From NCBI GenBank assembly GCA_014800535.1, contig JAAVFW010000023.1, positions 1 to 64,000 on the forward strand: a stretch of DNA of 64,000 nucleotides, given 5' to 3'. Both the position numbers and the translations under genes were made by a program. Shown in pieces: positions 1 through 64,000 of the stretch (the stretch's first letter is position 1; every line of letters starts with the position of its first letter). Under the pieces are notes generated by a model, which was given only the letters and a program-made list of their open reading frames with translations, was not told the DNA's origin and made no database searches. This stretch comes from Bacteroidales bacterium. Its GTDB lineage: Bacteria; Bacteroidota; Bacteroidia; Bacteroidales; Muribaculaceae.

Positions 1-901
1 ATTTATTTCAGTCATCCCGAAGTAATGTGGTTGAGCATATCAAGCATATTTATGAAGAAGGGGAGCTTGATGAAGAATCAACTTGTCGGAATTTCCGACA
101 GGTTCGTCAGGAGGGTAACAGGCTAGTTACGCGTGAGATTCCATTCTATAATCTTGACATGATTATCTCGCTTGGATATAGGATTCGTTCGGTAATTGCC
201 ACTCATTTCAGGCGGTGGGCTACCGAGCGGCTGAAGGAGTACATTATCAAGGGATTTACCATTGATGATGAGCGGCTGAAGGGGAATGGCGGTGGTGCCT
301 ATTGGCGTAAACTGCTTGACAGAATCCGCGACATCCGTTCATCAGAGAAGGTGATGTACCGGCAGGTACTTGACCTATATGCCCGGCGGTAGATTATGAC
401 CCTCGTTCGGAGATTTCTGTTGAGTTCTTCAAGATTGTGCAAAACAAGCTTCATTTCGCGGCACACGGCAATACTGCGGCTGAGGTGATTTACAAACGTG
501 CCAATGCGTATGCACCGATGATGGGGCTGACCTCATTCAAGGGGGATCACCCTACTCTCCGCGATACTCAGATTGCCAAGAATTATCTTAGTGAGGACGA
601 ATTAAAGATTCTCAACAATCTTGTTTCCGGATACTTCGATTTTGCCGAAATTCAGGCAATGCGTCGTCGCCCGATGTATATGGAAGATTATGTGAAGCAA
701 CTCGACTCGATACTATCTTCTACAGGTGAAGCTCTGCTAAATGGTCCCGGCTCTGTCAGCCATCAGCAGGCTATGGATAAAGCTCGTGAAGAATATCGCA
801 AATTCCAAATCAGGAAACTTTCCCCGGTGGAGGGAGCCTATCTTGATACGATCAAGGCCATAAACGCCAAAGCCAAGAATAAAGGAAAATCCAAAGATTA
901 G
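1..901 (+). pseudogene. RhuM-family protein, cut by window edge and frameshifted
   Basis: Two adjacent frames read together as one RhuM-type protein, a family of phage- or island-associated proteins with a KilA-N-like DNA-binding head and no firmly known function. The first frame is open from base 3 (LFQSSRSNVVEHIKHIY), so the true start lies left of the window; the GTG at 27 is internal. It stops at 392 just after QVLDLYARR. The second frame resumes with VDYDPRSEIS at about 390 and runs to 901 through HFAAHGNTAAEVI, a stretch I associate with the RhuM C-terminal half. Restoring one base in the GC-rich run at 382-391 would join them. Core genes elsewhere in the window are intact, so decay is more likely than poor sequencing, but a single-base assembly error cannot be excluded. 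Confidence 0.75.
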
Positions 902-1048
902 TTCATGTGGTGTTTCAGCGTCTTTCATCGCTTATTTTGCTTGTCTAACTACTGCTAAGTAAGGCAACATGCTGAAAGATAACATTTATTCTTTTCATCA
1001 GCGAAAAAGAAGGATTAAGGCGATTATTTCGCGTAAGAAACTTAGAAT

Positions 1049-1084
1049 CAATGGTCAAGCAAAAAAAAATTTGTTTGACCATTG
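1049..1084 (+). terminator. Hairpin, possible terminator after RhuM remnant
   Basis: A 15-bp stem with one G-T pair (arms 1049-1063 and 1070-1084) closes over an A-rich loop. It lies in the 356-bp stretch between the RhuM remnant and the next gene, where I see no other gene. Only a weak T run follows, so terminator function is uncertain. Confidence 0.4.
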
Positions 1085-1257
1085 GTGTTTTATAGCCTCA
1101 GATGTTCCGGTTTGTTTGGTCATATTCAAAGATAATTCGAATGATTAAGTCATTAATTTTGCTTAAATTATATGCGTATAATAATCCTCCGGAATATCCA
1201 TATTTCATGTATAGGAGGAATATTCCGAAAGAAAATCACTTTGGAATCGATGTATTT

Positions 1258-1647
1258 TCAGACGGGTTCGATATCTTCAATTTCAGGTGCCAGTTCAAGC
1301 AGAGTCTTCCCGTCTATCTTGAAGTTCTCGACAAGAGCCATAGGGCTTTCGAAAACTTCTTTCTGCTCCGAAAAATGACTGTCGGAGATAATTCCTTCTC
1401 CTGTATTAAGGAGATAGTAAATTTCTCCTTTGTAGGTTAACTCAACATCATACCCTGCGATACAATAATCGTATAGGAGGACACCGAGAGCCTTGCAAGA
1501 ATAACCTTCAAAGGACTCTCCATATTTCTCTTTATTGGGAGGGTATTTGCTATTGAAAGGATACCCAAAGAGATCATAACCAACATAGTCGCGAGGATCA
1601 TTCTCTTTTGTTATAAAATTTTCATTTTCAATAGCTTCTTGCTTCAC
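1258..1647 (-). CDS. Hypothetical protein, 129 aa
   Basis: An acidic, soluble-looking protein of 129 residues that I do not recognise. It has no signal peptide or membrane segment; a central stretch YDVELTYKGEIYYLLNTGEG looks like a beta-rich fold. No in-frame ATG exists near the start, so a GTG at 1647 is the likely initiator. It lies downstream of the Fic gene on the same strand, about 100 bp away. That gap carries four 10-bp-spaced repeats resembling the Fic promoter repeats, which suggests the two genes share a regulator. Co-regulation might make it a partner or antitoxin of the Fic enzyme, but that is inference. The opposite-strand frame at 1102-1440 is taken to be its shadow. Confidence 0.6.
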   Translation of the reverse strand: MKQEAIENENFITKENDPRDYVGYDLFGYPFNSKYPPNKEKYGESFEGYSCKALGVLLYDYCIAGYDVELTYKGEIYYLLNTGEGIISDSHFSEQKEVFESPMALVENFKIDGKTLLELAPEIEDIEPV

Positions 1648-1705
1648 AACTTATTTCTATGCGATGTAAGTTATAAATCTGTTTATCATATAGTTGATGT
1701 TTAAT

Positions 1706-1744
1706 TTATCGCAATTTACGATAAATTACGATAAATTACGATAA
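1706..1744. promoter_or_regulatory. Four phased 9-bp repeats, operator-like array
   Basis: TTATCGCAA (1706-1714) is followed by three exact copies of TTACGATAA at 1716, 1726 and 1736, all on a 10-bp pitch, or about one helical turn. The array sits 5 bp past the Fic stop codon and about 60 bp upstream of the GTG of the 129-aa gene. The same motif on the same pitch overlaps the Fic promoter at 3082-3110. Binding by the Fic winged-helix domain or by another regulator is inferred. Confidence 0.6.
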
Positions 1745-1748
1745 TACT

Positions 1749-3050
1749 CTAATGAATTTTTCCTATCAGCTTATCGAAATTTTCAGAGCGGACATACCCC
1801 TTTGTCCTGCCGTTTAAACTGATTTCACTCAGGTAGCTCTTTTCTGTCAGTTTTCGCAAGTCGGATTTTGCAGTGTTGGGAGTTACTCCGAATTTACCGA
1901 CAATATCGGTGGAAACAAGTACGATATCGGGATTTTCGATACACATACTCAAGATTTGAGACTGGCGTTCTGTAATGTTGCCAAGATGCAAAAGCTTCTC
2001 GGCTTTCTTTTTCTCGTTATTCTTTCGTTTGATATATCGACTTAATGCATCAAACGATTTAAGTAGCACATCCAGATTATATTGTATGAAATATCCTATG
2101 TCATTTCCGTCGGCTTCAGAATAAAGAAATGCCTTTTCATAAGATTTCTTCGAGCCTTTTATGATACGGGAGATAGACAGATACTGCACAAGCCAGTAGT
2201 TTGATTTCATCATGTACCAATAAAACAGAGCTCTTGCAGTGCGCCCATTGCCATCAGCAAAGGGATGGTAGTAGCCGACAAGGAAATGTATTGTTATTGC
2301 TCTTATTATGGGATGAACGAAAATCTCGGTATTCTCGTCGTTGAAAAACGCACATAAGTGATCTAAGAATTCATTAAGACATTCAGCAGATGGTGGAGTA
2401 TGCACTATTTCGCCCGTTATGCCGTTGCCAACTACAATATTTTCATCATCTCGCCTTAATCGACCGGCGGCATCAGGAACATCAAGCGCATTTTCAGTCA
2501 TCATACCATGTATCTGCATTACCAATGCCGGAGTCAACTTTTCGTTTGCATGGTCACGAATAAAATTGATGGTATTGTAGTTGTTGAGAATCATACGCTG
2601 ACTCTTATCTCTAGGCGAGATTTTTTTACGAAGCATCTCTTTTGCAGCCTCACGTGTTGTGACTGCACCCTCCATCTGGCTCGAGGCGATGGCCTCCTCC
2701 ATTATAGAACTAATAAGATATAATTCCTGTGTCGTCCTGTCGTCAGGAAATATCTTGGAAGCACCCCATGAGCCGCCAAAATTCATATCAAACTCATGAC
2801 ATAGCCTCTGCATTGTGTTTGTCAGAGAGAAATGAATATTGTTTTGAGACCAAATCTTGACATCGGTTAGATTTCTCACAGATTTGACCTTACTCCATAA
2901 TTCTACGCCCGTTATGTTTGAAGGTATACGATATTTGACATCACTCCAATAAAGATAGCGACTATTTATTGAGGAAATAAGATTCTTCAATTCTTCATTA
3001 TCCAGTGTTGCGTCTATATTTTGAGTTATAAATGGAGGCTGTTCAATCAT
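1749..3050 (-). CDS. Fic family AMP-transferase with class II inhibitory motif and C-terminal winged helix
   Basis: Fic enzymes transfer AMP (sometimes another nucleotide moiety) from a nucleotide to a hydroxyl side chain of a target protein. This 433-aa protein carries the core motif HPFADGNGR at residues 262-270. SSQMEG at 123-128 fits the (S/T)xxxE(G/N) inhibitory helix, and its position before the core makes this a class II Fic. The last 80 or so residues (ERQSQILSMCIENP onward) look like a winged helix-turn-helix. The ATG at 3050 is supported by a good Bacteroidota promoter directly upstream. The promoter is overlaid by phased repeats that recur before the next gene, so autoregulation through the winged helix is plausible. 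The target protein cannot be told from sequence. Confidence 0.92.
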   Translation of the reverse strand: MIEQPPFITQNIDATLDNEELKNLISSINSRYLYWSDVKYRIPSNITGVELWSKVKSVRNLTDVKIWSQNNIHFSLTNTMQRLCHEFDMNFGGSWGASKIFPDDRTTQELYLISSIMEEAIASSQMEGAVTTREAAKEMLRKKISPRDKSQRMILNNYNTINFIRDHANEKLTPALVMQIHGMMTENALDVPDAAGRLRRDDENIVVGNGITGEIVHTPPSAECLNEFLDHLCAFFNDENTEIFVHPIIRAITIHFLVGYYHPFADGNGRTARALFYWYMMKSNYWLVQYLSISRIIKGSKKSYEKAFLYSEADGNDIGYFIQYNLDVLLKSFDALSRYIKRKNNEKKKAEKLLHLGNITERQSQILSMCIENPDIVLVSTDIVGKFGVTPNTAKSDLRKLTEKSYLSEISLNGRTKGYVRSENFDKLIGKIH

Positions 3051-3061
3051 ATCATTTTATT

Positions 3062-3110
3062 TAGAATGCAAATATAGCAATTTATCGTAATTTATCCAAA
3101 TTTGCGATAA
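3062..3110 (-). promoter_or_regulatory. Fic promoter overlapped by phased repeats
   Basis: Read on the minus strand there is a TTTG at 3100-3097, a 20-bp gap, then TATATTTG at 3076-3069, matching the Bacteroidota -33 and -7 elements. Three 9-bp repeat units (TTATCGTAA at 3082, TTATCCAAA at 3092, TTGCGATAA at 3102) sit on a 10-bp pitch across the -33 element and spacer. Occupancy here would block RNA polymerase. Confidence 0.6.
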
Positions 3111-3257
3111 ATATATATATAAAGCATTAATAAATAGATTACTATAATATAACATGAAACGATAGATATTATACAGGTTAACTTGGATTAGTTTTTGTGA
3201 TAAAAGGAGATAAGGTTTGTACGGCCCTACGAAAAGTAGATGCACAACTTCAACATC

Positions 3258-3311
3258 TTAAGATGATTTCAGTGACAAGAAATTGGAATATTGGAATTTT
3301 GACTAATTTTG
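3258..3311 (+). promoter_or_regulatory. Promoter and leader of RhuM/PLD-like gene
   Basis: TAATTTTG at 3304-3311 ends four bases before the ATG at 3316, with a TTG about 18 bp upstream of it. With the usual Bacteroidota spacing the transcript would start at or next to the start codon, making it leaderless. The leader from about 3260 resembles that of the next gene at 4206-4240 (both contain TTAAGAT, GATTTCA and AAATTGGAAT in the same order). Confidence 0.5.
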
Positions 3312-3315
3312 CAGC

Positions 3316-4185
3316 ATGGAGAAGAATCAAGCTAACGAAATAATATTGTATCAACCGGATGATACCTTGACTCTTGATGTAAGAGTGGAGGATGAGACGG
3401 TGTGGCTGACACAGGCACAAATGGCTGAATTATTTCAAACTTCAAGAAATAATATTACACTGCACACCCGTAATATATTCAAAGAGGGGGAGTTGATAGA
3501 GAATTCAGTTAGTAAGGAATCCTTACTAACTGCAAAAGATGGAAAGAAGTATCGTACTAAGTTGTACAATCTCGATGTAATTATATCTGTAGGATATCGT
3601 GTAAAGTCAGTCCGGGGTACACAATTTCGGATATGGGCACTGCAAATTCTTAAGGATTATCTACTGCGTGGTTATTCCATTAATCAGCGTTTGATGCAAC
3701 TTGAAGATAGAATCGACAGGCGTTTGTCGGAGCATGACCGTCATCTGCTCCAACTTGATGAAAAGGTGGATTTCTTTGTGCGGTCATCACTTCAGCCTAA
3801 GGAGGGAGTATTTTTCAACGGACAGATTTTCGATGCATACGCTTTGATTGCCGATTTGATACGTCAGGCTAATAAGAGGATTGTGGTTATCGACAATTAT
3901 ATTGATGATTTGGTACTGGTGCAGCTATCCAAACGTCAGCCCGGTGTGACAGTTGATATCTATGATGGGCAGATCTCAAAACAATTACGTCAGGATGTTG
4001 AGAAACATAATGAGCAGTATCCCGGTGTAACTCTTCATAAATATGCCAAGGCTCAAGATCGCTTTCTGATAATAGATGAAGATGTTTATCATATCGGAGC
4101 CTCTCTTAAAGACCTCGGCAAGAAGCTGTTCGCTTTCTCCAAAATGGAGGTTATGACCGGTTCCGAACTATTAGCCGGACTATAA
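3316..4185 (+). CDS. RhuM-type N-terminus fused to PLD-like C-terminal domain
   Basis: A 289-aa protein in two parts. Residues 1-125 match the RhuM head (VWLTQAQMAELFQTSRNNIT, then YNLDVIISVGYRVKS), a KilA-N-like putative DNA-binding module. Residues 125-160 are a short coiled stretch. Residues 161-289 are a compact domain whose end (DRFLIIDEDVYHIGASLKDL) resembles half of a phospholipase-D-type HKD motif. The expected histidine is Gln247 here, whereas the neighbouring paralogue has His260, so this copy may be catalytically dead. The tail is nearly identical at DNA level to that of the next gene. Function is unknown; such proteins are common in phage-derived islands of Bacteroidota. Confidence 0.8.
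   Translation: MEKNQANEIILYQPDDTLTLDVRVEDETVWLTQAQMAELFQTSRNNITLHTRNIFKEGELIENSVSKESLLTAKDGKKYRTKLYNLDVIISVGYRVKSVRGTQFRIWALQILKDYLLRGYSINQRLMQLEDRIDRRLSEHDRHLLQLDEKVDFFVRSSLQPKEGVFFNGQIFDAYALIADLIRQANKRIVVIDNYIDDLVLVQLSKRQPGVTVDIYDGQISKQLRQDVEKHNEQYPGVTLHKYAKAQDRFLIIDEDVYHIGASLKDLGKKLFAFSKMEVMTGSELLAGL
3796..4185 (+). repeat. 390-bp direct repeat, copy 1 (PLD-like domain)
   Basis: This stretch and 4786-5175 encode the same C-terminal domain and differ by only a modest number of mostly silent bases. It marks a recent domain duplication or ongoing gene conversion between two genes with unrelated N-termini. Confidence 0.9.
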
Positions 4186-4231
4186 TCGTAAAACACTGGA
4201 ATATTTTAAGATTGATTTCAATGATAGAAAA

Positions 4232-4262
4232 TTGGAATCAGAAAAATATATGAGTAAATTTG
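4232..4262 (+). promoter_or_regulatory. Promoter of ORF6N/PLD-like gene, apparently leaderless
   Basis: TTG at 4232-4234, a 20-bp gap and TAAATTTG at 4255-4262 give a textbook Bacteroidota promoter ending four bases before the ATG at 4267. The predicted transcription start falls on or beside the start codon, and no ribosome-binding site could be transcribed. Confidence 0.6.
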
Positions 4263-4266
4263 CGGA

Positions 4267-5175
4267 ATGGAATCGAAACAGAAAAGCTCATTGCCAAATG
4301 CAGAACCGGTCACAATTAGTGACCAATCCATTATTCCGATATGTATTGAATCTCTAATACACATTATCCGCGAGCAACAGGTGATGCTTGACTCGGATTT
4401 GGCAAGACTATATGGTGTTGAGACTAAGGTATTGAACCAGGCTGTAAAGCGTAATATTCAACGATTTCCGGAGGATTTTATGTTTCAGTTGACAAAAGAT
4501 GAATGTTTGAGGTCACAAATTGTGACCTTAAAGGGAAGTCGTGGCGGAACTCGTTATATGCCTTATGTCTTTACTGAAAATGGAGTAGCCATGCTTAGTA
4601 GCGTTTTACGCTCAGATAAAGCTATTGAAGTCAACATCAATATAATGCGCGCCTTCTCCGCTATGCGTAATTTCCTTACGAATAATGCCGCCATTTTTCA
4701 GCGTATGGATCAGTTGGAGTTGAAGCAACTGAAGACCGATGAGAAGGTTGATGCGATTCTTGATAAACTCAGTGACAATGATAAACCTAAGGAGGGAGTC
4801 TTTTTTAACGGACAGATTTTCGATGCATACGCTTTGATTGCCGATTTGATACGTCAGGCTAACAAGAGGATTGTGGTTATCGACAATTATATTGATGATT
4901 CGGTATTGGTGCAGCTATCCAAACGTCAACCCGGTGTGACAGTTGATATCTATGATGGGCAGATCTCAAAACAATTGCGTCAGGATGTTGAGAAACATAA
5001 TGAGCAGTATCCCGGTGTAACTCTTCATAAATATGCCAAGGCTCACGATCGCTTCCTGATAATCGATGAAGATGTTTACCATATCGGAGCCTCTCTTAAA
5101 GACCTCGGCAAGAAACTGTTCGCCTTCTCCAAAATGGAAGTGATGACCGGTTCGGAACTATTATCAGGCTTATAA
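4267..5175 (+). CDS. ORF6N-domain protein with PLD-like C-terminal domain
   Basis: A 302-aa protein. Residues about 20-130 are an ORF6N domain (VMLDSDLARLYGVETKVLNQ, then RFPEDFMFQLT and YVFTENGVAMLSSVLRS), a phage-derived putative DNA-binding module. Residues 130-172 are a linker with coiled-coil character. Residues 174-302 are the PLD-like half domain, with HDRFLIID (His260 to Asp267) fitting H-x-(K/R)-x4-D. A single HKD half usually needs dimerisation to form an active site. It follows its RhuM-headed paralogue in the same orientation with an 81-bp gap and its own promoter. DNA binding and nuclease-like activity are inferred; no substrate can be named. Confidence 0.85.
   Translation: MESKQKSSLPNAEPVTISDQSIIPICIESLIHIIREQQVMLDSDLARLYGVETKVLNQAVKRNIQRFPEDFMFQLTKDECLRSQIVTLKGSRGGTRYMPYVFTENGVAMLSSVLRSDKAIEVNINIMRAFSAMRNFLTNNAAIFQRMDQLELKQLKTDEKVDAILDKLSDNDKPKEGVFFNGQIFDAYALIADLIRQANKRIVVIDNYIDDSVLVQLSKRQPGVTVDIYDGQISKQLRQDVEKHNEQYPGVTLHKYAKAHDRFLIIDEDVYHIGASLKDLGKKLFAFSKMEVMTGSELLSGL
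4786..5175 (+). repeat. 390-bp direct repeat, copy 2 (PLD-like domain)
   Basis: This is the partner of 3796-4185. A notable non-silent difference is the codon at 5044-5046 (CAC, His260) against CAA (Gln247) at 4054-4056 in copy 1. Confidence 0.9.
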
Positions 5176-5212
5176 TAGCCAAATTGATGTTTTAGCTTTA
5201 TTTATAGGACAG

Positions 5213-6101
5213 ATGGGAAAGATAGAGAAAAACGAAGGTTTTGACCCGAGAGAGGATACGTCGGTCTATTTCAATAATATCATTCGGAGAGATGTGAGTC
5301 CTATCCGGTTCGATGAGCTTTCTTCAGCGACAGTCGAGGAATTTTCTCGACAAATAAGGATCGCCTTCCCACAGGAAGACGATCAGGCAGTGAGCCGCTT
5401 GAAATATCTAATGCCTTATATTTTGCAAAATATCGATTGGGAAACCTATGCTATCCCACTTGAATCGTGGCAAATTAGATACTATTCGATTTCTAAACCG
5501 AACAAAACTCGACTATGATCAATTCATGCAGCATGAACCAATGCAGGAGGCAATAGCCGCTTTAGGACTCGAACCGGAGGGAGTATTTGAATTTATTTTG
5601 TTTTTGAAATATTATTATGGACTTCGTTCGGAACTGCGCTACTCGTGTAGCGAGCAATTTGATGCATTGATGGAGAGTCTCAATGAGCGTTCGGAAGCCG
5701 GTGTGACTATGGATGTTAACGTCGGAGGGAGACATTTTAAAATCAGCAATGGTCCTTTTCTCAGGCGGATGTTTGAGTCAGTCAATCGCGAGAGTTTGTC
5801 GGATTATAAGTTTGTCAATGATTTCGATCAGGGGAGCGCACGCGATAAGATCCGCGCCTTAGACTACTATATGGTAAAAACACTTCTTGACTATCTGCCT
5901 ATAAGCCGTAGTGTCGCACGTAAGGGACGATACACTCAGGCGGAAAGAAATTTTGGATTGTCGGTGCTGAGTGTGTGTGGTCGTCTGCCCGATGTTGACC
6001 GTGAGGGAGAATGTGGTCAGGAAAACAATGCTACGTTCGACAAGCTTATGCGAGATTTTGCCGGGACCAGAATCCCATTTGCCATGGAGTTATTTCTGTG
6101 A
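5213..6101 (+). pseudogene. Frameshifted hypothetical protein
   Basis: Two overlapping frames (5213-5518 and 5448-6101) behave like halves of one protein. The first begins with an ATG and MGKIEKNEGFDPREDTSVYF and reads sensibly to NIDWETYAIPL before degenerating to a stop at 5518. The second is sensible from about DTIRFLNRTKLDYDQF onward and ends at 6101. A one-base change near 5450-5490 would fuse them into a protein of about 295 aa. I do not recognise a named domain; the layout (LDYDQF, a helical block, then GVFEFILFLKYYYG) resembles hypothetical proteins of Bacteroidota islands. It sits 38 bp after the ORF6N gene, possibly in the same transcript. Confidence 0.55.
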
Positions 6102-6150
6102 GTAAATTTTTCGTAAATTTTTTACTCTGTCATTAGGGTGCTGAAGTTTG

Positions 6151-6158
6151 TAATTTTG
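6151..6158 (+). promoter_or_regulatory. -7 element upstream of 140-aa gene
   Basis: TAATTTTG matches the Bacteroidota -7 consensus and lies 40 bp upstream of the ATG at 6199. No clear TTTG is found at -33, so this is a moderate prediction. Confidence 0.4.
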
Positions 6159-6198
6159 CCTCGTAAACAAAATTATAAACCTCTAAATAAACTCAAAT

Positions 6199-6621
6199 AT
6201 GACAGATTTTATCAATAATTTCCGTGCAATCCATTACTTCGTAAAAGGCGTTTTATGCAATGGAAGAGGAGAATACACGCTCACATTCGTTCAGGATCCT
6301 GATGATCGTTGGTATATCGACATGCCTTGGAGCGGCAGTAGAGCCAACCTTGAGATGGTGGCCGGTTCCGATGACCTCCTCTCATTCTTCGACACAGAGG
6401 GAAATCACCGTGTTACTCTCCATGTCGTACCCTCCGAGACACCGCTTCAGGTAGAGGGGCATACCGAGCTTCGTCAACTTGACAAATCTCTCACAGGAGG
6501 CTCACATTATGACGTAACCGACATCGATGGTTTTCACTTAAACCGTATCTGGGTTTGCCCCGTGACACTATGTGTGCTCGGAAGATATCCGAAATATCTT
6601 TACATTAAGAAAGTGGAGTGA
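6199..6621 (+). CDS. Hypothetical protein, 140 aa
   Basis: A soluble, acidic protein without signal peptide or membrane segment. It is rich in aromatic residues (DRWYIDMPWSGSRANLEMV near residues 35-53), with an alternating pattern suggesting a beta-sheet fold. It has its own upstream -7 element and is followed by a strong hairpin terminator, so it is probably a single-gene transcript. It sits at the border between the left accessory cluster and the core region. I cannot assign a function. Confidence 0.75.
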   Translation: MTDFINNFRAIHYFVKGVLCNGRGEYTLTFVQDPDDRWYIDMPWSGSRANLEMVAGSDDLLSFFDTEGNHRVTLHVVPSETPLQVEGHTELRQLDKSLTGGSHYDVTDIDGFHLNRIWVCPVTLCVLGRYPKYLYIKKVE

Positions 6622-6699
6622 GAATAAAGAGACCAAACAAAAATAGAGGTCTTTAAAGGAGACATAAGACGGAGCTAACGTCTTAAACGATTAAAACAC

Positions 6700-6743
6700 A
6701 AGCGATTGACAAGAATGAAAATAACCTTGTCAATCGCTTTTTA
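6700..6743 (+). terminator. Intrinsic terminator
   Basis: A perfect 14-bp stem (6700-6713 with 6726-6739) is followed by T residues. It ends the transcript of the 140-aa gene. Confidence 0.85.
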
Positions 6744-6766
6744 TGTTGGCTTGGTCGAACTAAATT

Positions 6767-6796
6767 AAGGGGCGCAGCGGGATGGCTGCGCCCCTT
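6767..6796 (-). terminator. Intrinsic terminator of BspA-like gene
   Basis: A GC-rich perfect 12-bp stem (6767-6778 with 6785-6796) lies 32 bp past the minus-strand stop codon. On that strand it is followed by TTAATTT. Confidence 0.75.
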
Positions 6797-6828
6797 GTGT
6801 ATGAGGTTTAGTCGGTCTTAAAAGCAGA

Positions 6829-8805
6829 TTACTTCACTGCAACCTTTTTCGCGGTGTCGCCCTGACGGACAACGTAGATGCCGGCGGGGAGATTGTCGGT
6901 GCTGTCGGCAATCTTCACTCCGTTGAGGTTGAAGACTTCGCAGGGAGCATCCTCGTTGAAATCAGCTTCCACACTTTCGATTCCTATGTAACGCTCATCG
7001 GTAATGTTGCGGAAAAACTTCCAGGGAGAAACGTCCATAAACAATGACTGACGTCCACTGCAAACGTAGAGCGTTGCGTTCTCATAAACCTGGTTGTCAA
7101 ACACATCGGAGGTGCTCTCTACGGGGGTAGGACCATTGAACACAACATTCTTGATACTGCTGCTTTTTTCAAACACTGCACTTCCGAGAGTTTCGAGTTT
7201 CATCGGGAGAATCACATTTTCAAGAGCCCTGCACTCAGCGAATGCCTGATTGCCAATAGAGGTCACAGATTCAGGGATGGTAATTGATGTGAGACTGCTG
7301 CAACCTTCAAAAGCCCCTTCACCGATCGAGGTTACAGTGTCAGGGATAGTAATTGATGTGAGACTACTACATTCATAAAAAGTATACTCACCAATTTCTT
7401 TTACAGATTCAGGGATGTTGATTGATGTGAGACTGCTGCAAATGTAGAAAGCTCCTTCACCAATTTCGGTTACAGATTCAGGAATGGTAATTGATGTGAG
7501 TCCGCTGCAATGAGCGAAAGCAAAACTACCGATTGAGGTAACAGATTCAGGAATGACAATTGATGTGAGACCGCTGCAAACGGAGAAAGCCCTTTCACCA
7601 ATCGAGGTTACAGATTCAGGGATGATAATTGATGTGAGACTGGTACAATCCTCGAAAGCACTCTTGCCTATCGAGATTACAGATTCAGAAATGTTGATTT
7701 TTGTTAGACTGCTACATCTGTAAAAAGTATAATCGCAAATTTCTTTTACAGATTCAGGGATGGTAATTGATGTGAGACTACTGCAATCGTAGAAAGCTTT
7801 CCAACCGATGGAGGTTACAGATTCAGGGATGACAATTGACTTGAGACTGCTGCAACGGGAGAATACGGCTTCACCGATCGAAGTTACAGATTCAGGGATG
7901 GTAATTGATGTGAGACTATTGCATCCGGAGAAAGCGTATTGCCCGATTTCGGTTACAGATTCAGGGATGGCAATTGATGTGAGACTACTGCAATCCTCGA
8001 AAGCGGAGGGCCCGATTTCGGTTACAGATTCAGGGATGGTAATTGATGTGAGACTACTGCAATCCTCGAAAGCGAAGGGCCCGATTTCGGTTACAGATTC
8101 AGGGATGGCAATTGATGTGAGACTACTGCAATCGTAGAAAGCGGAGGGCCCGATTTCGGTTACAGATTCAGGAATGGTAATTGATGTGAGACTGCTGCAA
8201 CCGGAGAAAAAACCTTCTCCGATTTCGGTTACAGATTCAGGGATATTGATTGAAGTGAGACCGCTGCAACCGGCGAAAGCCCATATACCGATCGAGGTTA
8301 CAGATTCAGGTATGATAATTGATGTGAGACTGCTGCAACCATCAAAAGCTTCTTTACCGATCGAGGTTACAGATTCAGGTATGATAATTGATGTGAGACT
8401 GCTACATTTGTAGAAAGTATACTCGCTGATTTCGGTTACAGATTCAGGGATGGCAATTGATGTGAGACTGCTGCAACCGGAGAAAGCATACATGTCTATC
8501 GAGGTTACAGATTCAGGGATAGTAATTGATGTGAGTCCGCTGCAACCGCAGAAAGCACTATAACCTATTCCGATTACATCATATATTTCATCGCCATCCT
8601 TTATTTGAGAAGGAATTACGAGATTTCCACTAACTTCATTACCAGGATAATAGTCGACCCATCCTGCCTTTGTCTTGACAGTCTTGGCTTCTTCGTCGAT
8701 GACCGTGTAGGTCAGTGTCTGACCCTCGTAGGTGTACTCGATGTCGCGGGCGAACCCCGGAAGCGCGAGAATCACTATGAATAGGGTTAGTAAAAATTTT
8801 TTCAT
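6829..8805 (-). CDS. BspA-like leucine-rich repeat surface protein
   Basis: A 658-aa exported protein. The signal peptide is about residues 1-19 (MKKFLLTLFIVILALPGFA). A short N-terminal domain precedes 19 near-perfect 23-residue LRR_5 repeats (IPESVTSIGxxAFxxCSSLTSI type) from residue 97 to about 533. A further degenerate repeat, a non-repeat region and a C-terminal module follow (EVFNLNGVKIADSTDNLPAGIYVV) that resembles the beta-sandwich tails of secreted Bacteroidota proteins. Members of this family bind host or microbial surface molecules, but the ligand here is unknown. The central repeats are also nearly identical in DNA, so copy number may vary by recombination. The gene stands alone with a terminator downstream. 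Confidence 0.92.
   Translation of the reverse strand: MKKFLLTLFIVILALPGFARDIEYTYEGQTLTYTVIDEEAKTVKTKAGWVDYYPGNEVSGNLVIPSQIKDGDEIYDVIGIGYSAFCGCSGLTSITIPESVTSIDMYAFSGCSSLTSIAIPESVTEISEYTFYKCSSLTSIIIPESVTSIGKEAFDGCSSLTSIIIPESVTSIGIWAFAGCSGLTSINIPESVTEIGEGFFSGCSSLTSITIPESVTEIGPSAFYDCSSLTSIAIPESVTEIGPFAFEDCSSLTSITIPESVTEIGPSAFEDCSSLTSIAIPESVTEIGQYAFSGCNSLTSITIPESVTSIGEAVFSRCSSLKSIVIPESVTSIGWKAFYDCSSLTSITIPESVKEICDYTFYRCSSLTKINISESVISIGKSAFEDCTSLTSIIIPESVTSIGERAFSVCSGLTSIVIPESVTSIGSFAFAHCSGLTSITIPESVTEIGEGAFYICSSLTSINIPESVKEIGEYTFYECSSLTSITIPDTVTSIGEGAFEGCSSLTSITIPESVTSIGNQAFAECRALENVILPMKLETLGSAVFEKSSSIKNVVFNGPTPVESTSDVFDNQVYENATLYVCSGRQSLFMDVSPWKFFRNITDERYIGIESVEADFNEDAPCEVFNLNGVKIADSTDNLPAGIYVVRQGDTAKKVAVK
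7207..8517 (-). repeat. Tandem 69-bp coding repeats, about 19 units
   Basis: Each unit encodes one 23-aa LRR. Units in 7920-8170 differ by only a few bases, indicating recent tandem duplication. The repeats lie in frame and are not a CRISPR array. Confidence 0.9.
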
Positions 8806-9243
8806 ATTGCTATTTTCTATTTTTTCTTTATTAGGTTCTTGTTAATTATCTCTATTATTTCCTTTTTGGGAAGCTATTTCTTGCACCCCATACGCATACA
8901 AACTCTAAATCTTCAAATTGTAATTTTACATATTCCACGACTGACTGAGAAGTCAGAATGGGGAGCGGAGAAAGTTCTTTGTAAAGATAATGAAAAACAT
9001 TGAGTGGAGCAATAGCAAATGCGTCATTATGAAACTTTTTGATAGTAAGAAAGAAAAATTTGACTAAATTGTGCGCTCTTCATCTTCTCCAAGGTGGAGG
9101 TGTAAGCCGTATTAAAGCCATTAATCTTCAATTTTTTTTAAGTACATTCGAGCTTGCTAAATTTGGGGTAGCTGTGAACTATTGATGTCGGCGTAGTGTT
9201 TGAGGAGTATGATGAGTCGAACAGTAATTGAGACATTAAGATA
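8806..9243. other. 438-bp intergenic region
   Basis: This region separates two divergent genes. It is AT-rich with no supported ORF. A small hairpin CTGACT-gag-AGTCAG lies at 8940-8956. I looked for a TPP riboswitch ahead of the thiamine genes and did not find its conserved cores. Confidence 0.6.
9158..9165 (+). promoter_or_regulatory. -7 element for pnuT-TPK operon
   Basis: TAAATTTG fits the Bacteroidota -7 element and lies 79 bp upstream of the pnuT start. The -33 element is not clear. Confidence 0.4.
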
Positions 9244-9834
9244 ATGAATTATTTAGAAATAGCAGGGGTAATCATCGGGTTACTCTATCTATATCTGGAA
9301 TACCATGCTAACGTATGGCTATGGATAGTCGGTGTGATAATGCCGACTATTTATATTTTTGTCTATTATGATGCAGGGTTGTATGCCGATATGTGGATCA
9401 GTGTCTATTATATCCTGGCATCTGTTTATGGATTGATAGTGTGGATGAGAAGGCGCGCTACATCCGGGGAGCATAAAGAAGAGGGGGCTGATAACCACTC
9501 TAACCCAGCGATTACGTCTATGCCCCGGAAATATTATCTTTGGATTGGTCTGATTATAGTGGTTCTGACATTAAGTATCGGCACGTTGTTGAGCAGGCTG
9601 ACTGATTCAACTGTACCTTGGGCCGACGGTTTTACGACGGCCTTGAGCGTAGTGGCGATGTGGATGTTGGCTAAGAAATACACCCAGCAGTGGCTGATGT
9701 GGATAGCGGCCGATATTGCGTGTGCCCTCCTCTACCTTTATAAAGATTTATGGTTTACATCCGGATTATACCTGCTATATACAATAATAGCATATTTCGG
9801 ATATAAGAGATGGAGAAAGTTATGTTTACGATAG
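9244..9834 (+). CDS. pnuT: PnuC/PnuT-family vitamin transporter, probably thiamine
   Basis: A 196-aa inner-membrane protein with about seven hydrophobic segments and the PnuC family signature near the start (aromatic WLWIVGVIMPTIYIFVYYDA, residues about 26-45). PnuC proteins move vitamin nucleosides by facilitated diffusion and rely on intracellular phosphorylation to trap them. Its last 25 bases overlap the start of a thiamine pyrophosphokinase gene. In Bacteroidota this pairing is characteristic of the thiamine-specific PnuT branch rather than the nicotinamide riboside transporter. Substrate assignment therefore rests on context. An insertion of charged residues near 75-90 is a cytoplasmic or periplasmic loop. 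Confidence 0.85.
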   Translation: MNYLEIAGVIIGLLYLYLEYHANVWLWIVGVIMPTIYIFVYYDAGLYADMWISVYYILASVYGLIVWMRRRATSGEHKEEGADNHSNPAITSMPRKYYLWIGLIIVVLTLSIGTLLSRLTDSTVPWADGFTTALSVVAMWMLAKKYTQQWLMWIAADIACALLYLYKDLWFTSGLYLLYTIIAYFGYKRWRKLCLR

Positions 9835-10448
9835 ATGATTTTGAGCCGGAGGGTGTGTTGGTCGATGCCGGAGAATTTCCGACTAATCCAAAGGCATTAC
9901 GATGGTTAGACGGTAAGGTGAAAATAATATGTTGCGACGGGGCAGCAGATGAATTTATAGCCCGTGGGTATATGCCTTGGCGCATAGTCGGTGACTGCGA
10001 TTCTATCAGTAAAGCAGTCAGAGAACGTTACGCCGACATTATAAGGAGGAATCCGGATCAGGAGACAAATGATCAGACCAAAACTGTGGAATACCTCTAT
10101 GGGAAAGGAGTCAGGAAGATAGCGATCTTGGGTGCTACAGGTCGGCGCGAGGATCACACAATCGGGAATATCAGTCTGCTGATTGAATATTTAAAACGTG
10201 GCATTGAAGCACGCATATACACTGATTATGGTGTCTTCATCCCCAAAGAGGGTGATTGTGAGATTCATTGTCGACCATGTTCGCAGGTCAGCATCTTTAA
10301 CTTCGGTGCGGAAGGGATGACGAGCGAAGGGTTATCTTATCCGATTCGCGATTTTGATTCCTGGTGGCAGGGGACGCTGAATGAATGTAGGTCAGGTAGG
10401 TTCCGAATCCAAGCCCGCGGCTACTATCTCCTCTTTCTGAATTACTGA
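9810..10448 (+). CDS. Thiamine pyrophosphokinase
   Basis: Transfers pyrophosphate from ATP to thiamine to give thiamine diphosphate in the cytoplasm. The 212-aa length is normal. Diagnostic motifs are GDCDS (usual GDxDS), QETNDQTKTVEYL (usual D..TND..K) and GATGRREDHTIGNISLL (usual GATGGRxDHxLxN). It overlaps pnuT by 25 bp, so the two are translationally coupled and form a thiamine salvage unit in which uptake is driven by phosphorylation. No TPP riboswitch was seen upstream. The final residues NYLLFLNY-like tail are ordinary. Confidence 0.92.
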   Translation: MEKVMFTIDDFEPEGVLVDAGEFPTNPKALRWLDGKVKIICCDGAADEFIARGYMPWRIVGDCDSISKAVRERYADIIRRNPDQETNDQTKTVEYLYGKGVRKIAILGATGRREDHTIGNISLLIEYLKRGIEARIYTDYGVFIPKEGDCEIHCRPCSQVSIFNFGAEGMTSEGLSYPIRDFDSWWQGTLNECRSGRFRIQARGYYLLFLNY

Positions 10449-10592
10449 TTACTGCTCGCAATCCGAAGTCTTCCATCCGTTTCTTACAAAACATCTAAAA
10501 GAAAGCTTCGGGAATTAGTATATATTCTTAGCATAGGGTATGTTGCCTCGTAAAAATATCTTAAGAGCATTGATTATCTTGAATATGGACAG

Positions 10593-10623
10593 TTTGTAGT
10601 ATATAGTTTTTTTTGTATTTTTG
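10593..10623 (+). promoter_or_regulatory. Promoter of 160-aa hypothetical gene
   Basis: TTTG at 10593-10596, a 19-bp gap and TATTTTTG at 10616-10623 form a close match to the Bacteroidota consensus. A leader of roughly 120 nt separates it from the ATG at 10748. Confidence 0.6.
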
Positions 10624-10747
10624 TATTTATAAGCTGAATTGCTGCGCAAAAATCTCGGTCAAAAGGTTTTTCACACTGCTTGCTGGCCTCACATTAGGTC
10701 TGAATAAGAACACATATAAACTACCGCGACAACACAACATATCAGAC

Positions 10748-11230
10748 ATGTTCAGAAGATTTTACAGCCCGGGGACTCAAATCTTTTCCTTATTAATAGC
10801 CGGCGTTCTCTCGTTGATCAAGGCGCCAAAGAAAACTAAGCGTCCGGCTCGTGCTTCGGCTCGAAGTCCTTACTATGATGCGGTTCAGGAGGTGGTGGCC
10901 GCTCATGCTGACTGCACGGCGGAGGTATTCAACGTTTTCGTGTCGGGAGCCGGAAAAGTGCGGATATTTTCTGAACTGAGTCCGGGCGACAGAGTGGAGC
11001 TACGATTAAGAGAAGAGGGTATCGGCGTCTTTGTCGACGGTAAATATATGTCTACACCTCTTTTGCCCGAATCTTCTCGTCTTCGCGATTGTCTGGAATC
11101 TGACACAGAGGTTAAGGCCTTCCTTGGCGGACGGGATGTCACCTCCTGCTCAGAAGATGCCGAGTTCTGTTCAATCGTTGCCTTCTATAAAATTGAGGGA
11201 GTGCCTCCAACACGCATCTCGATAAAATAA
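10748..11230 (+). CDS. Hypothetical protein, 160 aa, N-terminal membrane anchor
   Basis: The frame is open from 10613, but a promoter covers 10593-10623 and the first sensible start is the ATG at 10748 (MFRRFYSPGTQIFSLLIAGV). It has one hydrophobic segment near residues 10-22, a basic linker (KAPKKTKRPARASARS), then a soluble domain of about 125 residues (AEVFNVFVSGAGKVRIFSEL, and GDRVELRLREEGIGVFVDGK). The repeated beta pattern suggests a small beta-barrel fold. I do not recognise the family. The gene has its own promoter and no obvious functional partner nearby. Confidence 0.7.
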   Translation: MFRRFYSPGTQIFSLLIAGVLSLIKAPKKTKRPARASARSPYYDAVQEVVAAHADCTAEVFNVFVSGAGKVRIFSELSPGDRVELRLREEGIGVFVDGKYMSTPLLPESSRLRDCLESDTEVKAFLGGRDVTSCSEDAEFCSIVAFYKIEGVPPTRISIK

Positions 11231-11341
11231 CTTCCTGAGCCACCGCTTCTTTACTTCACAAGATCGGCAAGATAGAGGTGTGAGTTGCAAACCTTTTTAT
11301 CGGCTAATTCGTTGTCTTATTAAAAAGAAAAACACACTATT

Positions 11342-11704
11342 ATGACACGAAAAGAACTCACAGACATTATAGCCGATAAAGTGGCGGAAGTCATCGGCAA
11401 TCCGGGCTTCTGGGGCGTAGACCCTCAGATCAGTATTATTCCGACAACGCTATTGGTATCTATTGAGCGACACGATGATGCCGACCAAGCGATTGCATAT
11501 AGCGACTATGCAATCGAGGAAGACGCAGTTGAAGATGGTGATTATTCTGAAGATGCCGCCGATTTTCAATCGGCATCCGACCCGGACCTCTACCCTATCG
11601 GAACATTGATTGACTATGCCAATAAGAAACCCGATCTGAAAAAAATCGGCAAGTTGGCAGCACATTACATTCCTCAGCAAGAGGAAAACCTCTATGCCGA
11701 ATAA
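11342..11704 (+). CDS. Hypothetical acidic protein, 120 aa
   Basis: A small soluble protein. Residues 1-45 (MTRKELTDIIADKVAEVIGN) look helical. A very acidic low-complexity middle (residues about 55-85) and a C-terminal helical segment follow. Just past the stop codon the sequence CTGAATAAGAAGAC recurs imperfectly about three times, and a stem-loop lies at 11755. I do not recognise the family and see no linked partner. Confidence 0.65.
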   Translation: MTRKELTDIIADKVAEVIGNPGFWGVDPQISIIPTTLLVSIERHDDADQAIAYSDYAIEEDAVEDGDYSEDAADFQSASDPDLYPIGTLIDYANKKPDLKKIGKLAAHYIPQQEENLYAE

Positions 11705-11754
11705 GAAGACTCTGTGCTGAATAAGAAGACACTATACTGAATACGACGACGTTT

Positions 11755-11796
11755 GAGCCGGATTTGGAGTGCGGTGACACACTCCAAACCCGGCTC
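11755..11796 (+). terminator. Stem-loop, probable terminator
   Basis: Arms GAGCCGGATTTGGAGTG (11755-11771) and CACTCCAAACCCGGCTC (11780-11796) form a long stem with one mismatch. There is no clear T run, so it may instead stabilise the transcript or act with Rho. Confidence 0.45.
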
Positions 11797-11958
11797 GAAC
11801 CGATTTCATCTATTGTCTTTAGCGATAATAATTTATAAATGCAATCTTATAACCGGCTGTACGAACATAACACAGAAACTTATCTTCGAGCAGACCAGTG
11901 AGTTGCAAGGGGTGGAAATAAGAAAAGAGGACTCTCGTGGTGAGAATCCTCAGTTCAG

Positions 11959-12040
11959 TACCCAAAGCCGGGGTCGAACCGGCACGGATTGCTCCACTGG
12001 TGTTTGAGACCAGCGCGTCTACCGATTCCGCCATTTGGGC
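11959..12040 (-). tRNA. tRNA-Leu (anticodon CAA)
   Basis: The minus strand reads GCCCAAATGGCGGAATCGG at the 5' end. It has a long class II variable arm, a CTGGT/ACCAG anticodon stem around CTCAAAC (anticodon CAA) and a T arm GGTTCGACCCC. The acceptor 3' strand TTTGGGT leaves a G-T first pair, and the discriminator is A. The CCA end is not encoded. It decodes UUG. Confidence 0.95.
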
Positions 12041-12172
12041 TTCTTTGCGATGCAAATTTACAAATAATTTTTCACTTCGGCAAATTTATTTTTTATCTTC
12101 GTGGGTTTATCCGGTCGTGACACTCCCGTATTCTCCCTTCTTAATGCCGTTTCATGTCGATGACGACATGGA

Positions 12173-13657
12173 TCACTTGTAGGAAATCTTCGCTTTCTTC
12201 ACAACTCGCCAGCATCCGGATTCAAACACAGCTTCGCCGGTTGCTTCTGTGTGAATCTCTGTCATACCGGCTGTGGAAAGAAGATCTGCCGACACACACC
12301 CTCCGGCAAGCCATTGGGTCGGGTTAGTGAGCACTCGCTCACACACCTCCGGCACATTCACCACACGGAAGCTGCCACTATAACCGTCTTCCGTTTCAAT
12401 CAGATACACACTGCCGTCGACATTCAGTGTTCTGTCGGCTCTCACGAAAAGTCCTCGCGCGTTGACACGTCCCAGATAAATGCTCCTCTTCGGTTTCGCA
12501 ACAGGACGATGTTCCGCCACAGGTGCCGACACCCTGCGTGCAGCAGCCTCAGGATGCGTTGTCTGACCAACCGCTTCCACCTGCTGACGCGCTGCCCGAC
12601 TCTCAGCTACGATTCTGGCAAGCTCCCCTTTCAATTCATTATTCTCATGTCGCGTCGTTTCCAGCTCAGCCACTAACCTGGCATTCTCGCCTTGAAGATG
12701 ACGATTTGCTTCTTCAAGTTCACGACAGGAAGCATCAAGACCTTTCATCTCCTCATTCAAAAGGCGTATCTCCTCATTCTTCCGAGCGACAGTCTGAGCA
12801 AACTCACTCTTCAGAGCCGAATCGTTTCTTACACCTCCGGCTTCCACTTCCTTCTTTTCGCGCGAGGTCGGCATTGCAGCCGTTTTTGTATTTTGCGGCA
12901 TGCTGCCGGGATTTACCTTCTCCTTCTCATTGTTCTTCACATTCATCGTCTTCGATGCGTAAACAACAAGCCATATCACAGCCGCTATGAGTGCTATCAA
13001 TATCGAGATATAAATCCATGTGCCGTTTGACTTCTTCTTTGGTTCCTCAACAGAACCCGTATCAGCAGCCACCAATGCTGCGATGCTGTCTGCCTCCTGC
13101 TTGGTGCGTTCCAAATCGGCAGCCATATCAGTCGATGCCTTGGCCTGTGACTCATCATCAACCAACGAAACGGGGAGATTATTACTCTTATCTTCTGAAG
13201 CCGCGGCTTCTTTGGGAGCGTCTTTTTGGGTTTCTTTGGGAGTCTCCTTGGCTGAGGGGGCTGCAGGAGCTGAAACCGACATCGCCGACACTTGCTTGCG
13301 CACCGTTCCACGTGCACCCTTTCCGGCTTCAATCAATCCGCCGGATTTAAAGAATGTCACAGCCCAATACTCCACAAGCTTATCTTTGTCCCACGAAGCA
13401 TAATCTTTCGGAGAAGCTACGGCAGTAAAAGTCTTAAGATTTTCAATCTCCTTTGCTTTCAAGCCTTTGCGCAACTCTGCCATTGTGGTCGGCTTCTGGT
13501 CGTCAAGATAACCTGACCCATTGTTGGCATAACGCAGATAAGCCTTTGCCGCAATCGTGCGCGCCTGCTCCATTTCCTTATCCGTAACTGCCTGAATTTC
13601 AAAAATTCCAAAAACAAGAAAACAGATAACCCCGGCTATTTTTATAATTGATTTCAT
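12173..13657 (-). CDS. Hypothetical membrane protein with coiled coil, 494 aa
   Basis: A signal-peptide-like start (MKSIIKIAGVICFLVFGIFE) is followed by a domain of about 100 residues (AYLRYANNGSGYLDDQKPTT). Next come a Lys/Glu/Ala/Pro-rich linker, one transmembrane helix near residues 212-234 (WIYISILIALIAAVIWLVVY), a coiled coil about 280-350 and a C-terminal beta-rich domain (SIYLGRVNARGLFVRADRTL). The layout suggests an envelope protein with one domain on each side of the inner membrane. I do not recognise the family. It is divergent from nothing and lies convergent to no gene; rpoN is upstream on the same strand about 155 bp away. Confidence 0.75.
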   Translation of the reverse strand: MKSIIKIAGVICFLVFGIFEIQAVTDKEMEQARTIAAKAYLRYANNGSGYLDDQKPTTMAELRKGLKAKEIENLKTFTAVASPKDYASWDKDKLVEYWAVTFFKSGGLIEAGKGARGTVRKQVSAMSVSAPAAPSAKETPKETQKDAPKEAAASEDKSNNLPVSLVDDESQAKASTDMAADLERTKQEADSIAALVAADTGSVEEPKKKSNGTWIYISILIALIAAVIWLVVYASKTMNVKNNEKEKVNPGSMPQNTKTAAMPTSREKKEVEAGGVRNDSALKSEFAQTVARKNEEIRLLNEEMKGLDASCRELEEANRHLQGENARLVAELETTRHENNELKGELARIVAESRAARQQVEAVGQTTHPEAAARRVSAPVAEHRPVAKPKRSIYLGRVNARGLFVRADRTLNVDGSVYLIETEDGYSGSFRVVNVPEVCERVLTNPTQWLAGGCVSADLLSTAGMTEIHTEATGEAVFESGCWRVVKKAKISYK

Positions 13658-13812
13658 CTAAAATTTCACTAAATGAAGATAAGTCACAAAAAACGATAAA
13701 AAAATCAGATCGGTTGTCAGCAAGTGGTAATCAATCACTCAACTTATTACCTTCTCACAAAATTACAAATAAAAAACTATACTACCAAAAGGAAAAATAT
13801 CACAATCCCGCT

Positions 13813-15261
13813 TCAGAGTTCCTTACGCAGCCTTGCCACAGGGATTCCGATTCTGTCTCTGTATTTCGCAATCGTGCGTCGAGACACTTCGTGGCCTTCC
13901 TCCTCAATCAACTCTCGCAAGCGTTCATCGCTCAATGGACGCCGCTTATCCTCCTTCTCTACAAGCTCCCTTATCCTAGCCTCTATTTTTCTGTTTGTCA
14001 AGACGTCAGATCCTTCAGAATCATCGGATGAATCCTGACGTGACGCACTGTCGCTCACACTGTCGCTAAAGAAAAATCTCAAAGGGAAAATGCCCCACGG
14101 GGTCGCCACATGCTTATTTGCCGTAGCACGCGAAATGACAGAAAAATCCAGCCCCGTCAAAGCCGATACATCCTTGAGCATCATGGTGCGGAGACGATAC
14201 AGATCGGCCGTTTCAAAATATTCCTTCTGTATCGTCACTATGGCGGTCATGACCGTCATCAACGTTTCCTGACGCCTGCGAAGAATCGCAATAAACTCCC
14301 GCGCATCATTATATCGCGACAAAATAAACTCCCTGTTTTTTTCCTCCTCCGCACTCTCCAACCGTTTCTCCGCCTTATTCTTCAATGTCCGCGCGGCCTG
14401 AGAAAAAGTCTCGTCGATCCGAAGTTCCGGAATCCTGTTGTTGACCGTAATCACCAGCTCTCCATCTTCATCAGGAGCCACCACAAAATCGGGCACGATG
14501 ACATTGGCGCTGTCGGCATAGTCACCCCCCACGGATGCTCCCGGTTTCGGATTCAACGACCTGATCAGAGCAACCGCCTTGCGCAACCTTTCTTCCGACA
14601 GTTTGAGTCTTGACATTATTTTCGACTCATGACGCAACGAAAACTCACGGAACTCCTCTGTCACAATCCTTATGGCATCACGTTTCTCCTCGCTGTCAGG
14701 CTTATGACGCAACTGTATTTCAAGACATTCACGCAGATCCGTGGCTCCCACACCGAAAGGTTCAAGCGACCTGACCACATCAACAGCTTTTCTAACATCG
14801 TCAGGAGTAGTCTCCACATCCCCTTCATTGAAAGCCAAATCATCAGCAAGAGAATTGACACTGCGCCGCAGATAGCCATTACAGTCAAGACTGTCAATGA
14901 CATACTCCGCCACCTTGAATTCCCTTTCGCTCAAATCGCGCTGATATAACTGCTCGCGCAGATAATCATAGAGCGAGGCCGACCGGTCGGCAGTCAGCGA
15001 GACATAATCCACATCCTCATCACGCGACCCCGAAGAACGCATTGCAAACTCGCGCCACGTTCCTCCGGCAAGCGCTTCCCCCTTCTCATCATATTTATCT
15101 TCCTTCTCAAGAGCCGGATTGTCAGTCAGTTCCCTCTCCACAACATCCTCAAGTTCGGGCGTATTAAGCTCCAACAACCTTACATAACGTAATTGCTGCT
15201 GACTCAGTCTCAATCCGAGACGCTGTTCAAGACTCAAACTCTGATTTGTCGCCACCTGCAA
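13813..15261 (-). CDS. rpoN: RNA polymerase sigma-54 factor RpoN
   Basis: Sigma-54 directs RNA polymerase to -24/-12 promoters and needs AAA+ activators to melt DNA. The 482-aa protein has the Gln/Leu-rich region I (LSQQQLRYVRLLELNTPELE), the core-binding middle and the RpoN box SRRTIAKYRD at residues 460-469 near the C-terminus. No ATG is available at the start; a TTG at 15261 or a GTG at 15255 must serve. A sigma-54-dependent activator is encoded at 37509-38705 in this window. The gene is transcribed away from the TPR protein gene. Confidence 0.93.
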   Translation of the reverse strand: MQVATNQSLSLEQRLGLRLSQQQLRYVRLLELNTPELEDVVERELTDNPALEKEDKYDEKGEALAGGTWREFAMRSSGSRDEDVDYVSLTADRSASLYDYLREQLYQRDLSEREFKVAEYVIDSLDCNGYLRRSVNSLADDLAFNEGDVETTPDDVRKAVDVVRSLEPFGVGATDLRECLEIQLRHKPDSEEKRDAIRIVTEEFREFSLRHESKIMSRLKLSEERLRKAVALIRSLNPKPGASVGGDYADSANVIVPDFVVAPDEDGELVITVNNRIPELRIDETFSQAARTLKNKAEKRLESAEEEKNREFILSRYNDAREFIAILRRRQETLMTVMTAIVTIQKEYFETADLYRLRTMMLKDVSALTGLDFSVISRATANKHVATPWGIFPLRFFFSDSVSDSASRQDSSDDSEGSDVLTNRKIEARIRELVEKEDKRRPLSDERLRELIEEEGHEVSRRTIAKYRDRIGIPVARLRKEL

Positions 15262-15359
15262 AAGGAGTATTTTATAACCGGATTAATCAGCGGTTAACAA
15301 TGCGAAATTACTACAAACACACTAATCATCAAAAAAAAACCGAAAAAATCAGTTTATAA

Positions 15360-15390
15360 TTGTATAACCCAAATATTTTACCTAACTTTG
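15360..15390 (+). promoter_or_regulatory. Promoter of TPR protein gene
   Basis: TTG at 15360-15362, a 20-bp gap and TAACTTTG at 15383-15390 match the Bacteroidota consensus. The ATG follows 20 bases later. Confidence 0.65.
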
Positions 15391-15409
15391 TAACCCAAAT
15401 AGAAAGACA

Positions 15410-16090
15410 ATGGCATCAAACAATCAAACACCCGAAGAAAACGGCATTGATATCCTTGACAAAAACCTCAACGATATGAGCCGTCGGATAGCTACCAACA
15501 AAAAAGCTATTTATGTGGCCTTTGGCGGTATCATTGCAATTGCCGCAATCACACTCGGATACATTTACCTCTATAAAGCTCCCAAGACTGAAAAAGCATT
15601 CGACGCCTACAATAAAGTTGAGCTCAATGCCAATATTACCGATTCAGTCGCAGCTAAAGAATACAAAAAAGTAGCAGACGAATACAGCGGCACCGATGCC
15701 GGAAACATCGCTGCCCTCTCAGCTGCCGAATCTTACTACAACATCAAAAACTATAAGGAAGCTGCCAAATATCTTGAGAAATTCTCTACAAAAGATGAAG
15801 TGCTTGCTTCAAACGCTAAAACCCTTCTGGGCGACTGCTACGTAAATCTCAAACAATACGACAAAGCTCTCGACGCCTACAATGCCGCTGTGCGCTCAGC
15901 AAAAGGCAACAAGGCAATTGTCCCCAGAATCCTCCTGAAAGAAGCAAACGTCTACGACGAACAAAAGAAATATGCTGACGCTCTTAACTGCTACGAAGCA
16001 ATCAAGAAAGATTATCCGCAGTTCCAGCTCGGCAACAATGTCTCAATCGACGCTTACATCGAGCGCGAAAAAGCGAGACTTGGCAAGTAA
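15410..16090 (+). CDS. Membrane-anchored tetratricopeptide repeat protein
   Basis: A 226-aa protein with a short cytoplasmic N-terminus and one transmembrane helix at about residues 40-62 (AIYVAFGGIIAIAAITLGYI). A periplasmic part contains about three TPR units (AESYYNIKNYKEAAKYLEKF, LGDCYVNLKQYDKALDAYNA, EANVYDEQKKYADALNCYEA). TPRs mediate protein-protein contacts; the architecture resembles YfgM-like envelope factors, but identity with that family is not shown. Strong promoter upstream and terminator downstream make it a single-gene unit. Confidence 0.85.
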   Translation: MASNNQTPEENGIDILDKNLNDMSRRIATNKKAIYVAFGGIIAIAAITLGYIYLYKAPKTEKAFDAYNKVELNANITDSVAAKEYKKVADEYSGTDAGNIAALSAAESYYNIKNYKEAAKYLEKFSTKDEVLASNAKTLLGDCYVNLKQYDKALDAYNAAVRSAKGNKAIVPRILLKEANVYDEQKKYADALNCYEAIKKDYPQFQLGNNVSIDAYIEREKARLGK

Positions 16091-16128
16091 CTACATAAAA
16101 TAATAAAACAACTTGCTTATTTTATGAT

Positions 16129-16167
16129 AAGGGCGAAGGCTTTCGAGCCACCGCCCTTTTCTTTTTT
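16129..16167 (+). terminator. Intrinsic terminator
   Basis: A stem AAGGGCG with CGCCCTT plus inner GGCT/AGCC pairs around a TTCG loop (16129-16158) is followed by a T-rich run. Confidence 0.85.
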
Positions 16168-16327
16168 CCCTATTATCTCTTCCCTTACCTTATCTCTCCT
16201 GTTTTCCTAATAACCCGCTTCCGAATAATTCGGCAACACCGGGAGGACTCAGAGTCCGGCTTCAGCCTATAATCTCAACTTATCACCATATACATTAACA
16301 TATTATCGAGGCTGAGATTATATCTTG

Positions 16328-16717
16328 TCACAATCGCTGTCCAAGCCAATAACCGAAAGCACAGGCAAACAGACCAACCATAATCGTGGCTGTGCCGAAT
16401 ATAAGCCATAATCCCAGATGACCCGCCTCGAAATACTTCACACAATCGAGAGTGAACTCGGAGAACGTTGAAAACCCTCCGCAAAAACCGGTCATCGTCA
16501 GAAGCGCAAATGCTGTCTTCGTTTCGCTTCCCCACGAGCTGGCAACAAGCCATCCGGCAAAAATACCCATTAGAAGGCATCCCGTCGAATTAATGACCCA
16601 TGTCGCTAATCCTTCCCACACTCCATTTGTCTTTATGACAGTCGACACCAGCAGTCGACAGGACGCTCCTATCCCACCGCTGACAAACACTAATAATATC
16701 TTTAACCAAATACTCAT
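16328..16717 (-). CDS. crcB: Fluoride ion channel CrcB/FluC
   Basis: A 129-aa inner-membrane protein with four hydrophobic segments; FluC dimers export fluoride. Signature residues are GGIGASCR near residue 14, the pore Asn43 in INSTG, and GGFSTFS at residues 80-86 with the fluoride-contacting Phe residues. Length is normal for the family. I searched the upstream minus-strand region for the fluoride riboswitch core and did not see it. A 10-bp inverted repeat (16268-16277 with 16313-16322) follows the stop codon. Confidence 0.95.
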   Translation of the reverse strand: MSIWLKILLVFVSGGIGASCRLLVSTVIKTNGVWEGLATWVINSTGCLLMGIFAGWLVASSWGSETKTAFALLTMTGFCGGFSTFSEFTLDCVKYFEAGHLGLWLIFGTATIMVGLFACAFGYWLGQRL

Positions 16718-17370
16718 AACATAATTTTAACACTGTAAAAAGGGAAAAAGATTATCCGCCATAACTCATAATCTCCAATTCATCGGCCATCGTAACAATC
16801 TATCATGCCGATAACCCCGCAGAAGAGCGACTTCTTCAACTGCCTCTACCGTTTAGCAACGTCCGGATATAAGAAACAGGAATGTCTCACGACATCCCTG
16901 AACCTTAATTCATTCTTGTGAGTTTCGACATTTCACAATGTCTTGACTCACCAATTTATGAATGCGAATCAAATATTTCTACAAACCTAACATAAACGAA
17001 TCGTATCAAACCGAATGATATACTCCTTCACAGGAGCGATGAATTTCTTAACACCTGTTATAACCTGTTCTAATATCTACACCTTTATTAAGAATTTATT
17101 CAGCTCTTCTGAGAGTCAGACACCGGCTTCAAATCACTGCCGATGCAGAGCAAATTTTATTCTTACGAAAGAAGACCCTTGATGTCTCTACATCCTCGGT
17201 TTTCCTTCACCCACAAAATTATTTAAGAAAGATTGCTTCTCCAAATAATATTCGGGGCATTAAAGGTAAAATATAAATCATTAAAATTATAATTGACTAA
17301 TTATTAACTGTTTATATTTTTCAAAAATAAACCCTAATATTAGTCATATATAAGAAAGATATAGGATTAA
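16718..17370. other. 653-bp intergenic region with one hairpin
   Basis: No gene is supported here. An inverted repeat at 16918-16951 has outer arms GTGAGT/ACTCAC and inner arms GACATT/AATGTC separated by 3-base internal loops. The rest is AT-rich, especially 17240-17360. Confidence 0.5.
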
Positions 17371-18954
17371 TTAAGTTTTAGTCCTAACATCTTCATCAAA
17401 ACTTTCGCGATTTATCGCCTTGTTTCGCATGCGATTCCGATAGGCATAAACCGTGCTGACACTGTAATTGAGAATCTGAGCAATCTTGATGCTCTCGTCG
17501 ATTCCGAGACGCACAAGAGCGTATATTCGCAACTCCGGTGTCAGTGTGCCCGGACTCTTGAGACTGATTCTGTCTTCCTCACGCAGAAGCTCATTAACCT
17601 TATCTGTGAAATTCGGATAAAGGTCATTGAACGCAGAGTCAAACAACGTGTGGAAATCCTCATCCTGAGTGTCCATGAGTTTTCCGGAATTGATGAGCTT
17701 CAGAAGTTCATCAGCTTGGCCTGACGACAATTTCCTGCCCACAATCTTAGTCAGCGAATCAAAACGTGTCGCATAACTTGAGGATAGAGCCACGAAGTTA
17801 GCAAGATAATTCTCCTGCATCTTCGAGATCTTGGTAAGTTTTGCCTCATTGGAGCGAGTTCGCTTATTCTGGCGAATCAGAATAAAAATCAGATAAGCGA
17901 GCACACACACCAGAAACACACTTATGAAGATAACACCAAGGAGAGTGTTGTGTGACTCCGAGATGCTTTTCCTATAAGACATATCAATCTTCGGCATGAA
18001 CTTTGCGACGGAGTAAGTTCTGATGCGGGCATTACCCTGAATCGCCTCCTGGAGCGCGAAATTGACATAGTTATAAGCTTTTTCAGTCTCATTATTCTTC
18101 CACATCCAGTCGGCGAGTGTCGGCAGAGCCATGCCCTCACGCACACATCCCATGATGTCTGATTTGGCGGAACGGGCCAGATATGAAACATATTTTGAGT
18201 GATCTCCCTGTGCCAGATAAATTCGGGCAATCTGATAAGCTGCCTTTCCCGAATAGGGGCTGGTTTCAGGCACAGAATCAAGAAGATCAAGCAGGTGCAC
18301 GAGTGCCTTTTCATGCTGACCGGAGTTTACAAACCTCTCGCCCCTCAGAAACCGCGAATAGACATCTCTGGGCGGAAGAACGGAGAGAAGACTGTCGTCA
18401 TACTGCTCGCAGGTTCGGTCGGCAATGGCATACATATCACTCTGCTGCTCATAGAAGTCGCGCATATACCCATAAAGGATACGCATCGATTCCCAATATT
18501 TAAGTCTTAATTCCGGAGTGAGATGCCACTTGCTGATCACCTTCAGGTTTCCCTGAGCCGGGATGAATACGCCTGCTGAACTTAAAGCATCCGTATGCAC
18601 AAGAATTGCCATCGTGCGCTCATCTCGTCTTATCGGGTTGTTATCGTCTATAAAACGAAAACCCAATTCACTGTAATACAGCGCCGAGTCGGCATTGAAA
18701 AGCCTGAATCGCTCGGCAATATCAAGAGCAATCTTACATTTGTGCGAGGTCTCATTATCCGGAAGGCGATTCATCATCCTTATCAACGAGTCAATCTGAC
18801 GGCGTTTAAGGCGCTGATAATCGTCGGCCTGATTTATCGCTTTGTTTAAATTGTCGAGGTCCTTCATCGATGAGCCAACATGTTTTTCATGCTTGCACGC
18901 CGATAAAATCAACAAAGGAAGCAATAATATGACAAGATTTCTGATAATCCTCAT
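17371..18954 (-). CDS. DUF6377-type membrane regulator with LuxR-like helix-turn-helix
   Basis: A 527-aa protein. The N-terminal signal ends in a lipobox-like LLILSAC. A TPR-like helical sensor domain (residues about 40-320) is followed by one transmembrane helix near 330-355 (LLGVIFISVFLVCVLAYLIF). A cytoplasmic linker and a C-terminal helix-turn-helix follow (RIYALVRLGIDESIKIAQIL, then NYSVSTVYAYRNRMRNKA). This one-protein sensor-regulator layout is typical of Bacteroidota. The signal and targets are unknown. A cysteine lipid anchor plus an internal helix is an odd combination; the start may instead be a plain signal anchor. It stands alone, divergent from the M16 peptidase. Confidence 0.85.
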   Translation of the reverse strand: MRIIRNLVILLLPLLILSACKHEKHVGSSMKDLDNLNKAINQADDYQRLKRRQIDSLIRMMNRLPDNETSHKCKIALDIAERFRLFNADSALYYSELGFRFIDDNNPIRRDERTMAILVHTDALSSAGVFIPAQGNLKVISKWHLTPELRLKYWESMRILYGYMRDFYEQQSDMYAIADRTCEQYDDSLLSVLPPRDVYSRFLRGERFVNSGQHEKALVHLLDLLDSVPETSPYSGKAAYQIARIYLAQGDHSKYVSYLARSAKSDIMGCVREGMALPTLADWMWKNNETEKAYNYVNFALQEAIQGNARIRTYSVAKFMPKIDMSYRKSISESHNTLLGVIFISVFLVCVLAYLIFILIRQNKRTRSNEAKLTKISKMQENYLANFVALSSSYATRFDSLTKIVGRKLSSGQADELLKLINSGKLMDTQDEDFHTLFDSAFNDLYPNFTDKVNELLREEDRISLKSPGTLTPELRIYALVRLGIDESIKIAQILNYSVSTVYAYRNRMRNKAINRESFDEDVRTKT

Positions 18955-19028
18955 GCTTTAGTAACTGCCGGAATAAGCCAAATCGGGCGCAAAATTACAA
19001 AAAATTTTCGAGAATCGAAAGCATGTAT

Positions 19029-19036
19029 TAATTTTG
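19029..19036 (+). promoter_or_regulatory. -7 element next to the M16 start codon
   Basis: TAATTTTG ends five bases before the ATG at 19042, so the transcript may begin at or near the start codon. No clear -33 element is present. Confidence 0.4.
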
Positions 19037-19041
19037 TAGTC

Positions 19042-20274
19042 ATGTTGCATAAAGATAATCAATATTTCATCCATTCTCTTCCTAACGGACTGCGCATCGC
19101 CGGCTGCCGCACGGATGGGAATGTAACATATATAGGTGTGGCTGTCAATGCCGGAAGTCGCGATGAGTCGTCTGAACATTTCGGTCTTGCCCATTTTGTG
19201 GAACACACCATTTTCAAGGGCACACTTCGGCGCCGGAGCTGGCACATCTCTAACAGAATGGAGACGGTTGGCGGCGAACTGAACGCCTACACTTCAAAAG
19301 AGGAAACCGTGGTCTACACCAATGCGCCGGCAGGAAATGAAGAGCGTGCGCTCGAACTCCTTGCCGACCTCATTGCAAACGCCACCTTCCCCACTCGCGA
19401 AATAGACCGTGAAAGAGAAGTAATCATCGAGGAAATTAATTCCTATCTTGATTCTCCCGCCGATTCTGTCTATGATGAATTTGAAGAGATGGCTTACAGA
19501 GGTTCAGCCCTCGCCCACAACATTCTCGGCACTCCCGAAAGTGTCAGGGGGATAGCCTCTGCCGACTGCCGTGCCTTCCTCGACCGCTTCTACACTCCCT
19601 CCAACATGGTTTTATATATCTCGTCTCCTCTCGCCCCGGAAAAGGCGTTGAAACTTATCACAAAACATTTCTCACAGCTGCATTTCCCGAAGAGTGCCGG
19701 GCAGCGCGAAGTCCCTCCGTTAGCTCCACCGTTTGACATAGAGCTAAACCGCGACGGACATCAGGCCCACACCATTGTCGGAGCCAGAACATTCGCACGC
19801 ACTGACCCCAGACGCTTCCCCCTGTTTCTTCTCAACAACTATCTTGGTGGCCCCTGCATGAACTCCGTGCTAAATCAAGAAATGAGAGATCGCCGCGGAC
19901 TTGTCTACACCGTCGACAGCTCTGTCTCCCTGCTGAGTGACACCGGAATGATGATGATATATTTCGGTTCAGACCGGGCCTCTGTCAAGAAATGCCGCAC
20001 AATCATCCGCAACCGTCTCGACGCGCTCGCTTCCTCTCCGCTCAATGCCCGGCTCTTCGACAGCATCCGAAACCAATATATCGGTCAGCTTATTGTCAGC
20101 TCCGACAATCGCGAATCGTCGGCAATGTCGCTTGCAAAATCGCTGCTTTATTACGACAAAATACGCGATGTCAGGATTATGGCTGAAGAGCTCCGCGCAA
20201 CAACAGCCGAAGAGATGAGATGTGTGGCGGAAACAGTGGCCTCAAACCTCCATTACATCCTCACACTCTGCTGA
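19042..20274 (+). CDS. M16 family zinc metallopeptidase
   Basis: A 410-aa pitrilysin/processing-peptidase-type enzyme. The inverted zinc motif HFVEH is at residues 51-55, with the third ligand expected at Glu130/131 in EVIIEEI. The C-terminal half is the usual second M16 domain, with RRGLVYTVDSSVSLLSDTG typical of that half. No signal peptide is seen, so it is probably cytoplasmic. The short M16 forms cleave peptides; the substrate is not predictable. It is followed after 74 bp by dusB on the same strand. Confidence 0.92.
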   Translation: MLHKDNQYFIHSLPNGLRIAGCRTDGNVTYIGVAVNAGSRDESSEHFGLAHFVEHTIFKGTLRRRSWHISNRMETVGGELNAYTSKEETVVYTNAPAGNEERALELLADLIANATFPTREIDREREVIIEEINSYLDSPADSVYDEFEEMAYRGSALAHNILGTPESVRGIASADCRAFLDRFYTPSNMVLYISSPLAPEKALKLITKHFSQLHFPKSAGQREVPPLAPPFDIELNRDGHQAHTIVGARTFARTDPRRFPLFLLNNYLGGPCMNSVLNQEMRDRRGLVYTVDSSVSLLSDTGMMMIYFGSDRASVKKCRTIIRNRLDALASSPLNARLFDSIRNQYIGQLIVSSDNRESSAMSLAKSLLYYDKIRDVRIMAEELRATTAEEMRCVAETVASNLHYILTLC

Positions 20275-20348
20275 TTCGCTTATTTTCCAGTCATTATCCT
20301 GCAACATAAGATCTTGATTCATAAACTAATTATATCGGAACTTCCACA

Positions 20349-21332
20349 ATGAAAATAGCCAATATCGACCTTGGTGAGAAGCCGGTTCTTCTCGCTCCTA
20401 TGGAAGACGTGACCGACCCCTCATTCCGGCTGATGTGTCGTGAGCAGGGAGCAGCCATGGTCTACACTGAGTTTGTCTCAGCCGAAGCGCTGGTCAGAAA
20501 CGTCGCCTCAACTGCGCGTAAACTAAAAATAGACCCTCGCGAACGACCGGTAGCGATACAGATTTACGGTCGTGAACCTGACGATATGGTCGAGGCAGCA
20601 CGCATTGTTGAAGAAGCCAAACCCGACATAATCGACATCAACTTCGGGTGTCCGGTCAAGAAGGTCGCATCAAAAGGAGCCGGTGCCGGCATGCTGCGCG
20701 ACATTCCCAAAATGCTCACTATCACCCGTCGCATCGTCGATGCCGTAAACATCCCTGTCACTGTCAAAACTCGTCTCGGATGGGATAATGACAACAAGAT
20801 AATCCACGACCTCGGTCTCCGGCTGCAAGATTGCGGAATCAAGGCTCTGACAGTCCACGGTCGCACACGCGCACAGATGTATACCGGTCAAGCCGATTGG
20901 ACACTCATCGGAGAATTGAAAAATGACCCGAGAATGAAGATTCCCGTAATCGGCAACGGCGACATCACCACACCCGAAGAAGCCGCTCGCGCTTTCGACC
21001 GGTTTGGTGTTGACGCCATAATGATCGGACGCGCTTCCTTCGGAGCGCCCTGGATTTTCCATGATGTGCGTGAATTTCTTGACAACGGACACTTCACTCC
21101 GCTCTCGGTTTCAGAAAAAATGGCGTTGCTCCATCGGCAGATTAAGGAGTCAGTAGACAATATCGACGAAATTCGCGGCATACTCCACATCCGCCGCCAT
21201 CTCGCTGCGACTCCACTCTTCAAGGGAATTCCTAACTTCCGCGAAACCAGAATAAAGCTGCTGCGCGCAAACACCTTGCAGGAAGTGTTTGATATTCTTG
21301 AAGAGATCGAACATAATTTTTTACAGAATTAA
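20349..21332 (+). CDS. dusB: tRNA-dihydrouridine synthase DusB
   Basis: An FMN-dependent enzyme that reduces uridines in the tRNA D loop. The 327-aa TIM-barrel protein has the FMN-binding start LLAPMEDVTDPSFRLMC, the catalytic Cys101 in NFGCPVKKV and the GAGAGML phosphate loop. VHGRTRAQMYTGQADW is also typical of DusB. It is probably cotranscribed with the DUF2807 gene 44 bp downstream. Confidence 0.95.
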   Translation: MKIANIDLGEKPVLLAPMEDVTDPSFRLMCREQGAAMVYTEFVSAEALVRNVASTARKLKIDPRERPVAIQIYGREPDDMVEAARIVEEAKPDIIDINFGCPVKKVASKGAGAGMLRDIPKMLTITRRIVDAVNIPVTVKTRLGWDNDNKIIHDLGLRLQDCGIKALTVHGRTRAQMYTGQADWTLIGELKNDPRMKIPVIGNGDITTPEEAARAFDRFGVDAIMIGRASFGAPWIFHDVREFLDNGHFTPLSVSEKMALLHRQIKESVDNIDEIRGILHIRRHLAATPLFKGIPNFRETRIKLLRANTLQEVFDILEEIEHNFLQN

Positions 21333-21376
21333 TCGTTCCAATTGCGAAAAAAACTTTTTTCAGATGTTATATTAGC

Positions 21377-22168
21377 ATGAAAAAAACTGAAAAAAAACAT
21401 ACATATTCCATCCCCTTCAAATTCAAAGGGGTCATGCTGCTTCTCGGATTTCTGACAACCTTCGTAGCCGGGGTGACAGCTTCAAATGCCGGTCATAACA
21501 ATAACCATATCAGAAATTATGATATTCCGGTCGGGCAATTCCACTCCTTCTCGGTCGACGACAACGTAAATGTCGTCTACCGTTGTGTCGAAGACTCCGC
21601 CGGACGTGTTTCCTATAAAGGTGACGACCGGTTTGACAACGCTTTTATCTTCAGTGTCAACAACGGACATCTGCGTATTCAGGTCAACACCGAAGACGTC
21701 AACGACCCTGAATTGCCGGTGCTATACATCTATTCCGAATATCTCACTAAGGTTAGCAACAGCTCCGACTTCAATGTGACGGTCGAAAGTGTATCCCCCA
21801 CTCCGCGTCTCGACATAATTCAGATTGGCAACGGCTCCATCAATGTCGAAAATATAAAGGCAACCAAAGTGACGGGGAAAATTAATACCGGACATGGTAA
21901 CATCGTGCTAAGCGGAAAATGCAACAACGCCTGTCTCACGATTGTCGGCACAGGCACAATCCAGGCCGACAGACTTAAATCAGAAACTGTCGACTGTAAG
22001 ATTATGGGCGGCGGCACGATCGGATGCTGGCCTGAAGAAAACCTCAACATCCGAGGCATCGGCTCAACAAAAATCTACTATAAAGGTCAGCCCAAAGTCA
22101 ATAAAAAAGGGGGAGGACATGCCATTCCTCTCGACACCACGAATCCTAAAGAAATTTACTTACCCTGA
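21377..22168 (+). CDS. DUF2807 (GIN domain) secreted protein
   Basis: A 263-aa protein with a cytoplasmic basic start, a hydrophobic signal or anchor segment near residues 17-36 (GVMLLLGFLTTFVAGVTASN) and a right-handed beta-helix-like domain of the DUF2807 type. Markers are YDIPVGQFHSFSVDDNVNVV at the start and later GNGSINVENIKATKV, GHGNIVLSG and GGTIGC. These are exported envelope proteins of unknown biochemical role in Bacteroidota. The stop is only 8 bp from the flippase start. Confidence 0.85.
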   Translation: MKKTEKKHTYSIPFKFKGVMLLLGFLTTFVAGVTASNAGHNNNHIRNYDIPVGQFHSFSVDDNVNVVYRCVEDSAGRVSYKGDDRFDNAFIFSVNNGHLRIQVNTEDVNDPELPVLYIYSEYLTKVSNSSDFNVTVESVSPTPRLDIIQIGNGSINVENIKATKVTGKINTGHGNIVLSGKCNNACLTIVGTGTIQADRLKSETVDCKIMGGGTIGCWPEENLNIRGIGSTKIYYKGQPKVNKKGGGHAIPLDTTNPKEIYLP

Positions 22169-22176
22169 CAAAGGAG

Positions 22177-23616
22177 ATGTCTCCATCGCTGCAACAGAAA
22201 ACAGCCTCATCACTCAAATGGAACACCATTGACCGCCTTGCCTCACAACTGATCTATGCAGTTGTGGGAATAATTCTTGCCAATCTGCTTGGACGCGAAG
22301 ATTATGGTCTGATCGGTGCACTCACCGTGTTTCAGGCCTTTGCCATCCTCTTTGCCGACAGCGGATTCGGAGCTGCCCTGCTCAGAAAAAAGGAGGTTAC
22401 ACAAGACGATTATTCAACTGTCTTCTGGTTTAATCTGATTGTCGCGACAGCCGTTTATGCTGTCTTATGGTTCTGCGCCCCGCTTATAGCCCGACTCTTC
22501 CACAATCAGGCGCTTATACCTCTCTCGAAAGTCATGTTTCTCACTTTCGTAGCCAATGCGCTCTCAATTGTGCAGGTCAACCGCCTGATGAGAAACATGG
22601 ATGTCCGCCCGGTGGCGATTGCCAACCTCATCGCGCTCATTGTGTCAGGAGGTCTCGGCATATATATGGCATTCAGCGGGTTCGGGGTATGGGCACTCGT
22701 GGTGCAAGCATTATCTATGGCTGTTGTTAAAACCTTATGGCTATGGTTGTCTGTCAGGTGGACTCCCTCTCTTGTGTTCAGCAGAAAATCACTCGAAAGC
22801 ATCAGCCGCATCGGGTTCAGTGTCTTCACCTCATCAGCTCTCAACACCCTCTTTCTTCATATCTACTCGCTGGTTATCGGTGCCCTTGATTCGTTAGGTG
22901 CCCTCGGCCTATACACTCAGGCCGACCGCTGGTCGAAAATGGGAATCTCATCCATATCGCAGATTCTGACCTCGACATTCGTGCCGATGATGGCACGTTT
23001 TCAGGACGAAGCCGAACGGTTTCGCGAACATGTTTGCCGAATCGACCGCCTGACTTCCTTCATAGTGATTCCGATTCTCGGCTTCCTCGCCCTGTGCGGC
23101 ACCCCCCTCTTCCACACCCTTTTCGGAACAAAATGGGACGATGCAATCATCCCTTTTCAAATTCTTTGCGTGCGCGGAATATTCGTGGTGATGGTGTCGC
23201 TTTACTGTAACTATCTGCTTGCCAAAGGATTTGGCAAACAACTCATCATCACCGAAGCAATAAAAGACGGAATGATTGGTGTGGCTCTCTGCTGCACGGT
23301 CTATTCGAGAAGTCTTGACATCCTTGTGTGGGGACAGGCCGTAGCCTCATTTCTGACATTTATTGTCATCCTCATCCTGACTTCACGAAAAATAGGTCTT
23401 TCCGCCTTAATCATGATTCGCAACATCATCCCGTTTGGAGCATCGGCACTGGTCGGAGCTGCCGTAGCCTACCCTTTCCTGCACATCATTCCAATCGCTC
23501 CCCTTTCGATGATTGTGACAGCCGTTGTGGCAATCGCCGCCTATCTTGTAGTGCTTCAGTTGCTGCGTGCCCCCGAACTGAAAGAAGTAATCCGGTTGGT
23601 CAGAAAATCAAGATAA
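22177..23616 (+). CDS. Polysaccharide flippase, MOP/Wzx-like
   Basis: A 479-aa inner-membrane protein with about 12-14 hydrophobic segments. The N-terminus (SLKWNTIDRLASQLIYAVVG, GREDYGLIGALTVFQAFAIL) is characteristic of lipid-linked oligosaccharide flippases of the Polysacc_synt_3 / WzxC group. Such proteins move undecaprenyl-linked sugars across the membrane. No glycosyltransferase cluster is adjacent, so the glycan is unknown. Its last 61 bases overlap the opposite-strand 3' end of the phytase gene. Confidence 0.88.
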   Translation: MSPSLQQKTASSLKWNTIDRLASQLIYAVVGIILANLLGREDYGLIGALTVFQAFAILFADSGFGAALLRKKEVTQDDYSTVFWFNLIVATAVYAVLWFCAPLIARLFHNQALIPLSKVMFLTFVANALSIVQVNRLMRNMDVRPVAIANLIALIVSGGLGIYMAFSGFGVWALVVQALSMAVVKTLWLWLSVRWTPSLVFSRKSLESISRIGFSVFTSSALNTLFLHIYSLVIGALDSLGALGLYTQADRWSKMGISSISQILTSTFVPMMARFQDEAERFREHVCRIDRLTSFIVIPILGFLALCGTPLFHTLFGTKWDDAIIPFQILCVRGIFVVMVSLYCNYLLAKGFGKQLIITEAIKDGMIGVALCCTVYSRSLDILVWGQAVASFLTFIVILILTSRKIGLSALIMIRNIIPFGASALVGAAVAYPFLHIIPIAPLSMIVTAVVAIAAYLVVLQLLRAPELKEVIRLVRKSR

Positions 23617-24860
23617 TCCTCCGCCTTCACAACTATTCCGCTCTCAGGCATCGGAGAAACAGCCAATCCATTGTGGAAAACCATCATATACTTCTCCGTA
23701 GCTTTCTCATTCTCAAGGGTTACAATCGCAATGTTAGACCCTAACGGAGCAACCTCATAGTTCTTCCATTTTGCTGCAACCTCATCATAATCCTTCACAA
23801 GCGCCACTCCTGAAGGAAGACCCATCACAGCAACAAGAGGAATCAGAGTCTCCGCATGACCGAACACCTCGACAATCTCACCTCTGTCGGCCTGAAGAAG
23901 ATACCCCAGCAACGGAACAGCGGCACGACACGCTTCGTCAGACACTGAATTGAGCGTGCGCTTGAGATACATGTCAAGATTAGCTGCCTCCCAACATGCC
24001 TTGTATTCCCCTTCGCTCATCCATTCTGTGGTAGGAGCGCCAAGACCTGTGACACGAAGCGACATCAGCATCCCGTAAATCTCCATGGAATACTTTCTAT
24101 ACCATTCGGCATCCTTGCCCGGAATATCTCCGAGAAGAACTCTTGCTGCATCGCCCGATATCCGATCCTTCACAAAATCATCATATACCCCTTTCCATTC
24201 TCCATGATGGATATATGAATTGTAGGTAGGATTGCTGATGAAAAAACGTGTCAAATCGTCATATTCCGGACCTTCCGAAGTATTAATTGTGGTGAGCGGT
24301 TTTGAATTGAAATCAACAAAGTTGTCAATCAGTGTGTTACAGGTGAATCCATACATTGTCTCGACAACTCGCGGCACGTATGATGAAACAGCGTTCTGCT
24401 CTACAGCGTGACCTTCCGGCAGCCGGAATCTCTCTATTATATTCGCTGCAAACGCTTTTCCAAACACTTCCTGCTCGTGAATCCCTTCTTTGCTGAGCAA
24501 CCCCCAATGCCCTTCACTCGCCTTGCGCACCGTGGCTACAAGCTCAGCGAATCGCTCTCCACGCGCTGTCAGTGTGCCTGCTTTCCGAGCCTCATCAATC
24601 CCCTTTTCGAGACCTTTGACCTTCTTTTCCGACGACAGATAACGAGCGCCATGACGCGACATATATCCGCAACTGACAACACTAAGCGAATCAGGAATCA
24701 CAAAGAAAGGTCCTTCAAGATTTACACCTGACATGCTGCCGTCATAACAAGCCGGCAATTCGCTGAACACCGATTTATTTTTTGCCCCGAATATGGGGAG
24801 TGCCGTTGTCGCGGCTGTAAGAATCACCGCGACAGCGACTTTTATGCTGAATTTTTTCAT
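23556..24860 (-). CDS. Histidine phosphatase, MINPP-type phytase
   Basis: A 434-aa exported enzyme with a signal peptide of about 25 residues (VAVAVILTAATTALPIFGA). The phosphate-accepting motif SRHGARY is at residues 68-74. The proton-donor motif is HAE at 335-337 rather than HD, which marks the multiple inositol polyphosphate phosphatase branch. These enzymes strip phosphates from phytate; Bacteroides homologues are known gut phytases. Location is periplasm or outer membrane. It lies convergent to the flippase with a 61-bp coding overlap and 33 bp downstream of ribH on the same strand. Confidence 0.88.
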   Translation of the reverse strand: MKKFSIKVAVAVILTAATTALPIFGAKNKSVFSELPACYDGSMSGVNLEGPFFVIPDSLSVVSCGYMSRHGARYLSSEKKVKGLEKGIDEARKAGTLTARGERFAELVATVRKASEGHWGLLSKEGIHEQEVFGKAFAANIIERFRLPEGHAVEQNAVSSYVPRVVETMYGFTCNTLIDNFVDFNSKPLTTINTSEGPEYDDLTRFFISNPTYNSYIHHGEWKGVYDDFVKDRISGDAARVLLGDIPGKDAEWYRKYSMEIYGMLMSLRVTGLGAPTTEWMSEGEYKACWEAANLDMYLKRTLNSVSDEACRAAVPLLGYLLQADRGEIVEVFGHAETLIPLVAVMGLPSGVALVKDYDEVAAKWKNYEVAPLGSNIAIVTLENEKATEKYMMVFHNGLAVSPMPESGIVVKAEDYLDFLTNRITSFSSGARSN

Positions 24861-24893
24861 GTTGTCAGTTCTCTTTTATGACAGATATATTTT

Positions 24894-25391
24894 CTATCGA
24901 CGGTAACGGAGGGTCAGATTGCCCATCTCAATGGCGGCGACAGCTGCCTCCGAACCTTTGTTTCCAAGGCAACCTCCCGCACGGTCGAGTGCCTGCTGAA
25001 CGTTATCAACTGTCAAAACCCCGAAAATCACAGGAACCTCTCCTAAAGTGTTGAGGGATGCAACTCCCTGAGCGGCCTGCTGGCAGACGTAATCGAAATG
25101 AGGAGTATCCCCCCTTATCACCACACCGATAACGATGATGGCATCAAGATCGCGACACTCTTTCATAAGGCAGGATGCGCCATAAACGAGTTCAACTGTG
25201 CCCGGAACCTTCACAAGCTCTATGTTCTCGTCTCTTACACCTCCCTCGCGGAGAGCTGAAACGGCTCCATCGCGCAAGGCATGAGTTATTTCACTGTTCC
25301 ATTCGGCTGTGATGACTGCACATCTGAAATCCGCCTTATTCACACGGGGAATCTGCAGCGCCTCTCCGTTGGTATTGAGTATTGTTGACAT
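24894..25391 (-). CDS. ribH: 6,7-dimethyl-8-ribityllumazine synthase
   Basis: Condenses the ribityl-aminouracil with dihydroxybutanone phosphate in riboflavin synthesis. The 165-aa length fits. RGDTPHF at residues 93-99 includes the catalytic His98, and GVLTVDN at 124-130 is typical. It lies 11 bp after the TPR gene on the same strand, so the two are cotranscribed. The enzyme usually forms 60-mer or pentameric shells in the cytoplasm. Confidence 0.95.
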   Translation of the reverse strand: MSTILNTNGEALQIPRVNKADFRCAVITAEWNSEITHALRDGAVSALREGGVRDENIELVKVPGTVELVYGASCLMKECRDLDAIIVIGVVIRGDTPHFDYVCQQAAQGVASLNTLGEVPVIFGVLTVDNVQQALDRAGGCLGNKGSEAAVAAIEMGNLTLRYRR

Positions 25392-25402
25392 ATCTGTCCT
25401 GT

Positions 25403-26317
25403 TTATTTCTCTTCTTTCTTAGCTTCTTCATTCTCAGGTGTTTCCACCTTTTCCTCCTCTCCCTCTTTGTCAGACTTCTTTTTGGAGCGTTTGGCAACCG
25501 AGGTTATCTTGTGCATGAATACCTTCCAGCGGCTTTCATTCTCATTCTTCGACTCCATCATTTCCAGAAGTGCCAGAATATCCTCTTCCAGCTCTATGGT
25601 CTCAAGGGTGATTGCATGAGGAAGAATAGCGTTGAGCAGTCGTTTGGCACGCGGCACGAGCGAATTGATGCGCATCATGATTTCTGCCATCTCGATTGTC
25701 ATCTTTATCTCCTTGCGTGTCACTCTGCCGTTGCGCTTCTTGGAAATTTTTATTGCCTCAGCATAAAACTTCATCGCGCCACGATAGTCGCCTGTCGATG
25801 CCAGAAGCTGTCCGACATTGCGTAGGGAATCGACGAGCTTATCGGTGGCTGCTGATATTCCCGACGATACTTTTTCGTAAAGAGCACCGGTGTTTATCTG
25901 CTGCTTTACAAGAAGTTCAAGAGCCTTCTTGCGAGAACGCATGATGCGTGTGGAAAGCTCCATGGCGAGAATGTGGAAAGGTCCGAAACGCTCGGCATCC
26001 TCCTTTATCATGTTGCCGAGCACCTTGAAGATGGTCTCGGTTTCTTTCTCACTCTGCTTGTAATCCTTCAGCTCAAAGTGAATTTCTGCCAAATCGAAAA
26101 GAATACCGACAAGTAAAACTTTCAATTCGGGATTATCATAATCTGAAAATTCTCGTAATTGCCTGAGTGAAGACATCGTGCGCTCAAGACAATCCAGGTA
26201 TCTCCCCTCTGCAAAAAGGGTTTCAACGGTCTTGCGGTTGGCAACTACATCTTCAACAATCGCTTTGTCGGAAGCACTCAGTTGCTGTCCGGCAAGCTTT
26301 AATTCAATATCAATCAT
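25403..26317 (-). CDS. Tetratricopeptide-like protein upstream of ribH
   Basis: The frame is open to 26353 only from a TTG; the ATG at 26317 (MIDIELKLAGQQLSASDKAI) is the better start, giving 304 aa. The body is all helical with TPR-like units (LAEIHFELKDYKQSEKETET, and STGDYRGAMKFYAEAIKISK). It ends in a Lys/Glu tail (KKSDKEGEEEKVETPENEEA). No signal peptide is present, so it is cytoplasmic. A gene of this kind beside ribH is common in Bacteroidales, but its role is unknown. Confidence 0.8.
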   Translation of the reverse strand: MIDIELKLAGQQLSASDKAIVEDVVANRKTVETLFAEGRYLDCLERTMSSLRQLREFSDYDNPELKVLLVGILFDLAEIHFELKDYKQSEKETETIFKVLGNMIKEDAERFGPFHILAMELSTRIMRSRKKALELLVKQQINTGALYEKVSSGISAATDKLVDSLRNVGQLLASTGDYRGAMKFYAEAIKISKKRNGRVTRKEIKMTIEMAEIMMRINSLVPRAKRLLNAILPHAITLETIELEEDILALLEMMESKNENESRWKVFMHKITSVAKRSKKKSDKEGEEEKVETPENEEAKKEEK

Positions 26318-26355
26318 ATTTTGTTTTGGGTAAGTCTCTTTTATGGTTATCAACG

Positions 26356-26805
26356 TTATTCCTCACCGTTAGGTTCGGACCATCCCTCATAATCATGAAA
26401 CTGACGGCGCATCTCGTCGCTGATGGCAACCGAAAGTTTAGTATCCGGGTCGTAGCCCACCATAACAGTCTCACACACCGATTTCACCTGACCCGTATTC
26501 TTCTCCCTGAGCATCTGCAATATCACAAAACTCTTGTTGCCGACATGCCGGCAGCGTGTCAGCACCTCGATATCTTCACCAAACACAATCGGTGCGAAAT
26601 ATGAACATTCTATGTTGGCTATAATGCGGTCAACACGCTGCCAATCCATAGCCTTACCTCTGACATCGCCGAAGTAATGAGCCTTTCCCATGTCATAATA
26701 TGAGAAATACTGAGTGTTGTTGACATGACCGAGCACATCAACATCGTTAAACCGCAACTGAACATCCATGCGGTGGCGAAATGAACTTGGATCAGGAATC
26801 TGCAT
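26356..26805 (-). CDS. Acyl-CoA thioesterase, hotdog fold
   Basis: A 149-aa 4HBT-type enzyme of the YbgC/FadM group, which hydrolyses acyl-CoA thioesters. The catalytic region is RFNDVDVLGHVNNTQYFSYY, where Asp in DVDVLGHVNN is the expected nucleophile or base. Length is normal. It lies 38 bp upstream of the TPR gene (measured to its ATG) and in the same direction. Substrate chain length cannot be read from the sequence. Confidence 0.9.
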   Translation of the reverse strand: MQIPDPSSFRHRMDVQLRFNDVDVLGHVNNTQYFSYYDMGKAHYFGDVRGKAMDWQRVDRIIANIECSYFAPIVFGEDIEVLTRCRHVGNKSFVILQMLREKNTGQVKSVCETVMVGYDPDTKLSVAISDEMRRQFHDYEGWSEPNGEE

Positions 26806-26877
26806 TTTCTTTCTTAAGTGTCTTTCAGTTTGTTATCTATGATTATGTTTATCTCACGGATAAGACTGCAAAAAATC

Positions 26878-27168
26878 TCACCGGAAGATTATCTCTTTTA
26901 TCACCTCTTTGCCAAGCATCTGATTAATGGCACGAGCGAGGCTGGTGCGGTGCATCATCATCTCCTGTCGCAACGGTGCGTGGCGAGTGACTATCGTCAT
27001 GATGCCGCGTGAGACACGCGGACGTCCCATCCTTCCGCTCAGTTCCTTCCCGACAATCTGAGGCCAGCACTCAATCGCCTTGACCTCATCGAGCTGAGGG
27101 CCGAAGGAACTCTCTGCCACTATGCTGCGCATCACATCGCCGATGGTCTGATAATCTATTCTTTGCAT
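26878..27168 (-). CDS. DUF721 / DciA-like protein
   Basis: A 96-aa protein with the DUF721 core (IECWPQIVGKELSGRMGRPR, then GIMTIVTRHAPLRQEMMMHR). DciA, the characterised family branch, loads or assists the replicative helicase in bacteria lacking DnaC. Its position downstream of recF on the same strand fits a replication or repair role. The short length is typical of the Bacteroidota branch. Confidence 0.85.
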   Translation of the reverse strand: MQRIDYQTIGDVMRSIVAESSFGPQLDEVKAIECWPQIVGKELSGRMGRPRVSRGIMTIVTRHAPLRQEMMMHRTSLARAINQMLGKEVIKEIIFR

Positions 27169-27235
27169 CTCTTTCTATACTATCCCCTACTACCTAATAA
27201 CTAATAACTATTACTTATTACTTATCTTCCCTCTC

Positions 27236-28336
27236 TTATCTGATTTCGGAGAACGACCCATCGGTCACACTCAGTAACTTCCGGCTTCCGGAAATGGCAG
27301 CTAATGTCTCGTCAAGGTGTTCGCGGTTTGTGTCGGTTATAAAAATCTGACCGAACCCCTCGTTTGCCGAAACCATCTGCATGATATTGCCGACACGTCC
27401 TGAATCGAGTTTATCAAATATGTCGTCGAGCAAAAGTAAGGGGGTCTTGCCGGTTGTCTGCCTGAGATAATCGAAAATGGCAAGTCGGAGGGCAATGGTG
27501 TAGGTCTTCACCTGACCCTGACTGCCGAGCCGACGGATGCTGTACCCTCCCAGCGTCATCTCCATATCGTCGCGATGCACACCACGCGAAGTGTAGCCAA
27601 GAGAAAAATCCTTCCCTTTGTTTCGCTTCAGAATCTCCTTCATGTCATCGTCGGCAAGAACACTTTTATATGCTATGCCCGCCTCCTCATCAGTGCCGGA
27701 AATTTCCGAATAATACTTCTTGAAAGTGTCGCGCATCGATTCCACCCACTCCTTGCGACGTTCATATATCTTATGGGCAGACTCAATCATGCCGTGTTCG
27801 ACTGACTCATAAAGGATGTCGTCTCTCACTCCGGCACGCAACATTCTGTTGCGCGAATCGAGCGCACGGGTGTAGCGTATGAGTTCCGACAGATATGCTC
27901 CATCGCTCTGCGAAATCACCATGTCGGTCAGCTTTCTGCGTTCTTCGCCTCCACCGCTTACAAGGATATGGTCGGCGGGAGTGACCGTTACAACAGGGAA
28001 TCTCCCGATATGCTCCGAGATTCGGTCATATTCCTTGCCATCATGCTTCAATGTCTTCCCCTTTCCGCGCACTATGCCGCAACTAATCTCCTCTGTGACG
28101 TTGCGGTCGTCGGCAAATCTCCCCTTGACCATGAGCAAATCCGTGCCGTGGCGAAGCAGACAACTTTCAGGAATATGACTCATCCCCCGCGCCATGCAAA
28201 GAAAATGCACAGCCTCAAGCAGATTGCTCTTCCCCATTCCGTTTCTGCCAAGAAGACAGTTCACACCGGGGCTCAGCTCAAGCGAGCAGGAAGCTATATT
28301 CTTGAAATTCAGTATCTCTATCCCTTCGAGGCGCAT
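27236..28336 (-). CDS. recF: DNA replication and repair protein RecF
   Basis: An SMC-like ATPase that helps load RecA at single-strand gaps. The 366-aa protein has the Walker A loop GRNGMGKS at residues 30-37 and a C-terminal signature and Walker B region (LGSQGQVKTYTIALRLAIF, then LLLLDDIFDKLDSGRV). The start ATG overlaps the upp stop codon (TGATG), so the two are translationally coupled. The DciA-like gene follows 67 bp downstream. Confidence 0.97.
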   Translation of the reverse strand: MRLEGIEILNFKNIASCSLELSPGVNCLLGRNGMGKSNLLEAVHFLCMARGMSHIPESCLLRHGTDLLMVKGRFADDRNVTEEISCGIVRGKGKTLKHDGKEYDRISEHIGRFPVVTVTPADHILVSGGGEERRKLTDMVISQSDGAYLSELIRYTRALDSRNRMLRAGVRDDILYESVEHGMIESAHKIYERRKEWVESMRDTFKKYYSEISGTDEEAGIAYKSVLADDDMKEILKRNKGKDFSLGYTSRGVHRDDMEMTLGGYSIRRLGSQGQVKTYTIALRLAIFDYLRQTTGKTPLLLLDDIFDKLDSGRVGNIMQMVSANEGFGQIFITDTNREHLDETLAAISGSRKLLSVTDGSFSEIR

Positions 28337-29007
28337 CAGTTGTCTTCTTTTTCTCCGTAAGCAAGGTCGCCGGCATCGCCAAGTCCCGGAATTATATAGC
28401 TGTGGGCGTTTATCTCATCGTCGATGGCAGCTGTCCAGATTGTGGTGTTTTCCGGAAACTTATCCTTCACATAATCAATTCCGGCACGCGAAGCGATCAC
28501 AGAGGCCACATGAATATGCGCCGGGGTGCCCTTCTTCAACATCGCTCTGTAGCCAAGTTCCATCGAACTGCCTGTGGCAAGCATCGGATCGACAAGTATC
28601 AAGGTCTTTCCATCAATGTTGGGCGATGCAAGATATTCCACCAACACATCAAATGAGTCGCCACCCTTCTCTTTATAGCGACGATAAGCACTCACAAATG
28701 CGTTTTCCGCATGGTCGAAATATGATAGAAACCCTTGATGAAAGGGGAGACCGGCTCTCAGAATCGTTGCAAGCACAATCTGCTCAGCCGGAGTCTGACA
28801 ATGGGCTATTCCAAGCGGTGTCTCGACTTCAACATCACGATATTCCATTCGACGCGACATCTCATAAGCCATTATCTCGCCGATTCTCTCAAGGTTACGA
28901 CGAAATCTCATCGGGTCTTTCTGAATCGTAACGTCGCGCAACTCAAGCATATAGCGGCTAATCAACGATGGATTTTCCGCAAAATTGATTACTTCCGGAT
29001 TTTTCAT
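28336..29007 (-). CDS. upp: Uracil phosphoribosyltransferase
   Basis: Salvages uracil with PRPP to make UMP. The 223-aa protein has the PRPP loop LVDPMLATGSSME at residues 138-150, and the uracil-binding end region with GDAGD (residues about 208-212). Length is close to the family norm. It is the first gene of a upp-recF unit on the minus strand. An upstream repeat fragment at 29062-29080 lies near its promoter region. Confidence 0.95.
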   Translation of the reverse strand: MKNPEVINFAENPSLISRYMLELRDVTIQKDPMRFRRNLERIGEIMAYEMSRRMEYRDVEVETPLGIAHCQTPAEQIVLATILRAGLPFHQGFLSYFDHAENAFVSAYRRYKEKGGDSFDVLVEYLASPNIDGKTLILVDPMLATGSSMELGYRAMLKKGTPAHIHVASVIASRAGIDYVKDKFPENTTIWTAAIDDEINAHSYIIPGLGDAGDLAYGEKEDN

Positions 29008-29061
29008 ACTACAAAAATAACAATTTTATCTCTAAAAAAGTAAGTCACACTGAAAGAATTT

Positions 29062-29080
29062 AGACCCCGGTCCCCAATAT
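29062..29080 (+). repeat. Fragment of an interspersed hairpin repeat
   Basis: This 19-bp stretch (AGACCCCGGTCCCCAATAT) differs at two positions from the left arm of the long hairpin at 49665-49734. It lies between upp and tRNA-Tyr and lacks the partner arm. Confidence 0.5.
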
Positions 29081-29107
29081 CGGGAAAAGTACTTTTGGCG
29101 CCGACAA

Positions 29108-29140
29108 AATAAAAAAGGCGTTTTCTCACGAGAACGCCTT
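29108..29140 (-). terminator. Terminator of tRNA-Tyr
   Basis: An AAGGCGTT / AACGCCTT stem is followed on the minus strand by a T-rich run, 55 bp past the 3' end of tRNA-Tyr. Confidence 0.75.
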
Positions 29141-29194
29141 CCATAAAACCATGAAAAAATTGTTATTTGCTGTTTTCTTAGCGAGTATTTTTTG

Positions 29195-29277
29195 TGGGCG
29201 AAGATGGATTCGAACCACCGAAGGTATAAACCAGCAGATTTACAGTCTGCCCCATTTGGCCACTCTGGTATTCGCCC
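29195..29277 (-). tRNA. tRNA-Tyr (anticodon GTA)
   Basis: The minus strand reads GGGCGAATACCAGAGTGGCC at the 5' end. It has a GCAGA/TCTGC anticodon stem around CTGTAAA (anticodon GTA), a class II long variable arm, a T arm GGTTCGAATCC and acceptor TTCGCCC with discriminator A. The CCA end is not encoded. Confidence 0.96.
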
Positions 29278-29369
29278 TTATTTGCGATGCAAAGTTATAT
29301 ATATTTTTTTACTTATGCAAATTTTTTTCACTTCGTATTTTTCTGTAACTTTGCGCACCAACTGAAAAT

Positions 29370-32300
29370 ATGGCGAATATTCATTTATTTTCATCCTCTA
29401 AACAGAGGGTTCGTCTCTTCAAATCCGTGCCGGTGGGGGTGTTTTTACTCTCGCTCCTAACCTATTGGTTTACAGTTGAACCCTCCGCTTCTTTCTGGGA
29501 TTGTCCGGAATATCTCGCCAACGCTATCCTCCTTGAGCCGGGCCATCCACCGGGCAACCCTTTCTGGACCCTTACCCACAGAGTGCTCTCGGCAATTCCT
29601 CTCCCGTTTGCTCCGACTCTCATAATCAATCTTGCCTCCGGCCTGTTCACGGCTCTTGCCGTTGCCCTCGGAAGTGTGATTAATCTCCTGATTCTTCGCA
29701 TTCTATTCCCTGCTAAAAACAAGTCGGGCGCGATTATAAATTCCATCGTCGCCGCCGGCGGCGCTCTTATTTTCGCCTGGTGCGACTCGACATGGTTCTC
29801 GGCTGTCGAAGCTGAGGTCTACGCCATGTCACTCTTCCTCACCTCTCTAACTCTGCTGCTTGCAATCCGCCAGCGCCTTTCATTTGACCCGGCAACGCGT
29901 TCTCGTTTCATTATTCTCATAGCCTACATCTGCGGTGTCTCTGTCGGAGTGCATCAGTTAAATCTGCTTGTACTCCCGGTTGTGTTTATGATCTGCGGCA
30001 TGAGGCGCAATCCCCGCCATCCCTTCAGAAGATTACTCATTCTCTTTCTGTTCGGATGCGTCGCCGTCATTATAATGCTCAAAGGATTGCTCCATGGCAC
30101 ACCTTTTGTCGCGTCGCTTTTCGAGCTTATTGCCGTCAACGACCTCCGGCTTCCCTTCAATTCCGGACTCCTCATCTGGGCAATCCTTACACTTGCCGTG
30201 TGTGTGGCGGCTCCGCTCTGCATCCGTAAGAAACACCTTTGTGCGCTCCTGACCGTCATTGCCCTTATCTTTTCCGGCGTCACTCTGATTGGTGATGAAT
30301 CGGTTACGGGATTCTGCATTGCAATCCTGCTCTCTCTGGCAGCAGGAGCAGCCGTGGTGCGCTTCGGAAATAAGGCTCTTACATTCCTATGGTGTCTTCC
30401 GGTTATCCTTGTCGGTTTTTCATGCTACTCCCTTATAATTATACGGAGCGCAGCACATCCGCCGATGAATCAGGGTGAACCGTCTGACATTTTCTCGTTT
30501 ATAGATTATCTTGACCGAAAGCAATATGGCGCCCGCCCCCTCTTTTACGGGCGCACTCCACAAAGCCGACCGATGGTTGAGGAAAAAGTGGAGATAACGG
30601 CTTCGGGCGACACTTTATATTCCTATAACAGTGTGGCCCGCAAAGTGCGCGGACGAAAATACCGACGCAAAATCACCAATGCGCGCCTGAGCTCGCGCAC
30701 CGGACTTCTTACGTCGGCAGATTCCGCTGTCAACCGCTCTGTCATGGCGCATCATGGTGACGGCTACATAATAACCGATCATTATTACGAACTCATCTAC
30801 ACCCCTGAGCTCAATATGTTCTTTCCGCGCATTGTAGAAGGTGACGAGGGGAGCATGAAGGCGTATGAGGCCTGGACGGGGATGTCTCCCGAAACGATGG
30901 GTGAGGTGACTGTCTCGGCTGCTGTCGATTCTCTCGGAAAACCTGTCAGATTGCGTCATGGTGAAACAGACGTGGCAACCCGCCATGCTCTCCGCCCAAC
31001 CTACAGCCAACACCTCCGCATGTTAGGCGGATATCAGCTCGGTTATATGTATTTCCGCTATCTGCTCTGGAACTTCGGTGGACGACAGAATGATGTCCAT
31101 ACAACAGGTGAGATTGAACACGGAAACTTCATAACCGGCATTGATGCCATTGATTCATTGATGCTCGGCAACCAGTCGCAACTTCCGGCCGAGTTGAAGG
31201 AAGATAACCCCGGCCGAAACGTGTTCTACTTCATCCCCTTCCTCCTCGGCATTGCCGGCATCATCGTTCTGTTGCGTTCAGGGAAGAACGGAAGGCGTAT
31301 CTGTCTGCTCATAGCGGTGCTTTTTATGCTGACCGGCCCGGCAATCGCTCTTTATCTGAATCAGAATTTCGGCGAGCCTCGTGAGCGTGACTATTCATTT
31401 CTCGGCTCTTTCTTCGCGTTCTCCCTCTGGATTACAGTCGGTCTCCGGGCATTAGCCGGCAGACGGAATCCGGTCACAACCATTCGTGCCGTTGGTGCCG
31501 CTATGTGTGCCGTGGCAGTTTCAGCGATGCTCTTCTTTGTCAATCTTGATGACCATGACCGGAGCGGACGAAGAGTCACTGAAGACTATGCTCAGATGAT
31601 TCTTGAATCATGTCCGCCGAAAAGCGTGCTGTTTGTCTATGGCGACAATTTCACCTTCCCTCTGTGGTATGCGCAGGATGTGCTTGGAATCCGTCGTGAC
31701 ATAATTGTAGTCTCACTTTCCTATCTGGGCAGCGATTGGTATCCGGGACAACTCTCCTCCCCCATCCGTCCCGGCGGAGAACGATTGAGAATGACCGGGC
31801 GTGCGACTGATTTTGCTTACGGCAGATATTCGGTGGTTCGACTTGCAACAGACACTGTTGAGCGTGATGCTGTGACAGCACTCCGACATTTATATGAATT
31901 ATCCGACAGCATGGAGCCGACTCTCGAAACGACTTGTCTGCGCCTTGCTGACGGCAGAATGTTCGACGTCCGCCGGGCGTTCGGGAAAGCTCCGGGGGGA
32001 TTCCTGACTGCATGGCAACTCGCCATGATTGATATTATCGCAACCGAAACGGCTGCCGGAAAAGAAAGTCGGCATATTGTCTGGATGAAAAATGTTCCCT
32101 CCGACCGTTTCGCCGGACTTTTCGACGAAACAACCGAGGGTGTCTTTACCCGCGTGTTGAAGTCAGGAAATGAATCCGACACAATCGCACCCATACTCCC
32201 GAAATTGCGTTTCGGAGGTGTTGAAAGCGGTGTTTATGTTGACGACACGTCGGGGAAAATAATGTCGTTCATGCGCTCAAACCTTCTGCGCAACGCCATG

Positions 32301-32591
32301 CGCCTGCGCGATGCCGGACAGCTGCACCGGGCGCGTGCCCTGACCGACAGCCTGCTGAATGGGATGTCTTTCTCCGCCTTCCGCGGATTGGGGATGCAGC
32401 TCGACGACACTGTGGTCAATGAAGAGAAGGTCTTCTTCTCGTTCCGACGCGATCTGGGGACTCTTCTTGCCGATTCATCTCTCATCAGAGAAAGCAACCG
32501 CGCGCTTAAAAAGGCGGAACTGAAAGAGGAAGCCAGACGTAACTTCATCCGTTCACTTTCTCCTTCCGACCGTTTGCGGATTAAAAAATGA
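29370..32591 (+). CDS. DUF2723 membrane protein, predicted glycosyltransferase
   Basis: A 1073-aa integral membrane protein. The N-terminal half carries about 12 hydrophobic segments. The DUF2723 signature is near residues 30-70 (SFWDCPEYLANAILLEPGHP followed by PGNPFW), a GT-C-like region related to protein O-mannosyltransferases. A second membrane block at about residues 620-720 (NFGEPRERDYSFLGSFFAFS) and a soluble C-terminal part follow. In Bacteroidota such proteins are linked to O-glycosylation of exported proteins, but activity here is inferred. A -7 element TAACTTTG lies at 29346-29353. The shikimate kinase gene starts 5 bp after the stop. Confidence 0.85.
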   Translation: MANIHLFSSSKQRVRLFKSVPVGVFLLSLLTYWFTVEPSASFWDCPEYLANAILLEPGHPPGNPFWTLTHRVLSAIPLPFAPTLIINLASGLFTALAVALGSVINLLILRILFPAKNKSGAIINSIVAAGGALIFAWCDSTWFSAVEAEVYAMSLFLTSLTLLLAIRQRLSFDPATRSRFIILIAYICGVSVGVHQLNLLVLPVVFMICGMRRNPRHPFRRLLILFLFGCVAVIIMLKGLLHGTPFVASLFELIAVNDLRLPFNSGLLIWAILTLAVCVAAPLCIRKKHLCALLTVIALIFSGVTLIGDESVTGFCIAILLSLAAGAAVVRFGNKALTFLWCLPVILVGFSCYSLIIIRSAAHPPMNQGEPSDIFSFIDYLDRKQYGARPLFYGRTPQSRPMVEEKVEITASGDTLYSYNSVARKVRGRKYRRKITNARLSSRTGLLTSADSAVNRSVMAHHGDGYIITDHYYELIYTPELNMFFPRIVEGDEGSMKAYEAWTGMSPETMGEVTVSAAVDSLGKPVRLRHGETDVATRHALRPTYSQHLRMLGGYQLGYMYFRYLLWNFGGRQNDVHTTGEIEHGNFITGIDAIDSLMLGNQSQLPAELKEDNPGRNVFYFIPFLLGIAGIIVLLRSGKNGRRICLLIAVLFMLTGPAIALYLNQNFGEPRERDYSFLGSFFAFSLWITVGLRALAGRRNPVTTIRAVGAAMCAVAVSAMLFFVNLDDHDRSGRRVTEDYAQMILESCPPKSVLFVYGDNFTFPLWYAQDVLGIRRDIIVVSLSYLGSDWYPGQLSSPIRPGGERLRMTGRATDFAYGRYSVVRLATDTVERDAVTALRHLYELSDSMEPTLETTCLRLADGRMFDVRRAFGKAPGGFLTAWQLAMIDIIATETAAGKESRHIVWMKNVPSDRFAGLFDETTEGVFTRVLKSGNESDTIAPILPKLRFGGVESGVYVDDTSGKIMSFMRSNLLRNAMRLRDAGQLHRARALTDSLLNGMSFSAFRGLGMQLDDTVVNEEKVFFSFRRDLGTLLADSSLIRESNRALKKAELKEEARRNFIRSLSPSDRLRIKK

Positions 32592-32595
32592 CATA

Positions 32596-33141
32596 ATGAA
32601 ACCTATATTTATAATCGGATACATGGGGAGTGGAAAAACCACATTCGGCAGGGCTCTCGCCCGACGGCTGAATTGGGATTTCATCGACCTTGATTTCTTC
32701 ATCACTCAACGTTTCCGCAAGAGTGTGGCTCAGATTTTTGAATCGGTCGGTGAAGCCGGTTTCAGAAAAATCGAGAAAGAGATGCTTCGGGAAGTCGGTG
32801 AGTTTGAAAATGTGGTGATTGCCTGCGGAGGGGGCACTCCTTGTCATGATAACAACATGGAGTGGATGAACTCCAGAGGATTGACCGTATTCATGGACAC
32901 CGATAAGGATTGTCTGGTCAGACGCCTGCTGGCAGGGGGGAGCAAACGACCTCTTGTGGCCGGAAAAACAGAATCGGAACTTCGCGATTTTGTCAGCAAT
33001 CATCTCGCTGAAAGATTGCAGTTTTACTCATTGGCACACACTGCATTGCCGGGTGCTTTCCTTGAGAGTCGGCGCGACATTGACCGCACTGTTGATTTGT
33101 TTTTGGTCACGACAGAAAAATTCCTTAAATTTGCCCCCTAA
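32596..33141 (+). CDS. aroK: Shikimate kinase
   Basis: Phosphorylates shikimate in aromatic amino acid synthesis. The 181-aa protein has the Walker A GYMGSGKTTFG at residues 8-18, the shikimate-binding DLD motif (FIDLDFFI) and the GGGTP loop (VIACGGGTPCHD). The ATG is 5 bp from the stop of the DUF2723 gene, indicating cotranscription. Its adenine-lid arginine lies in RRLLAGGSKRPL. Confidence 0.95.
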   Translation: MKPIFIIGYMGSGKTTFGRALARRLNWDFIDLDFFITQRFRKSVAQIFESVGEAGFRKIEKEMLREVGEFENVVIACGGGTPCHDNNMEWMNSRGLTVFMDTDKDCLVRRLLAGGSKRPLVAGKTESELRDFVSNHLAERLQFYSLAHTALPGAFLESRRDIDRTVDLFLVTTEKFLKFAP

Positions 33142-33152
33142 ATTGCGATTTT

Positions 33153-34019
33153 ATGATGAAGGATTTTTCGTCTCATTGTAAGACGACACGCATAATTTTA
33201 CTTTTTATCCTCCTTCTTTTCTCGATTTCAGCTCCGGCACAGCTAATCAGGGTCGAGAATCAGGAGGAGTTTGTCGATTCCATTAAAAATGAACTCGACT
33301 ATGGACCGTATTTCGGTCTTTATAAGGATAACTATTTCACAATCGGCACCTCAATCGGGCATCAACGCCCCTCAAAGACAAACTCCGATGTGAAGTTTCA
33401 GATTTCTATTGCACAGCGACTGACTAAGGCAACTCTTCCCTGGCATACTTACATCTATCTTTTCTTCTCTCAGAAAGTGATGTGGAACGTGTTTGAGCCT
33501 TCCATGCCTATGCGCGACCTGAATTTCAATCCTGGCATCGGTTGGTCGAAACCTTTCTTCATCAAAAACAGATATGTCGGAAAACTGACTCTGATTCTTG
33601 AACACGAAAGCAACGGCAGAGATTCCATTCAGTCGCGTTCGTGGAACAAGATTTCTCTCTCCGGCTCTGTGCTCGTCAGCGACTTTCTGATGGTCCACTC
33701 AAAATTCTGGATTCCGATTGTCGACAGTGGTAACAACCGCGACATCCTCAAATATTCCGGAATCTGGCAATCCGGATTTGAGGTCAGTCTGAAAGACCGT
33801 AAATTTATTTTAGGCGCGACCTTCGTCAAACGCCGCGGTTGGAATCTTAATTTCAACACGATTCTGGAATTCTCCTGGAGAATCTACAAAAAGAGTAATC
33901 AGTATCTTTTCTTCCAGTATTACAACGGCTACGGAGAGAACCTGCTTGACTACAATCAATTTCACTCCCGCCTGCGTGCCGGTATTGTCATTAAACCTAA
34001 GTTCTTCTCAGAGTTCTGA
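33153..34019 (+). CDS. Outer-membrane phospholipase A (OMPLA-like)
   Basis: A 288-aa protein with a signal peptide of about 29 residues (IILLFILLLFSISAPAQ) and a 12-strand-type beta-barrel pattern ending in aromatic Phe. The active-site segment reads HESNGRDSIQSRSWN, with His151, Ser153 and Asn165. The His-to-Asn spacing of 14 residues equals that of E. coli OMPLA (His142, Ser144, Asn156). OMPLA hydrolyses phospholipids that reach the outer leaflet, as a dimer. It lies between aroK and a glycosyltransferase gene in one direction, with tight spacing. Confidence 0.88.
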   Translation: MMKDFSSHCKTTRIILLFILLLFSISAPAQLIRVENQEEFVDSIKNELDYGPYFGLYKDNYFTIGTSIGHQRPSKTNSDVKFQISIAQRLTKATLPWHTYIYLFFSQKVMWNVFEPSMPMRDLNFNPGIGWSKPFFIKNRYVGKLTLILEHESNGRDSIQSRSWNKISLSGSVLVSDFLMVHSKFWIPIVDSGNNRDILKYSGIWQSGFEVSLKDRKFILGATFVKRRGWNLNFNTILEFSWRIYKKSNQYLFFQYYNGYGENLLDYNQFHSRLRAGIVIKPKFFSEF

Positions 34020-34024
34020 AAACT

Positions 34025-35230
34025 ATGGATTATTATGTCAACTTTTCTCTCGACCTCCCCTTCATATATGCCTCTCTCGTGGCTTTGGCAATCTCTTTTA
34101 TCATAGTGATATTCGCACTTCGACCTTTCCGTGTGGTCAGACGCGAAGCCGACAAGGATTCCGGAATCCCGTTGGAGTCGTTTGATGAGGAAAATGACGC
34201 TTTTCAACCGGAATCAGACTCCGAAGCGGAGATGGTTGCCGATGCAGAATCAGACCCCGAAGCAGTTATTGCTGCCGAAACGAAAGATGATAAGAAGCCA
34301 CTCTCATCTGTCAACAATAATAGCTCCCTGCCGGGAATCTCAATTGTGGTTCACTCAGAGGGTGACAATGAAACGCTCAATACGTTTCTTGAATATTGTC
34401 TTGAACAGAATTATGACAATTTCGAGATTATTGTCGTCAACGATGCCTCGGCTGCCGCAACTGCCATGCTTGCGGAACAGTTTGAAGGTAACGAACGGAT
34501 ATATTTCACATTCATCCCTCCGGGTTCACAGGTGCTGAGCCGACATAAACTGGCTCTGACAATCGGCATAAAGGCTGCTAAAAAAGATATTATAGTCACC
34601 ACAACCGGATATGCTCGTCCGCTTGGTCGAAACTGGCTCCTTTCGCTGGCAACACCTTTCAGCGATAAAAAGTGTGGTGCCGTTCTGGCCACTGCCTCTG
34701 CTGATTTTTCTCAATTCAAAGTGTTGGCACGCCCGTTCAGACGACTCGGGTTCTCTATGCGCACTGCCAATTGGGTCTATGCCGCGCTTTGTGGAAAACC
34801 TTATCGTGGGTCTGGCTATAACCTCGCCTTCCGTAAAAGCCTGTTCTTCTCTAATAAGGGTTATTCAAGAGGTGTGCTTCTCGAAGGAGGCGACGACGAC
34901 CTGTTTATCGAATCTATAGCTCACGACAACAATATTGCCGTCAACCCCTCGCCGGCAGCGCGCGTCAGACTTGACTGGGGAGAGTCGACCCGGCGTCTTC
35001 TGCATAATATGATAAGACGCAACCGCGAGTCGGAAAAACAACTTGAGACAAAGAGAACAAATCTGACACTCATGTTGCTGATTCTAAACATCATGCTGAT
35101 TTTTTCGCTCGTCGCTATGGTGCTGTTTATGCCCGACATTATAGGAATCGCCTCTGCTGCTGTCATTCTGTTGGCTGTCGGCTCGATTCAATGGATAACA
35201 CTGCGCCGTCTCACTCGCTCTCTCTCCTGA
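34025..35230 (+). CDS. Family 2-like glycosyltransferase, DXD motif not evident
   Basis: A 401-aa protein. It has an N-terminal transmembrane helix (residues about 15-37), an acidic linker, a GT-A fold (ISIVVHSEGDNETLNTFLEY, NFEIIVVNDASAAATAMLAE) and two C-terminal hydrophobic segments. The usual metal-binding DAD after the second strand is replaced by TTTGYARPLGRNWL, so catalysis may be altered or lost. The later EGGDDDLFIESIA is typical of GT2 enzymes. The product and acceptor are unknown. The start is 5 bp after the phospholipase stop. Confidence 0.78.
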   Translation: MDYYVNFSLDLPFIYASLVALAISFIIVIFALRPFRVVRREADKDSGIPLESFDEENDAFQPESDSEAEMVADAESDPEAVIAAETKDDKKPLSSVNNNSSLPGISIVVHSEGDNETLNTFLEYCLEQNYDNFEIIVVNDASAAATAMLAEQFEGNERIYFTFIPPGSQVLSRHKLALTIGIKAAKKDIIVTTTGYARPLGRNWLLSLATPFSDKKCGAVLATASADFSQFKVLARPFRRLGFSMRTANWVYAALCGKPYRGSGYNLAFRKSLFFSNKGYSRGVLLEGGDDDLFIESIAHDNNIAVNPSPAARVRLDWGESTRRLLHNMIRRNRESEKQLETKRTNLTLMLLILNIMLIFSLVAMVLFMPDIIGIASAAVILLAVGSIQWITLRRLTRSLS

Positions 35231-35317
35231 TAATCATAATCTTAATTATTTCATAACCACCTGTAAAAAAGAGCTATCTTTTAAATAGTTTTTTTCCTTA
35301 AACACAAATTTAAGACG

Positions 35318-36139
35318 ATGTCAACAAACACTATTGATAACGGACGTAAGGTCACAACCCGACGTCTCATCGAGATGAAACAACGCGGAGAAAAAATCTC
35401 TATGCTTACAGCCTACGATTACTCTTCTGCCAAGCTTATCGATGAAGCCGGCATGGACGCAATCCTCGTCGGTGACAGCGCCTCAAATGTGATGGCCGGG
35501 AATGTCACCACGTTACCAATCACTCTCGACCAGATGATTTATCACGCCAAATCGGTGATGAAAGGTGTGAAACGAGCTTTGGTTGTGGTCGACCTCCCCT
35601 TCGGCTCATATCAGGGCAATTCTAAGGAAGCTCTGGCCTCGGCAATCCGAATCATGAAAGAGAGTCATGCCGAAGCTGTCAAAATCGAAGGTGGCGCAGA
35701 GATAATCCAGAGTGTCGAAAGAATTTTGAGCGCGGGTATTCCCGTTATGGGACATCTCGGTCTCACTCCGCAGAGCATCAATAAGTTCGGCACATATAAT
35801 GTCCGCGCAAGAGAAGAGGAAGAGGCAAAGAAACTTATTGCCGACGCTCACCTGCTCGAAGATGCCGGTTGCTTCGCAATCGTAATCGAAAAAGTGCCGG
35901 CTGAGCTGGCTGCCCGCGTTGCTTCGGAACTGACAATCCCCATAATCGGCATCGGCGCCGGCGGGGGTGTCGACGGTCAGGTGCTCGTTATGCATGACAT
36001 GCTTGGAATCAATCAGGGATTCTCCCCCAGATTCCTGCGTCGATATGCCAATTTGGGCGACATCATGAAAGATGCCTTCAAAAATTACATCAACGATGTG
36101 AAGAATTCAGATTTTCCCAATTCTTCCGAACAATACTGA
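35318..36139 (+). CDS. panB: 3-methyl-2-oxobutanoate hydroxymethyltransferase
   Basis: Makes ketopantoate from ketoisovalerate and methylene-tetrahydrofolate, the first committed step of pantothenate synthesis. The 273-aa TIM-barrel protein has the metal-binding GDS at residues 52-54, [10 protein letters not shown] and the catalytic Glu191 in EKVPAEL. Length is normal. It is followed 12 bp later by the porin gene. Confidence 0.96.
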
Positions 36140-36151
36140 TTTGACTGAACG

Positions 36152-37447
36152 ATGAATCCTACCCGTATCTTCATATCTCTGGCTGCTGCTTTGACAGCTC
36201 TTCCGGCTTTCTCTCATATCGAACCGGACAAAAGCCAACATCATTCACTCCATACTCTTGTCCACGATGCTGACGAAGAGAAGGTGCACTCTATCCTCGA
36301 CAACAATTCTCCGCAGGAGTTTCATCATCCGGGACCTCGCTTTGCAATTGTCGGTAAAGACGAGAAGTTCTATCTCAGCATAAGCGGCTATGTCAAGGCG
36401 ACCGCAAGCTATGACTTCGGATCCGTAATCGACAATCCGAATGAGTTTGTGACAGCCGCAATCCCGACACCCGGCGACCCCATGAATAAGGGGCTCTTTC
36501 AATTCAGCGCGATGCAAAGTCACCTGAATCTTAACTTCGTTGCCCTTCCGGGCACATCCAATCAGGTCGGTGCCTTCCTTGGCATGACCTTTCTCGACAA
36601 CTACACTCCTTCGCTCGAATTTGCCTATCTGAAGTATCGTGGCCTTGAAGCCGGCTATGATTATTCTCTTTTTTCCGATCCGTCGGCAGCCGCTCCGACA
36701 ATCGACTATGAGGGTCCGAATGCCTCGACTGCCATTCAGGTCGGGACTGTAAACTACACCTTCCTGTTCGGTAAAAAGAAAGAATGGTCGGCCGGTGCCG
36801 GTCTGGAGATGCCTGTCTTCAGTGCGACCAATGCCTCGCGTACCGCCGGAATATATCAACGTGTGCCTGACATCCCCGCCTTCATCAGCTACTCTTGGAA
36901 TGAAGGAAGCGGATGGGTGCGCTTCTCGGCCATACTCCGAAACCTGTTTTATCATGACATGACTTCGGGAAAGACCGTCGACAAACCCGGCTATGGCGTG
37001 ATGATTTCAGGAAGCTCGGAGATTTGTCCGCGTCTGACCGGCTTCTGGCAGGCTCTCTATGGCAACGGAATCGCATCGCGAATCCAGGACCTCGATGGCG
37101 AAGGCCTCGACATGGTGCCCGATCCGTCTGACCCGTCTCGCTTGAACCCTGTCAAGGCCTGGGGTGCGTTTGCCGGTTTGCAATATAATTTCTCCGACAA
37201 CGTCTTTGCCACTGCCTCCTACTCTCATGTGCGCACATACGCCAAGACATTCGCCGACGGAGCTGCCGACACAACTCCATGGGGCGACATGTACCGATGG
37301 GCACAGTATGTCACCGGCAATCTATTCTGGAACATAACCTCCAACATCCAGACAGGTGTGGAATATATCTATGGCCGACGGATGAACTATGACGGAACTC
37401 AGGCGCACGATAATCGCCTTCAGTGCATGATTCAGCTCAGCTTCTGA
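36152..37447 (+). CDS. DcaP-like outer-membrane porin
   Basis: A 431-aa protein with a signal peptide (residues 1-21) and an alternating hydrophobic pattern over the rest, ending in IQLSF, a C-terminal Phe typical of beta-barrel outer-membrane proteins. The opening FYLSISGYVKATASYDFGSV resembles DcaP-type trimeric porins. A His-rich segment follows the signal peptide (SQHHSLHTLVHDADEEKVHS), which could bind metal. The substrate is unknown. Confidence 0.8.
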   Translation: MNPTRIFISLAAALTALPAFSHIEPDKSQHHSLHTLVHDADEEKVHSILDNNSPQEFHHPGPRFAIVGKDEKFYLSISGYVKATASYDFGSVIDNPNEFVTAAIPTPGDPMNKGLFQFSAMQSHLNLNFVALPGTSNQVGAFLGMTFLDNYTPSLEFAYLKYRGLEAGYDYSLFSDPSAAAPTIDYEGPNASTAIQVGTVNYTFLFGKKKEWSAGAGLEMPVFSATNASRTAGIYQRVPDIPAFISYSWNEGSGWVRFSAILRNLFYHDMTSGKTVDKPGYGVMISGSSEICPRLTGFWQALYGNGIASRIQDLDGEGLDMVPDPSDPSRLNPVKAWGAFAGLQYNFSDNVFATASYSHVRTYAKTFADGAADTTPWGDMYRWAQYVTGNLFWNITSNIQTGVEYIYGRRMNYDGTQAHDNRLQCMIQLSF

Positions 37448-37508
37448 GACTTGTCTCAATGTCAAGACCTTCATCTGTTGCCTAATTTTAATTCTTTGAT
37501 TTCAATTC

Positions 37509-38705
37509 ATGGAAATTAACGAAGAAGTTCAGCGCGTTAAACAACGATTCTCCATAATCGGCAATTCGCAGGCTCTCGCTCTCGCAATCGAACGGGCGGT
37601 GCGTGTGGCCCCGATCGACCTATCGGTGCTCGTCACCGGCGAGAGTGGTTCCGGAAAAGAGTTCTTTCCGAAAATCATACACCAGTTCGGAGCGCGTAAG
37701 CATAAGAAATATATAGCCGTTAACTGCGGTGCTATTCCTGAAGGCACTATCGACTCGGAATTGTTCGGTCATGAAAAAGGAGCCTTCACGGGTGCCGTCT
37801 CCACCAGAAAAGGGTATTTCGAGGAGGCCGACGGCGGAACAATCTTCCTCGACGAGGTGGCGGAATTGCCGCTCACCACACAAGCACGTCTGCTCCGTGT
37901 GCTCGAAACCGGTGAGTTTCTCAAAGTCGGCAGTTCGACTGTGCAGAAAACCGACATCCGTGTCGTGGCGGCAACAAACGTCAACCTCCAGGAGGCTGTC
38001 GCTAAAGGGAAATTTAGAGAAGACCTCTATTATCGTCTCTCGACCGTTGTCATCAATGTCCCGTCTCTCCACGACCGTGGCGACGATGTACTCCTGCTGG
38101 CTCGTAAATTTGCGTCTTCCTTTTCGGAAAACTATATGACCGCACCTATCTCTTTTTCAGAGGAAGCGAAGCGTGTCATGATGGTCTACCGTTGGCCGGG
38201 CAATGTCAGACAACTCAAAAACGTTGTCGAACAGCTCGCGCTCTTCAATGCCGGAAAGGAAATAACACGCATGGATATGATGGACCTCCTGCCGGCAAGC
38301 CGACAGACAGATTGCCCGGTGGTGGCTTCGCCGAAAGAGATGTCTGACCATGAGCGTAAACTTCTCTGGCAGATGGTGCTCGGTTTGCGTCAGGAAGTCG
38401 AGCAGCTTCGCCGCGAACTCCATGGCGACTCTCCCGACAATACTCAATCTCCGGTTGTGACAACAGCCGTAGATGTCAACACCGGCGGAAAGGGGATGCT
38501 GACACCTTATCCGTTTCATCCCGTTATCCCGCAATTTGAAACTCCCCCTCCCTCTCACCCCGCTTCATTGGAAGATGCCGAGCGAGATGCCATAAAAGCT
38601 GCCCTGGCCCGAAATAACGGCGATAAGAAGGCGGCAGCACAAGAACTCAACATCTCTCCGCGAACGCTTTATCGAAAAATAAAGGAGTTCGGATTGCCGT
38701 TATAA
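37509..38705 (+). CDS. Sigma-54-dependent AAA+ transcriptional activator
   Basis: A 398-aa enhancer-binding protein without a receiver domain. The AAA+ core starts near residue 15 with Walker A GESGSGK (44-50), the sigma-54 contact loop GAFTGA (91-96) and Walker B TIFLDE (111-116). The C-terminus is a Fis-type helix-turn-helix (ARNNGDKKAAAQELNISPRT). Lacking an N-terminal sensory domain, it may act constitutively or through partner binding, as with PspF. It is followed by lptE, and it is the only sigma-54 activator in the window, which also holds rpoN. Confidence 0.93.
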   Translation: MEINEEVQRVKQRFSIIGNSQALALAIERAVRVAPIDLSVLVTGESGSGKEFFPKIIHQFGARKHKKYIAVNCGAIPEGTIDSELFGHEKGAFTGAVSTRKGYFEEADGGTIFLDEVAELPLTTQARLLRVLETGEFLKVGSSTVQKTDIRVVAATNVNLQEAVAKGKFREDLYYRLSTVVINVPSLHDRGDDVLLLARKFASSFSENYMTAPISFSEEAKRVMMVYRWPGNVRQLKNVVEQLALFNAGKEITRMDMMDLLPASRQTDCPVVASPKEMSDHERKLLWQMVLGLRQEVEQLRRELHGDSPDNTQSPVVTTAVDVNTGGKGMLTPYPFHPVIPQFETPPPSHPASLEDAERDAIKAALARNNGDKKAAAQELNISPRTLYRKIKEFGLPL

Positions 38706-38790
38706 TTTAAGTCAGTTGCAATAAGTATCTTACTTAAGCGTCGTAATTTAACTAAATTAATGACTACTGACACATAATCAGATTCTTCAA

Positions 38791-39399
38791 ATGTTTCAAT
38801 CCCTTAGACGCTCTGTCGACACTCTGCTCTCTTCTCTGCTAACCTTTCTCTCCTCTCTGCTCTCTTCTCTCTCTTCTCTGCTCGGTCGCTATGCTTCCGT
38901 TCAGATGGCTTACGCATTGACGGTGCTCCTGATATGCGGCGGATGCACGGTCTCCTACAAGTTCAACGGCTCGGCCTTAAACTATGACATCTATCGCACG
39001 ATACATGTCGGTGAATTTCCAATCCGGGCTGCATTGGTCTATCCTCCTCTTCAGCAAACGTTTGAAAACGAATTACTTGATGCCATCACACGTCAGACCA
39101 GACTTCAGACAACCGACGGCTCGTCTGACCTCGAACTAACCGGCGAAATAACCGGTTATTCTCTGACACCTCAGGCTGTCGGTGAAGATGCCTACGCAAC
39201 AGAAACCCGTCTGACAATTACCGTCAGAGTGAAATATACCGATCAGAAAAACCCTTCAAACGACATTGATCAGTCGTTTTCAGCTTTCCGGCAATTTTCC
39301 TCATCTCTTATGCTGACCGACGTGCAGGATGAGCTGTGTCAGCAAATCTCCGAAGAACTTGTCGACCTGATTTTTAACGCTACATTAGGTAATTGGTAA
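38791..39399 (+). CDS. LptE-like LPS-assembly lipoprotein
   Basis: LptE plugs the LptD barrel that inserts LPS in the outer membrane. The lipobox LLICGGC precedes the mature start CTVSYKFNGSALNYD, and the fold is the short LptE form of Bacteroidota. Two starts are possible. ATG 38791 gives 202 aa with a Ser/Leu stretch encoded by a CT-rich tract. ATG 38905 (MAYALTVLLICGGC) gives a conventional short lipoprotein signal and is favoured. The next gene starts 7 bp after the stop. Confidence 0.8.
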   Translation: MFQSLRRSVDTLLSSLLTFLSSLLSSLSSLLGRYASVQMAYALTVLLICGGCTVSYKFNGSALNYDIYRTIHVGEFPIRAALVYPPLQQTFENELLDAITRQTRLQTTDGSSDLELTGEITGYSLTPQAVGEDAYATETRLTITVRVKYTDQKNPSNDIDQSFSAFRQFSSSLMLTDVQDELCQQISEELVDLIFNATLGNW

Positions 39400-39406
39400 T
39401 TAAGCT

Positions 39407-40123
39407 ATGGAAAGAGAACAATACCCCTATTTCCTCCGCCCGATGATTTCGGAACTGGCGGAAACAACAGATTCTCAACGTGCCCTGACTCTCAGAAGGC
39501 GCATTGCAGCTAATGTCGGCGATAGCGATGCTCTCTCTGACCTGCTCGGTCTGACGGAAATATCCATATCCGATTTCTATGGCGACGCTAATCCCGACAC
39601 TCCCGGCACAGAAGACACTATCGAAATTTTTCTGCGACACTTCGGAAAGAAAGGGATTGATAACGATGATGTACCTGCCGACAGAATCGTTCGTAAGGAA
39701 ACAGCGGCTCAGAGCCAGCCTGATATGAGCGAGCCTCCTATCACAACCCCCGATAGCGGTGTGGTGCCGATTCAAGCCCCTGCAATCGACTATGCTTCGA
39801 TGATTCTTGATGATGGAGCTTCTGCGGATGATTCTCCCTCGGATGAAACTGCAAGTGCCATCGACAGCTTTCTCAAAGCCGTGCCACCGAAGACTCCGAA
39901 ACCGCGTCGCTCAGAGCCGCAGCCTGCAACCGAACCCGCCGCTCTGACCGAAAGTTTCGCCAGAATTCTTATCAAAAACCGGAATTATTCGAAAGCACTT
40001 GACATTATTAAGGAATTAAATTTGAAAAATCCGGAAAAAAGTATTTACTTTGCAGACCAAATCCGCTTCCTTGAGAAGCTGATTCTTAACGAACAACCAA
40101 AAAAAGACACTCTTCAGCACTGA
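39407..40123 (+). CDS. Hypothetical protein between lptE and secG, 238 aa
   Basis: A soluble protein with a helical N-terminal region of about 80 residues and an acidic, Pro-rich disordered middle (about 95-180). The C-terminal helical segment (SFARILIKNRNYSKALDIIK, then YFADQIRFLEKLI) resembles the terminal helices of TPR proteins. No signal peptide is present. The gene overlaps nothing but is tightly placed between lptE and secG, so it belongs to that transcript. I do not recognise a named family. Confidence 0.75.
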   Translation: MEREQYPYFLRPMISELAETTDSQRALTLRRRIAANVGDSDALSDLLGLTEISISDFYGDANPDTPGTEDTIEIFLRHFGKKGIDNDDVPADRIVRKETAAQSQPDMSEPPITTPDSGVVPIQAPAIDYASMILDDGASADDSPSDETASAIDSFLKAVPPKTPKPRRSEPQPATEPAALTESFARILIKNRNYSKALDIIKELNLKNPEKSIYFADQIRFLEKLILNEQPKKDTLQH

Positions 40124-40180
40124 TTTGCATGGGCTGATGAGCGTTTAACTATACTAAAAAACAACACATTTTTTACAAGT

Positions 40181-40561
40181 ATGTATATTTTCCTAAGCAT
40201 CCTGATCGTACTGGCTTGTCTGCTCCTTATCGGAGCCGTGCTGATTCAGAAATCAAAAGGTGGAGGTCTTGCCTCTGACTATTCTGCCGGAAACCAGTAT
40301 ATGGGTTATCGCAAGACTACTGATTTTATCGAAAAAGCAACATGGGGTCTCGCTATCTTCATCTGCGTGGTCAGCATCTGCGCTTCTTTTGCAATCAAAA
40401 CCCCTGTAATCGCATCTTCTATGGCTCCCGCGCCCGCTGCTACTTCAGCTCCTGCGCCCGCTCCGGCAAACACTCCGGCTCCTGCTGCCGCTACTCCTGC
40501 CGCTGAGGCTGCACCCGCTCCTGCCGCTGCTGAAGCTCCTACTGCTGAAGCTGCAAAATAA
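40181..40561 (+). CDS. secG: Protein-export membrane protein SecG
   Basis: An accessory subunit of the SecYEG translocon. The 126-aa protein has two transmembrane helices (IFLSILIVLACLLLIGAVLI and the segment around GLAIFICVVSICASFAI). Between them lies the conserved QKSKGGGLASDY loop. Beyond residue 80 it has an Ala/Pro-rich tail of about 40 residues, as is common in Bacteroidota SecG. A strong terminator follows. Confidence 0.93.
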   Translation: MYIFLSILIVLACLLLIGAVLIQKSKGGGLASDYSAGNQYMGYRKTTDFIEKATWGLAIFICVVSICASFAIKTPVIASSMAPAPAATSAPAPAPANTPAPAAATPAAEAAPAPAAAEAPTAEAAK

Positions 40562-40629
40562 CATTCGATAAAAAAACGACAGACTAACAAACCAATCCGG
40601 ACAACTCCGGAACAGTCGAATATATCTCG

Positions 40630-40672
40630 AAGGGGTATGAGTCAAAAGTTTCTTTTTGACTCATACCCCTTT
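40630..40672 (+). terminator. Intrinsic terminator after secG
   Basis: A long stem AAGGGGTATGAGTCAAAA paired with its complement ends in a T-containing tract. It closes the lptE-secG transcript. Confidence 0.85.
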
Positions 40673-40901
40673 CGCTCATTATCCCCTTCTCCACGCTCAG
40701 AGACGTGATCCTCCCCACCGCGGCAACACATCCTCAACACACAATCATACTTTAACCACTCCTATGCCTGATGTTAATTTTACCCACGCAGCTTAGGATA
40801 TATTATTTTTCACAACCTACTTATAAAAGATATTTGTGACTTGTAATATTATTTTATAATTTTACACCCGAATAAAAAGTATACAAATATTGGGGCTGAC
40901 C
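40673..40901. other. Intergenic region with no supported gene
   Basis: This AT-rich stretch separates the secG terminator from a small membrane-protein ORF. A TATAATTTTAC sequence near 40855 could be a weak promoter. Confidence 0.4.
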
Positions 40902-41075
40902 ATGAGTATTATATGCTTTTTTGAAACTATATTTTTCATCGTCATCTATTTCTTTTTGTTTAGGGATTTGGTTCGTGCACTAAAAAAGAAAGATGATATG
41001 GGAATCAAAGTTCAATTTGTTAAAATATTTATTGCGATAATTATAACGATTGCCCTTTATTGGTTTAATCCATAA
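40902..41075 (+). CDS. Small two-helix membrane protein, 57 aa
   Basis: From the ATG at 40902 the frame encodes a hydrophobic helix (IICFFETIFFIVIYFFLFRD), a charged loop (LVRALKKKDDMGIKVQF) and a second hydrophobic helix (KIFIAIIITIALYWF). The pattern is that of a real small membrane protein rather than noise, but there is no family match I know and no strong ribosome-binding site. An alternative upstream start at 40890 adds four residues. Confidence 0.4.
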   Translation: MSIICFFETIFFIVIYFFLFRDLVRALKKKDDMGIKVQFVKIFIAIIITIALYWFNP

Positions 41076-41126
41076 ATTATACGTCAGTTTGGATAATAAG
41101 ACGTACTTCTCCCACACCGTGGCAAT

Positions 41127-41999
41127 TTACCGTCGACCCCACAAGAGCTTATTGCGTAGACTCGCTGCAAAATTATCTTCCGGACGAAGAATAATCCGCA
41201 CACAGAAATCCGCTTTCCTTATGGATATGTTCGAGCCGGACACCATGCGGAAGCTGTCGCCGTCAAGGCTGACACGATAATGGTGCGAACGCGAGGTCGT
41301 TATTGCCGTTATCTCCGATGAACTCTCTACAACCATCGGTCGCATTGTCAGCGTGTGGGGCGCGATCGGTGAGATAGCCATACAGCTTAATGTGGGTTGC
41401 AACAGCGGGCCGCCGGCTGCAAGATTATAGGCTGTGCTTCCGGTGGGAGTCGATATAACGACTCCGTCGGCAAGATAATCGGCAAGAAAATGACCGTTGA
41501 GAGTTATGGATGCGTTAATCATCGACGCTGTTTCCTCTTTCAGAATGGCCACTTCATTCAGTGCAAACGGCCAGACATCATCAGGCAAACCCTCGCCGCT
41601 AACCTCAAGCAACATTCTCTCCTCAATCCGATAGTTCTGTTCCAAAAGAGACTCCACGACATCGGCTGCCTCATGAAGTGTTGAATGAGACAGAAATCCG
41701 AGATGACCGGTGTTTAATCCGAGTATCGGGGTGGCATACTCTCCGACGGCTCGCGCTGTGCGCAAGAAGGTGCCGTCGCCTCCGACACTTATGACGGCCT
41801 CCGAACGGCCGTCGTATTCCTCGAATGTGTGGCAGTCACCGTGGGGAAACGACCGTTTCTCTCTGAGATAAGACGCAAACGATTCTTCAATCATCACTTC
41901 AAATCCGCTGTTGCTCAGATTGATTATAAACGAACTCAAGGCCGGGAGATGAAGGCCTTGATAGAAATTTCCAAAGATTGATACTCGTCGTTTTTCCAT
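41127..41999 (-). CDS. nadK: NAD kinase
   Basis: Phosphorylates NAD to NADP. The 290-aa protein from the ATG at 41999 (MEKRRVSIFGNF) has the signature GGDGTFLRTAR, the NTGHLGFLS segment and the GSTAYNLAAGGPLLQP region. A longer frame to 42020 starts with TTG and is not preferred. It lies 52 bp after the CBS-domain gene on the same strand and is divergent from pdxJ beyond that gene. Confidence 0.95.
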   Translation of the reverse strand: MEKRRVSIFGNFYQGLHLPALSSFIINLSNSGFEVMIEESFASYLREKRSFPHGDCHTFEEYDGRSEAVISVGGDGTFLRTARAVGEYATPILGLNTGHLGFLSHSTLHEAADVVESLLEQNYRIEERMLLEVSGEGLPDDVWPFALNEVAILKEETASMINASITLNGHFLADYLADGVVISTPTGSTAYNLAAGGPLLQPTLSCMAISPIAPHTLTMRPMVVESSSEITAITTSRSHHYRVSLDGDSFRMVSGSNISIRKADFCVRIILRPEDNFAASLRNKLLWGRR

Positions 42000-42051
42000 T
42001 TTCTTATGACTGCCGGACAAACGATTGGCTCAGCTGCTGTCTGTCGGCAAA

Positions 42052-42558
42052 TTATATACTCAAATAGTTCTGAAGTTCCCTTATCCTCAAATCGTAAGCT
42101 TCCGAGTCGGCGTATGAGCGGCTGCGCACATCATCAATCTCATATCCATATCGTTCGAGACTGCGGATGGCGGCCGAAGGGTCTTCACACCTTATCCGGA
42201 GGATTACCTTCATCCTGTCAGGTCCGTCGGGGATGGAATAAATATCCGTCACATGCGAACCGGAGTCTTCAACTGCATGCGAGATGCGCGATGCGGAATA
42301 ATCTTCTCTTGCACATTCAAGCTCCACGAGAGACGTGTCTCCTCGGTTTACAATGACGCGCGACATGGCTTCGAGACATGACCGGAGGTCGATCGACCCG
42401 ATGACGACGTTCCCCTCGACAACATCAAGTGTGTCGGTGGGCGATGCCAACAGGCGGTGCATAACCTCGATAATCGGTGTCGAACCATCGATTGTCGGGG
42501 CGGCTGCGCCGGTGTAGCCGGGTGCCGGAAGGGTGAGTATGTCGCGTGCTGTTACCAT
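42052..42558 (-). CDS. CBS-domain protein upstream of nadK
   Basis: From the ATG at 42558 the protein has 168 residues. The N-terminal part (MVTARDILTLPAPGYTGAAA, and DLRSCLEAMSRVI) resembles a CBS pair, which binds adenine nucleotides. The C-terminal 70 residues (DRMKVILRIRCEDPSAAIRS) have an ACT-like pattern. It may sense nucleotides next to NAD kinase; the order CBS-nadK opposite pdxJ is common in Bacteroidales. Regulation of NadK by this protein is inference. Confidence 0.78.
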   Translation of the reverse strand: MVTARDILTLPAPGYTGAAAPTIDGSTPIIEVMHRLLASPTDTLDVVEGNVVIGSIDLRSCLEAMSRVIVNRGDTSLVELECAREDYSASRISHAVEDSGSHVTDIYSIPDGPDRMKVILRIRCEDPSAAIRSLERYGYEIDDVRSRSYADSEAYDLRIRELQNYLSI

Positions 42559-42821
42559 TATGTTTTGTCTTGTCAAAAAAATTCCCTACTTTTGCGTTCT
42601 GAATCGGCTTCTGTTTCTTTGACAGGTCAAAGATACAAATTCCGTGCCGAAAATAGGGACTCCGAGGTTAAAAATCTCAAAACCGTGCAGTTTTTTATGT
42701 TTTCGGGCATTGTCCGCCTGCATATTGCGTGGTCTTGCGAGCAAAGTCTCTTTATTTTATAAACGTTTTCGCTACTGATAAGTTATATCGGAGCGCATAT
42801 CGCATCAATTATTGAGTAATC

Positions 42822-43538
42822 ATGACAAGACTGAGTGTCAACATCAACAAGGTCGCCACGCTGCGTAACGCTCGCGGCGAAAATGTGCCTGACGTAGTGA
42901 AATTCGCGCAGGATGCCGAGAAATTCGGTGCCCAGGGCATAACCGTTCATCCGCGCCCTGACGAACGCCACATAACCCGTAAGGATGTCGGAGACCTCAA
43001 AAAGGTTCTGACAACGGAGTTCAACATCGAAGGTTACCCTTCGGATGATTTCCTCAAACTCGTAATTGAAACCGGTCCGGCTCAGGTCACTCTCGTGCCT
43101 GACGCTCCCGATGCACTGACCTCTTCGGCAGGTTGGGATGTGGTGAAAAACGCTGACTTCCTGACCCCGATTCTTGCCCGGCTCCGCCAGGCCGGCATCA
43201 GAACCTCACTCTTTGTCGAGGCTGACCCGGTGCAGGTGAGAAAAGCTGCCGAAATAGGTGTTGACAGAGTGGAACTCTACACCAAGCCTTACGCCGATAA
43301 TTATGATTCCGACCGCGATGCGGCTGTCGCTCCCTTTATCCTCGCTTCTCAGGAAGCCAGAAAGGCGGGAATCGGTCTGAACGCCGGTCATGACCTTAAC
43401 CTCAAAAACCTCGCTTTCTTCCATAAGAGCCTCCCCCTGCTCGACGAAGTGAGCATCGGACATGCAATCATTGCCGACGCGCTTTATCTCGGCATTGAAA
43501 AAACTATCTCTGAATATCTCCATCAACTCCAAAAGTAA
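42822..43538 (+). CDS. pdxJ: Pyridoxine 5'-phosphate synthase
   Basis: Closes the pyridoxine ring in the DXP-dependent vitamin B6 pathway. The 238-aa TIM-barrel protein has [20 protein letters not shown] at the start, HPRPDERHI with the catalytic His, NIEGYPS and [10 protein letters not shown]. Length is normal. It starts a plus-strand run that continues 78 bp later with exbB. Confidence 0.97.
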
Positions 43539-43616
43539 AAACAGCATAAAAACTCCTCGTTGATAAGGTGACAGATCACCATTTATCCGGAGCCGGATGC
43601 TCTAATCCAGATTCTA

Positions 43617-44243
43617 ATGGCAAAACTTTCTCTTTGGTCGCTCGTAATGGATGGCGGCTACATCATGATTCCTATCGCTCTGCTGCTGGTGGTCAGCATT
43701 TACATCCTGATTGAACGCTCTCTCGCCATCTCGAAAGCGCAGAAAGAAGACCCTTCTTTCATGAAGAAAATTCGAGATTATATTCATGAAGGTGACCTCG
43801 AGAGCGCAGAAAATCTTTGTCGTAAGACCGACACTCCTTATTCGCGTCTTATCCTTAAAGGTGTGACCCGTATCGGACGCCCGATGAACGATCTGCTGGT
43901 GGCTATCGAAAACACCGGAAACATCGAAGTGGCTCGTCTCGGTAAAGGTCTTACCTGGCTGTCGACAACTGCCGCCGGCGCTCCGATGCTCGGATTTCTC
44001 GGAACCGTAACCGGTATGATCGAAGCTTTCTTCTCGCTCGAAAAAGCCGGAACGGGCGCAAACATAACCGTGCTTGCCGGAGGTATCTATCAGGCGCTTG
44101 TGACAACCGTGGCCGGTCTTGTGGTCGGCATCGTCGCGCTCTTCGCCTACAATTACCTCGTTTCAAGAGTGAACCGGGTCATGAATAACCTCGAAAGAAA
44201 ATCAATGGAGTTCATGGACCTCCTTAACGAACCTGCTGCTTAA
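43617..44243 (+). CDS. ExbB/TolQ-type proton channel subunit
   Basis: A 208-aa inner-membrane protein with three transmembrane helices. The N-terminal one covers about residues 13-35 (GGYIMIPIALLLVVSIYILI). The two others lie in the conserved block with GAPMLGFLGTVTGMIEAF and YQALVTTVAGLVVGIVALF. With ExbD and TonB it converts the proton gradient into force for outer-membrane transport. The ExbD gene follows 5 bp later. Confidence 0.93.
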   Translation: MAKLSLWSLVMDGGYIMIPIALLLVVSIYILIERSLAISKAQKEDPSFMKKIRDYIHEGDLESAENLCRKTDTPYSRLILKGVTRIGRPMNDLLVAIENTGNIEVARLGKGLTWLSTTAAGAPMLGFLGTVTGMIEAFFSLEKAGTGANITVLAGGIYQALVTTVAGLVVGIVALFAYNYLVSRVNRVMNNLERKSMEFMDLLNEPAA

Positions 44244-44248
44244 TCTCT

Positions 44249-44713
44249 ATGGCTCTTAAGAAACCGTTCAGACCGATGGAGGCTTTCTCGATGTCGTCGA
44301 TGACCGACGTCATCTTCCTCCTCCTGATTTTCTTCATGGTCACTTCCACCATTATCTTCCCTTCGGCTATTGATGTCAATCTGCCGCAGAGCACCGAACA
44401 GACTGCTCTTAAGCCTGTGACGGAGGTCTATGTAGACTCTGCTGCAAATTATTATCTCGTCGAAGACCGCAATTCAGACGACATTCTCCTCGCTCGCGAA
44501 AAGAAAGTCTCGTCTGAAGAACTCTTTGAGTCGCTGCGACGCATCCAATCGCAAGATTCGCTGCGTTCCGTGGCTCTGTATGCCGACGAAAGAGTCGACT
44601 ACGGGAAGGTTATTGAAATTCTTGACCTTGCTGCCCGTAACAGATTGCGCCTTGTGCTTGCCACACGCGCGGCGTCACCTTCGGCCGCTTATTCTCAGTC
44701 TTCCGAAAATTAA
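44249..44713 (+). CDS. ExbD/TolR-type protein
   Basis: A 154-aa protein with one N-terminal transmembrane helix. It carries the proton-handling Asp in SMTDVIFLLLIFFMVTSTII and a periplasmic domain (YADERVDYGKVIEILDLAAR). It lies between exbB and tonB-like genes and completes a TonB energising complex. Length is normal. Confidence 0.93.
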   Translation: MALKKPFRPMEAFSMSSMTDVIFLLLIFFMVTSTIIFPSAIDVNLPQSTEQTALKPVTEVYVDSAANYYLVEDRNSDDILLAREKKVSSEELFESLRRIQSQDSLRSVALYADERVDYGKVIEILDLAARNRLRLVLATRAASPSAAYSQSSEN

Positions 44714-44729
44714 ACAGTGTCTTTGAGTC

Positions 44730-45467
44730 ATGGCAGATTCCTTCAATGAGAAACATCCGACAAAAGAGGAAATAATCGCAGCGGTTGCCACCTTTTTCTT
44801 CGTCTTGGCAGCCGTTGTCGCTCTCTATTTCGGTGGCGTGACCTACGATAAGGCTCTCCTCGCTGCGGCGTCGATGCCTGAGCCGATGGAGGATGAAGAG
44901 ATGTTTCTCGACCCTGAACTGATTCATGATGCCGGTGAGGATTTGTCGCGTTTCGACGATGAGCCCGCGCCTCTCCAAAAAGGAGTCGAAGAGGCGGGCG
45001 ACGCTCCGGAACCTCCTGCCGAGGCTCAGACAAGTGTGGCCTCTGCAAAACCTTCCGAAACGAAAATGAAACGCAGCGACAACCCTGCTCCTAATCCCGT
45101 TAAGACTGAAAACACCCGCGAGAAGCAGGAAAAGGATGCTCTGGCGGCCAACATGCGCAAGGGATTCAATCAGGGCGGAGCTGCCTCAGGTGCCGGTGGT
45201 GAGGGTGTCGGCGTAAACGGTAACGCTCCGGGCAGACGATTCATCAGCTGTCCGCAACCGGATGTCGCTTTGCGCGAAAAAACAATTGTCAAGGTTGATG
45301 TCACTGTCAATGCTGATGGACTCGTAATCTCAGCTAAGGCGCGTTCAGGAGGAACGGCTGCAATCAGAAAGGCGTGCGAAAACGCTGCAAAAGGTGCTAA
45401 ATGGTCGCCGAAAAAAGGAGCGGCCGACACTCCGGGCACCATCACTTTCACCATCACTCCCAAATAA
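44730..45467 (+). CDS. TonB-like energy transducer
   Basis: A 245-aa protein with one N-terminal transmembrane helix at about residues 17-38 (AAVATFFFVLAAVVALYFGG). A Pro/Glu/Lys-rich periplasmic spacer and a C-terminal domain of TonB/TolA type follow (IVKVDVTVNADGLVISAKAR, then KWSPKKGAADTPGTITFTI). It follows exbD by 16 bp. The receptor partner is unknown. Two hairpins lie after the stop. Confidence 0.88.
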   Translation: MADSFNEKHPTKEEIIAAVATFFFVLAAVVALYFGGVTYDKALLAAASMPEPMEDEEMFLDPELIHDAGEDLSRFDDEPAPLQKGVEEAGDAPEPPAEAQTSVASAKPSETKMKRSDNPAPNPVKTENTREKQEKDALAANMRKGFNQGGAASGAGGEGVGVNGNAPGRRFISCPQPDVALREKTIVKVDVTVNADGLVISAKARSGGTAAIRKACENAAKGAKWSPKKGAADTPGTITFTITPK

Positions 45468-45491
45468 GTTTAAAATAGCTCCAATTAAGGG

Positions 45492-45552
45492 TTTCATGTT
45501 CTTCAGGACATGAAAAATTAAGCCGGTTCGACATGTAGTTGTCAAACCGGCT
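45492..45552 (+). terminator. Tandem hairpins after tonB-like gene
   Basis: A first stem TTTCATGT/ACATGAAA (45492-45515) is followed by a second, AGCCGGTT/AACCGGCT with inner GACA/TGTC pairs (45521-45552). The gene miaB ends on the other strand 35 bp beyond, so it may terminate both directions. Confidence 0.7.
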
Positions 45553-45586
45553 ATTACATTTCATCAAGACTGAAGGAAAGGTGGGG

Positions 45587-46966
45587 TTAGTCGTTGATTC
45601 TGATTCCCTTAAGAGTTGCCGAACCTGACGAAATGACGCGCACCTTGACAAAATCGCCCGGTTTCTCCGTGCCACGCGGGAAGACTACAACTTTGTTTTG
45701 CGATGTGCGTCCGAACAATTCGTCGGCACTACGCTTCGAGGTGCCTTCGACAAGCACTTCAAATTCTTTGCCTACATCGGCGGCGTTTCTCTCGGCTGAC
45801 AATTCATTCTGCAACGCTATCATGCGGTTAAGACGCTCAATCTTGACATCTTCGGAAATATTGTCGGGAAGGTGTTTCGAGGCGAATGTGCCGGGGCGTT
45901 CGGAATATTTAAACATGAATGCCGAGTCGAACCCTGCCTCGCGCATCAGTGAGAGTGTCTGCTGAAAATCTTCTTCGCTCTCATCGTGAAACCCTGTGAA
46001 TAAATCAGTCGACAATCCGGCGTCGGGAAGAATACGCCGAATGGCTGCCACTCGGTCAAGATACCACTCGCGGGTGTATTTGCGGTTCATATTCTTCAAC
46101 ACACTGTCCGACCCGCTCTGAACCGGGAGATGGATGTGGCGCGCAATGTTCGGATAACGCGCCATGGTGTGGAGCGTTTCGTCGCTCATATCCTTCGGAT
46201 GAGACGTTGTGAAGCGGATGCGCATGTCAGGAGCCGCCTCGGCCACAAGCGCAAGGAGCGACGGGAAATCGGTGGTCTGCCCCTCTGCATCCGTAAAGCG
46301 GTAGGAGTCGACATTCTGACCTAACAGAGTGACTTCCTTAAACCCTTTCGACCGTAAATCGGCAAGCTCGCGCAAAATGCTCTCCGGCTCGCGCGAACGC
46401 TCGCGCCCTCTGGTGTAGGGCACAATGCAATATGAACAGAAATTATTACATCCGCGCATAATGCTGATGAAGCCGCCGACTCCGCTGCCGATGCGTCGTG
46501 GCACAATGTCGCGGTATGTCTCGGTTGTGCTCAACTCAACATTGATGGCCTTCTCTCCGGCCTCGGCTGCTGCAAAAAGATCAGGCAGCTCAAGATATGA
46601 ATCAGGTCCGGCAACAAGGTCAACTCCATAATCATCAATCAGATGCTCCTTCATGCGCTCAGCCATGCAGCCAATCACAGCGATGATGATTTTCCGACCG
46701 GTCTTCCGACGCAACGACTTCCAATATGAAATCCGGCTGTAAATCTTCTGCTCCGCATTGTCGCGTATCGAACATGTGTTCAACACCACTGCCGAGGCCT
46801 GGCTGTCATCTTCCGTCAGCTCATAGCCGACTGTGCCAAGAACAGCCGCAACAACCTCTGAGTCTGCCGCGTTCATCTGGCATCCGTATGTTTCTATGCG
46901 CACTTTCCGTGAAATCGTGCAGTTTTTATCGTTTGTCGGTAAAAAAAACGACCCTAAATTATTCAT
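45587..46966 (-). CDS. miaB: tRNA-2-methylthio-N6-dimethylallyladenosine synthase MiaB
   Basis: A radical-SAM enzyme adding a methylthio group to i6A37 of tRNA. From the ATG at 46966 the protein has 459 residues. The N-terminal UPF0004 domain (KVRIETYGCQMNAADSEVVA) carries three cluster-binding Cys, and the radical SAM motif is CNNFCSYC. A C-terminal TRAM domain (EFEVLVEGTSKRSADELFGR) follows. A longer frame to 47005 begins with GTG-like sense and is not preferred. It is divergent from the CoA-transferase gene. Confidence 0.95.
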   Translation of the reverse strand: MNNLGSFFLPTNDKNCTISRKVRIETYGCQMNAADSEVVAAVLGTVGYELTEDDSQASAVVLNTCSIRDNAEQKIYSRISYWKSLRRKTGRKIIIAVIGCMAERMKEHLIDDYGVDLVAGPDSYLELPDLFAAAEAGEKAINVELSTTETYRDIVPRRIGSGVGGFISIMRGCNNFCSYCIVPYTRGRERSREPESILRELADLRSKGFKEVTLLGQNVDSYRFTDAEGQTTDFPSLLALVAEAAPDMRIRFTTSHPKDMSDETLHTMARYPNIARHIHLPVQSGSDSVLKNMNRKYTREWYLDRVAAIRRILPDAGLSTDLFTGFHDESEEDFQQTLSLMREAGFDSAFMFKYSERPGTFASKHLPDNISEDVKIERLNRMIALQNELSAERNAADVGKEFEVLVEGTSKRSADELFGRTSQNKVVVFPRGTEKPGDFVKVRVISSGSATLKGIRIND

Positions 46967-46983
46967 AGTTCGGATATAATTTG

Positions 46984-46991
46984 TAATTTTG
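46984..46991 (+). promoter_or_regulatory. -7 element of the CoA-transferase gene
   Basis: TAATTTTG matches the Bacteroidota -7 element and lies 33 bp before the ATG at 47025. The -33 element is only a weak TTCG. A strong promoter is expected from the heavy codon bias of the gene. Confidence 0.5.
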
Positions 46992-47024
46992 TGCAAATTT
47001 ACCATTAAAATCTAAACGTTACAA

Positions 47025-48524
47025 ATGAGTATCCCTTTTATTACAGCTGAAGAAGCTGCTGCTTATATCAAGAATGGAGACAATGTGGGATTCTCAGGCT
47101 TTACCGCCTCAGGAACTCCCAAAGTTGTAACCGTTGCCCTCGCGAAACGTGCTAAAGAACTCCATGAAAAAGGAGAGCCCTTCAAAATCAACCTGTTTAC
47201 GGGAGCCTCCACGAACGACCATGTAGACGGAGAACTTGCACGCGCTGAAGCTGTCGCAATCCGCACCCCATATCAGAGTCACCCCGACGCCCGCAAATTG
47301 GTCAACGCCGGAAAAATGAATTATTTCGATACACACCTTTCTCATGTGTCTCAGGATCTGCGCTACGGTTTCTATGGTGACATCGATGTGGCTGTGATCG
47401 AAGCTACTGAGATGAGCCCCAATGGTGAGGTTATCCTCGGTGCCGGCCTCGGTATGACTCCGACCCTCGCTAAAATGGCTAAGAAAGTTATCATTGAATA
47501 CTCTTCTTACTACAAAACTTCTTTCAGAGGTTTCCACGATAACTATGTCAGCCTTGACCCTCCTCACCGTCGCGAAATCCCCATCTACAAACCCTCTGAC
47601 CGTATCGGTTCTACCGTGCTCAAAATCGATCCGGAGAAGATTATCGGTATCGTGCCCTCTAACGCTTCTGAAAGCATCAAACCTTTCACCGCTGCCGACG
47701 AGGTGACTGAAAGAATCGGCGCAAACGTCTGCAACTTCCTCGCCGAACAGCTCCGCACAGGAATGATTCCTAAAGAATTCCTCCCCATCCAGTCTGGTGT
47801 CGGCAACGTTGCTAACGCTGTGCTTTATGGCCTCGGAAATAACCCGGACATCCCCCAGTTCCAGATGTATACCGAAGTTATCCAGGATGCCGTTATGCAC
47901 CTCATGGAGCAGGGTAAGTGTACTTTCGCTTCTACTTGCGCCCTGACCTTCTCTGACGACGCTATGAACCACTTCATGGATAACATCGACTTCTTCCGCG
48001 ACAAAATCCTTATGCGTCCCGGTGAAATCTCAAACCACCCCGAAGTCGTGCGCCGTCTCGGTCTTATCGCAATGAACACCGCTCTCGAAGCCGACATCTT
48101 CGGTAATGTTAACTCTACTCATGTGCTCGGCACTAAGATGATGAACGGTATCGGAGGTTCCGCTGACTTCTCTCGTAACGCTTACCTCTCAATCTTCTCT
48201 TGCCCCTCAATCCAGAAGGGTGGCAAAATCTCTGCTATCGTGCCCATGGTTTCTCACGTTGACCACAGCGAACACTCTGTCAAGATTCTCGTCACTGAAC
48301 AGGGTGTGGCTGACCTCCGCGGAAAAGATCCCCGCCAGCGTGCTGAAACTATCATCGAAAACTGTGTGCACCCCATGTACAAAGAACTCCTTTGGGATTA
48401 CATCAAACTCGCAGAGAAAACTGGTGGTCATACTCCCCACAACCTCAAAGCAGCGTTCTCTTTCCACGAAACTTTCATGGAACAGGGCGATATGAGCCTT
48501 ACTGACTACGCTAAGTTCATCTAA
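47025..48524 (+). CDS. Acetyl-CoA hydrolase/succinate CoA-transferase, class I
   Basis: A 499-aa cytoplasmic enzyme that moves CoA between acetate, succinate or propionate. The catalytic glutamate is Glu284 in YTEVIQD, with QSGVGNVANAV (about 256-266) and the CoA-binding GxGLGMT (139-144). In gut Bacteroidales this enzyme links succinate to propionate or acetate metabolism. Codon use is strongly biased to a few preferred codons, more than in neighbours, consistent with high expression. A strong terminator follows. Confidence 0.9.
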   Translation: MSIPFITAEEAAAYIKNGDNVGFSGFTASGTPKVVTVALAKRAKELHEKGEPFKINLFTGASTNDHVDGELARAEAVAIRTPYQSHPDARKLVNAGKMNYFDTHLSHVSQDLRYGFYGDIDVAVIEATEMSPNGEVILGAGLGMTPTLAKMAKKVIIEYSSYYKTSFRGFHDNYVSLDPPHRREIPIYKPSDRIGSTVLKIDPEKIIGIVPSNASESIKPFTAADEVTERIGANVCNFLAEQLRTGMIPKEFLPIQSGVGNVANAVLYGLGNNPDIPQFQMYTEVIQDAVMHLMEQGKCTFASTCALTFSDDAMNHFMDNIDFFRDKILMRPGEISNHPEVVRRLGLIAMNTALEADIFGNVNSTHVLGTKMMNGIGGSADFSRNAYLSIFSCPSIQKGGKISAIVPMVSHVDHSEHSVKILVTEQGVADLRGKDPRQRAETIIENCVHPMYKELLWDYIKLAEKTGGHTPHNLKAAFSFHETFMEQGDMSLTDYAKFI

Positions 48525-48550
48525 TCGACTCAAAACAAAAATACTTCAGA

Positions 48551-48589
48551 GAAGGGTGTGTCGCAATTTGCTATTGCGACACACCCTTC
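48551..48589 (+). terminator. Intrinsic terminator
   Basis: A perfect GC-rich stem GAAGGGTGTGTCGCAA with its complement (48551-48566 and 48574-48589) ends the CoA-transferase transcript. It could serve the convergent gene as well. Confidence 0.85.
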
Positions 48590-48623
48590 TCTCCTTTTAT
48601 ATTCCCTTAAGGCTGGCGATTGT

Positions 48624-49145
48624 TCAACACCCACTGACATTACGCTCCATCGTCAACAATTTCGCCTTTAGCTCGGCTCCCCAACGATAGAAACCAAATC
48701 CTCCTCTTTTCGGAATGACCCGATGACATGGCACAAGTATCGCTATCCTGTTTGACCCAAGCGCATGCCCAACCGCCCTGGCTCCCCGCTGTCCCAAGCG
48801 CGCAGCCAGCTCCGAATAACTGACCGTTTCCCCTCGCGGAATCTTCATAACCTCCTCATAAACCCGTCGCTGGTAATCACTCACAAAACGTAAGTCAGGT
48901 TGCGCATAATAGCCCGGCACACCTTCCAGACAACGACAAGCCCTCAAGTGCATGACAGCTTCTGACTTAACAATATTCATTCCGGAATACTTCTGCTCTA
49001 ACCGTCGGCGAAACTCCTCTTCACTTACTCCGGAATCCAAATCAAGCTCAATCACACCTGCCGCTGTTGAGGCAATCCAGACAGTCTGCACTCCCACCGT
49101 CTCCTCCATCTTGACGACATAATGATTGAAAAATACATTTTCCAT
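48624..49145 (-). CDS. Methylated-DNA-protein cysteine methyltransferase
   Basis: Repairs O6-alkylguanine by moving the alkyl group to its own cysteine. From the ATG at 49145 the protein has 173 residues. The active site PCHRV carries Cys140 (ILVPCHRVIPKRGG), and the DNA-binding region is IPRGETVSYSELAARLGQRG. The longer frame to 49229 overlaps the FKBP promoter and is rejected. It is divergent from the FKBP gene with a 62-bp gap. Confidence 0.93.
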   Translation of the reverse strand: MENVFFNHYVVKMEETVGVQTVWIASTAAGVIELDLDSGVSEEEFRRRLEQKYSGMNIVKSEAVMHLRACRCLEGVPGYYAQPDLRFVSDYQRRVYEEVMKIPRGETVSYSELAARLGQRGARAVGHALGSNRIAILVPCHRVIPKRGGFGFYRWGAELKAKLLTMERNVSGC

Positions 49146-49178
49146 CTCCTTATATACCTCCGTTAAGTAATTATTTCC

Positions 49179-49186
49179 TAATTTTG
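49179..49186 (+). promoter_or_regulatory. -7 element of the FKBP gene
   Basis: TAATTTTG lies 21 bp upstream of the ATG at 49208. The divergent methyltransferase start at 49145 shares this short region. Confidence 0.45.
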
Positions 49187-49207
49187 TCACTATTAACACT
49201 ATCTCAA

Positions 49208-49606
49208 ATGGGAAAGCAAGAATACGCACAGAAAAACCGAGATTGGCTTAAAGAAAAAAGCCTTGAACCCGGTGTCAAACCCCTCGATAAAGGGATCTAT
49301 TACAAAGTTATCAAAAAAGGTAATGATAAACTCCCCTCTCCCAATAAAAGTAGCGTAATCACCGTGCATTACACCGGACGCACAATCAATGGTAAGCAAT
49401 TTGACTCATCACGCTCCGGTGTCGCTCCCGCAATGCGACTGCGCGACCTCATCCAAGGCTGGATAATCGCTCTGCAACAGATGCACCCCGGCGACCGCTG
49501 GGAAATCTACCTACCCGCCGAGATGGGCTACGGGAAATATAATCAACCCGGAATCCCGGCAAATTATACCCTCATCTTCGACATCGAACTCATCTCAACA
49601 ATGTAA
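49208..49606 (+). CDS. FKBP-type peptidyl-prolyl isomerase
   Basis: A 132-aa cytoplasmic isomerase (no signal peptide), starting at the ATG 49208 (MGKQEYAQKNRDWLKEKSLE). The FKBP core reads SVITVHYTGRTINGKQFDSS, then GWIIALQQMHPGDRWEIYLP and GYGKYNQPGIPANYTLIF. The first 25 residues resemble the dimerisation helix of FkpA-type proteins. A terminator follows. Confidence 0.93.
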   Translation: MGKQEYAQKNRDWLKEKSLEPGVKPLDKGIYYKVIKKGNDKLPSPNKSSVITVHYTGRTINGKQFDSSRSGVAPAMRLRDLIQGWIIALQQMHPGDRWEIYLPAEMGYGKYNQPGIPANYTLIFDIELISTM

Positions 49607-49618
49607 ACTGACAGAAAA

Positions 49619-49649
49619 CGACACCCGAAAAAATGTTATCCGGGTGTCG
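49619..49649 (+). terminator. Intrinsic terminator after FKBP gene
   Basis: A CGACACCCG/CGGGTGTCG stem is followed by a T-rich tract. Confidence 0.85.
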
Positions 49650-49664
49650 TCAATATATATTTTT

Positions 49665-49734
49665 AGACCCTGTTCCCCAATATTTGTTAATGCTGAGGCG
49701 GTCAAGCGTTAATAAATATTTGGGAACGGGGTCT
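49665..49734 (+). repeat. Long interspersed hairpin
   Basis: Two arms of about 30 bases (49665-49694 and 49705-49734) form an almost complete stem if G-U pairs are allowed. The G-U pairs fall on the plus-strand RNA, so the structure is favoured in that direction. It abuts the stop codon of the minus-strand oxidoreductase gene. A 19-bp piece of the left arm recurs at 29062-29080. Confidence 0.6.
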
Positions 49735-50286
49735 TTACTTCACAGCCTCCGCGAGCCGGCCTGCATGCTCCATCACAGCTGCATTAAACCGCTCGGCTGC
49801 CTCCTTGTCGTTCGGATCGAGAAGCATCATGCCATAACTGATCACAGGCTCCTTCCATTCAAAACCGCATAGATTCGACAACGCCCTGAACTGAGGAATA
49901 AAAGCGTCCATGTCATAATGCTGATAACCCTCAACAGAATAAGCATCCTCACCGGCACCGGTCGTAAACGAAAAGATCAGTTTCTTGCCATGCAGAGCCC
50001 TACCCTCTGAACCATAAGCAAACCCATGAGTCAGGACCTGCTCAAAATACCGACGCATAAGCGACGGAGCACTATACCACCAGAATGGGAACTCAAACAC
50101 AACAGTATCAGCCTCTACGAGACGCTTCTGCTCACGCTCAACATCAATATTAAAGTCAGGATACTCCGCATCGAGATAAACAATTTCAGCCTGCGGAACA
50201 AGACGATGAAACTCGTCGAGGATAGCACGGTTTGCCACCGAATGTTTATAATCGGGATGACCCGAAACAACAAGAATTTTTTTCAT
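49735..50286 (-). CDS. NAD(P)H-dependent quinone or nitro-type oxidoreductase
   Basis: A 183-aa flavodoxin-fold protein from the ATG at 50286 (MKKILVVSGHPDYKHSVANR). FMN-binding segments are FEFPFWWYSAPSLMRRYFEQ and FTTGAGEDAYSVEGY, typical of the MdaB/KefF group. These reduce quinones or other electrophiles. A longer frame to 50325 starts from an unlikely codon. It faces the tRNA-Leu gene. Confidence 0.9.
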   Translation of the reverse strand: MKKILVVSGHPDYKHSVANRAILDEFHRLVPQAEIVYLDAEYPDFNIDVEREQKRLVEADTVVFEFPFWWYSAPSLMRRYFEQVLTHGFAYGSEGRALHGKKLIFSFTTGAGEDAYSVEGYQHYDMDAFIPQFRALSNLCGFEWKEPVISYGMMLLDPNDKEAAERFNAAVMEHAGRLAEAVK

Positions 50287-50501
50287 AGTATCTAAATTTA
50301 TAAAAGACAAAAACCAACCGGGCAACTCATCTTAGAAAATGCAAATATTCAAAGATAAAACACCTAAAATACGGAAATAGTTGACCACTACGCCACTAAA
50401 CACACACAAAATAAAAAGCTTCAACACCCGATATATCAATCGCTTGACACCCATTGAAAGACAAAGAAGAAATAAAAAAACATCAAAAGGTCCACCAAAG
50501 C

Positions 50502-50532
50502 TTGCAAGAAAATAAAAAAAATCGTAAATTTG
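50502..50532 (+). promoter_or_regulatory. Promoter of tRNA-Leu(CAG)
   Basis: TTG at 50502-50504, a 20-bp gap and TAAATTTG at 50525-50532 match the consensus. The tRNA begins 10 bases later. Confidence 0.65.
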
Positions 50533-50542
50533 CAAAAGAAAA

Positions 50543-50623
50543 GCCCAGGTGGCGGAATGGTAGACGCGCTCGTTTCAGGTGCGAGTGTTGAGAGACGTGC
50601 AGGTTCGAGTCCTGTTCTGGGCA
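50543..50623 (+). tRNA. tRNA-Leu (anticodon CAG)
   Basis: The gene reads GCCCAGGTGGCGGAATGG at the 5' end. It has a CTCGT/GCGAG stem around TTCAGGT (anticodon CAG), a class II long variable arm, a T arm GGTTCGAGTCC and acceptor TCTGGGC plus discriminator A. The CCA end is not encoded. It is the left border of the right accessory region. Confidence 0.95.
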
Positions 50624-50630
50624 CTTTGAT

Positions 50631-50668
50631 AAATTGCAAGTAATTGAAATTCAATTACTTGCAATTTT
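50631..50668 (+). terminator. Terminator of tRNA-Leu(CAG)
   Basis: A nearly perfect palindrome of 18-bp arms (50631-50648 and 50650-50667) is followed by T residues. A diverged copy of this hairpin and of the tRNA end lies at 53694-53772. Confidence 0.8.
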
Positions 50669-50801
50669 CACTTTCACCCCGTGTCAACGCGGTGTCAATC
50701 AACCCTGCGCCAACACTCCATTTCAACCGAAATCAACCAACATGACGCAGAGTAATTAAACCGGAATTAAATCCTTTAACTTTTATATTAGGACATAAGC
50801 A

Positions 50802-51944
50802 ATGAAAATCTCTCGACTAATTGTCTTATTGATAGCACTACTGTTCGCTAATACAGCGTGGAGCGATACAGTTATTCAAATGGAGGAATATAATGGCGTG
50901 TACCGTATCCCTTGCACAGTTAATGGTGCGAAAATGAAATTCATTTTTGACACAGGTGCAAGTAATGTATGCCTCTCAATGTCTATGGCAGAATATCTAT
51001 ACGATAATGAATTCATCTCTAAAGAAGATATTTTAGGAACTGGCTCCTCTTCCGTTGCAGATGGCCGTATTGTAGATCATGTTATAATCAATCTAAAGGA
51101 TATTGAAATAGCAGGTCAGCACTTAAATAATGTTCAGGCTGTTGTTATAGATGGTCAAAATGCTCCATTATTAATGGGACAGAGTGCCATACAAAAATTA
51201 GGAAGCATCGAATTAAATGGAAGTCTGTTGACAATCCTCAATGACCAGTTAGACAATTCAGAATTTATCGATAACTTGTTTAAAGAAGCCAGTTTAGCAT
51301 ATGATAACAAGTTATACGATAGAGCAGTTGCAAAATATTCACAACTACACTCCATGAATCAACTCTCTGATTACGGGAAATATCGATACGCTTGGGCGTC
51401 ACTTATGAATGAAGACCCCGAAAAAGCTCAAAGAATTCTTGATGAAATATCAAATTTTGAATATTTTGAGAATGAAAAAATTGATATATATCGACTGTTA
51501 GGATTTATTAATCAAGACCTTGAAAAATACTCTAATGCTGTTCGATATTTTGAACTCTCGAACAAGAAGATTCAGTCGGACTATAAAGAGATGATGAAGA
51601 ATTTCGAATATATGGGTGATTGCCATTTCTATGCAAATAATTATTCTGCTGCGGCAGAAAGTTATCATTATGCCGTTGCCACACATGGTGTGATTAACAA
51701 TATTGATATGCAATATATCCAACGAGATAGCAAGAACAAACTCAAGAAAAAGGAAGTGTCATATCGTAATGACACTATTGATTATCTTCTTTATCAACTC
51801 TTTTTCTGTAATGAAAGATGCGGTACGTGGAGTACTGATGGATTCTTAATGGAAGTAACAGCTATGGCCCGTGCTGGAAATAAATATGCAACTAAAATGC
51901 TCAATAAAGCCGGCATCGACCCATATGCTGAATGCTGGAAATAA
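50802..51944 (+). CDS. Exported retropepsin-like aspartic protease with helical repeat tail
   Basis: A 380-aa protein with a signal peptide (residues 1-21). A clan AA aspartic protease domain with catalytic Asp50 in FIFDTGASNVCLS spans about residues 30-145. A helical C-terminal part resembling TPRs follows (YDNKLYDRAVAKYSQLHSMN, and NFEYMGDCHFYANNYSAAAE). Such one-motif proteases act as dimers. It is the first gene after tRNA-Leu, an accessory position, and it ends with its own terminator. The substrate is unknown; a periplasmic regulatory cleavage role is only inference. Confidence 0.85.
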   Translation: MKISRLIVLLIALLFANTAWSDTVIQMEEYNGVYRIPCTVNGAKMKFIFDTGASNVCLSMSMAEYLYDNEFISKEDILGTGSSSVADGRIVDHVIINLKDIEIAGQHLNNVQAVVIDGQNAPLLMGQSAIQKLGSIELNGSLLTILNDQLDNSEFIDNLFKEASLAYDNKLYDRAVAKYSQLHSMNQLSDYGKYRYAWASLMNEDPEKAQRILDEISNFEYFENEKIDIYRLLGFINQDLEKYSNAVRYFELSNKKIQSDYKEMMKNFEYMGDCHFYANNYSAAAESYHYAVATHGVINNIDMQYIQRDSKNKLKKKEVSYRNDTIDYLLYQLFFCNERCGTWSTDGFLMEVTAMARAGNKYATKMLNKAGIDPYAECWK

Positions 51945-51949
51945 ATATG

Positions 51950-51996
51950 AATACCGATTCTTAACGCAAACAAGCGTTTTGAGTCGGTATTTTTTT
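51950..51996 (+). terminator. Intrinsic terminator
   Basis: Outer arms AATACCGA/TCGGTATT with inner AACGC/GCGTT pairs are followed by a run of T residues. Confidence 0.85.
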
Positions 51997-52388
51997 GCAT
52001 AAAACTTTGGGGATTGGAAAACGATGGGGTGAGCTGGGGAAAGCTATAAAATGCCTTAAACTCATCATTTCAGGACATGTTGCAATAACAAAATGAGGTC
52101 CTTCTGAATAGTAGTCTATACGTCCATCATTTCATTGTTAAATATTACTCCGATAAAATTTTATAGACATTCAAAAATTTTATAAGAAAGTAATTATAGT
52201 ATTTCATAATCAGAGTCATAACTTGATGCTGATTATGAAATATTTGATACTGATTATGAAATCGACTCTCCTCGTAAGTTATAATATCACCTTTTCCTCT
52301 TTTTCTTTCCCGGAAAGTATTGAAGGAATATTTCGTTTAGACTCTGGATTGTAGGAGTTGCCATATAATCTTAATTAAAGATAATCAG
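51997..52388. other. 392-bp region with three copies of a 13-bp motif
   Basis: No gene is supported between these two convergent genes. ATTTCATAATCAG at 52201-52213 is the reverse complement of CTGATTATGAAAT, which occurs at 52229-52241 and 52250-52262. The two direct copies are 21 bp apart. See the findings. Confidence 0.55.
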
Positions 52389-53249
52389 TTACACTTCCAA
52401 GTCATTCCAAAGAACATCCAATAATTTCTCATATTCAACTTTATAACGCTCAATACGTGCCAGATCTTTTTCTGTCGGTTGTGGAATACGACTCAAATCC
52501 ATATTATTTTTCAGGTCATTTATTTTGACTTTCAATGCGAGACGGTTTTCCGATATACGGGCGATATATTCTTCTCTCGATGTTGCTGTGTGATGATTGA
52601 GAAGATTCAATGCGTTTTTAAGTTCTTCACGTTCCGCATCGGTAATCAAATGAGTTACTTCGCAAGGATACGGGTCAATGTCTTCCATCCATTCATCCCA
52701 CCATTCTTCCTCCCACCCACTTCCTTTTGGATTGTCAACCACTTCCGATACCTTTGCGTCAAGCATTTTCAGAACATCATCTACGGTCACATCGCAATCT
52801 TCTGCGGCATCATGCAGAAATCCAACCACCTTTTCTTTCCAATCAAATCCGGCTGATGCAACTTTTAGAAGGTGCGATTCGAAATAGTCATGACCGCCCT
52901 TGTCACGCTGTCCTTTATGGAGGTCTTTTGCGACTAATCCGGCGGCATATACGATTTTGGTCATATATCCCATATCATCTTCAAGGCGTTCGATGCGCGC
53001 CTTCGCTTCCTTCGGATCAAAAGTAGCGATATAATTATAGTATTGGCGCATTAACGTCTCGGTATCTGATAGTGGATCCATAAAATTGAAAAGAGTATCC
53101 ATATACTCATCCATATAGTCCAGATCTTTTTCTTGCGTAGCGATAAATCCCGCAAGCATAGTTTTTACTTGTCGGAACTGTGCGTTATTCATCTCCATGA
53201 TAGGACGGAACGCCTCAATCAATTCTTTTGAGATTACAGGGTCTTTCAT
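52389..53249 (-). CDS. SpoT-like HD-domain phosphohydrolase, putative alarmone hydrolase
   Basis: A 286-aa protein. Residues 1-90 are an uncharacterised helical region. The rest is an HD_4-type domain with the hallmarks of the (p)ppGpp hydrolase half of SpoT: RDKGGHDYFESH (residues 115-126), FLHDAAED (144-151) and KINDLKNN (242-249). No synthetase domain is attached and none is seen nearby. It could trim alarmones or related nucleotides, or serve as an antitoxin to a nucleotide toxin elsewhere. It sits in the accessory region next to ATPase remnants. Substrate specificity is not shown. Confidence 0.75.
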   Translation of the reverse strand: MKDPVISKELIEAFRPIMEMNNAQFRQVKTMLAGFIATQEKDLDYMDEYMDTLFNFMDPLSDTETLMRQYYNYIATFDPKEAKARIERLEDDMGYMTKIVYAAGLVAKDLHKGQRDKGGHDYFESHLLKVASAGFDWKEKVVGFLHDAAEDCDVTVDDVLKMLDAKVSEVVDNPKGSGWEEEWWDEWMEDIDPYPCEVTHLITDAEREELKNALNLLNHHTATSREEYIARISENRLALKVKINDLKNNMDLSRIPQPTEKDLARIERYKVEYEKLLDVLWNDLEV

Positions 53250-53274
53250 ATTTGATACCTTTCAATTATCTCAT

Positions 53275-53655
53275 TCATTCAATTACTTCCCATGTGCCGG
53301 ATTTTAGGTCTCCGACACGCTTGATACGGTTTTCGATCTTTAGAATGTCTATGAGTCTAAATAGTATTTGGCATGGAATATTCAAGGCCTTTGATATTTG
53401 AATGACGCTAACTCGCTTATTCATTCTCATCATTTTAATTACAGCTTCTTTTCGGTCGGATATCAACATCATTGAAGGCATCATTAGTGACAATCGTTTC
53501 GCTATTGGTGACATTATCGACATTCATTGTGAGCTCATGTATAGCCTCTGACGTTTTCTTTGTGTTGCCAGTGACTAACGTGCATTTCACTCTGTACATC
53601 TTCTATATCGCTGAGTAGTGATCGTATTTCGTCATTTGTCAGAGACATATCGTTC
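53275..53655 (-). pseudogene. Remnants of an AlbA_2/AAA-type ATP-binding protein
   Basis: Two fragments on the minus strand look like the ends of one decayed gene. At about 53652-53536 a short frame reads MSLTNDEIRSLLSDIEDVQS and stops after about 38 residues, resembling the start of AlbA_2 / divergent-AAA proteins. At 53523-53275 an 82-aa frame contains a winged-helix segment and ends KRVGDLKSGTWEVIE, resembling the C-terminus of the same family. The large middle, including the ATPase, is missing. The assignment rests on motif resemblance alone. Confidence 0.45.
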
Positions 53656-53693
53656 CTTTTCAGATTGTAAATTTACTCATAATTTGCAAATTA

Positions 53694-53772
53694 TGTTCTG
53701 GGTACTTGGATAAATTTTAAGCAAGTGAAATGCAATTGCTTAAAATTTAAATTTCAGTCTATGTCAGCGTGG
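53694..53772 (+). repeat. Degenerate copy of tRNA-Leu 3' end and terminator
   Basis: This stretch aligns with 50613-50693. Both have TGTTCTGGG (the tRNA acceptor end), ACTT.GATAAATT, an AAATT-type palindromic hairpin and TGTCA.CG in the same order at near-equal spacing, about 70 percent identical by eye. The tRNA body is absent, so it is not a tRNA gene. Confidence 0.5.
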
Positions 53773-53792
53773 ACGACAATAGAAGGTTAGGT

Positions 53793-54665
53793 CTACTCAT
53801 CCTCATAATAGTATGAGTAGTCGATGCCTTTCATGAACATCTCGCGGTCGTCAATCTTGTCGGTCAGCGCACCTTTCAGCAAAGACTTGATATGCGTTGA
53901 ATCCACCACGCTTTCACGCATTGCCGTCAGATATTCATTCTTATCAATTTGGCTCCAGTCGACGCAACGTTTCAATGAGCGACGAAGCATAAGGTCAAGC
54001 CATATCCGGGTGCTACGTCCGTTACCTTCCATAAATGGATGCACCACGTTCATCTCAACATACTTGTCTGCTATCTCGTCAAGTGTGTTTTCGGGCATTC
54101 CCTCAATGGTCGGTATGATCGTGGGGAAATGAAGACAGTTAGCAAATGTGAATCCACCCTTTGAGATATTCTTGTTTCTTATCTGTCCGGCAAATTCATA
54201 CAAGCCTCCAAACAGGTAGGCATGTATCTGTTGCAGACATTTCATACTACCAGGTTCAAGAGAGTTGAGTAATCCACTTTCAAATAAAGTGTATGCCTTC
54301 TTTCGGCTCTGACCGTCTATAGTATTGTCGCTGTAAGTGAACCAGTCAAGGAATTTGCTCGCACGATTGTTGGGATAATACTTGGCAAGAAGGATAATAT
54401 CGTCTGCTGAAAGAGCGTCGCTATTATATTGCTTGCCATCGGCAGCGACAATTTTCAGTTTGTGAGTGCCACTCACGAACTGAACGCCACCCTGTTTTAA
54501 CTTGCGCTTGAGCCAACGCCAATAGTTACCGGCTTTCGTATAGTCAGACTCATCATTGATAGCTCGCACGACGTCAGTAGCCGAAAACCACCAGCAGTTG
54601 TTCTCGTCATCCCAGACCGCCCTCACCTCGCGATCATTGAAAAACCGTATCGACTTCTTGCTCAT
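53793..54665 (-). CDS. Bro-N/Fic fusion protein, putative AMP-transferase
   Basis: A 290-aa protein. Residues 1-110 are a Bro-N-like head (VRAVWDDENNCWWFSATDVV), a phage-derived putative DNA-binding module. Residues 125-280 are a Fic domain with HPFMEGNGR at 209-217. The C-terminus SYYYEDE (284-290) resembles the class III inhibitory helix, (S/T)xxxE(G/N), but with Asp in place of Gly or Asn. The gene lies 89 bp after a 5'-nucleotidase gene on the same strand. Target and regulation are unknown. Confidence 0.88.
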   Translation of the reverse strand: MSKKSIRFFNDREVRAVWDDENNCWWFSATDVVRAINDESDYTKAGNYWRWLKRKLKQGGVQFVSGTHKLKIVAADGKQYNSDALSADDIILLAKYYPNNRASKFLDWFTYSDNTIDGQSRKKAYTLFESGLLNSLEPGSMKCLQQIHAYLFGGLYEFAGQIRNKNISKGGFTFANCLHFPTIIPTIEGMPENTLDEIADKYVEMNVVHPFMEGNGRSTRIWLDLMLRRSLKRCVDWSQIDKNEYLTAMRESVVDSTHIKSLLKGALTDKIDDREMFMKGIDYSYYYEDE

Positions 54666-54754
54666 ATATCTGGCGTCTTAGTTATACAATTTGATTAGAG
54701 ATTAGAGATCAGTTGAGACATCTCTATCCTCTGGTCGGCAGTATCTTGTTTGGT

Positions 54755-55681
54755 TTATTTGTTTGCCACACCAAATGGAATATGAACGGCAGGAATATCC
54801 TTTAGTTTCTCTAAGTGAACCATTTGATCGTCAAAGAAAATATGCGGTTTCAAAACGCCCAACACTCTGGATTTATCTATTCCTCCTAAAAAGAATACTT
54901 CATCAACCTCTACATTCATATCTCTCAAAGTGGTAACTACTCGCTCATGTGCGGGAGCATTACGGGCGGTAACTATAGAAGTTTTCAATAAAGGGACATA
55001 GTCATGTTCTCTTAATTGCTTTTTCCTCTCCATTCTCTGAAAAACGGCTATCTGTTTCAGCAATTCTCCGACAGGCCCTGAATGCAGAGGCGTCTCCGCA
55101 AGAGACCTTTCATGCTCATGGTACTTATTCATATCACCCTCTACTTCTTTATAGTAAGCCTCTGCAGAATCGTCACCAATTACACCGTCAAAATCAAATG
55201 AAACTCTTAATTCAGTATCATTTTCATCATCTGCAATATCTCCATTTATAACGGTTCCAGCAGCATAACCTGCGCTAATTGCAGCTTTTGTATCAGCTTC
55301 ATTATCTGATAGGAATAAAGCAGCGTTAAAAGAAGGGAGATATTGAAAATTAGGCTTACCGGATGAAAAGCAAGCCCTTGATATATCCAGTTTGTAGTGC
55401 TTGATGCTACGAAATGCTCTCAGCCCAGTTTCAGGGCTGTTTTTGGAAAATAAAACTACTTCAATCGGAGGATTTTCAGCGAAAGAATTATTAAGATACA
55501 ACAAACGTTTAATGAACGGGAAAGCCACTCCCTTTTCTAAAGGCGTATCGATTAGGGATGTTTGATATTTACGATATACTTCAACACCACTTTTGACAAA
55601 TATTTCATTTGACTCTCTCATGTCAAAGAGAGCACTTGAAGATACTGCTACAACAAATTTCTTTTCTATTGGGTAAGGCAT
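54755..55681 (-). CDS. 5'-nucleotidase, NT5C1-like
   Basis: A 308-aa cytoplasmic enzyme resembling the cytosolic 5'-nucleotidase 1 family, which dephosphorylates nucleoside monophosphates. Visible marks are the start KKFVVAVSSSALFDMRESNE, the acid-phosphatase DxD in RVSFDFDGVIGDDSAE, and the late IFFDDQMVHLEKLK. Its position between a hypothetical gene and a Fic gene in an island is unusual for a metabolic enzyme. A role in nucleotide depletion or in clearing Fic by-products is speculation. Confidence 0.82.
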   Translation of the reverse strand: MPYPIEKKFVVAVSSSALFDMRESNEIFVKSGVEVYRKYQTSLIDTPLEKGVAFPFIKRLLYLNNSFAENPPIEVVLFSKNSPETGLRAFRSIKHYKLDISRACFSSGKPNFQYLPSFNAALFLSDNEADTKAAISAGYAAGTVINGDIADDENDTELRVSFDFDGVIGDDSAEAYYKEVEGDMNKYHEHERSLAETPLHSGPVGELLKQIAVFQRMERKKQLREHDYVPLLKTSIVTARNAPAHERVVTTLRDMNVEVDEVFFLGGIDKSRVLGVLKPHIFFDDQMVHLEKLKDIPAVHIPFGVANK

Positions 55682-55722
55682 AGATTAATAACTATTTAAA
55701 TAAGTTAGTTGTAATGGTTAGA

Positions 55723-56364
55723 TTAACCAATGATTTCAACCTTAACTCCTAAATTTAGATGGGAGGCGATGGAGAGGATTTGTTTGCGTTTGGTGGCGGT
55801 GTCGGAGCATGTCATCAAAAGCCATCCGTTGCCGAGTGGCTTCTGTGCGGTCTGATATTTCTTATCCACTGTATTGCTGACGAGGGGAATTTTGTTGGCT
55901 ATTAAACCTACGGCTCGCACTTTGTCAACTCCGACTTTAAGGACAAACTTATGCAATGATTCCCATGCTGTCCGTTCTTCGATGATTGAGCCATCCGGCA
56001 TAGTTATCCTTAAGCGAGTGCGCGGATTTGTTACAACCTTCTTGCCTCCCTTTTTCTTCTCAGTGTGTTCTACAACCGGATCAGGTTTGATTTCCACAGC
56101 ATCGGGTAGGACATCGGCAATATTTCGTTTACGAGATAGGCTTACTTTAAGAGGTGCTCCGGGTACATAGTCAACGACCAAGACGAGTTCACGCTGAACC
56201 TGTGCCAAAGCCGGTTCAATTTTCTCTGTAAGGGTGGGGAGAATCTCGGTGCGAATGAGATCCTCTTCAAGTTTTGCGGCTTCCTGTTTCAGCCGTTCAT
56301 CAATAGGAAGATTAAGCTTGCGCAGATTCTCCATTGTGATATATAGTTCGCTTAGTGTTGACAT
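55723..56364 (-). CDS. Hypothetical protein, 213 aa
   Basis: A soluble protein with a helical N-terminal 65 residues and a Lys-rich linker (VVEHTEKKKGGKKVV). A C-terminal domain (RTRLRITMPDGSIIEERTAW, then LGNGWLLMTCSDTATKRKQI) suggests a small beta/alpha fold. I do not recognise the family. It leads a minus-strand run (this gene, 5'-nucleotidase, Fic) with gaps of 41 and 89 bp and is divergent from the invertase gene, so it may belong to the restriction island. Confidence 0.7.
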   Translation of the reverse strand: MSTLSELYITMENLRKLNLPIDERLKQEAAKLEEDLIRTEILPTLTEKIEPALAQVQRELVLVVDYVPGAPLKVSLSRKRNIADVLPDAVEIKPDPVVEHTEKKKGGKKVVTNPRTRLRITMPDGSIIEERTAWESLHKFVLKVGVDKVRAVGLIANKIPLVSNTVDKKYQTAQKPLGNGWLLMTCSDTATKRKQILSIASHLNLGVKVEIIG

Positions 56365-56454
56365 AATAACAGATATTATAGATTATATAGACTCTGACTA
56401 CTTTATGTAGTTTGTTTAGAAAGAGTAGCATCACAAAATTAGACATTTTTAAGA

Positions 56455-56492
56455 GAACTACCAAAAGCAATCTCGGTAGTTCTATAATTTTT
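56455..56492 (+). terminator. Hairpin with T tract upstream of invertase
   Basis: GAACTACC and GGTAGTTC (56455-56462 and 56475-56482) form a stem followed by TATAATTTTTTT. It could terminate or attenuate transcription reading toward the invertase. Confidence 0.55.
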
Positions 56493-56545
56493 TTGATAAA
56501 ATATTTGATGAGTATATTCATCTATAATTTTAGATTGAGTATATT

Positions 56546-56576
56546 ATAGTTCATACTTTAAGACAAAATGAACTAT
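56546..56576 (+). promoter_or_regulatory. Inverted repeat over invertase start codon
   Basis: ATAGTTCA (56546-56553) and TGAACTAT (56569-56576) are perfect inverted arms, and the second covers the ATG at 56575. It may be an operator or an RNA hairpin masking initiation. Confidence 0.5.
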
Positions 56577-57180
56577 GGTATATGGATACATACGAGTAAG
56601 TTCAGACAAACAGACTGTCGAGAACCAGCGTTTCGAGATAAATAATTTCTGCGAACGCGAGAATCTGACCATTGACGGTTGGATAGAGGAAACTATTTCC
56701 GGGACAAAAGCCTATAGTAAGCGTCAGCTCGGCGTACTTCTTAAACGCATTAAGAAGGATGATTTAATCATCTGCGCTGAGTTATCACGACTCGGTCGTA
56801 ACCTCTTCATGATTATGGAGATTCTTAACGTATGTATGACTAAAGAGGCGAAAGTCTGGACAATCAAGGACAATTATCGTCTTGGAGATGATATACAATC
56901 AAAGGTACTCGCTTTTGCCTTTGGTCTTTCGGCAGAAATAGAGAGAAACCTTATATCTCAGCGTACAAAAGAAGCTTTGGCTCGAAAAAGAGCAGAAGGA
57001 GTAACTCTCGGTCGACCAAAAGGACGCAGGAACTCACCTGATAAATATAAACTAAGTGGAAAAGAGACCCTAATTAGGGAATTGATTAATGCCGGAGTAT
57101 CGAAACGTAAAATTGCAAAAATTTGCAAGGTTGATAGGAATACCCTAGACAGATTCATCAAGTATATGGAGAGTAATTGA
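56575..57180 (+). CDS. Serine site-specific DNA invertase, Mpi family
   Basis: A 201-aa serine recombinase. The catalytic domain starts MVYGYIRVSSDKQTVENQRF with the nucleophile expected at Ser9, contains ELSRLGRN and EIERNLISQRTKEALARKRA, and the C-terminal domain is a helix-turn-helix (GVSKRKIAKICKVDRNTLDR). Mpi-type enzymes flip promoters or coding cassettes in Bacteroides. It lies directly beside recognition-domain cassettes and a methyltransferase fragment whose junctions are reciprocal products of an inversion, so it is the likely flipase of this locus. Its stop codon overlaps the TTG of the next frame (TTGA). Confidence 0.93.
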   Translation: MVYGYIRVSSDKQTVENQRFEINNFCERENLTIDGWIEETISGTKAYSKRQLGVLLKRIKKDDLIICAELSRLGRNLFMIMEILNVCMTKEAKVWTIKDNYRLGDDIQSKVLAFAFGLSAEIERNLISQRTKEALARKRAEGVTLGRPKGRRNSPDKYKLSGKETLIRELINAGVSKRKIAKICKVDRNTLDRFIKYMESN

Positions 57181-59210
57181 GCGATTTTGTTCAGCAAAAC
57201 GCCTCCACAGTAGATTTTGAATCTATTGGTTCTGATAGCTGGGTAATACTATCTCCGATAGAGATTAGTATAAAACGTAAGATAGAGTCTGTTGGTGTTC
57301 CATTGAAAGACTGGGATATCAAAATCTATCGTGGTGTTCTCACTGGATACAATGACGCATTTATCATTTCTACTGAAACTAGAGAGGATATTTTGAATAA
57401 TTGTGCATCCGAAGAAGAGCGTAAGCGCACTGAGGAATTAATACGACCCATTCTTCGTGGCCGTGACATCAAGCGTTACGGCTACGATTGGGCTGGATTA
57501 TACCTCATTGCAACATTTCCTTCGCGCCACTATAATATAGAGGAATATCCTGCTGTAAAGGAATATTTACTGTCGTTCGGTATGGAACGCTTGGAGCAGA
57601 CAGGTAAAGAATACATTATCGACGGACAAAAGGTCAAAGCGCGTAAAAAGACCAACAACAAGTGGTTTGAGACACAAGATAGCATCAGCTATTGGGACAA
57701 TTTTCTTGATGGTGTGCTCGAACCCCTTTTCTTTGAAGTGTTGAATACAGACAAACCCTATCGCACTGCTGTGGCTAAATCATTACCGGGTATTGATAAT
57801 ATTCCTTATCTTAATGGTGGGTTATTCGCTCGCGATGAGATTGATGAGCGCACATGTGTTTTCCCAGAGGATATATTTAAGCGACTTTTTGATTTTCTCG
57901 ATAGTTACAATTTCACAATCGATGAGAACGACACTGACGATGCTGAAATTGGTATCGATCCTGAAATGCTTGGTCGTATCTTTGAAAATCTTCTTGAAGA
58001 TAACAAAGATAAGGGCGCTTTCTATACTCCTAAAGAGATTGTAGATTATATGTGCCGCGAATCTATTATTGCATATCTTATCACTGGTATTCCGGAACGT
58101 TCTCATAAACTAATTCGAAATTTTGTTGAGACTCTTGACGCGTCAGACCTTGACGAAAAGCAGCGTTCATATATACGTAAACAACTCCAAACGGTAAAAA
58201 TTTGCGACCCGGCAATCGGTTCGGGCGCATTCCCAATGGGGCTTGTGAATCTTCTCTCAAAGCTATATGTAGCAATGAAAGCAGATACAGACACTGCAAA
58301 AATGAAACGCCATATTATGGAGCAAAACATATATGGTGTGGATATTGAACAGGGTGCTGTGGATATTGCTCGTCTCCGCTTTTGGCTTGCAATGATTGTT
58401 GAGGAAAAGGAGGCGATCCCATTGCCAAACTTACACTTTAAGATTATGCAAGGCAACTCGCTCCTTGAAAGTTATAATGGTGCTAACCTTGCAGACCTCA
58501 CCAAGATTAGCGGTCAGTCAAGCTTGTTCGATTCTGATAATTCTGAGCGAGAGGCGCTTATTTCATCTTTAAAATCTTATTACAAGACATCAGATCACGC
58601 AAAGCGCGATAAACTGTTTAACGACATAATTAATAATGTCCGTCGCCAGTTATTCGATAAAGGAATCACATTGCAGGCAGGAAAAGATCCATCCGCAAAT
58701 AGTGATTTTTTCCTGTGGCACACATGGTTTACAGATGTGTTTACATCCGGGGGCTTTGACATCGTCATCGGCAATCCCCCTTATATCCAATTGCAAAAGT
58801 CATTGGGTATAACTGCTATTGATAAGAAGGGGAAGGAATATGATATGAAGCTTGGCGATTTATATAAAGATGCCAACTTCGCAACCTTTGAGAAAACCGG
58901 TGATATTTATTGCCTATTCTACGAACTCGGCAATAAGATGTTGAAAGATGGAGGTCATCTGTGCTATATAACGTCAAATAAGTGGATGCGCGCTGGATAT
59001 GGCGAAAGACTGCGTTCATATCTTTCAAAGAGTACCAATCCTAAAATCCTTATTGATTTTGGTGGAATCCAAATTTTTGATAGCGCAACCGTAGACACAA
59101 ATATATTGCTAATCCAGAAAGCGAAAAATCAAAAATCTACGATGGCTGTAACGGCAAGTAAGCACGACAAAACTATCCTCAATAATTTGAGCCATTCTTC
59201 GTGGCCGTGA
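57177..59210 (+). pseudogene. Scrambled type IIG methyltransferase: recognition front half fused to catalytic domain
   Basis: A 677-codon frame from a TTG at 57177, made of displaced pieces. Residues 1-176 are the front half of a target-recognition domain (LKDWDIKIYRGVLTGYNDAF, RPILRGRDIKRYGYDW) ending SISYWDNF. Residues 177 onward are the middle of an Eco57I-like methyltransferase, starting LDGVLEPLFFEVLN. It has the SAM motif DPAIGSGAF and the catalytic NPPY (DIVIGNPPYIQLQ). The expected N-terminal part is missing; it lies on the opposite strand at 61324-60486. After NNLS the frame breaks into HSSWP and stops, because 266 bp of recognition domain are absent. As it stands the product is unlikely to be a working enzyme. 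One inversion could rebuild the N-terminal half. Confidence 0.8.
57448..57494 (+). repeat. 47-bp direct repeat, copy 1
   Basis: Identical to 59192-59238 and encoding the conserved ILRGRDIKRYGYDW segment of recognition domains. It lets front halves be exchanged or deleted by homologous recombination. Confidence 0.9.
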
Positions 59211-59238
59211 CATCAAGCGTTACGGCTACGATTGGGCT
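59192..59238 (+). repeat. 47-bp direct repeat, copy 2
   Basis: Partner of 57448-57494. Here it follows TTGAGC directly, whereas in copy 1 TTGAGC lies 266 bp farther upstream, so copy 2 carries an out-of-frame deletion of the recognition-domain front. Confidence 0.9.
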
Positions 59239-59796
59239 AATCTATGGCTCATCAACACCCATAACGGCATAAAAGGTAAACTTGATAGAATTCATATAGA
59301 AGATTATCCGGCAGTAAAGGCACACCTTGACCAATATTGGGATAAAATTTCCACTCGCGCAGATAAGGGTGACACCCCATACAATCTACGTAACTGCGCT
59401 TATTTGGACGATTTTAATAAGACACAAATAGTCTGGCTTGAACTAACTGATGAGCCTAAGTTTACTTTAGTAAACAAAATGGTTTCGCTGAATACAGTAT
59501 TCTTTATGACAGGTGAGCATTTACCACATATTTTAGGTCAACTCAATTCAAAACTAATTACATGGTATTTTCATAAGTGTCTCGGAGCTCGTTCTGGGGT
59601 TGGAACAAATAGATGGCTAAAATACACAATAGAACAGCTACCTTTGGCACCTTATGCAGAAGGGTATGGTGAAAAAGCACATATGTTGAATAAAAAATAT
59701 TCAGCAAATTGTGACGAAGTAGTTAATCATCTAACTTGCGGTCTATTCGGTTTAACAGAAACTGAGGAGGAATTTGTCAATCAATTCCATGTATAG
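59194..59796 (+). pseudogene. Target-recognition cassette, 5'-deleted
   Basis: The frame is open for 200 codons from ILRGRDIKRYGYDWANLWLI to a TAG at 59794-59796. It includes the standard back-half entry DDFNKTQIVWLELTDEPKF and the C-terminal FGLTETEEEFVNQ. It is a recognition domain of the type found at the C-terminus of Eco57I-like enzymes, but it is joined out of frame to the catalytic domain at 59192. It has no start codon of its own and is probably silent in this arrangement. Confidence 0.75.
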
Positions 59797-59822
59797 GACG
59801 ATTTTTCTAAGCCAAAAATCGT
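59795..59822 (+). repeat. 28-bp inverted repeat, left copy
   Basis: Begins AGGACGATTTTTCTAAGCC and encodes DDFSKPKIV. The exact reverse complement is at 60471-60498. It is the likely crossover site for a 648-bp invertible segment. Confidence 0.9.
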
Positions 59823-60180
59823 TTGGAAACGAATAGGCTCTATTCTGCGTTTCTCTTTTGATGATTCAGGATGTGTAGGACTGGATAGCACCTGTTTTGC
59901 AACCGGTACTGACTTACCATATTTAGTCTGCGTACTAAATTCAAAGATTGGCCACTACCTTCTAAAGGATTCTCCGAAAACTGGAACTGGAGATCTATTA
60001 ATAAGTGTACAAGCAATTGAACCACTTAAGATTCCTTTAATTTCCGATGGAGAACTCTATGTTGATTGGCTGCGTGAAATTCTAAATGGTTCTCTGTCAG
60101 CGGAAGACAGGGTGTTTACGTTATTGGCTGACTCCTATGGCTTCAATCAAGAAGAACGTGATTATATTTTGACGCAATAA
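59797..60180 (+). pseudogene. Silent recognition-domain back half
   Basis: An open frame of 127 codons with no start, beginning DDFSKPKIVWKRIGSI and ending FNQEERDYILTQ at a TAA. It is a back half of a recognition domain directly after another cassette. Through the shared 28-bp repeat it could be joined in frame to the minus-strand N-terminal domain by inversion. Its end overlaps the end of the minus-strand gene by 38 bp. Confidence 0.75.
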
Positions 60181-61324
60181 ACGAAATCTCCTCATGAGTG
60201 AAATTAAATGATTTATGCCAATGAGTCAATGATTTAGGCAGTTTAACACATTCAACAAACTGTCTCAACCAACGCCATCCGGTTTCATCAAACTTCGTAC
60301 ATATGACATCAAGTTGATAAAGAGAAACTGCCGAGTTCAAAAGTTCACATAATCTACCAAGTTCATCTATAGAAAGAACATCTGATGTTAAAATATATCC
60401 AGTATTTCCAAGAAACATTGCTTTATCATCTATTGCAAATGCAGTACCCTTACGGCACAGTTCTTGATATACGATTTTTGGCTTAGAAAAATCGTCCTTT
60501 TTATCGGAGTTCACAAAGAGGTCATGCATATACTGACGATTACCGTCAAGCCAACCTTTACGCTGCAGAAAGTAGAGGAATACTATCCGACCAAACATCT
60601 TTTTGATGTAGTCTCGTACCAGTTTATCATCCTTTTCAAAAGTGGATTGATATTGATAATTGGGCGTTCCAAGCTGTTTTTCTTCCCATTTACCCTTCTC
60701 CTTAACATATCGTTTTCCAGTGATATACTGCACAAAATCGGCATAGATGTCACGGTATTTAACGAAAAATTCATCACTAAGAGTGGCAACGGAGAATGCC
60801 TTTTCAAAGTCTTCATCATTTCGCGAGCTCTTAGCGAGCACGTCAAATCGTTCTGCAGCGGTACGCCCACGATAACCTTTGCCAAAAACGTAGGTATAGC
60901 GTTTGGCAGATGTTGTGTCTTTTAATGAATCACCTTTGTATGCGTAAGAGAATCTCCACTGCTTATTTGCAACATTCTCGTAATGGAATACAATCATGAG
61001 ATGCTGACGGTAGTCCATTATGGAACGGATAAGCTGCTGAATATTGACACGGGAACGCTCAATATTCTTTGAGTCATCAAGCGTAACGTCGAGTAGGGCT
61101 ATATTGCGAGCGTTGTAGTTCTTTTCTGTGAGATCGCCTATATACTTTATATGCTTAATACCGGCGTTCTTAGCTTTTTCGACATATTTTTCGTTTTCGG
61201 CAAGATCGTCGTTTATATATTCGATTTCATTGCCGAATATTGGCACAATAACATCAGCTATGAAACGGTCAGTTCCGGGATAGTCACTGTTAAATATCTT
61301 TTCTAACTTATGCTTGAGTTCCAT
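60143..61324 (-). CDS. Type IIG N-terminal domain fused to a recognition-domain back half, catalytic domain missing
   Basis: A 393-aa frame starting 2 bp after the helicase stop. Residues 1-279 match the N-terminal part of Eco57I-like restriction-modification proteins, ending VNSDKKDDF. A nuclease role for this part is likely by family but no clear motif is claimed here. Residues 280-393 are a recognition-domain back half (SKPKIVYQELCRKGTAFAID, ending FTHEEISFIASKYNHVLLD). The methyltransferase core that should lie between them is on the opposite strand at 57702-59192. The protein may be expressed with the helicase but cannot methylate. In a flipped arrangement a full enzyme of roughly 1000 aa would result. 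Confidence 0.78.
   Translation of the reverse strand: MELKHKLEKIFNSDYPGTDRFIADVIVPIFGNEIEYINDDLAENEKYVEKAKNAGIKHIKYIGDLTEKNYNARNIALLDVTLDDSKNIERSRVNIQQLIRSIMDYRQHLMIVFHYENVANKQWRFSYAYKGDSLKDTTSAKRYTYVFGKGYRGRTAAERFDVLAKSSRNDEDFEKAFSVATLSDEFFVKYRDIYADFVQYITGKRYVKEKGKWEEKQLGTPNYQYQSTFEKDDKLVRDYIKKMFGRIVFLYFLQRKGWLDGNRQYMHDLFVNSDKKDDFSKPKIVYQELCRKGTAFAIDDKAMFLGNTGYILTSDVLSIDELGRLCELLNSAVSLYQLDVICTKFDETGWRWLRQFVECVKLPKSLTHWHKSFNFTHEEISFIASKYNHVLLD
60471..60498 (-). repeat. 28-bp inverted repeat, right copy
   Basis: Exact reverse complement of 59795-59822, located inside the minus-strand gene at residues about 276-285. Confidence 0.9.
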
Positions 61325-61326
61325 AG

Positions 61327-64000
61327 TCAGTTATTGTTTTTGGTTTCAGAATAAAGAACGAGTTTAACCTCTCCCCGTTTTGCCTGAGCGCGGTTAGCTA
61401 AATTTGAAAGAGCAGCTTCGAGGAGGGCATTGATATCTTCGTCAGTTCCGAAAAGCGAGCCTTGATAGTTCTCAAACCTCATAACTTGCTTAATGACGTA
61501 GTTATCTTTTGCTCTGACGAGTTTTTCAATTTGTTTCAAGAGCTTTTTAGACTCCTGTGTAACATCGGAACGTGAGCGTAAATCATCGAGCACAGCCAGA
61601 GCATTTTTTGATTTTTTGCTTGAATCAGAGGCTGTGATGTAGTGGGCGACATGCTTTTGATAGGCGCGCTTAGCTGCATCAAAAAGTATTGTATCTAACT
61701 TTTTGTTTGAGTATTCGGCGTCAGGGGTACATTTCAGTAGCTGCATAGTTGCAAGAGAGGAGATGATTCGTGAAGGGGTGTCTTCCTGTGTTTTCTCTAC
61801 CTCTACAGAAATCAGCTCTTGTGAGTTGTCAGTAAATACGAAAATTCCATGAGAGTTTTCTTCATTCGTTTGTAAAACACCTCCAAGTCCGTCAGCATCT
61901 ACAGAGGAAATATAATCGTATCGTTCAGGTGAATGAACTTGGAATGCTTTAAGCTCCTTGATAAACGGTCCAAACGGTGATTCATCGCCATCAACGAAAT
62001 GTTGGAGGTCATGCTCAACAAGCTCTTCACGTTCACTGAATACCTTATTATCCTCGCCAAACATCTCATGGAATGATTGAAGTTTCGCGTATGCCTTTTC
62101 AATCAGGCGAATCTGGCTGTTGCCTTCATCTGATGGAAAGAAATTAAAGACATGGACGAAATCTTCAGTAGATCCTATACGGTTCACACGACCGATACGC
62201 TGCATTAAACGAGTTGCATTCCACGGGGCATCATAATTTAGAATGACATTAGAACGATGCAGATTCACGCCTTCGGCAAGGACTTCGGTGGTAACAATCA
62301 CGTCATAATCATCACGACGACTCTCCGGCTTGCAGTTTGCGTCGAAGTTCGCCTCAATCGCCTCCTGCATTTCAGTGCGGTTCTGCGCTGAAACCTCAAG
62401 AACACGATATTTTCGCGCTCGAAGGGCCCTCGCTACAACTTTTTGTGTGTCGATTGCCTCGGTAAATATGACTAAGCGAGGTTTATTTAGACCCGAAGGA
62501 TTGTTAATCTCTCGATTGAAAAGTTCATCCTTTATGGCTTCCTTAAAGCGGTCAAATTTAGGGTCTTCGGTATTACGATCCCATCTTTTGAGTAGTCTAT
62601 CTATCAATTTCTTGTCATTCTTTAGCTTGTCAAGATAATTTATATCGAAGTCAGATGCTTTAAACCGCCGGTTGTTTTCTCCTTTTTGGGCAATCAAAGT
62701 CTCAACTTTAGTCTTAAACTCAGAAAAGTTTTTAGCTTCTGAATGTAATTTGTTAATATCTATGTCAGGACAGATATATACACAATCATTTTGTAGCATA
62801 TCAATCATGACATCAGTATAACTTAAGAGATTGTTAAGAGTTATCTTAAAGGCAGGAATACTACTCTCAAGACGTTTGACAAGCAGTATACGCATAATAC
62901 GTTTTAAGCGCTTGGTAATTATATGTACGTCTAAGTTGCGTTTTTTGTATAGGTCTTTATGCTTGGAATCTTTAAAATGTGAAATCGCCGCGTAACGGTG
63001 AAATCCAATACGGTTCGGGTCATCAATATCATTACTATCGTCTTTTTGTGGTAAACAAATAGCATCAACCGTATCAGCAAAAAGCTTTGATAGTTCCTCA
63101 TCCATTCGGTATTCGAGTTTATGAGGCCCTTTCACGGTGGGGAATTTGAGTAATTCAGCATCTTCACCGTAGAGATTTCTAATATCGGTACGGGTACGAC
63201 GAACAACGAGGTCATTAAGGACGCAATTTCTGATTTTTTCAGAAACTTCCTTTACAATAGCACGAGCTTCTGCTTTACCCTCGTCGGTGTCTTGCGAAAT
63301 AGCTCGTGCCTCTTTAAAGCGTCGTTCCATCTCACTGAATAGAGAGTCGAGTTTGCCTCCCTCAACATTCGGCAAATTGGAGTTATTTGGCGTGCGCTGA
63401 AATAAACGTATCTGATTATAAAGATCCTTTGGCGAATTATTCTGGGGCGTAGCAGACAGTAGTGCGACGTATGGAGTGGGATTGATAAGACCGATTAGGT
63501 CATCAATCGCTTTATATTTCTGAGTTTCTGAATTGCGGAAGTTGTGGCTCTCGTCAATGAGCACCATTCCATAGTTGCCGACCTCTAAGTTCTCGATTTC
63601 GTCATTGTCTTCAATATCGTCGGTATTTTCCAGCTCGTCTGCGATTTTTCCGATGCTTCCGGTAGTTACGAAATCAACGCTGAGTTCAATATTATTACGA
63701 GGATTATCATTGTCAAAATCCTTGATTGTCTTTTCCCATGCTTTCTTAATCGCCGGAGGTGTTACAATCAGAACTTTGCGGGCACGACCAAGTGATTCGG
63801 CATTTTCAAGAAAATGACGGATCAGTAATACTCCAACCACAGTTTTACCAAGTCCTACAACGTCGCCAAGAATAAAGCCTCCGAATCGTTTCATCACAGA
63901 AAAACACTGTTTTACTGCGTCAAGCTGATATTCAAGGGTGTTGAATGACGGTGGCAAATACGATTTTAGGACTTCTGATGTATTGGCATCAACCATATCA
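61327..64000 (-). CDS. SNF2-type helicase, N-terminus beyond window
   Basis: At least 889 aa of a superfamily 2 ATPase. Walker A is VGLGKT (residues 47-52 from the last in-window ATG), motif II DESH is at 148-151 and motif III SATP at 181-184. The C-terminal half has TEVLAEGVNLHRSNVILNYD and motif VI QRIGRVNRIG. The frame stays open past the ATG at 63996, and relatives usually carry about 200 further N-terminal residues, often PLD-like, so the gene is cut by the edge. Its stop is 2 bp from the start of the type IIG N-terminal gene, giving one operon. It probably powers DNA translocation for the restriction system. Confidence 0.88.
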   Translation of the reverse strand, partial: DMVDANTSEVLKSYLPPSFNTLEYQLDAVKQCFSVMKRFGGFILGDVVGLGKTVVGVLLIRHFLENAESLGRARKVLIVTPPAIKKAWEKTIKDFDNDNPRNNIELSVDFVTTGSIGKIADELENTDDIEDNDEIENLEVGNYGMVLIDESHNFRNSETQKYKAIDDLIGLINPTPYVALLSATPQNNSPKDLYNQIRLFQRTPNNSNLPNVEGGKLDSLFSEMERRFKEARAISQDTDEGKAEARAIVKEVSEKIRNCVLNDLVVRRTRTDIRNLYGEDAELLKFPTVKGPHKLEYRMDEELSKLFADTVDAICLPQKDDSNDIDDPNRIGFHRYAAISHFKDSKHKDLYKKRNLDVHIITKRLKRIMRILLVKRLESSIPAFKITLNNLLSYTDVMIDMLQNDCVYICPDIDINKLHSEAKNFSEFKTKVETLIAQKGENNRRFKASDFDINYLDKLKNDKKLIDRLLKRWDRNTEDPKFDRFKEAIKDELFNREINNPSGLNKPRLVIFTEAIDTQKVVARALRARKYRVLEVSAQNRTEMQEAIEANFDANCKPESRRDDYDVIVTTEVLAEGVNLHRSNVILNYDAPWNATRLMQRIGRVNRIGSTEDFVHVFNFFPSDEGNSQIRLIEKAYAKLQSFHEMFGEDNKVFSEREELVEHDLQHFVDGDESPFGPFIKELKAFQVHSPERYDYISSVDADGLGGVLQTNEENSHGIFVFTDNSQELISVEVEKTQEDTPSRIISSLATMQLLKCTPDAEYSNKKLDTILFDAAKRAYQKHVAHYITASDSSKKSKNALAVLDDLRSRSDVTQESKKLLKQIEKLVRAKDNYVIKQVMRFENYQGSLFGTDEDINALLEAALSNLANRAQAKRGEVKLVLYSETKNNN

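Follow-up and report, generated by a model that had tools for sequence, protein, structure and literature searches.

A probable recognition-domain shufflon, apparently captured in an OFF state, in a helicase-linked, type IIG-like system of a Bacteroidales bacterium

The arrangement of genes near one end of the 64,000-nucleotide stretch of DNA analyzed here (the window) suggests, with a probability of roughly 70%, that a helicase-linked, type IIG-like system here has its recognition domain shuffled by an invertase, as a shufflon, and was captured in an OFF state after two inversions. The proposed system would consist of two genes of defense type, a PLD (HKD)-SNF2 helicase and an Eco57I/type IIG-like adenine methyltransferase, and a defense role is presumed. 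The recognition domain of the methyltransferase would be built from exchangeable front (F), middle (M) and back (B) segments, which the invertase would recombine at three candidate sites: W at the core/front boundary, X at the front/middle boundary (RPILRGRDIKRY) and Y at the middle/back boundary (DDFxKPKI). As a crossover at a 2-bp center preserves the reading frame, M and B could be varied to give six different enzymes. An ordinary W inversion would have parked F1-M1-B3 beside the invertase, and a second inversion, between the parked Y site and a weak, cryptic Y-like site at the boundary of the N-terminal domain (N) and the core (site Z), would have moved the core to the plus strand. As N and the core now lie on opposite strands, the methyltransferase should be OFF; the present arrangement is probably switched off, this state may be reversible, and the locus would then alternate between specificities and an off state.

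The window is taken from the start of a contig of 65,665 bp, of which it covers bases 1 to 64,000; the assembly has 26 contigs and is 68% complete. It is the one assembly of the source species in the analysis and shows no alternative arrangement, which counts against the shufflon reading. On the minus strand, read from right to left, a helicase gene of 1144 codons is followed after 2 bp by a 393-aa ORF that joins N to the back segment B3. The plus strand carries, in order, an Mpi-family invertase, a 677-aa ORF composed of F1, M1 and the catalytic core, an M2-B1 ORF (201 aa) and B2 (127 aa), so that the inventory of recognition segments is one front (F1), two middle (M1, M2) and three back (B1-B3) (Table 1). 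A sequence-only reading of this DNA had described an Eco57I-like enzyme split over both strands, and we confirm the split as well as the domain order, repeats and reciprocal junctions that it listed; all three of its back halves are present, and B3 was checked separately. It had also counted two front halves, whereas we find one complete front segment, F1, and a middle segment, M2, without a front. The single front segment, in place of the usual two, counts against the shufflon reading.

Table 1. Features of the locus, with coordinates in the window.
Feature	Position	Strand	Basis or remark
Mpi-family serine invertase, 201 aa	56575..57180	+	NCBIfam NF009949, Pfam Resolvase, motifs
Site W1	57177..57182	+	crossover core TTGAGC at invertase gene end; putative center GC 57181-57182
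Front recognition segment F1, sole front present	57183..57448	+	63-72% identity to F of L022, L025, L026, L029, L032, L034
Site X1	57445..57494	+	opens 47-bp direct repeat; putative center CC 57447-57448
Middle recognition segment M1	57449..57698	+	78-85% identity to middle segment of L022, L025, L026, L029, L036
Abnormal junction M1/core, Y-left joined to Z-right	57691..57706	+	crossover at 57,699
Methyltransferase catalytic core	57699..59192	+	motif I DPAIGSG at 58,206; motif IV NPPY at 58,773
Hybrid junction W-left/X-right	59186..59238	+	holds second copy of 47-bp repeat
Middle recognition segment M2, without front	59193..59409	+	60% identity to middle segment over 41-45 aa
Site Ya, between M2 and B1	59402..59425	+	top Y-matrix score in window
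Back recognition segment B1	59410..59796	+	Pfam TaqI_C 27.0 bits (cut-off 26.5); PADLOC IIG C-terminal part
Site Yb, head of B2	59795..59822	+	copy of 28-bp repeat
Back recognition segment B2, headless, begins at own Y site	59800..60180	+	back segments of relatives
Back recognition segment B3, in frame with N-domain	60143..60493	-	PADLOC IIG C-terminal match, residues 277-366
Abnormal junction N/B3, Z-left joined to Y-right	60471..60498	-	28-bp repeat; crossover at 60,494
N-terminal domain of methyltransferase, 277 aa	60494..61324	-	PADLOC match; predicted structure with pLDDT 87
PLD-SNF2 helicase, 1144 aa in all	61327..64000 in window	-	extends to contig base 64,761

The invertase scores 345.1 bits against NCBIfam NF009949 (cut-off 272), which places it in the Mpi family; it also matches Pfam Resolvase (E 5e-33) and carries the motifs YIRVSS and ELSRLGR. 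The 677-aa plus-strand ORF (57177-59210), which begins at a TTG overlapping the invertase stop codon, matches Pfam Eco57I (E 8e-41) and the PADLOC type IIG model (E 4.9e-130), and its core, with matches to Pfam Eco57I and N6_Mtase together with motifs I and IV, has the features of an N6-adenine methyltransferase. In the 393-aa minus-strand ORF (61324-60143) the N-terminal part matches the N-terminus of the PADLOC type IIG model PDLC03596 (residues 37-263, E 4.2e-15), and residues 277-366 match the C-terminal part of another such model, PDLC03601 (positions 972-1056). The N-domain, core and recognition domain that a type IIG enzyme holds in one polypeptide are distributed over two strands in this assembly. 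A profile of the N-domain found no convincing match among PDB sequences (best E 0.007) and a search of viral contigs with this domain returned no relative. The PD-(D/E)XK nuclease that a type IIG restriction enzyme would carry at its N-terminus is a putative element here, and so is restriction by the N-domain. The helicase contains the Pfam domains PLDc_2, SNF2-rel_dom and Helicase_C; the SNF2 helicase of the sequence-only reading is therefore present, with the correction that it runs past the end of the window and has an N-terminal PLD-like domain. Its placement in one operon with the enzyme agrees with the distance of 2 bp to the N-domain and with their pairing in relatives, where a helicase match was found in 80 of 85 loci, the other five lying at contig ends. 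Over 80 aa, back segment B2 shares 78% identity with a back segment of L099, and its identity to the L026 cassette is 53%; B3 shares 41% identity over 88 aa with the L161 gene in its back segment.

The relatives comprise 85 loci with a core ORF: 80 contigs found by core similarity, and five regions taken from genomes within the genus. The N-domain and core lie in one ORF in all 85, a sample drawn by core similarity in which two genomes are counted twice and the N of L088 is interrupted by a frame break. The interpretation given in the sequence-only reading is partly supported: the shufflon with its invertase has support, and flipping of the catalytic core as an ordinary mode does not. An invertase of about 53% identity or more is encoded nearby in 14 of the 85 loci (L096 has a distant one, at 29%), and nine of these 14 combine the gene with a silent recognition cassette on the opposite strand (L022, L025, L026, L029, L030, L036, L047, L088 and L090). 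The cassette of L036 lacks F; the other cassettes are made of F, M and B parts. Four further invertase loci (L046, L066, L071, L093) have a common stretch at FDIVIGNPPY instead of W, X and Y, and L050 was placed in neither group. The pairing of an Mpi-type invertase with inverted recognition-domain pieces, claimed from the sequence, is supported by the family score and by these matching cassettes, and the locus has the attributes of a shufflon, as its active and silent pieces are separated by exchange sites in inverted orientation and a recombinase gene adjoins them. A genus relative, G077, has the invertase, and no matching methyltransferase or helicase was found on its 13,120-bp contig.

Active and silent copies in the relatives share identical stretches at W (six pairs), X (eight pairs) and Y (five pairs). 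The GC of GAGC lies inside all six W stretches, the CC of GACC or GCCC inside all eight X stretches, and the GG of GGAS inside all five Y stretches; identity starts or stops at these bases at W of L088 and L090, at X of L047 and L036, and at Y of L025, L047 and L088. The silent Y of L022 runs into N. A second scrambled locus, on the IMG/VR contig L101, has its middle segment flipped in place between F and B. Its plus-strand X-right copy begins at 8771, inside the minus-strand Y copy (8749-8772), so that the two have exactly two bases, CC, in common, as expected from a crossing of X = TATACGA-CC-GATTC with Y = TATTG-GG-AGGATTTT in opposite orientation, where the expected Y-left is borrowed from relatives. 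The single locus L101, taken with the identity boundaries of the relatives, points to putative center bases of GC for W, CC for X and GG for Y; the placement of W1 in the window follows from block boundaries and from the W identity boundaries in six relatives. Locus L175 is also disordered, with junctions away from the sites, which counts against the shufflon reading. In L099 one front segment is duplicated and another damaged.

Between 56,400 and 61,400 the only exact repeats longer than 11 bp are a 47-bp direct repeat (57448-57494 and 59192-59238) and a 28-bp inverted repeat (59795-59822 and 60471-60498). The M1/core junction, which reads YWDNF joined to LDGVLEP, has the second-best Y-matrix score in the window, and the N/B3 junction, which reads KKDDF joined to SKPKIV, ranks eighth; the two are reciprocal to each other and both are in frame. 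Site Yb is missing from the 14 highest Y-matrix scores in the window, which tells against the shufflon reading, as does the hybrid W/X junction, where the core end NNLS is joined out of frame to HSSW and a stop, and which has no clean origin under the center rule (W = GC, X = CC). Loss of a second front segment by a W x X deletion was weighed and set aside, since two inversions from a single-front gene give the same order without it. The first origin of the hybrid junction is left unexplained by that two-inversion history. Site Z, whose sequence is itself a reconstruction, is a weak Y match of 5.0 bits, a score reached by 57 of 127,974 window positions with a matrix that is partly circular, having been trained on sites chosen by the pattern GGA[CG]GATTT; this low score weakens the case for Z as a conserved programmed site. 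We also dropped a palindrome within the 28-bp repeat as the recombinase site, as the boundaries in relatives and L101 favor the GG just to its left.

The sequence-only reading had proposed that the full-length frames be examined in silico, and these frames are recovered. Cuts at the shared site cores divide the locus into eight blocks. Reversal of the Y x Z inversion (57,699 / 60,494) yields a 780-aa N-core ORF, and reversal of the W inversion next yields an ORF of 1063 aa, N-core-F1-M1-B3. Enumeration of same-class inversions gives 24 states, a full-length gene being present in four; pairing between the 47-bp X repeats, if also allowed, raises these numbers to 48 and eight. All six combinations of M and B are open, with lengths of 1052-1075 aa, and in a control with cut points randomly shifted by up to 30 bp, which probes frame and stop codons and not homology, all six isoforms exceeded 1000 aa in one of 2000 trials. 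The M1B3 isoform is 54% identical to the L026 gene over 948 columns, with zero gaps at the Z, W, X and Y junction residues.

It is unlikely that a short-read assembler joined mixed inversion states into an order present in no single molecule. The exact 47-bp and 28-bp repeats would let an assembler swap paths, the 28-bp repeat could have changed which back segment follows N, and the genome is incomplete and fragmented. The contigs of relatives, moreover, often break at such sites: in 20 regions hand-picked from matches to a front-plus-middle search, 8 of 19 contig ends are no more than 65 bp away from a W, X or Y pattern, the distance being exactly 54 bp for two of the eight, and of two contigs of Bacteroides sp. 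GM023 one stops at the last base of a 19-bp W repeat and the other runs 44 bp beyond W. Among 393 genomes of the order, 54 had a match in that search, and among 395 of the class, 21 did, each count including the window's own genome. Such breaks fit mixed arrangements, and repeats by themselves can also cause them. The decisive M1/core junction, however, lies outside any exact repeat longer than 11 bp, so that repeats alone are insufficient to produce it; its in-frame reciprocal at N/B3, and the recovery of the N-core ORF by a single inversion, argue in the same direction.

By sliding identity the gene in the window is a mosaic. G010 is the nearest relative of N residues 1-160 (80-98%), while N residues 200-275 and core residues 1-365 are both closest to L014, L098 and L017 in spite of lying on opposite strands, with 88% identity to L014 over core residues 1-362; because this block spans the strand break, it supports a common origin of the N and core pieces. 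L022, L025, L026, L029 and similar loci are nearest to the remaining part of the core, to F and M, and to the invertase. The F-M-B segments and invertase resemble genera other than those resembled by the helicase and N-domain, so that the parts may be poorly adapted to each other, which counts against the shufflon reading. Accidental rearrangements could also have inactivated the system for good and left the invertase as a relic, as the single front segment, the cryptic-site inversion, the out-of-frame hybrid junction and the absence of an N/core split from all 85 relatives would suggest. We nevertheless regard such decay as quite unlikely, as the segments, the invertase and the core and helicase motifs are all open and intact, and the six reconstructed isoforms are free of stops, a state that decay would soon ruin. 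A function for the split products, N-B3 (393 aa) and F1-M1-core (677 aa), whether as the two chains of a permuted enzyme or as regulators, is very improbable: both fusions are in frame and each closely follows another gene, but the frame is kept automatically if all Y/Z cores share a codon phase, and none of the 85 relatives has such a split gene.

Returning to the shufflon, the neighboring invertase presumably made these rearrangements. A more specific version, which we put forward tentatively and consider doubtful, is that one serine invertase assembles a restriction-type enzyme from three segment classes by a code of W GC, X CC and Y GG, in which the centers set partners and direction, X-Y complementarity lets a middle segment flip in place, as in L101, and drift of the N/core boundary towards Y lets the core itself flip, which would add a reversible off switch for the whole enzyme to the changes of specificity. 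If the shufflon is real, it would be a compact natural modular restriction-type enzyme with parts swapped in frame at defined sites, and the isoforms predicted here would be directly testable for methylation motifs. Apparently broken genes in metagenome assemblies may then be one state of a switching system, and defense systems would for this reason probably be under-counted or mis-annotated.

Matches resembling DrmD and PglX raised the question of DISARM and BREX, and both identities were rejected, as the curated cut-offs were far from reached: the 889 aa of the helicase that the window contains score 129.4 bits against a DrmD cut-off of 610, and the 677-aa scrambled ORF, which is not the full-length gene, scores 80.7 bits against a PglX cut-off of 500. 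No YprA, DUF499, DUF3780 or PglZ was identified among the scanned ORFs around the helicase/methyltransferase pair, and a Pfam scan of the ORFs at 49.7-56.4 kb found no DUF499 ATPase. DISARM class 1, ARMADA and DUF499-centered BREX-related systems likewise place an adenine methyltransferase beside an SNF2-type helicase (PMC12458937, PMC12839542), and in type-2 BREX-related (BR) systems an HKD nuclease is the partner of a Swi2/Snf2 helicase (PMC12839542). The helicase pairing in the window resembles that of the type-2 systems, minus their ATPase in the ORFs scanned (PMC12839542). Unlike DISARM, ARMADA and the BREX-related systems, the recurrent unit in relatives of the window system is two genes.

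Type I systems are established examples of recognition-domain inversion (PMC4948785, PMC11868660), and the cod/SpnIII hsdS shufflon of Streptococcus pneumoniae likewise has several classes of inverted repeat and exchanges recognition domains part by part (PMC4948785). The hsdS shufflons reportedly employ a separate S subunit and the tyrosine recombinase PsrA, whereas the window has a single polypeptide and a serine invertase. The Mpi master invertase of Bacteroides fragilis, the subject of Coyne (2003), belongs to the same NCBIfam family as the window invertase. It reportedly inverts promoters, unlike the window invertase, whose candidate targets lie inside coding sequence. In Campylobacter jejuni, type IIG switching proceeds by slippage of simple repeats and not by inversion. 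The phase-variable enzyme concerned is likewise type IIG and switches at random (PMC4889913).

In the literature searched, whose coverage was partial, we found no description of a helicase-linked shufflon of this type. Milman, Yelin and Kishony (NAR, 2023) reportedly found that programmed inversions alter type II restriction-modification genes, with an intact gene beside an inverted partial copy, and the inversion is said to exchange the recognition part. Compared with those inversions as reported, the window adds three segment classes and a putative three-center site code, as well as a PLD-SNF2 helicase partner and an inverted core. Inversion in type II systems has thus reportedly been published already; what is unusual here is that the catalytic core is inverted and the recognition domain built from three segments, along with the center-base code proposed above.

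The methyltransferase gene of the window is a mosaic of three parts, with one breakpoint within the N-terminal domain and another close to motif IV (NPPY) of the catalytic core. In a sister group of four relatives (L046, L066, L071 and L093), the exchange begins just upstream of this motif, near the FDIVIGNPPY codons, at a stretch that includes the palindrome CCCTCAAAAGAGGG; this start point implies that the catalytic domain is partly swapped as well.

Disordered genes are also found in other relatives. The middle recognition segment of L101, a second scrambled locus, is flipped in situ with front and back segments on either side. In L175, the N-terminal domain, core and front segment lie in opposite orientation to the middle and back segments, and the junctions of this inverted pair are not located at the inferred core/front, front/middle or middle/back exchange sites. 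The front segment of the active gene in L099 is out of frame and damaged, and its cassette counterpart carries a 101-bp tandem duplication at its start.

The same-genus genome G077 encodes an invertase 83% identical to that of the window and flanked by a 45-bp inverted repeat; the contig bearing it lacks both methyltransferase and helicase.

The locus has crossed a phylum boundary, being present in Treponema parvum. An additional gene, matching PADLOC PDC-S05, lies there between helicase and methyltransferase.

Coordinates of features in the window and related loci
Locus	Position	Feature
Window	52200-52262	Near-identical short repeats, direct and inverted, around TGATTATGAAAT
Window	53793-55681	Downstream of invertase: Fic/DOC protein with weak Bro-N match; 5'-nucleotidase family gene
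Window	57702-59192, 60500-61324	Mosaic methyltransferase gene
L099	7638-8000, 9180-9420	Front segments
L101	8340-9302	Flipped middle segment
L175	1-3784	Oppositely oriented parts
L188 (G077)	5423-6890	Related invertase
L030 (T. parvum)	7089-8102	Additional gene
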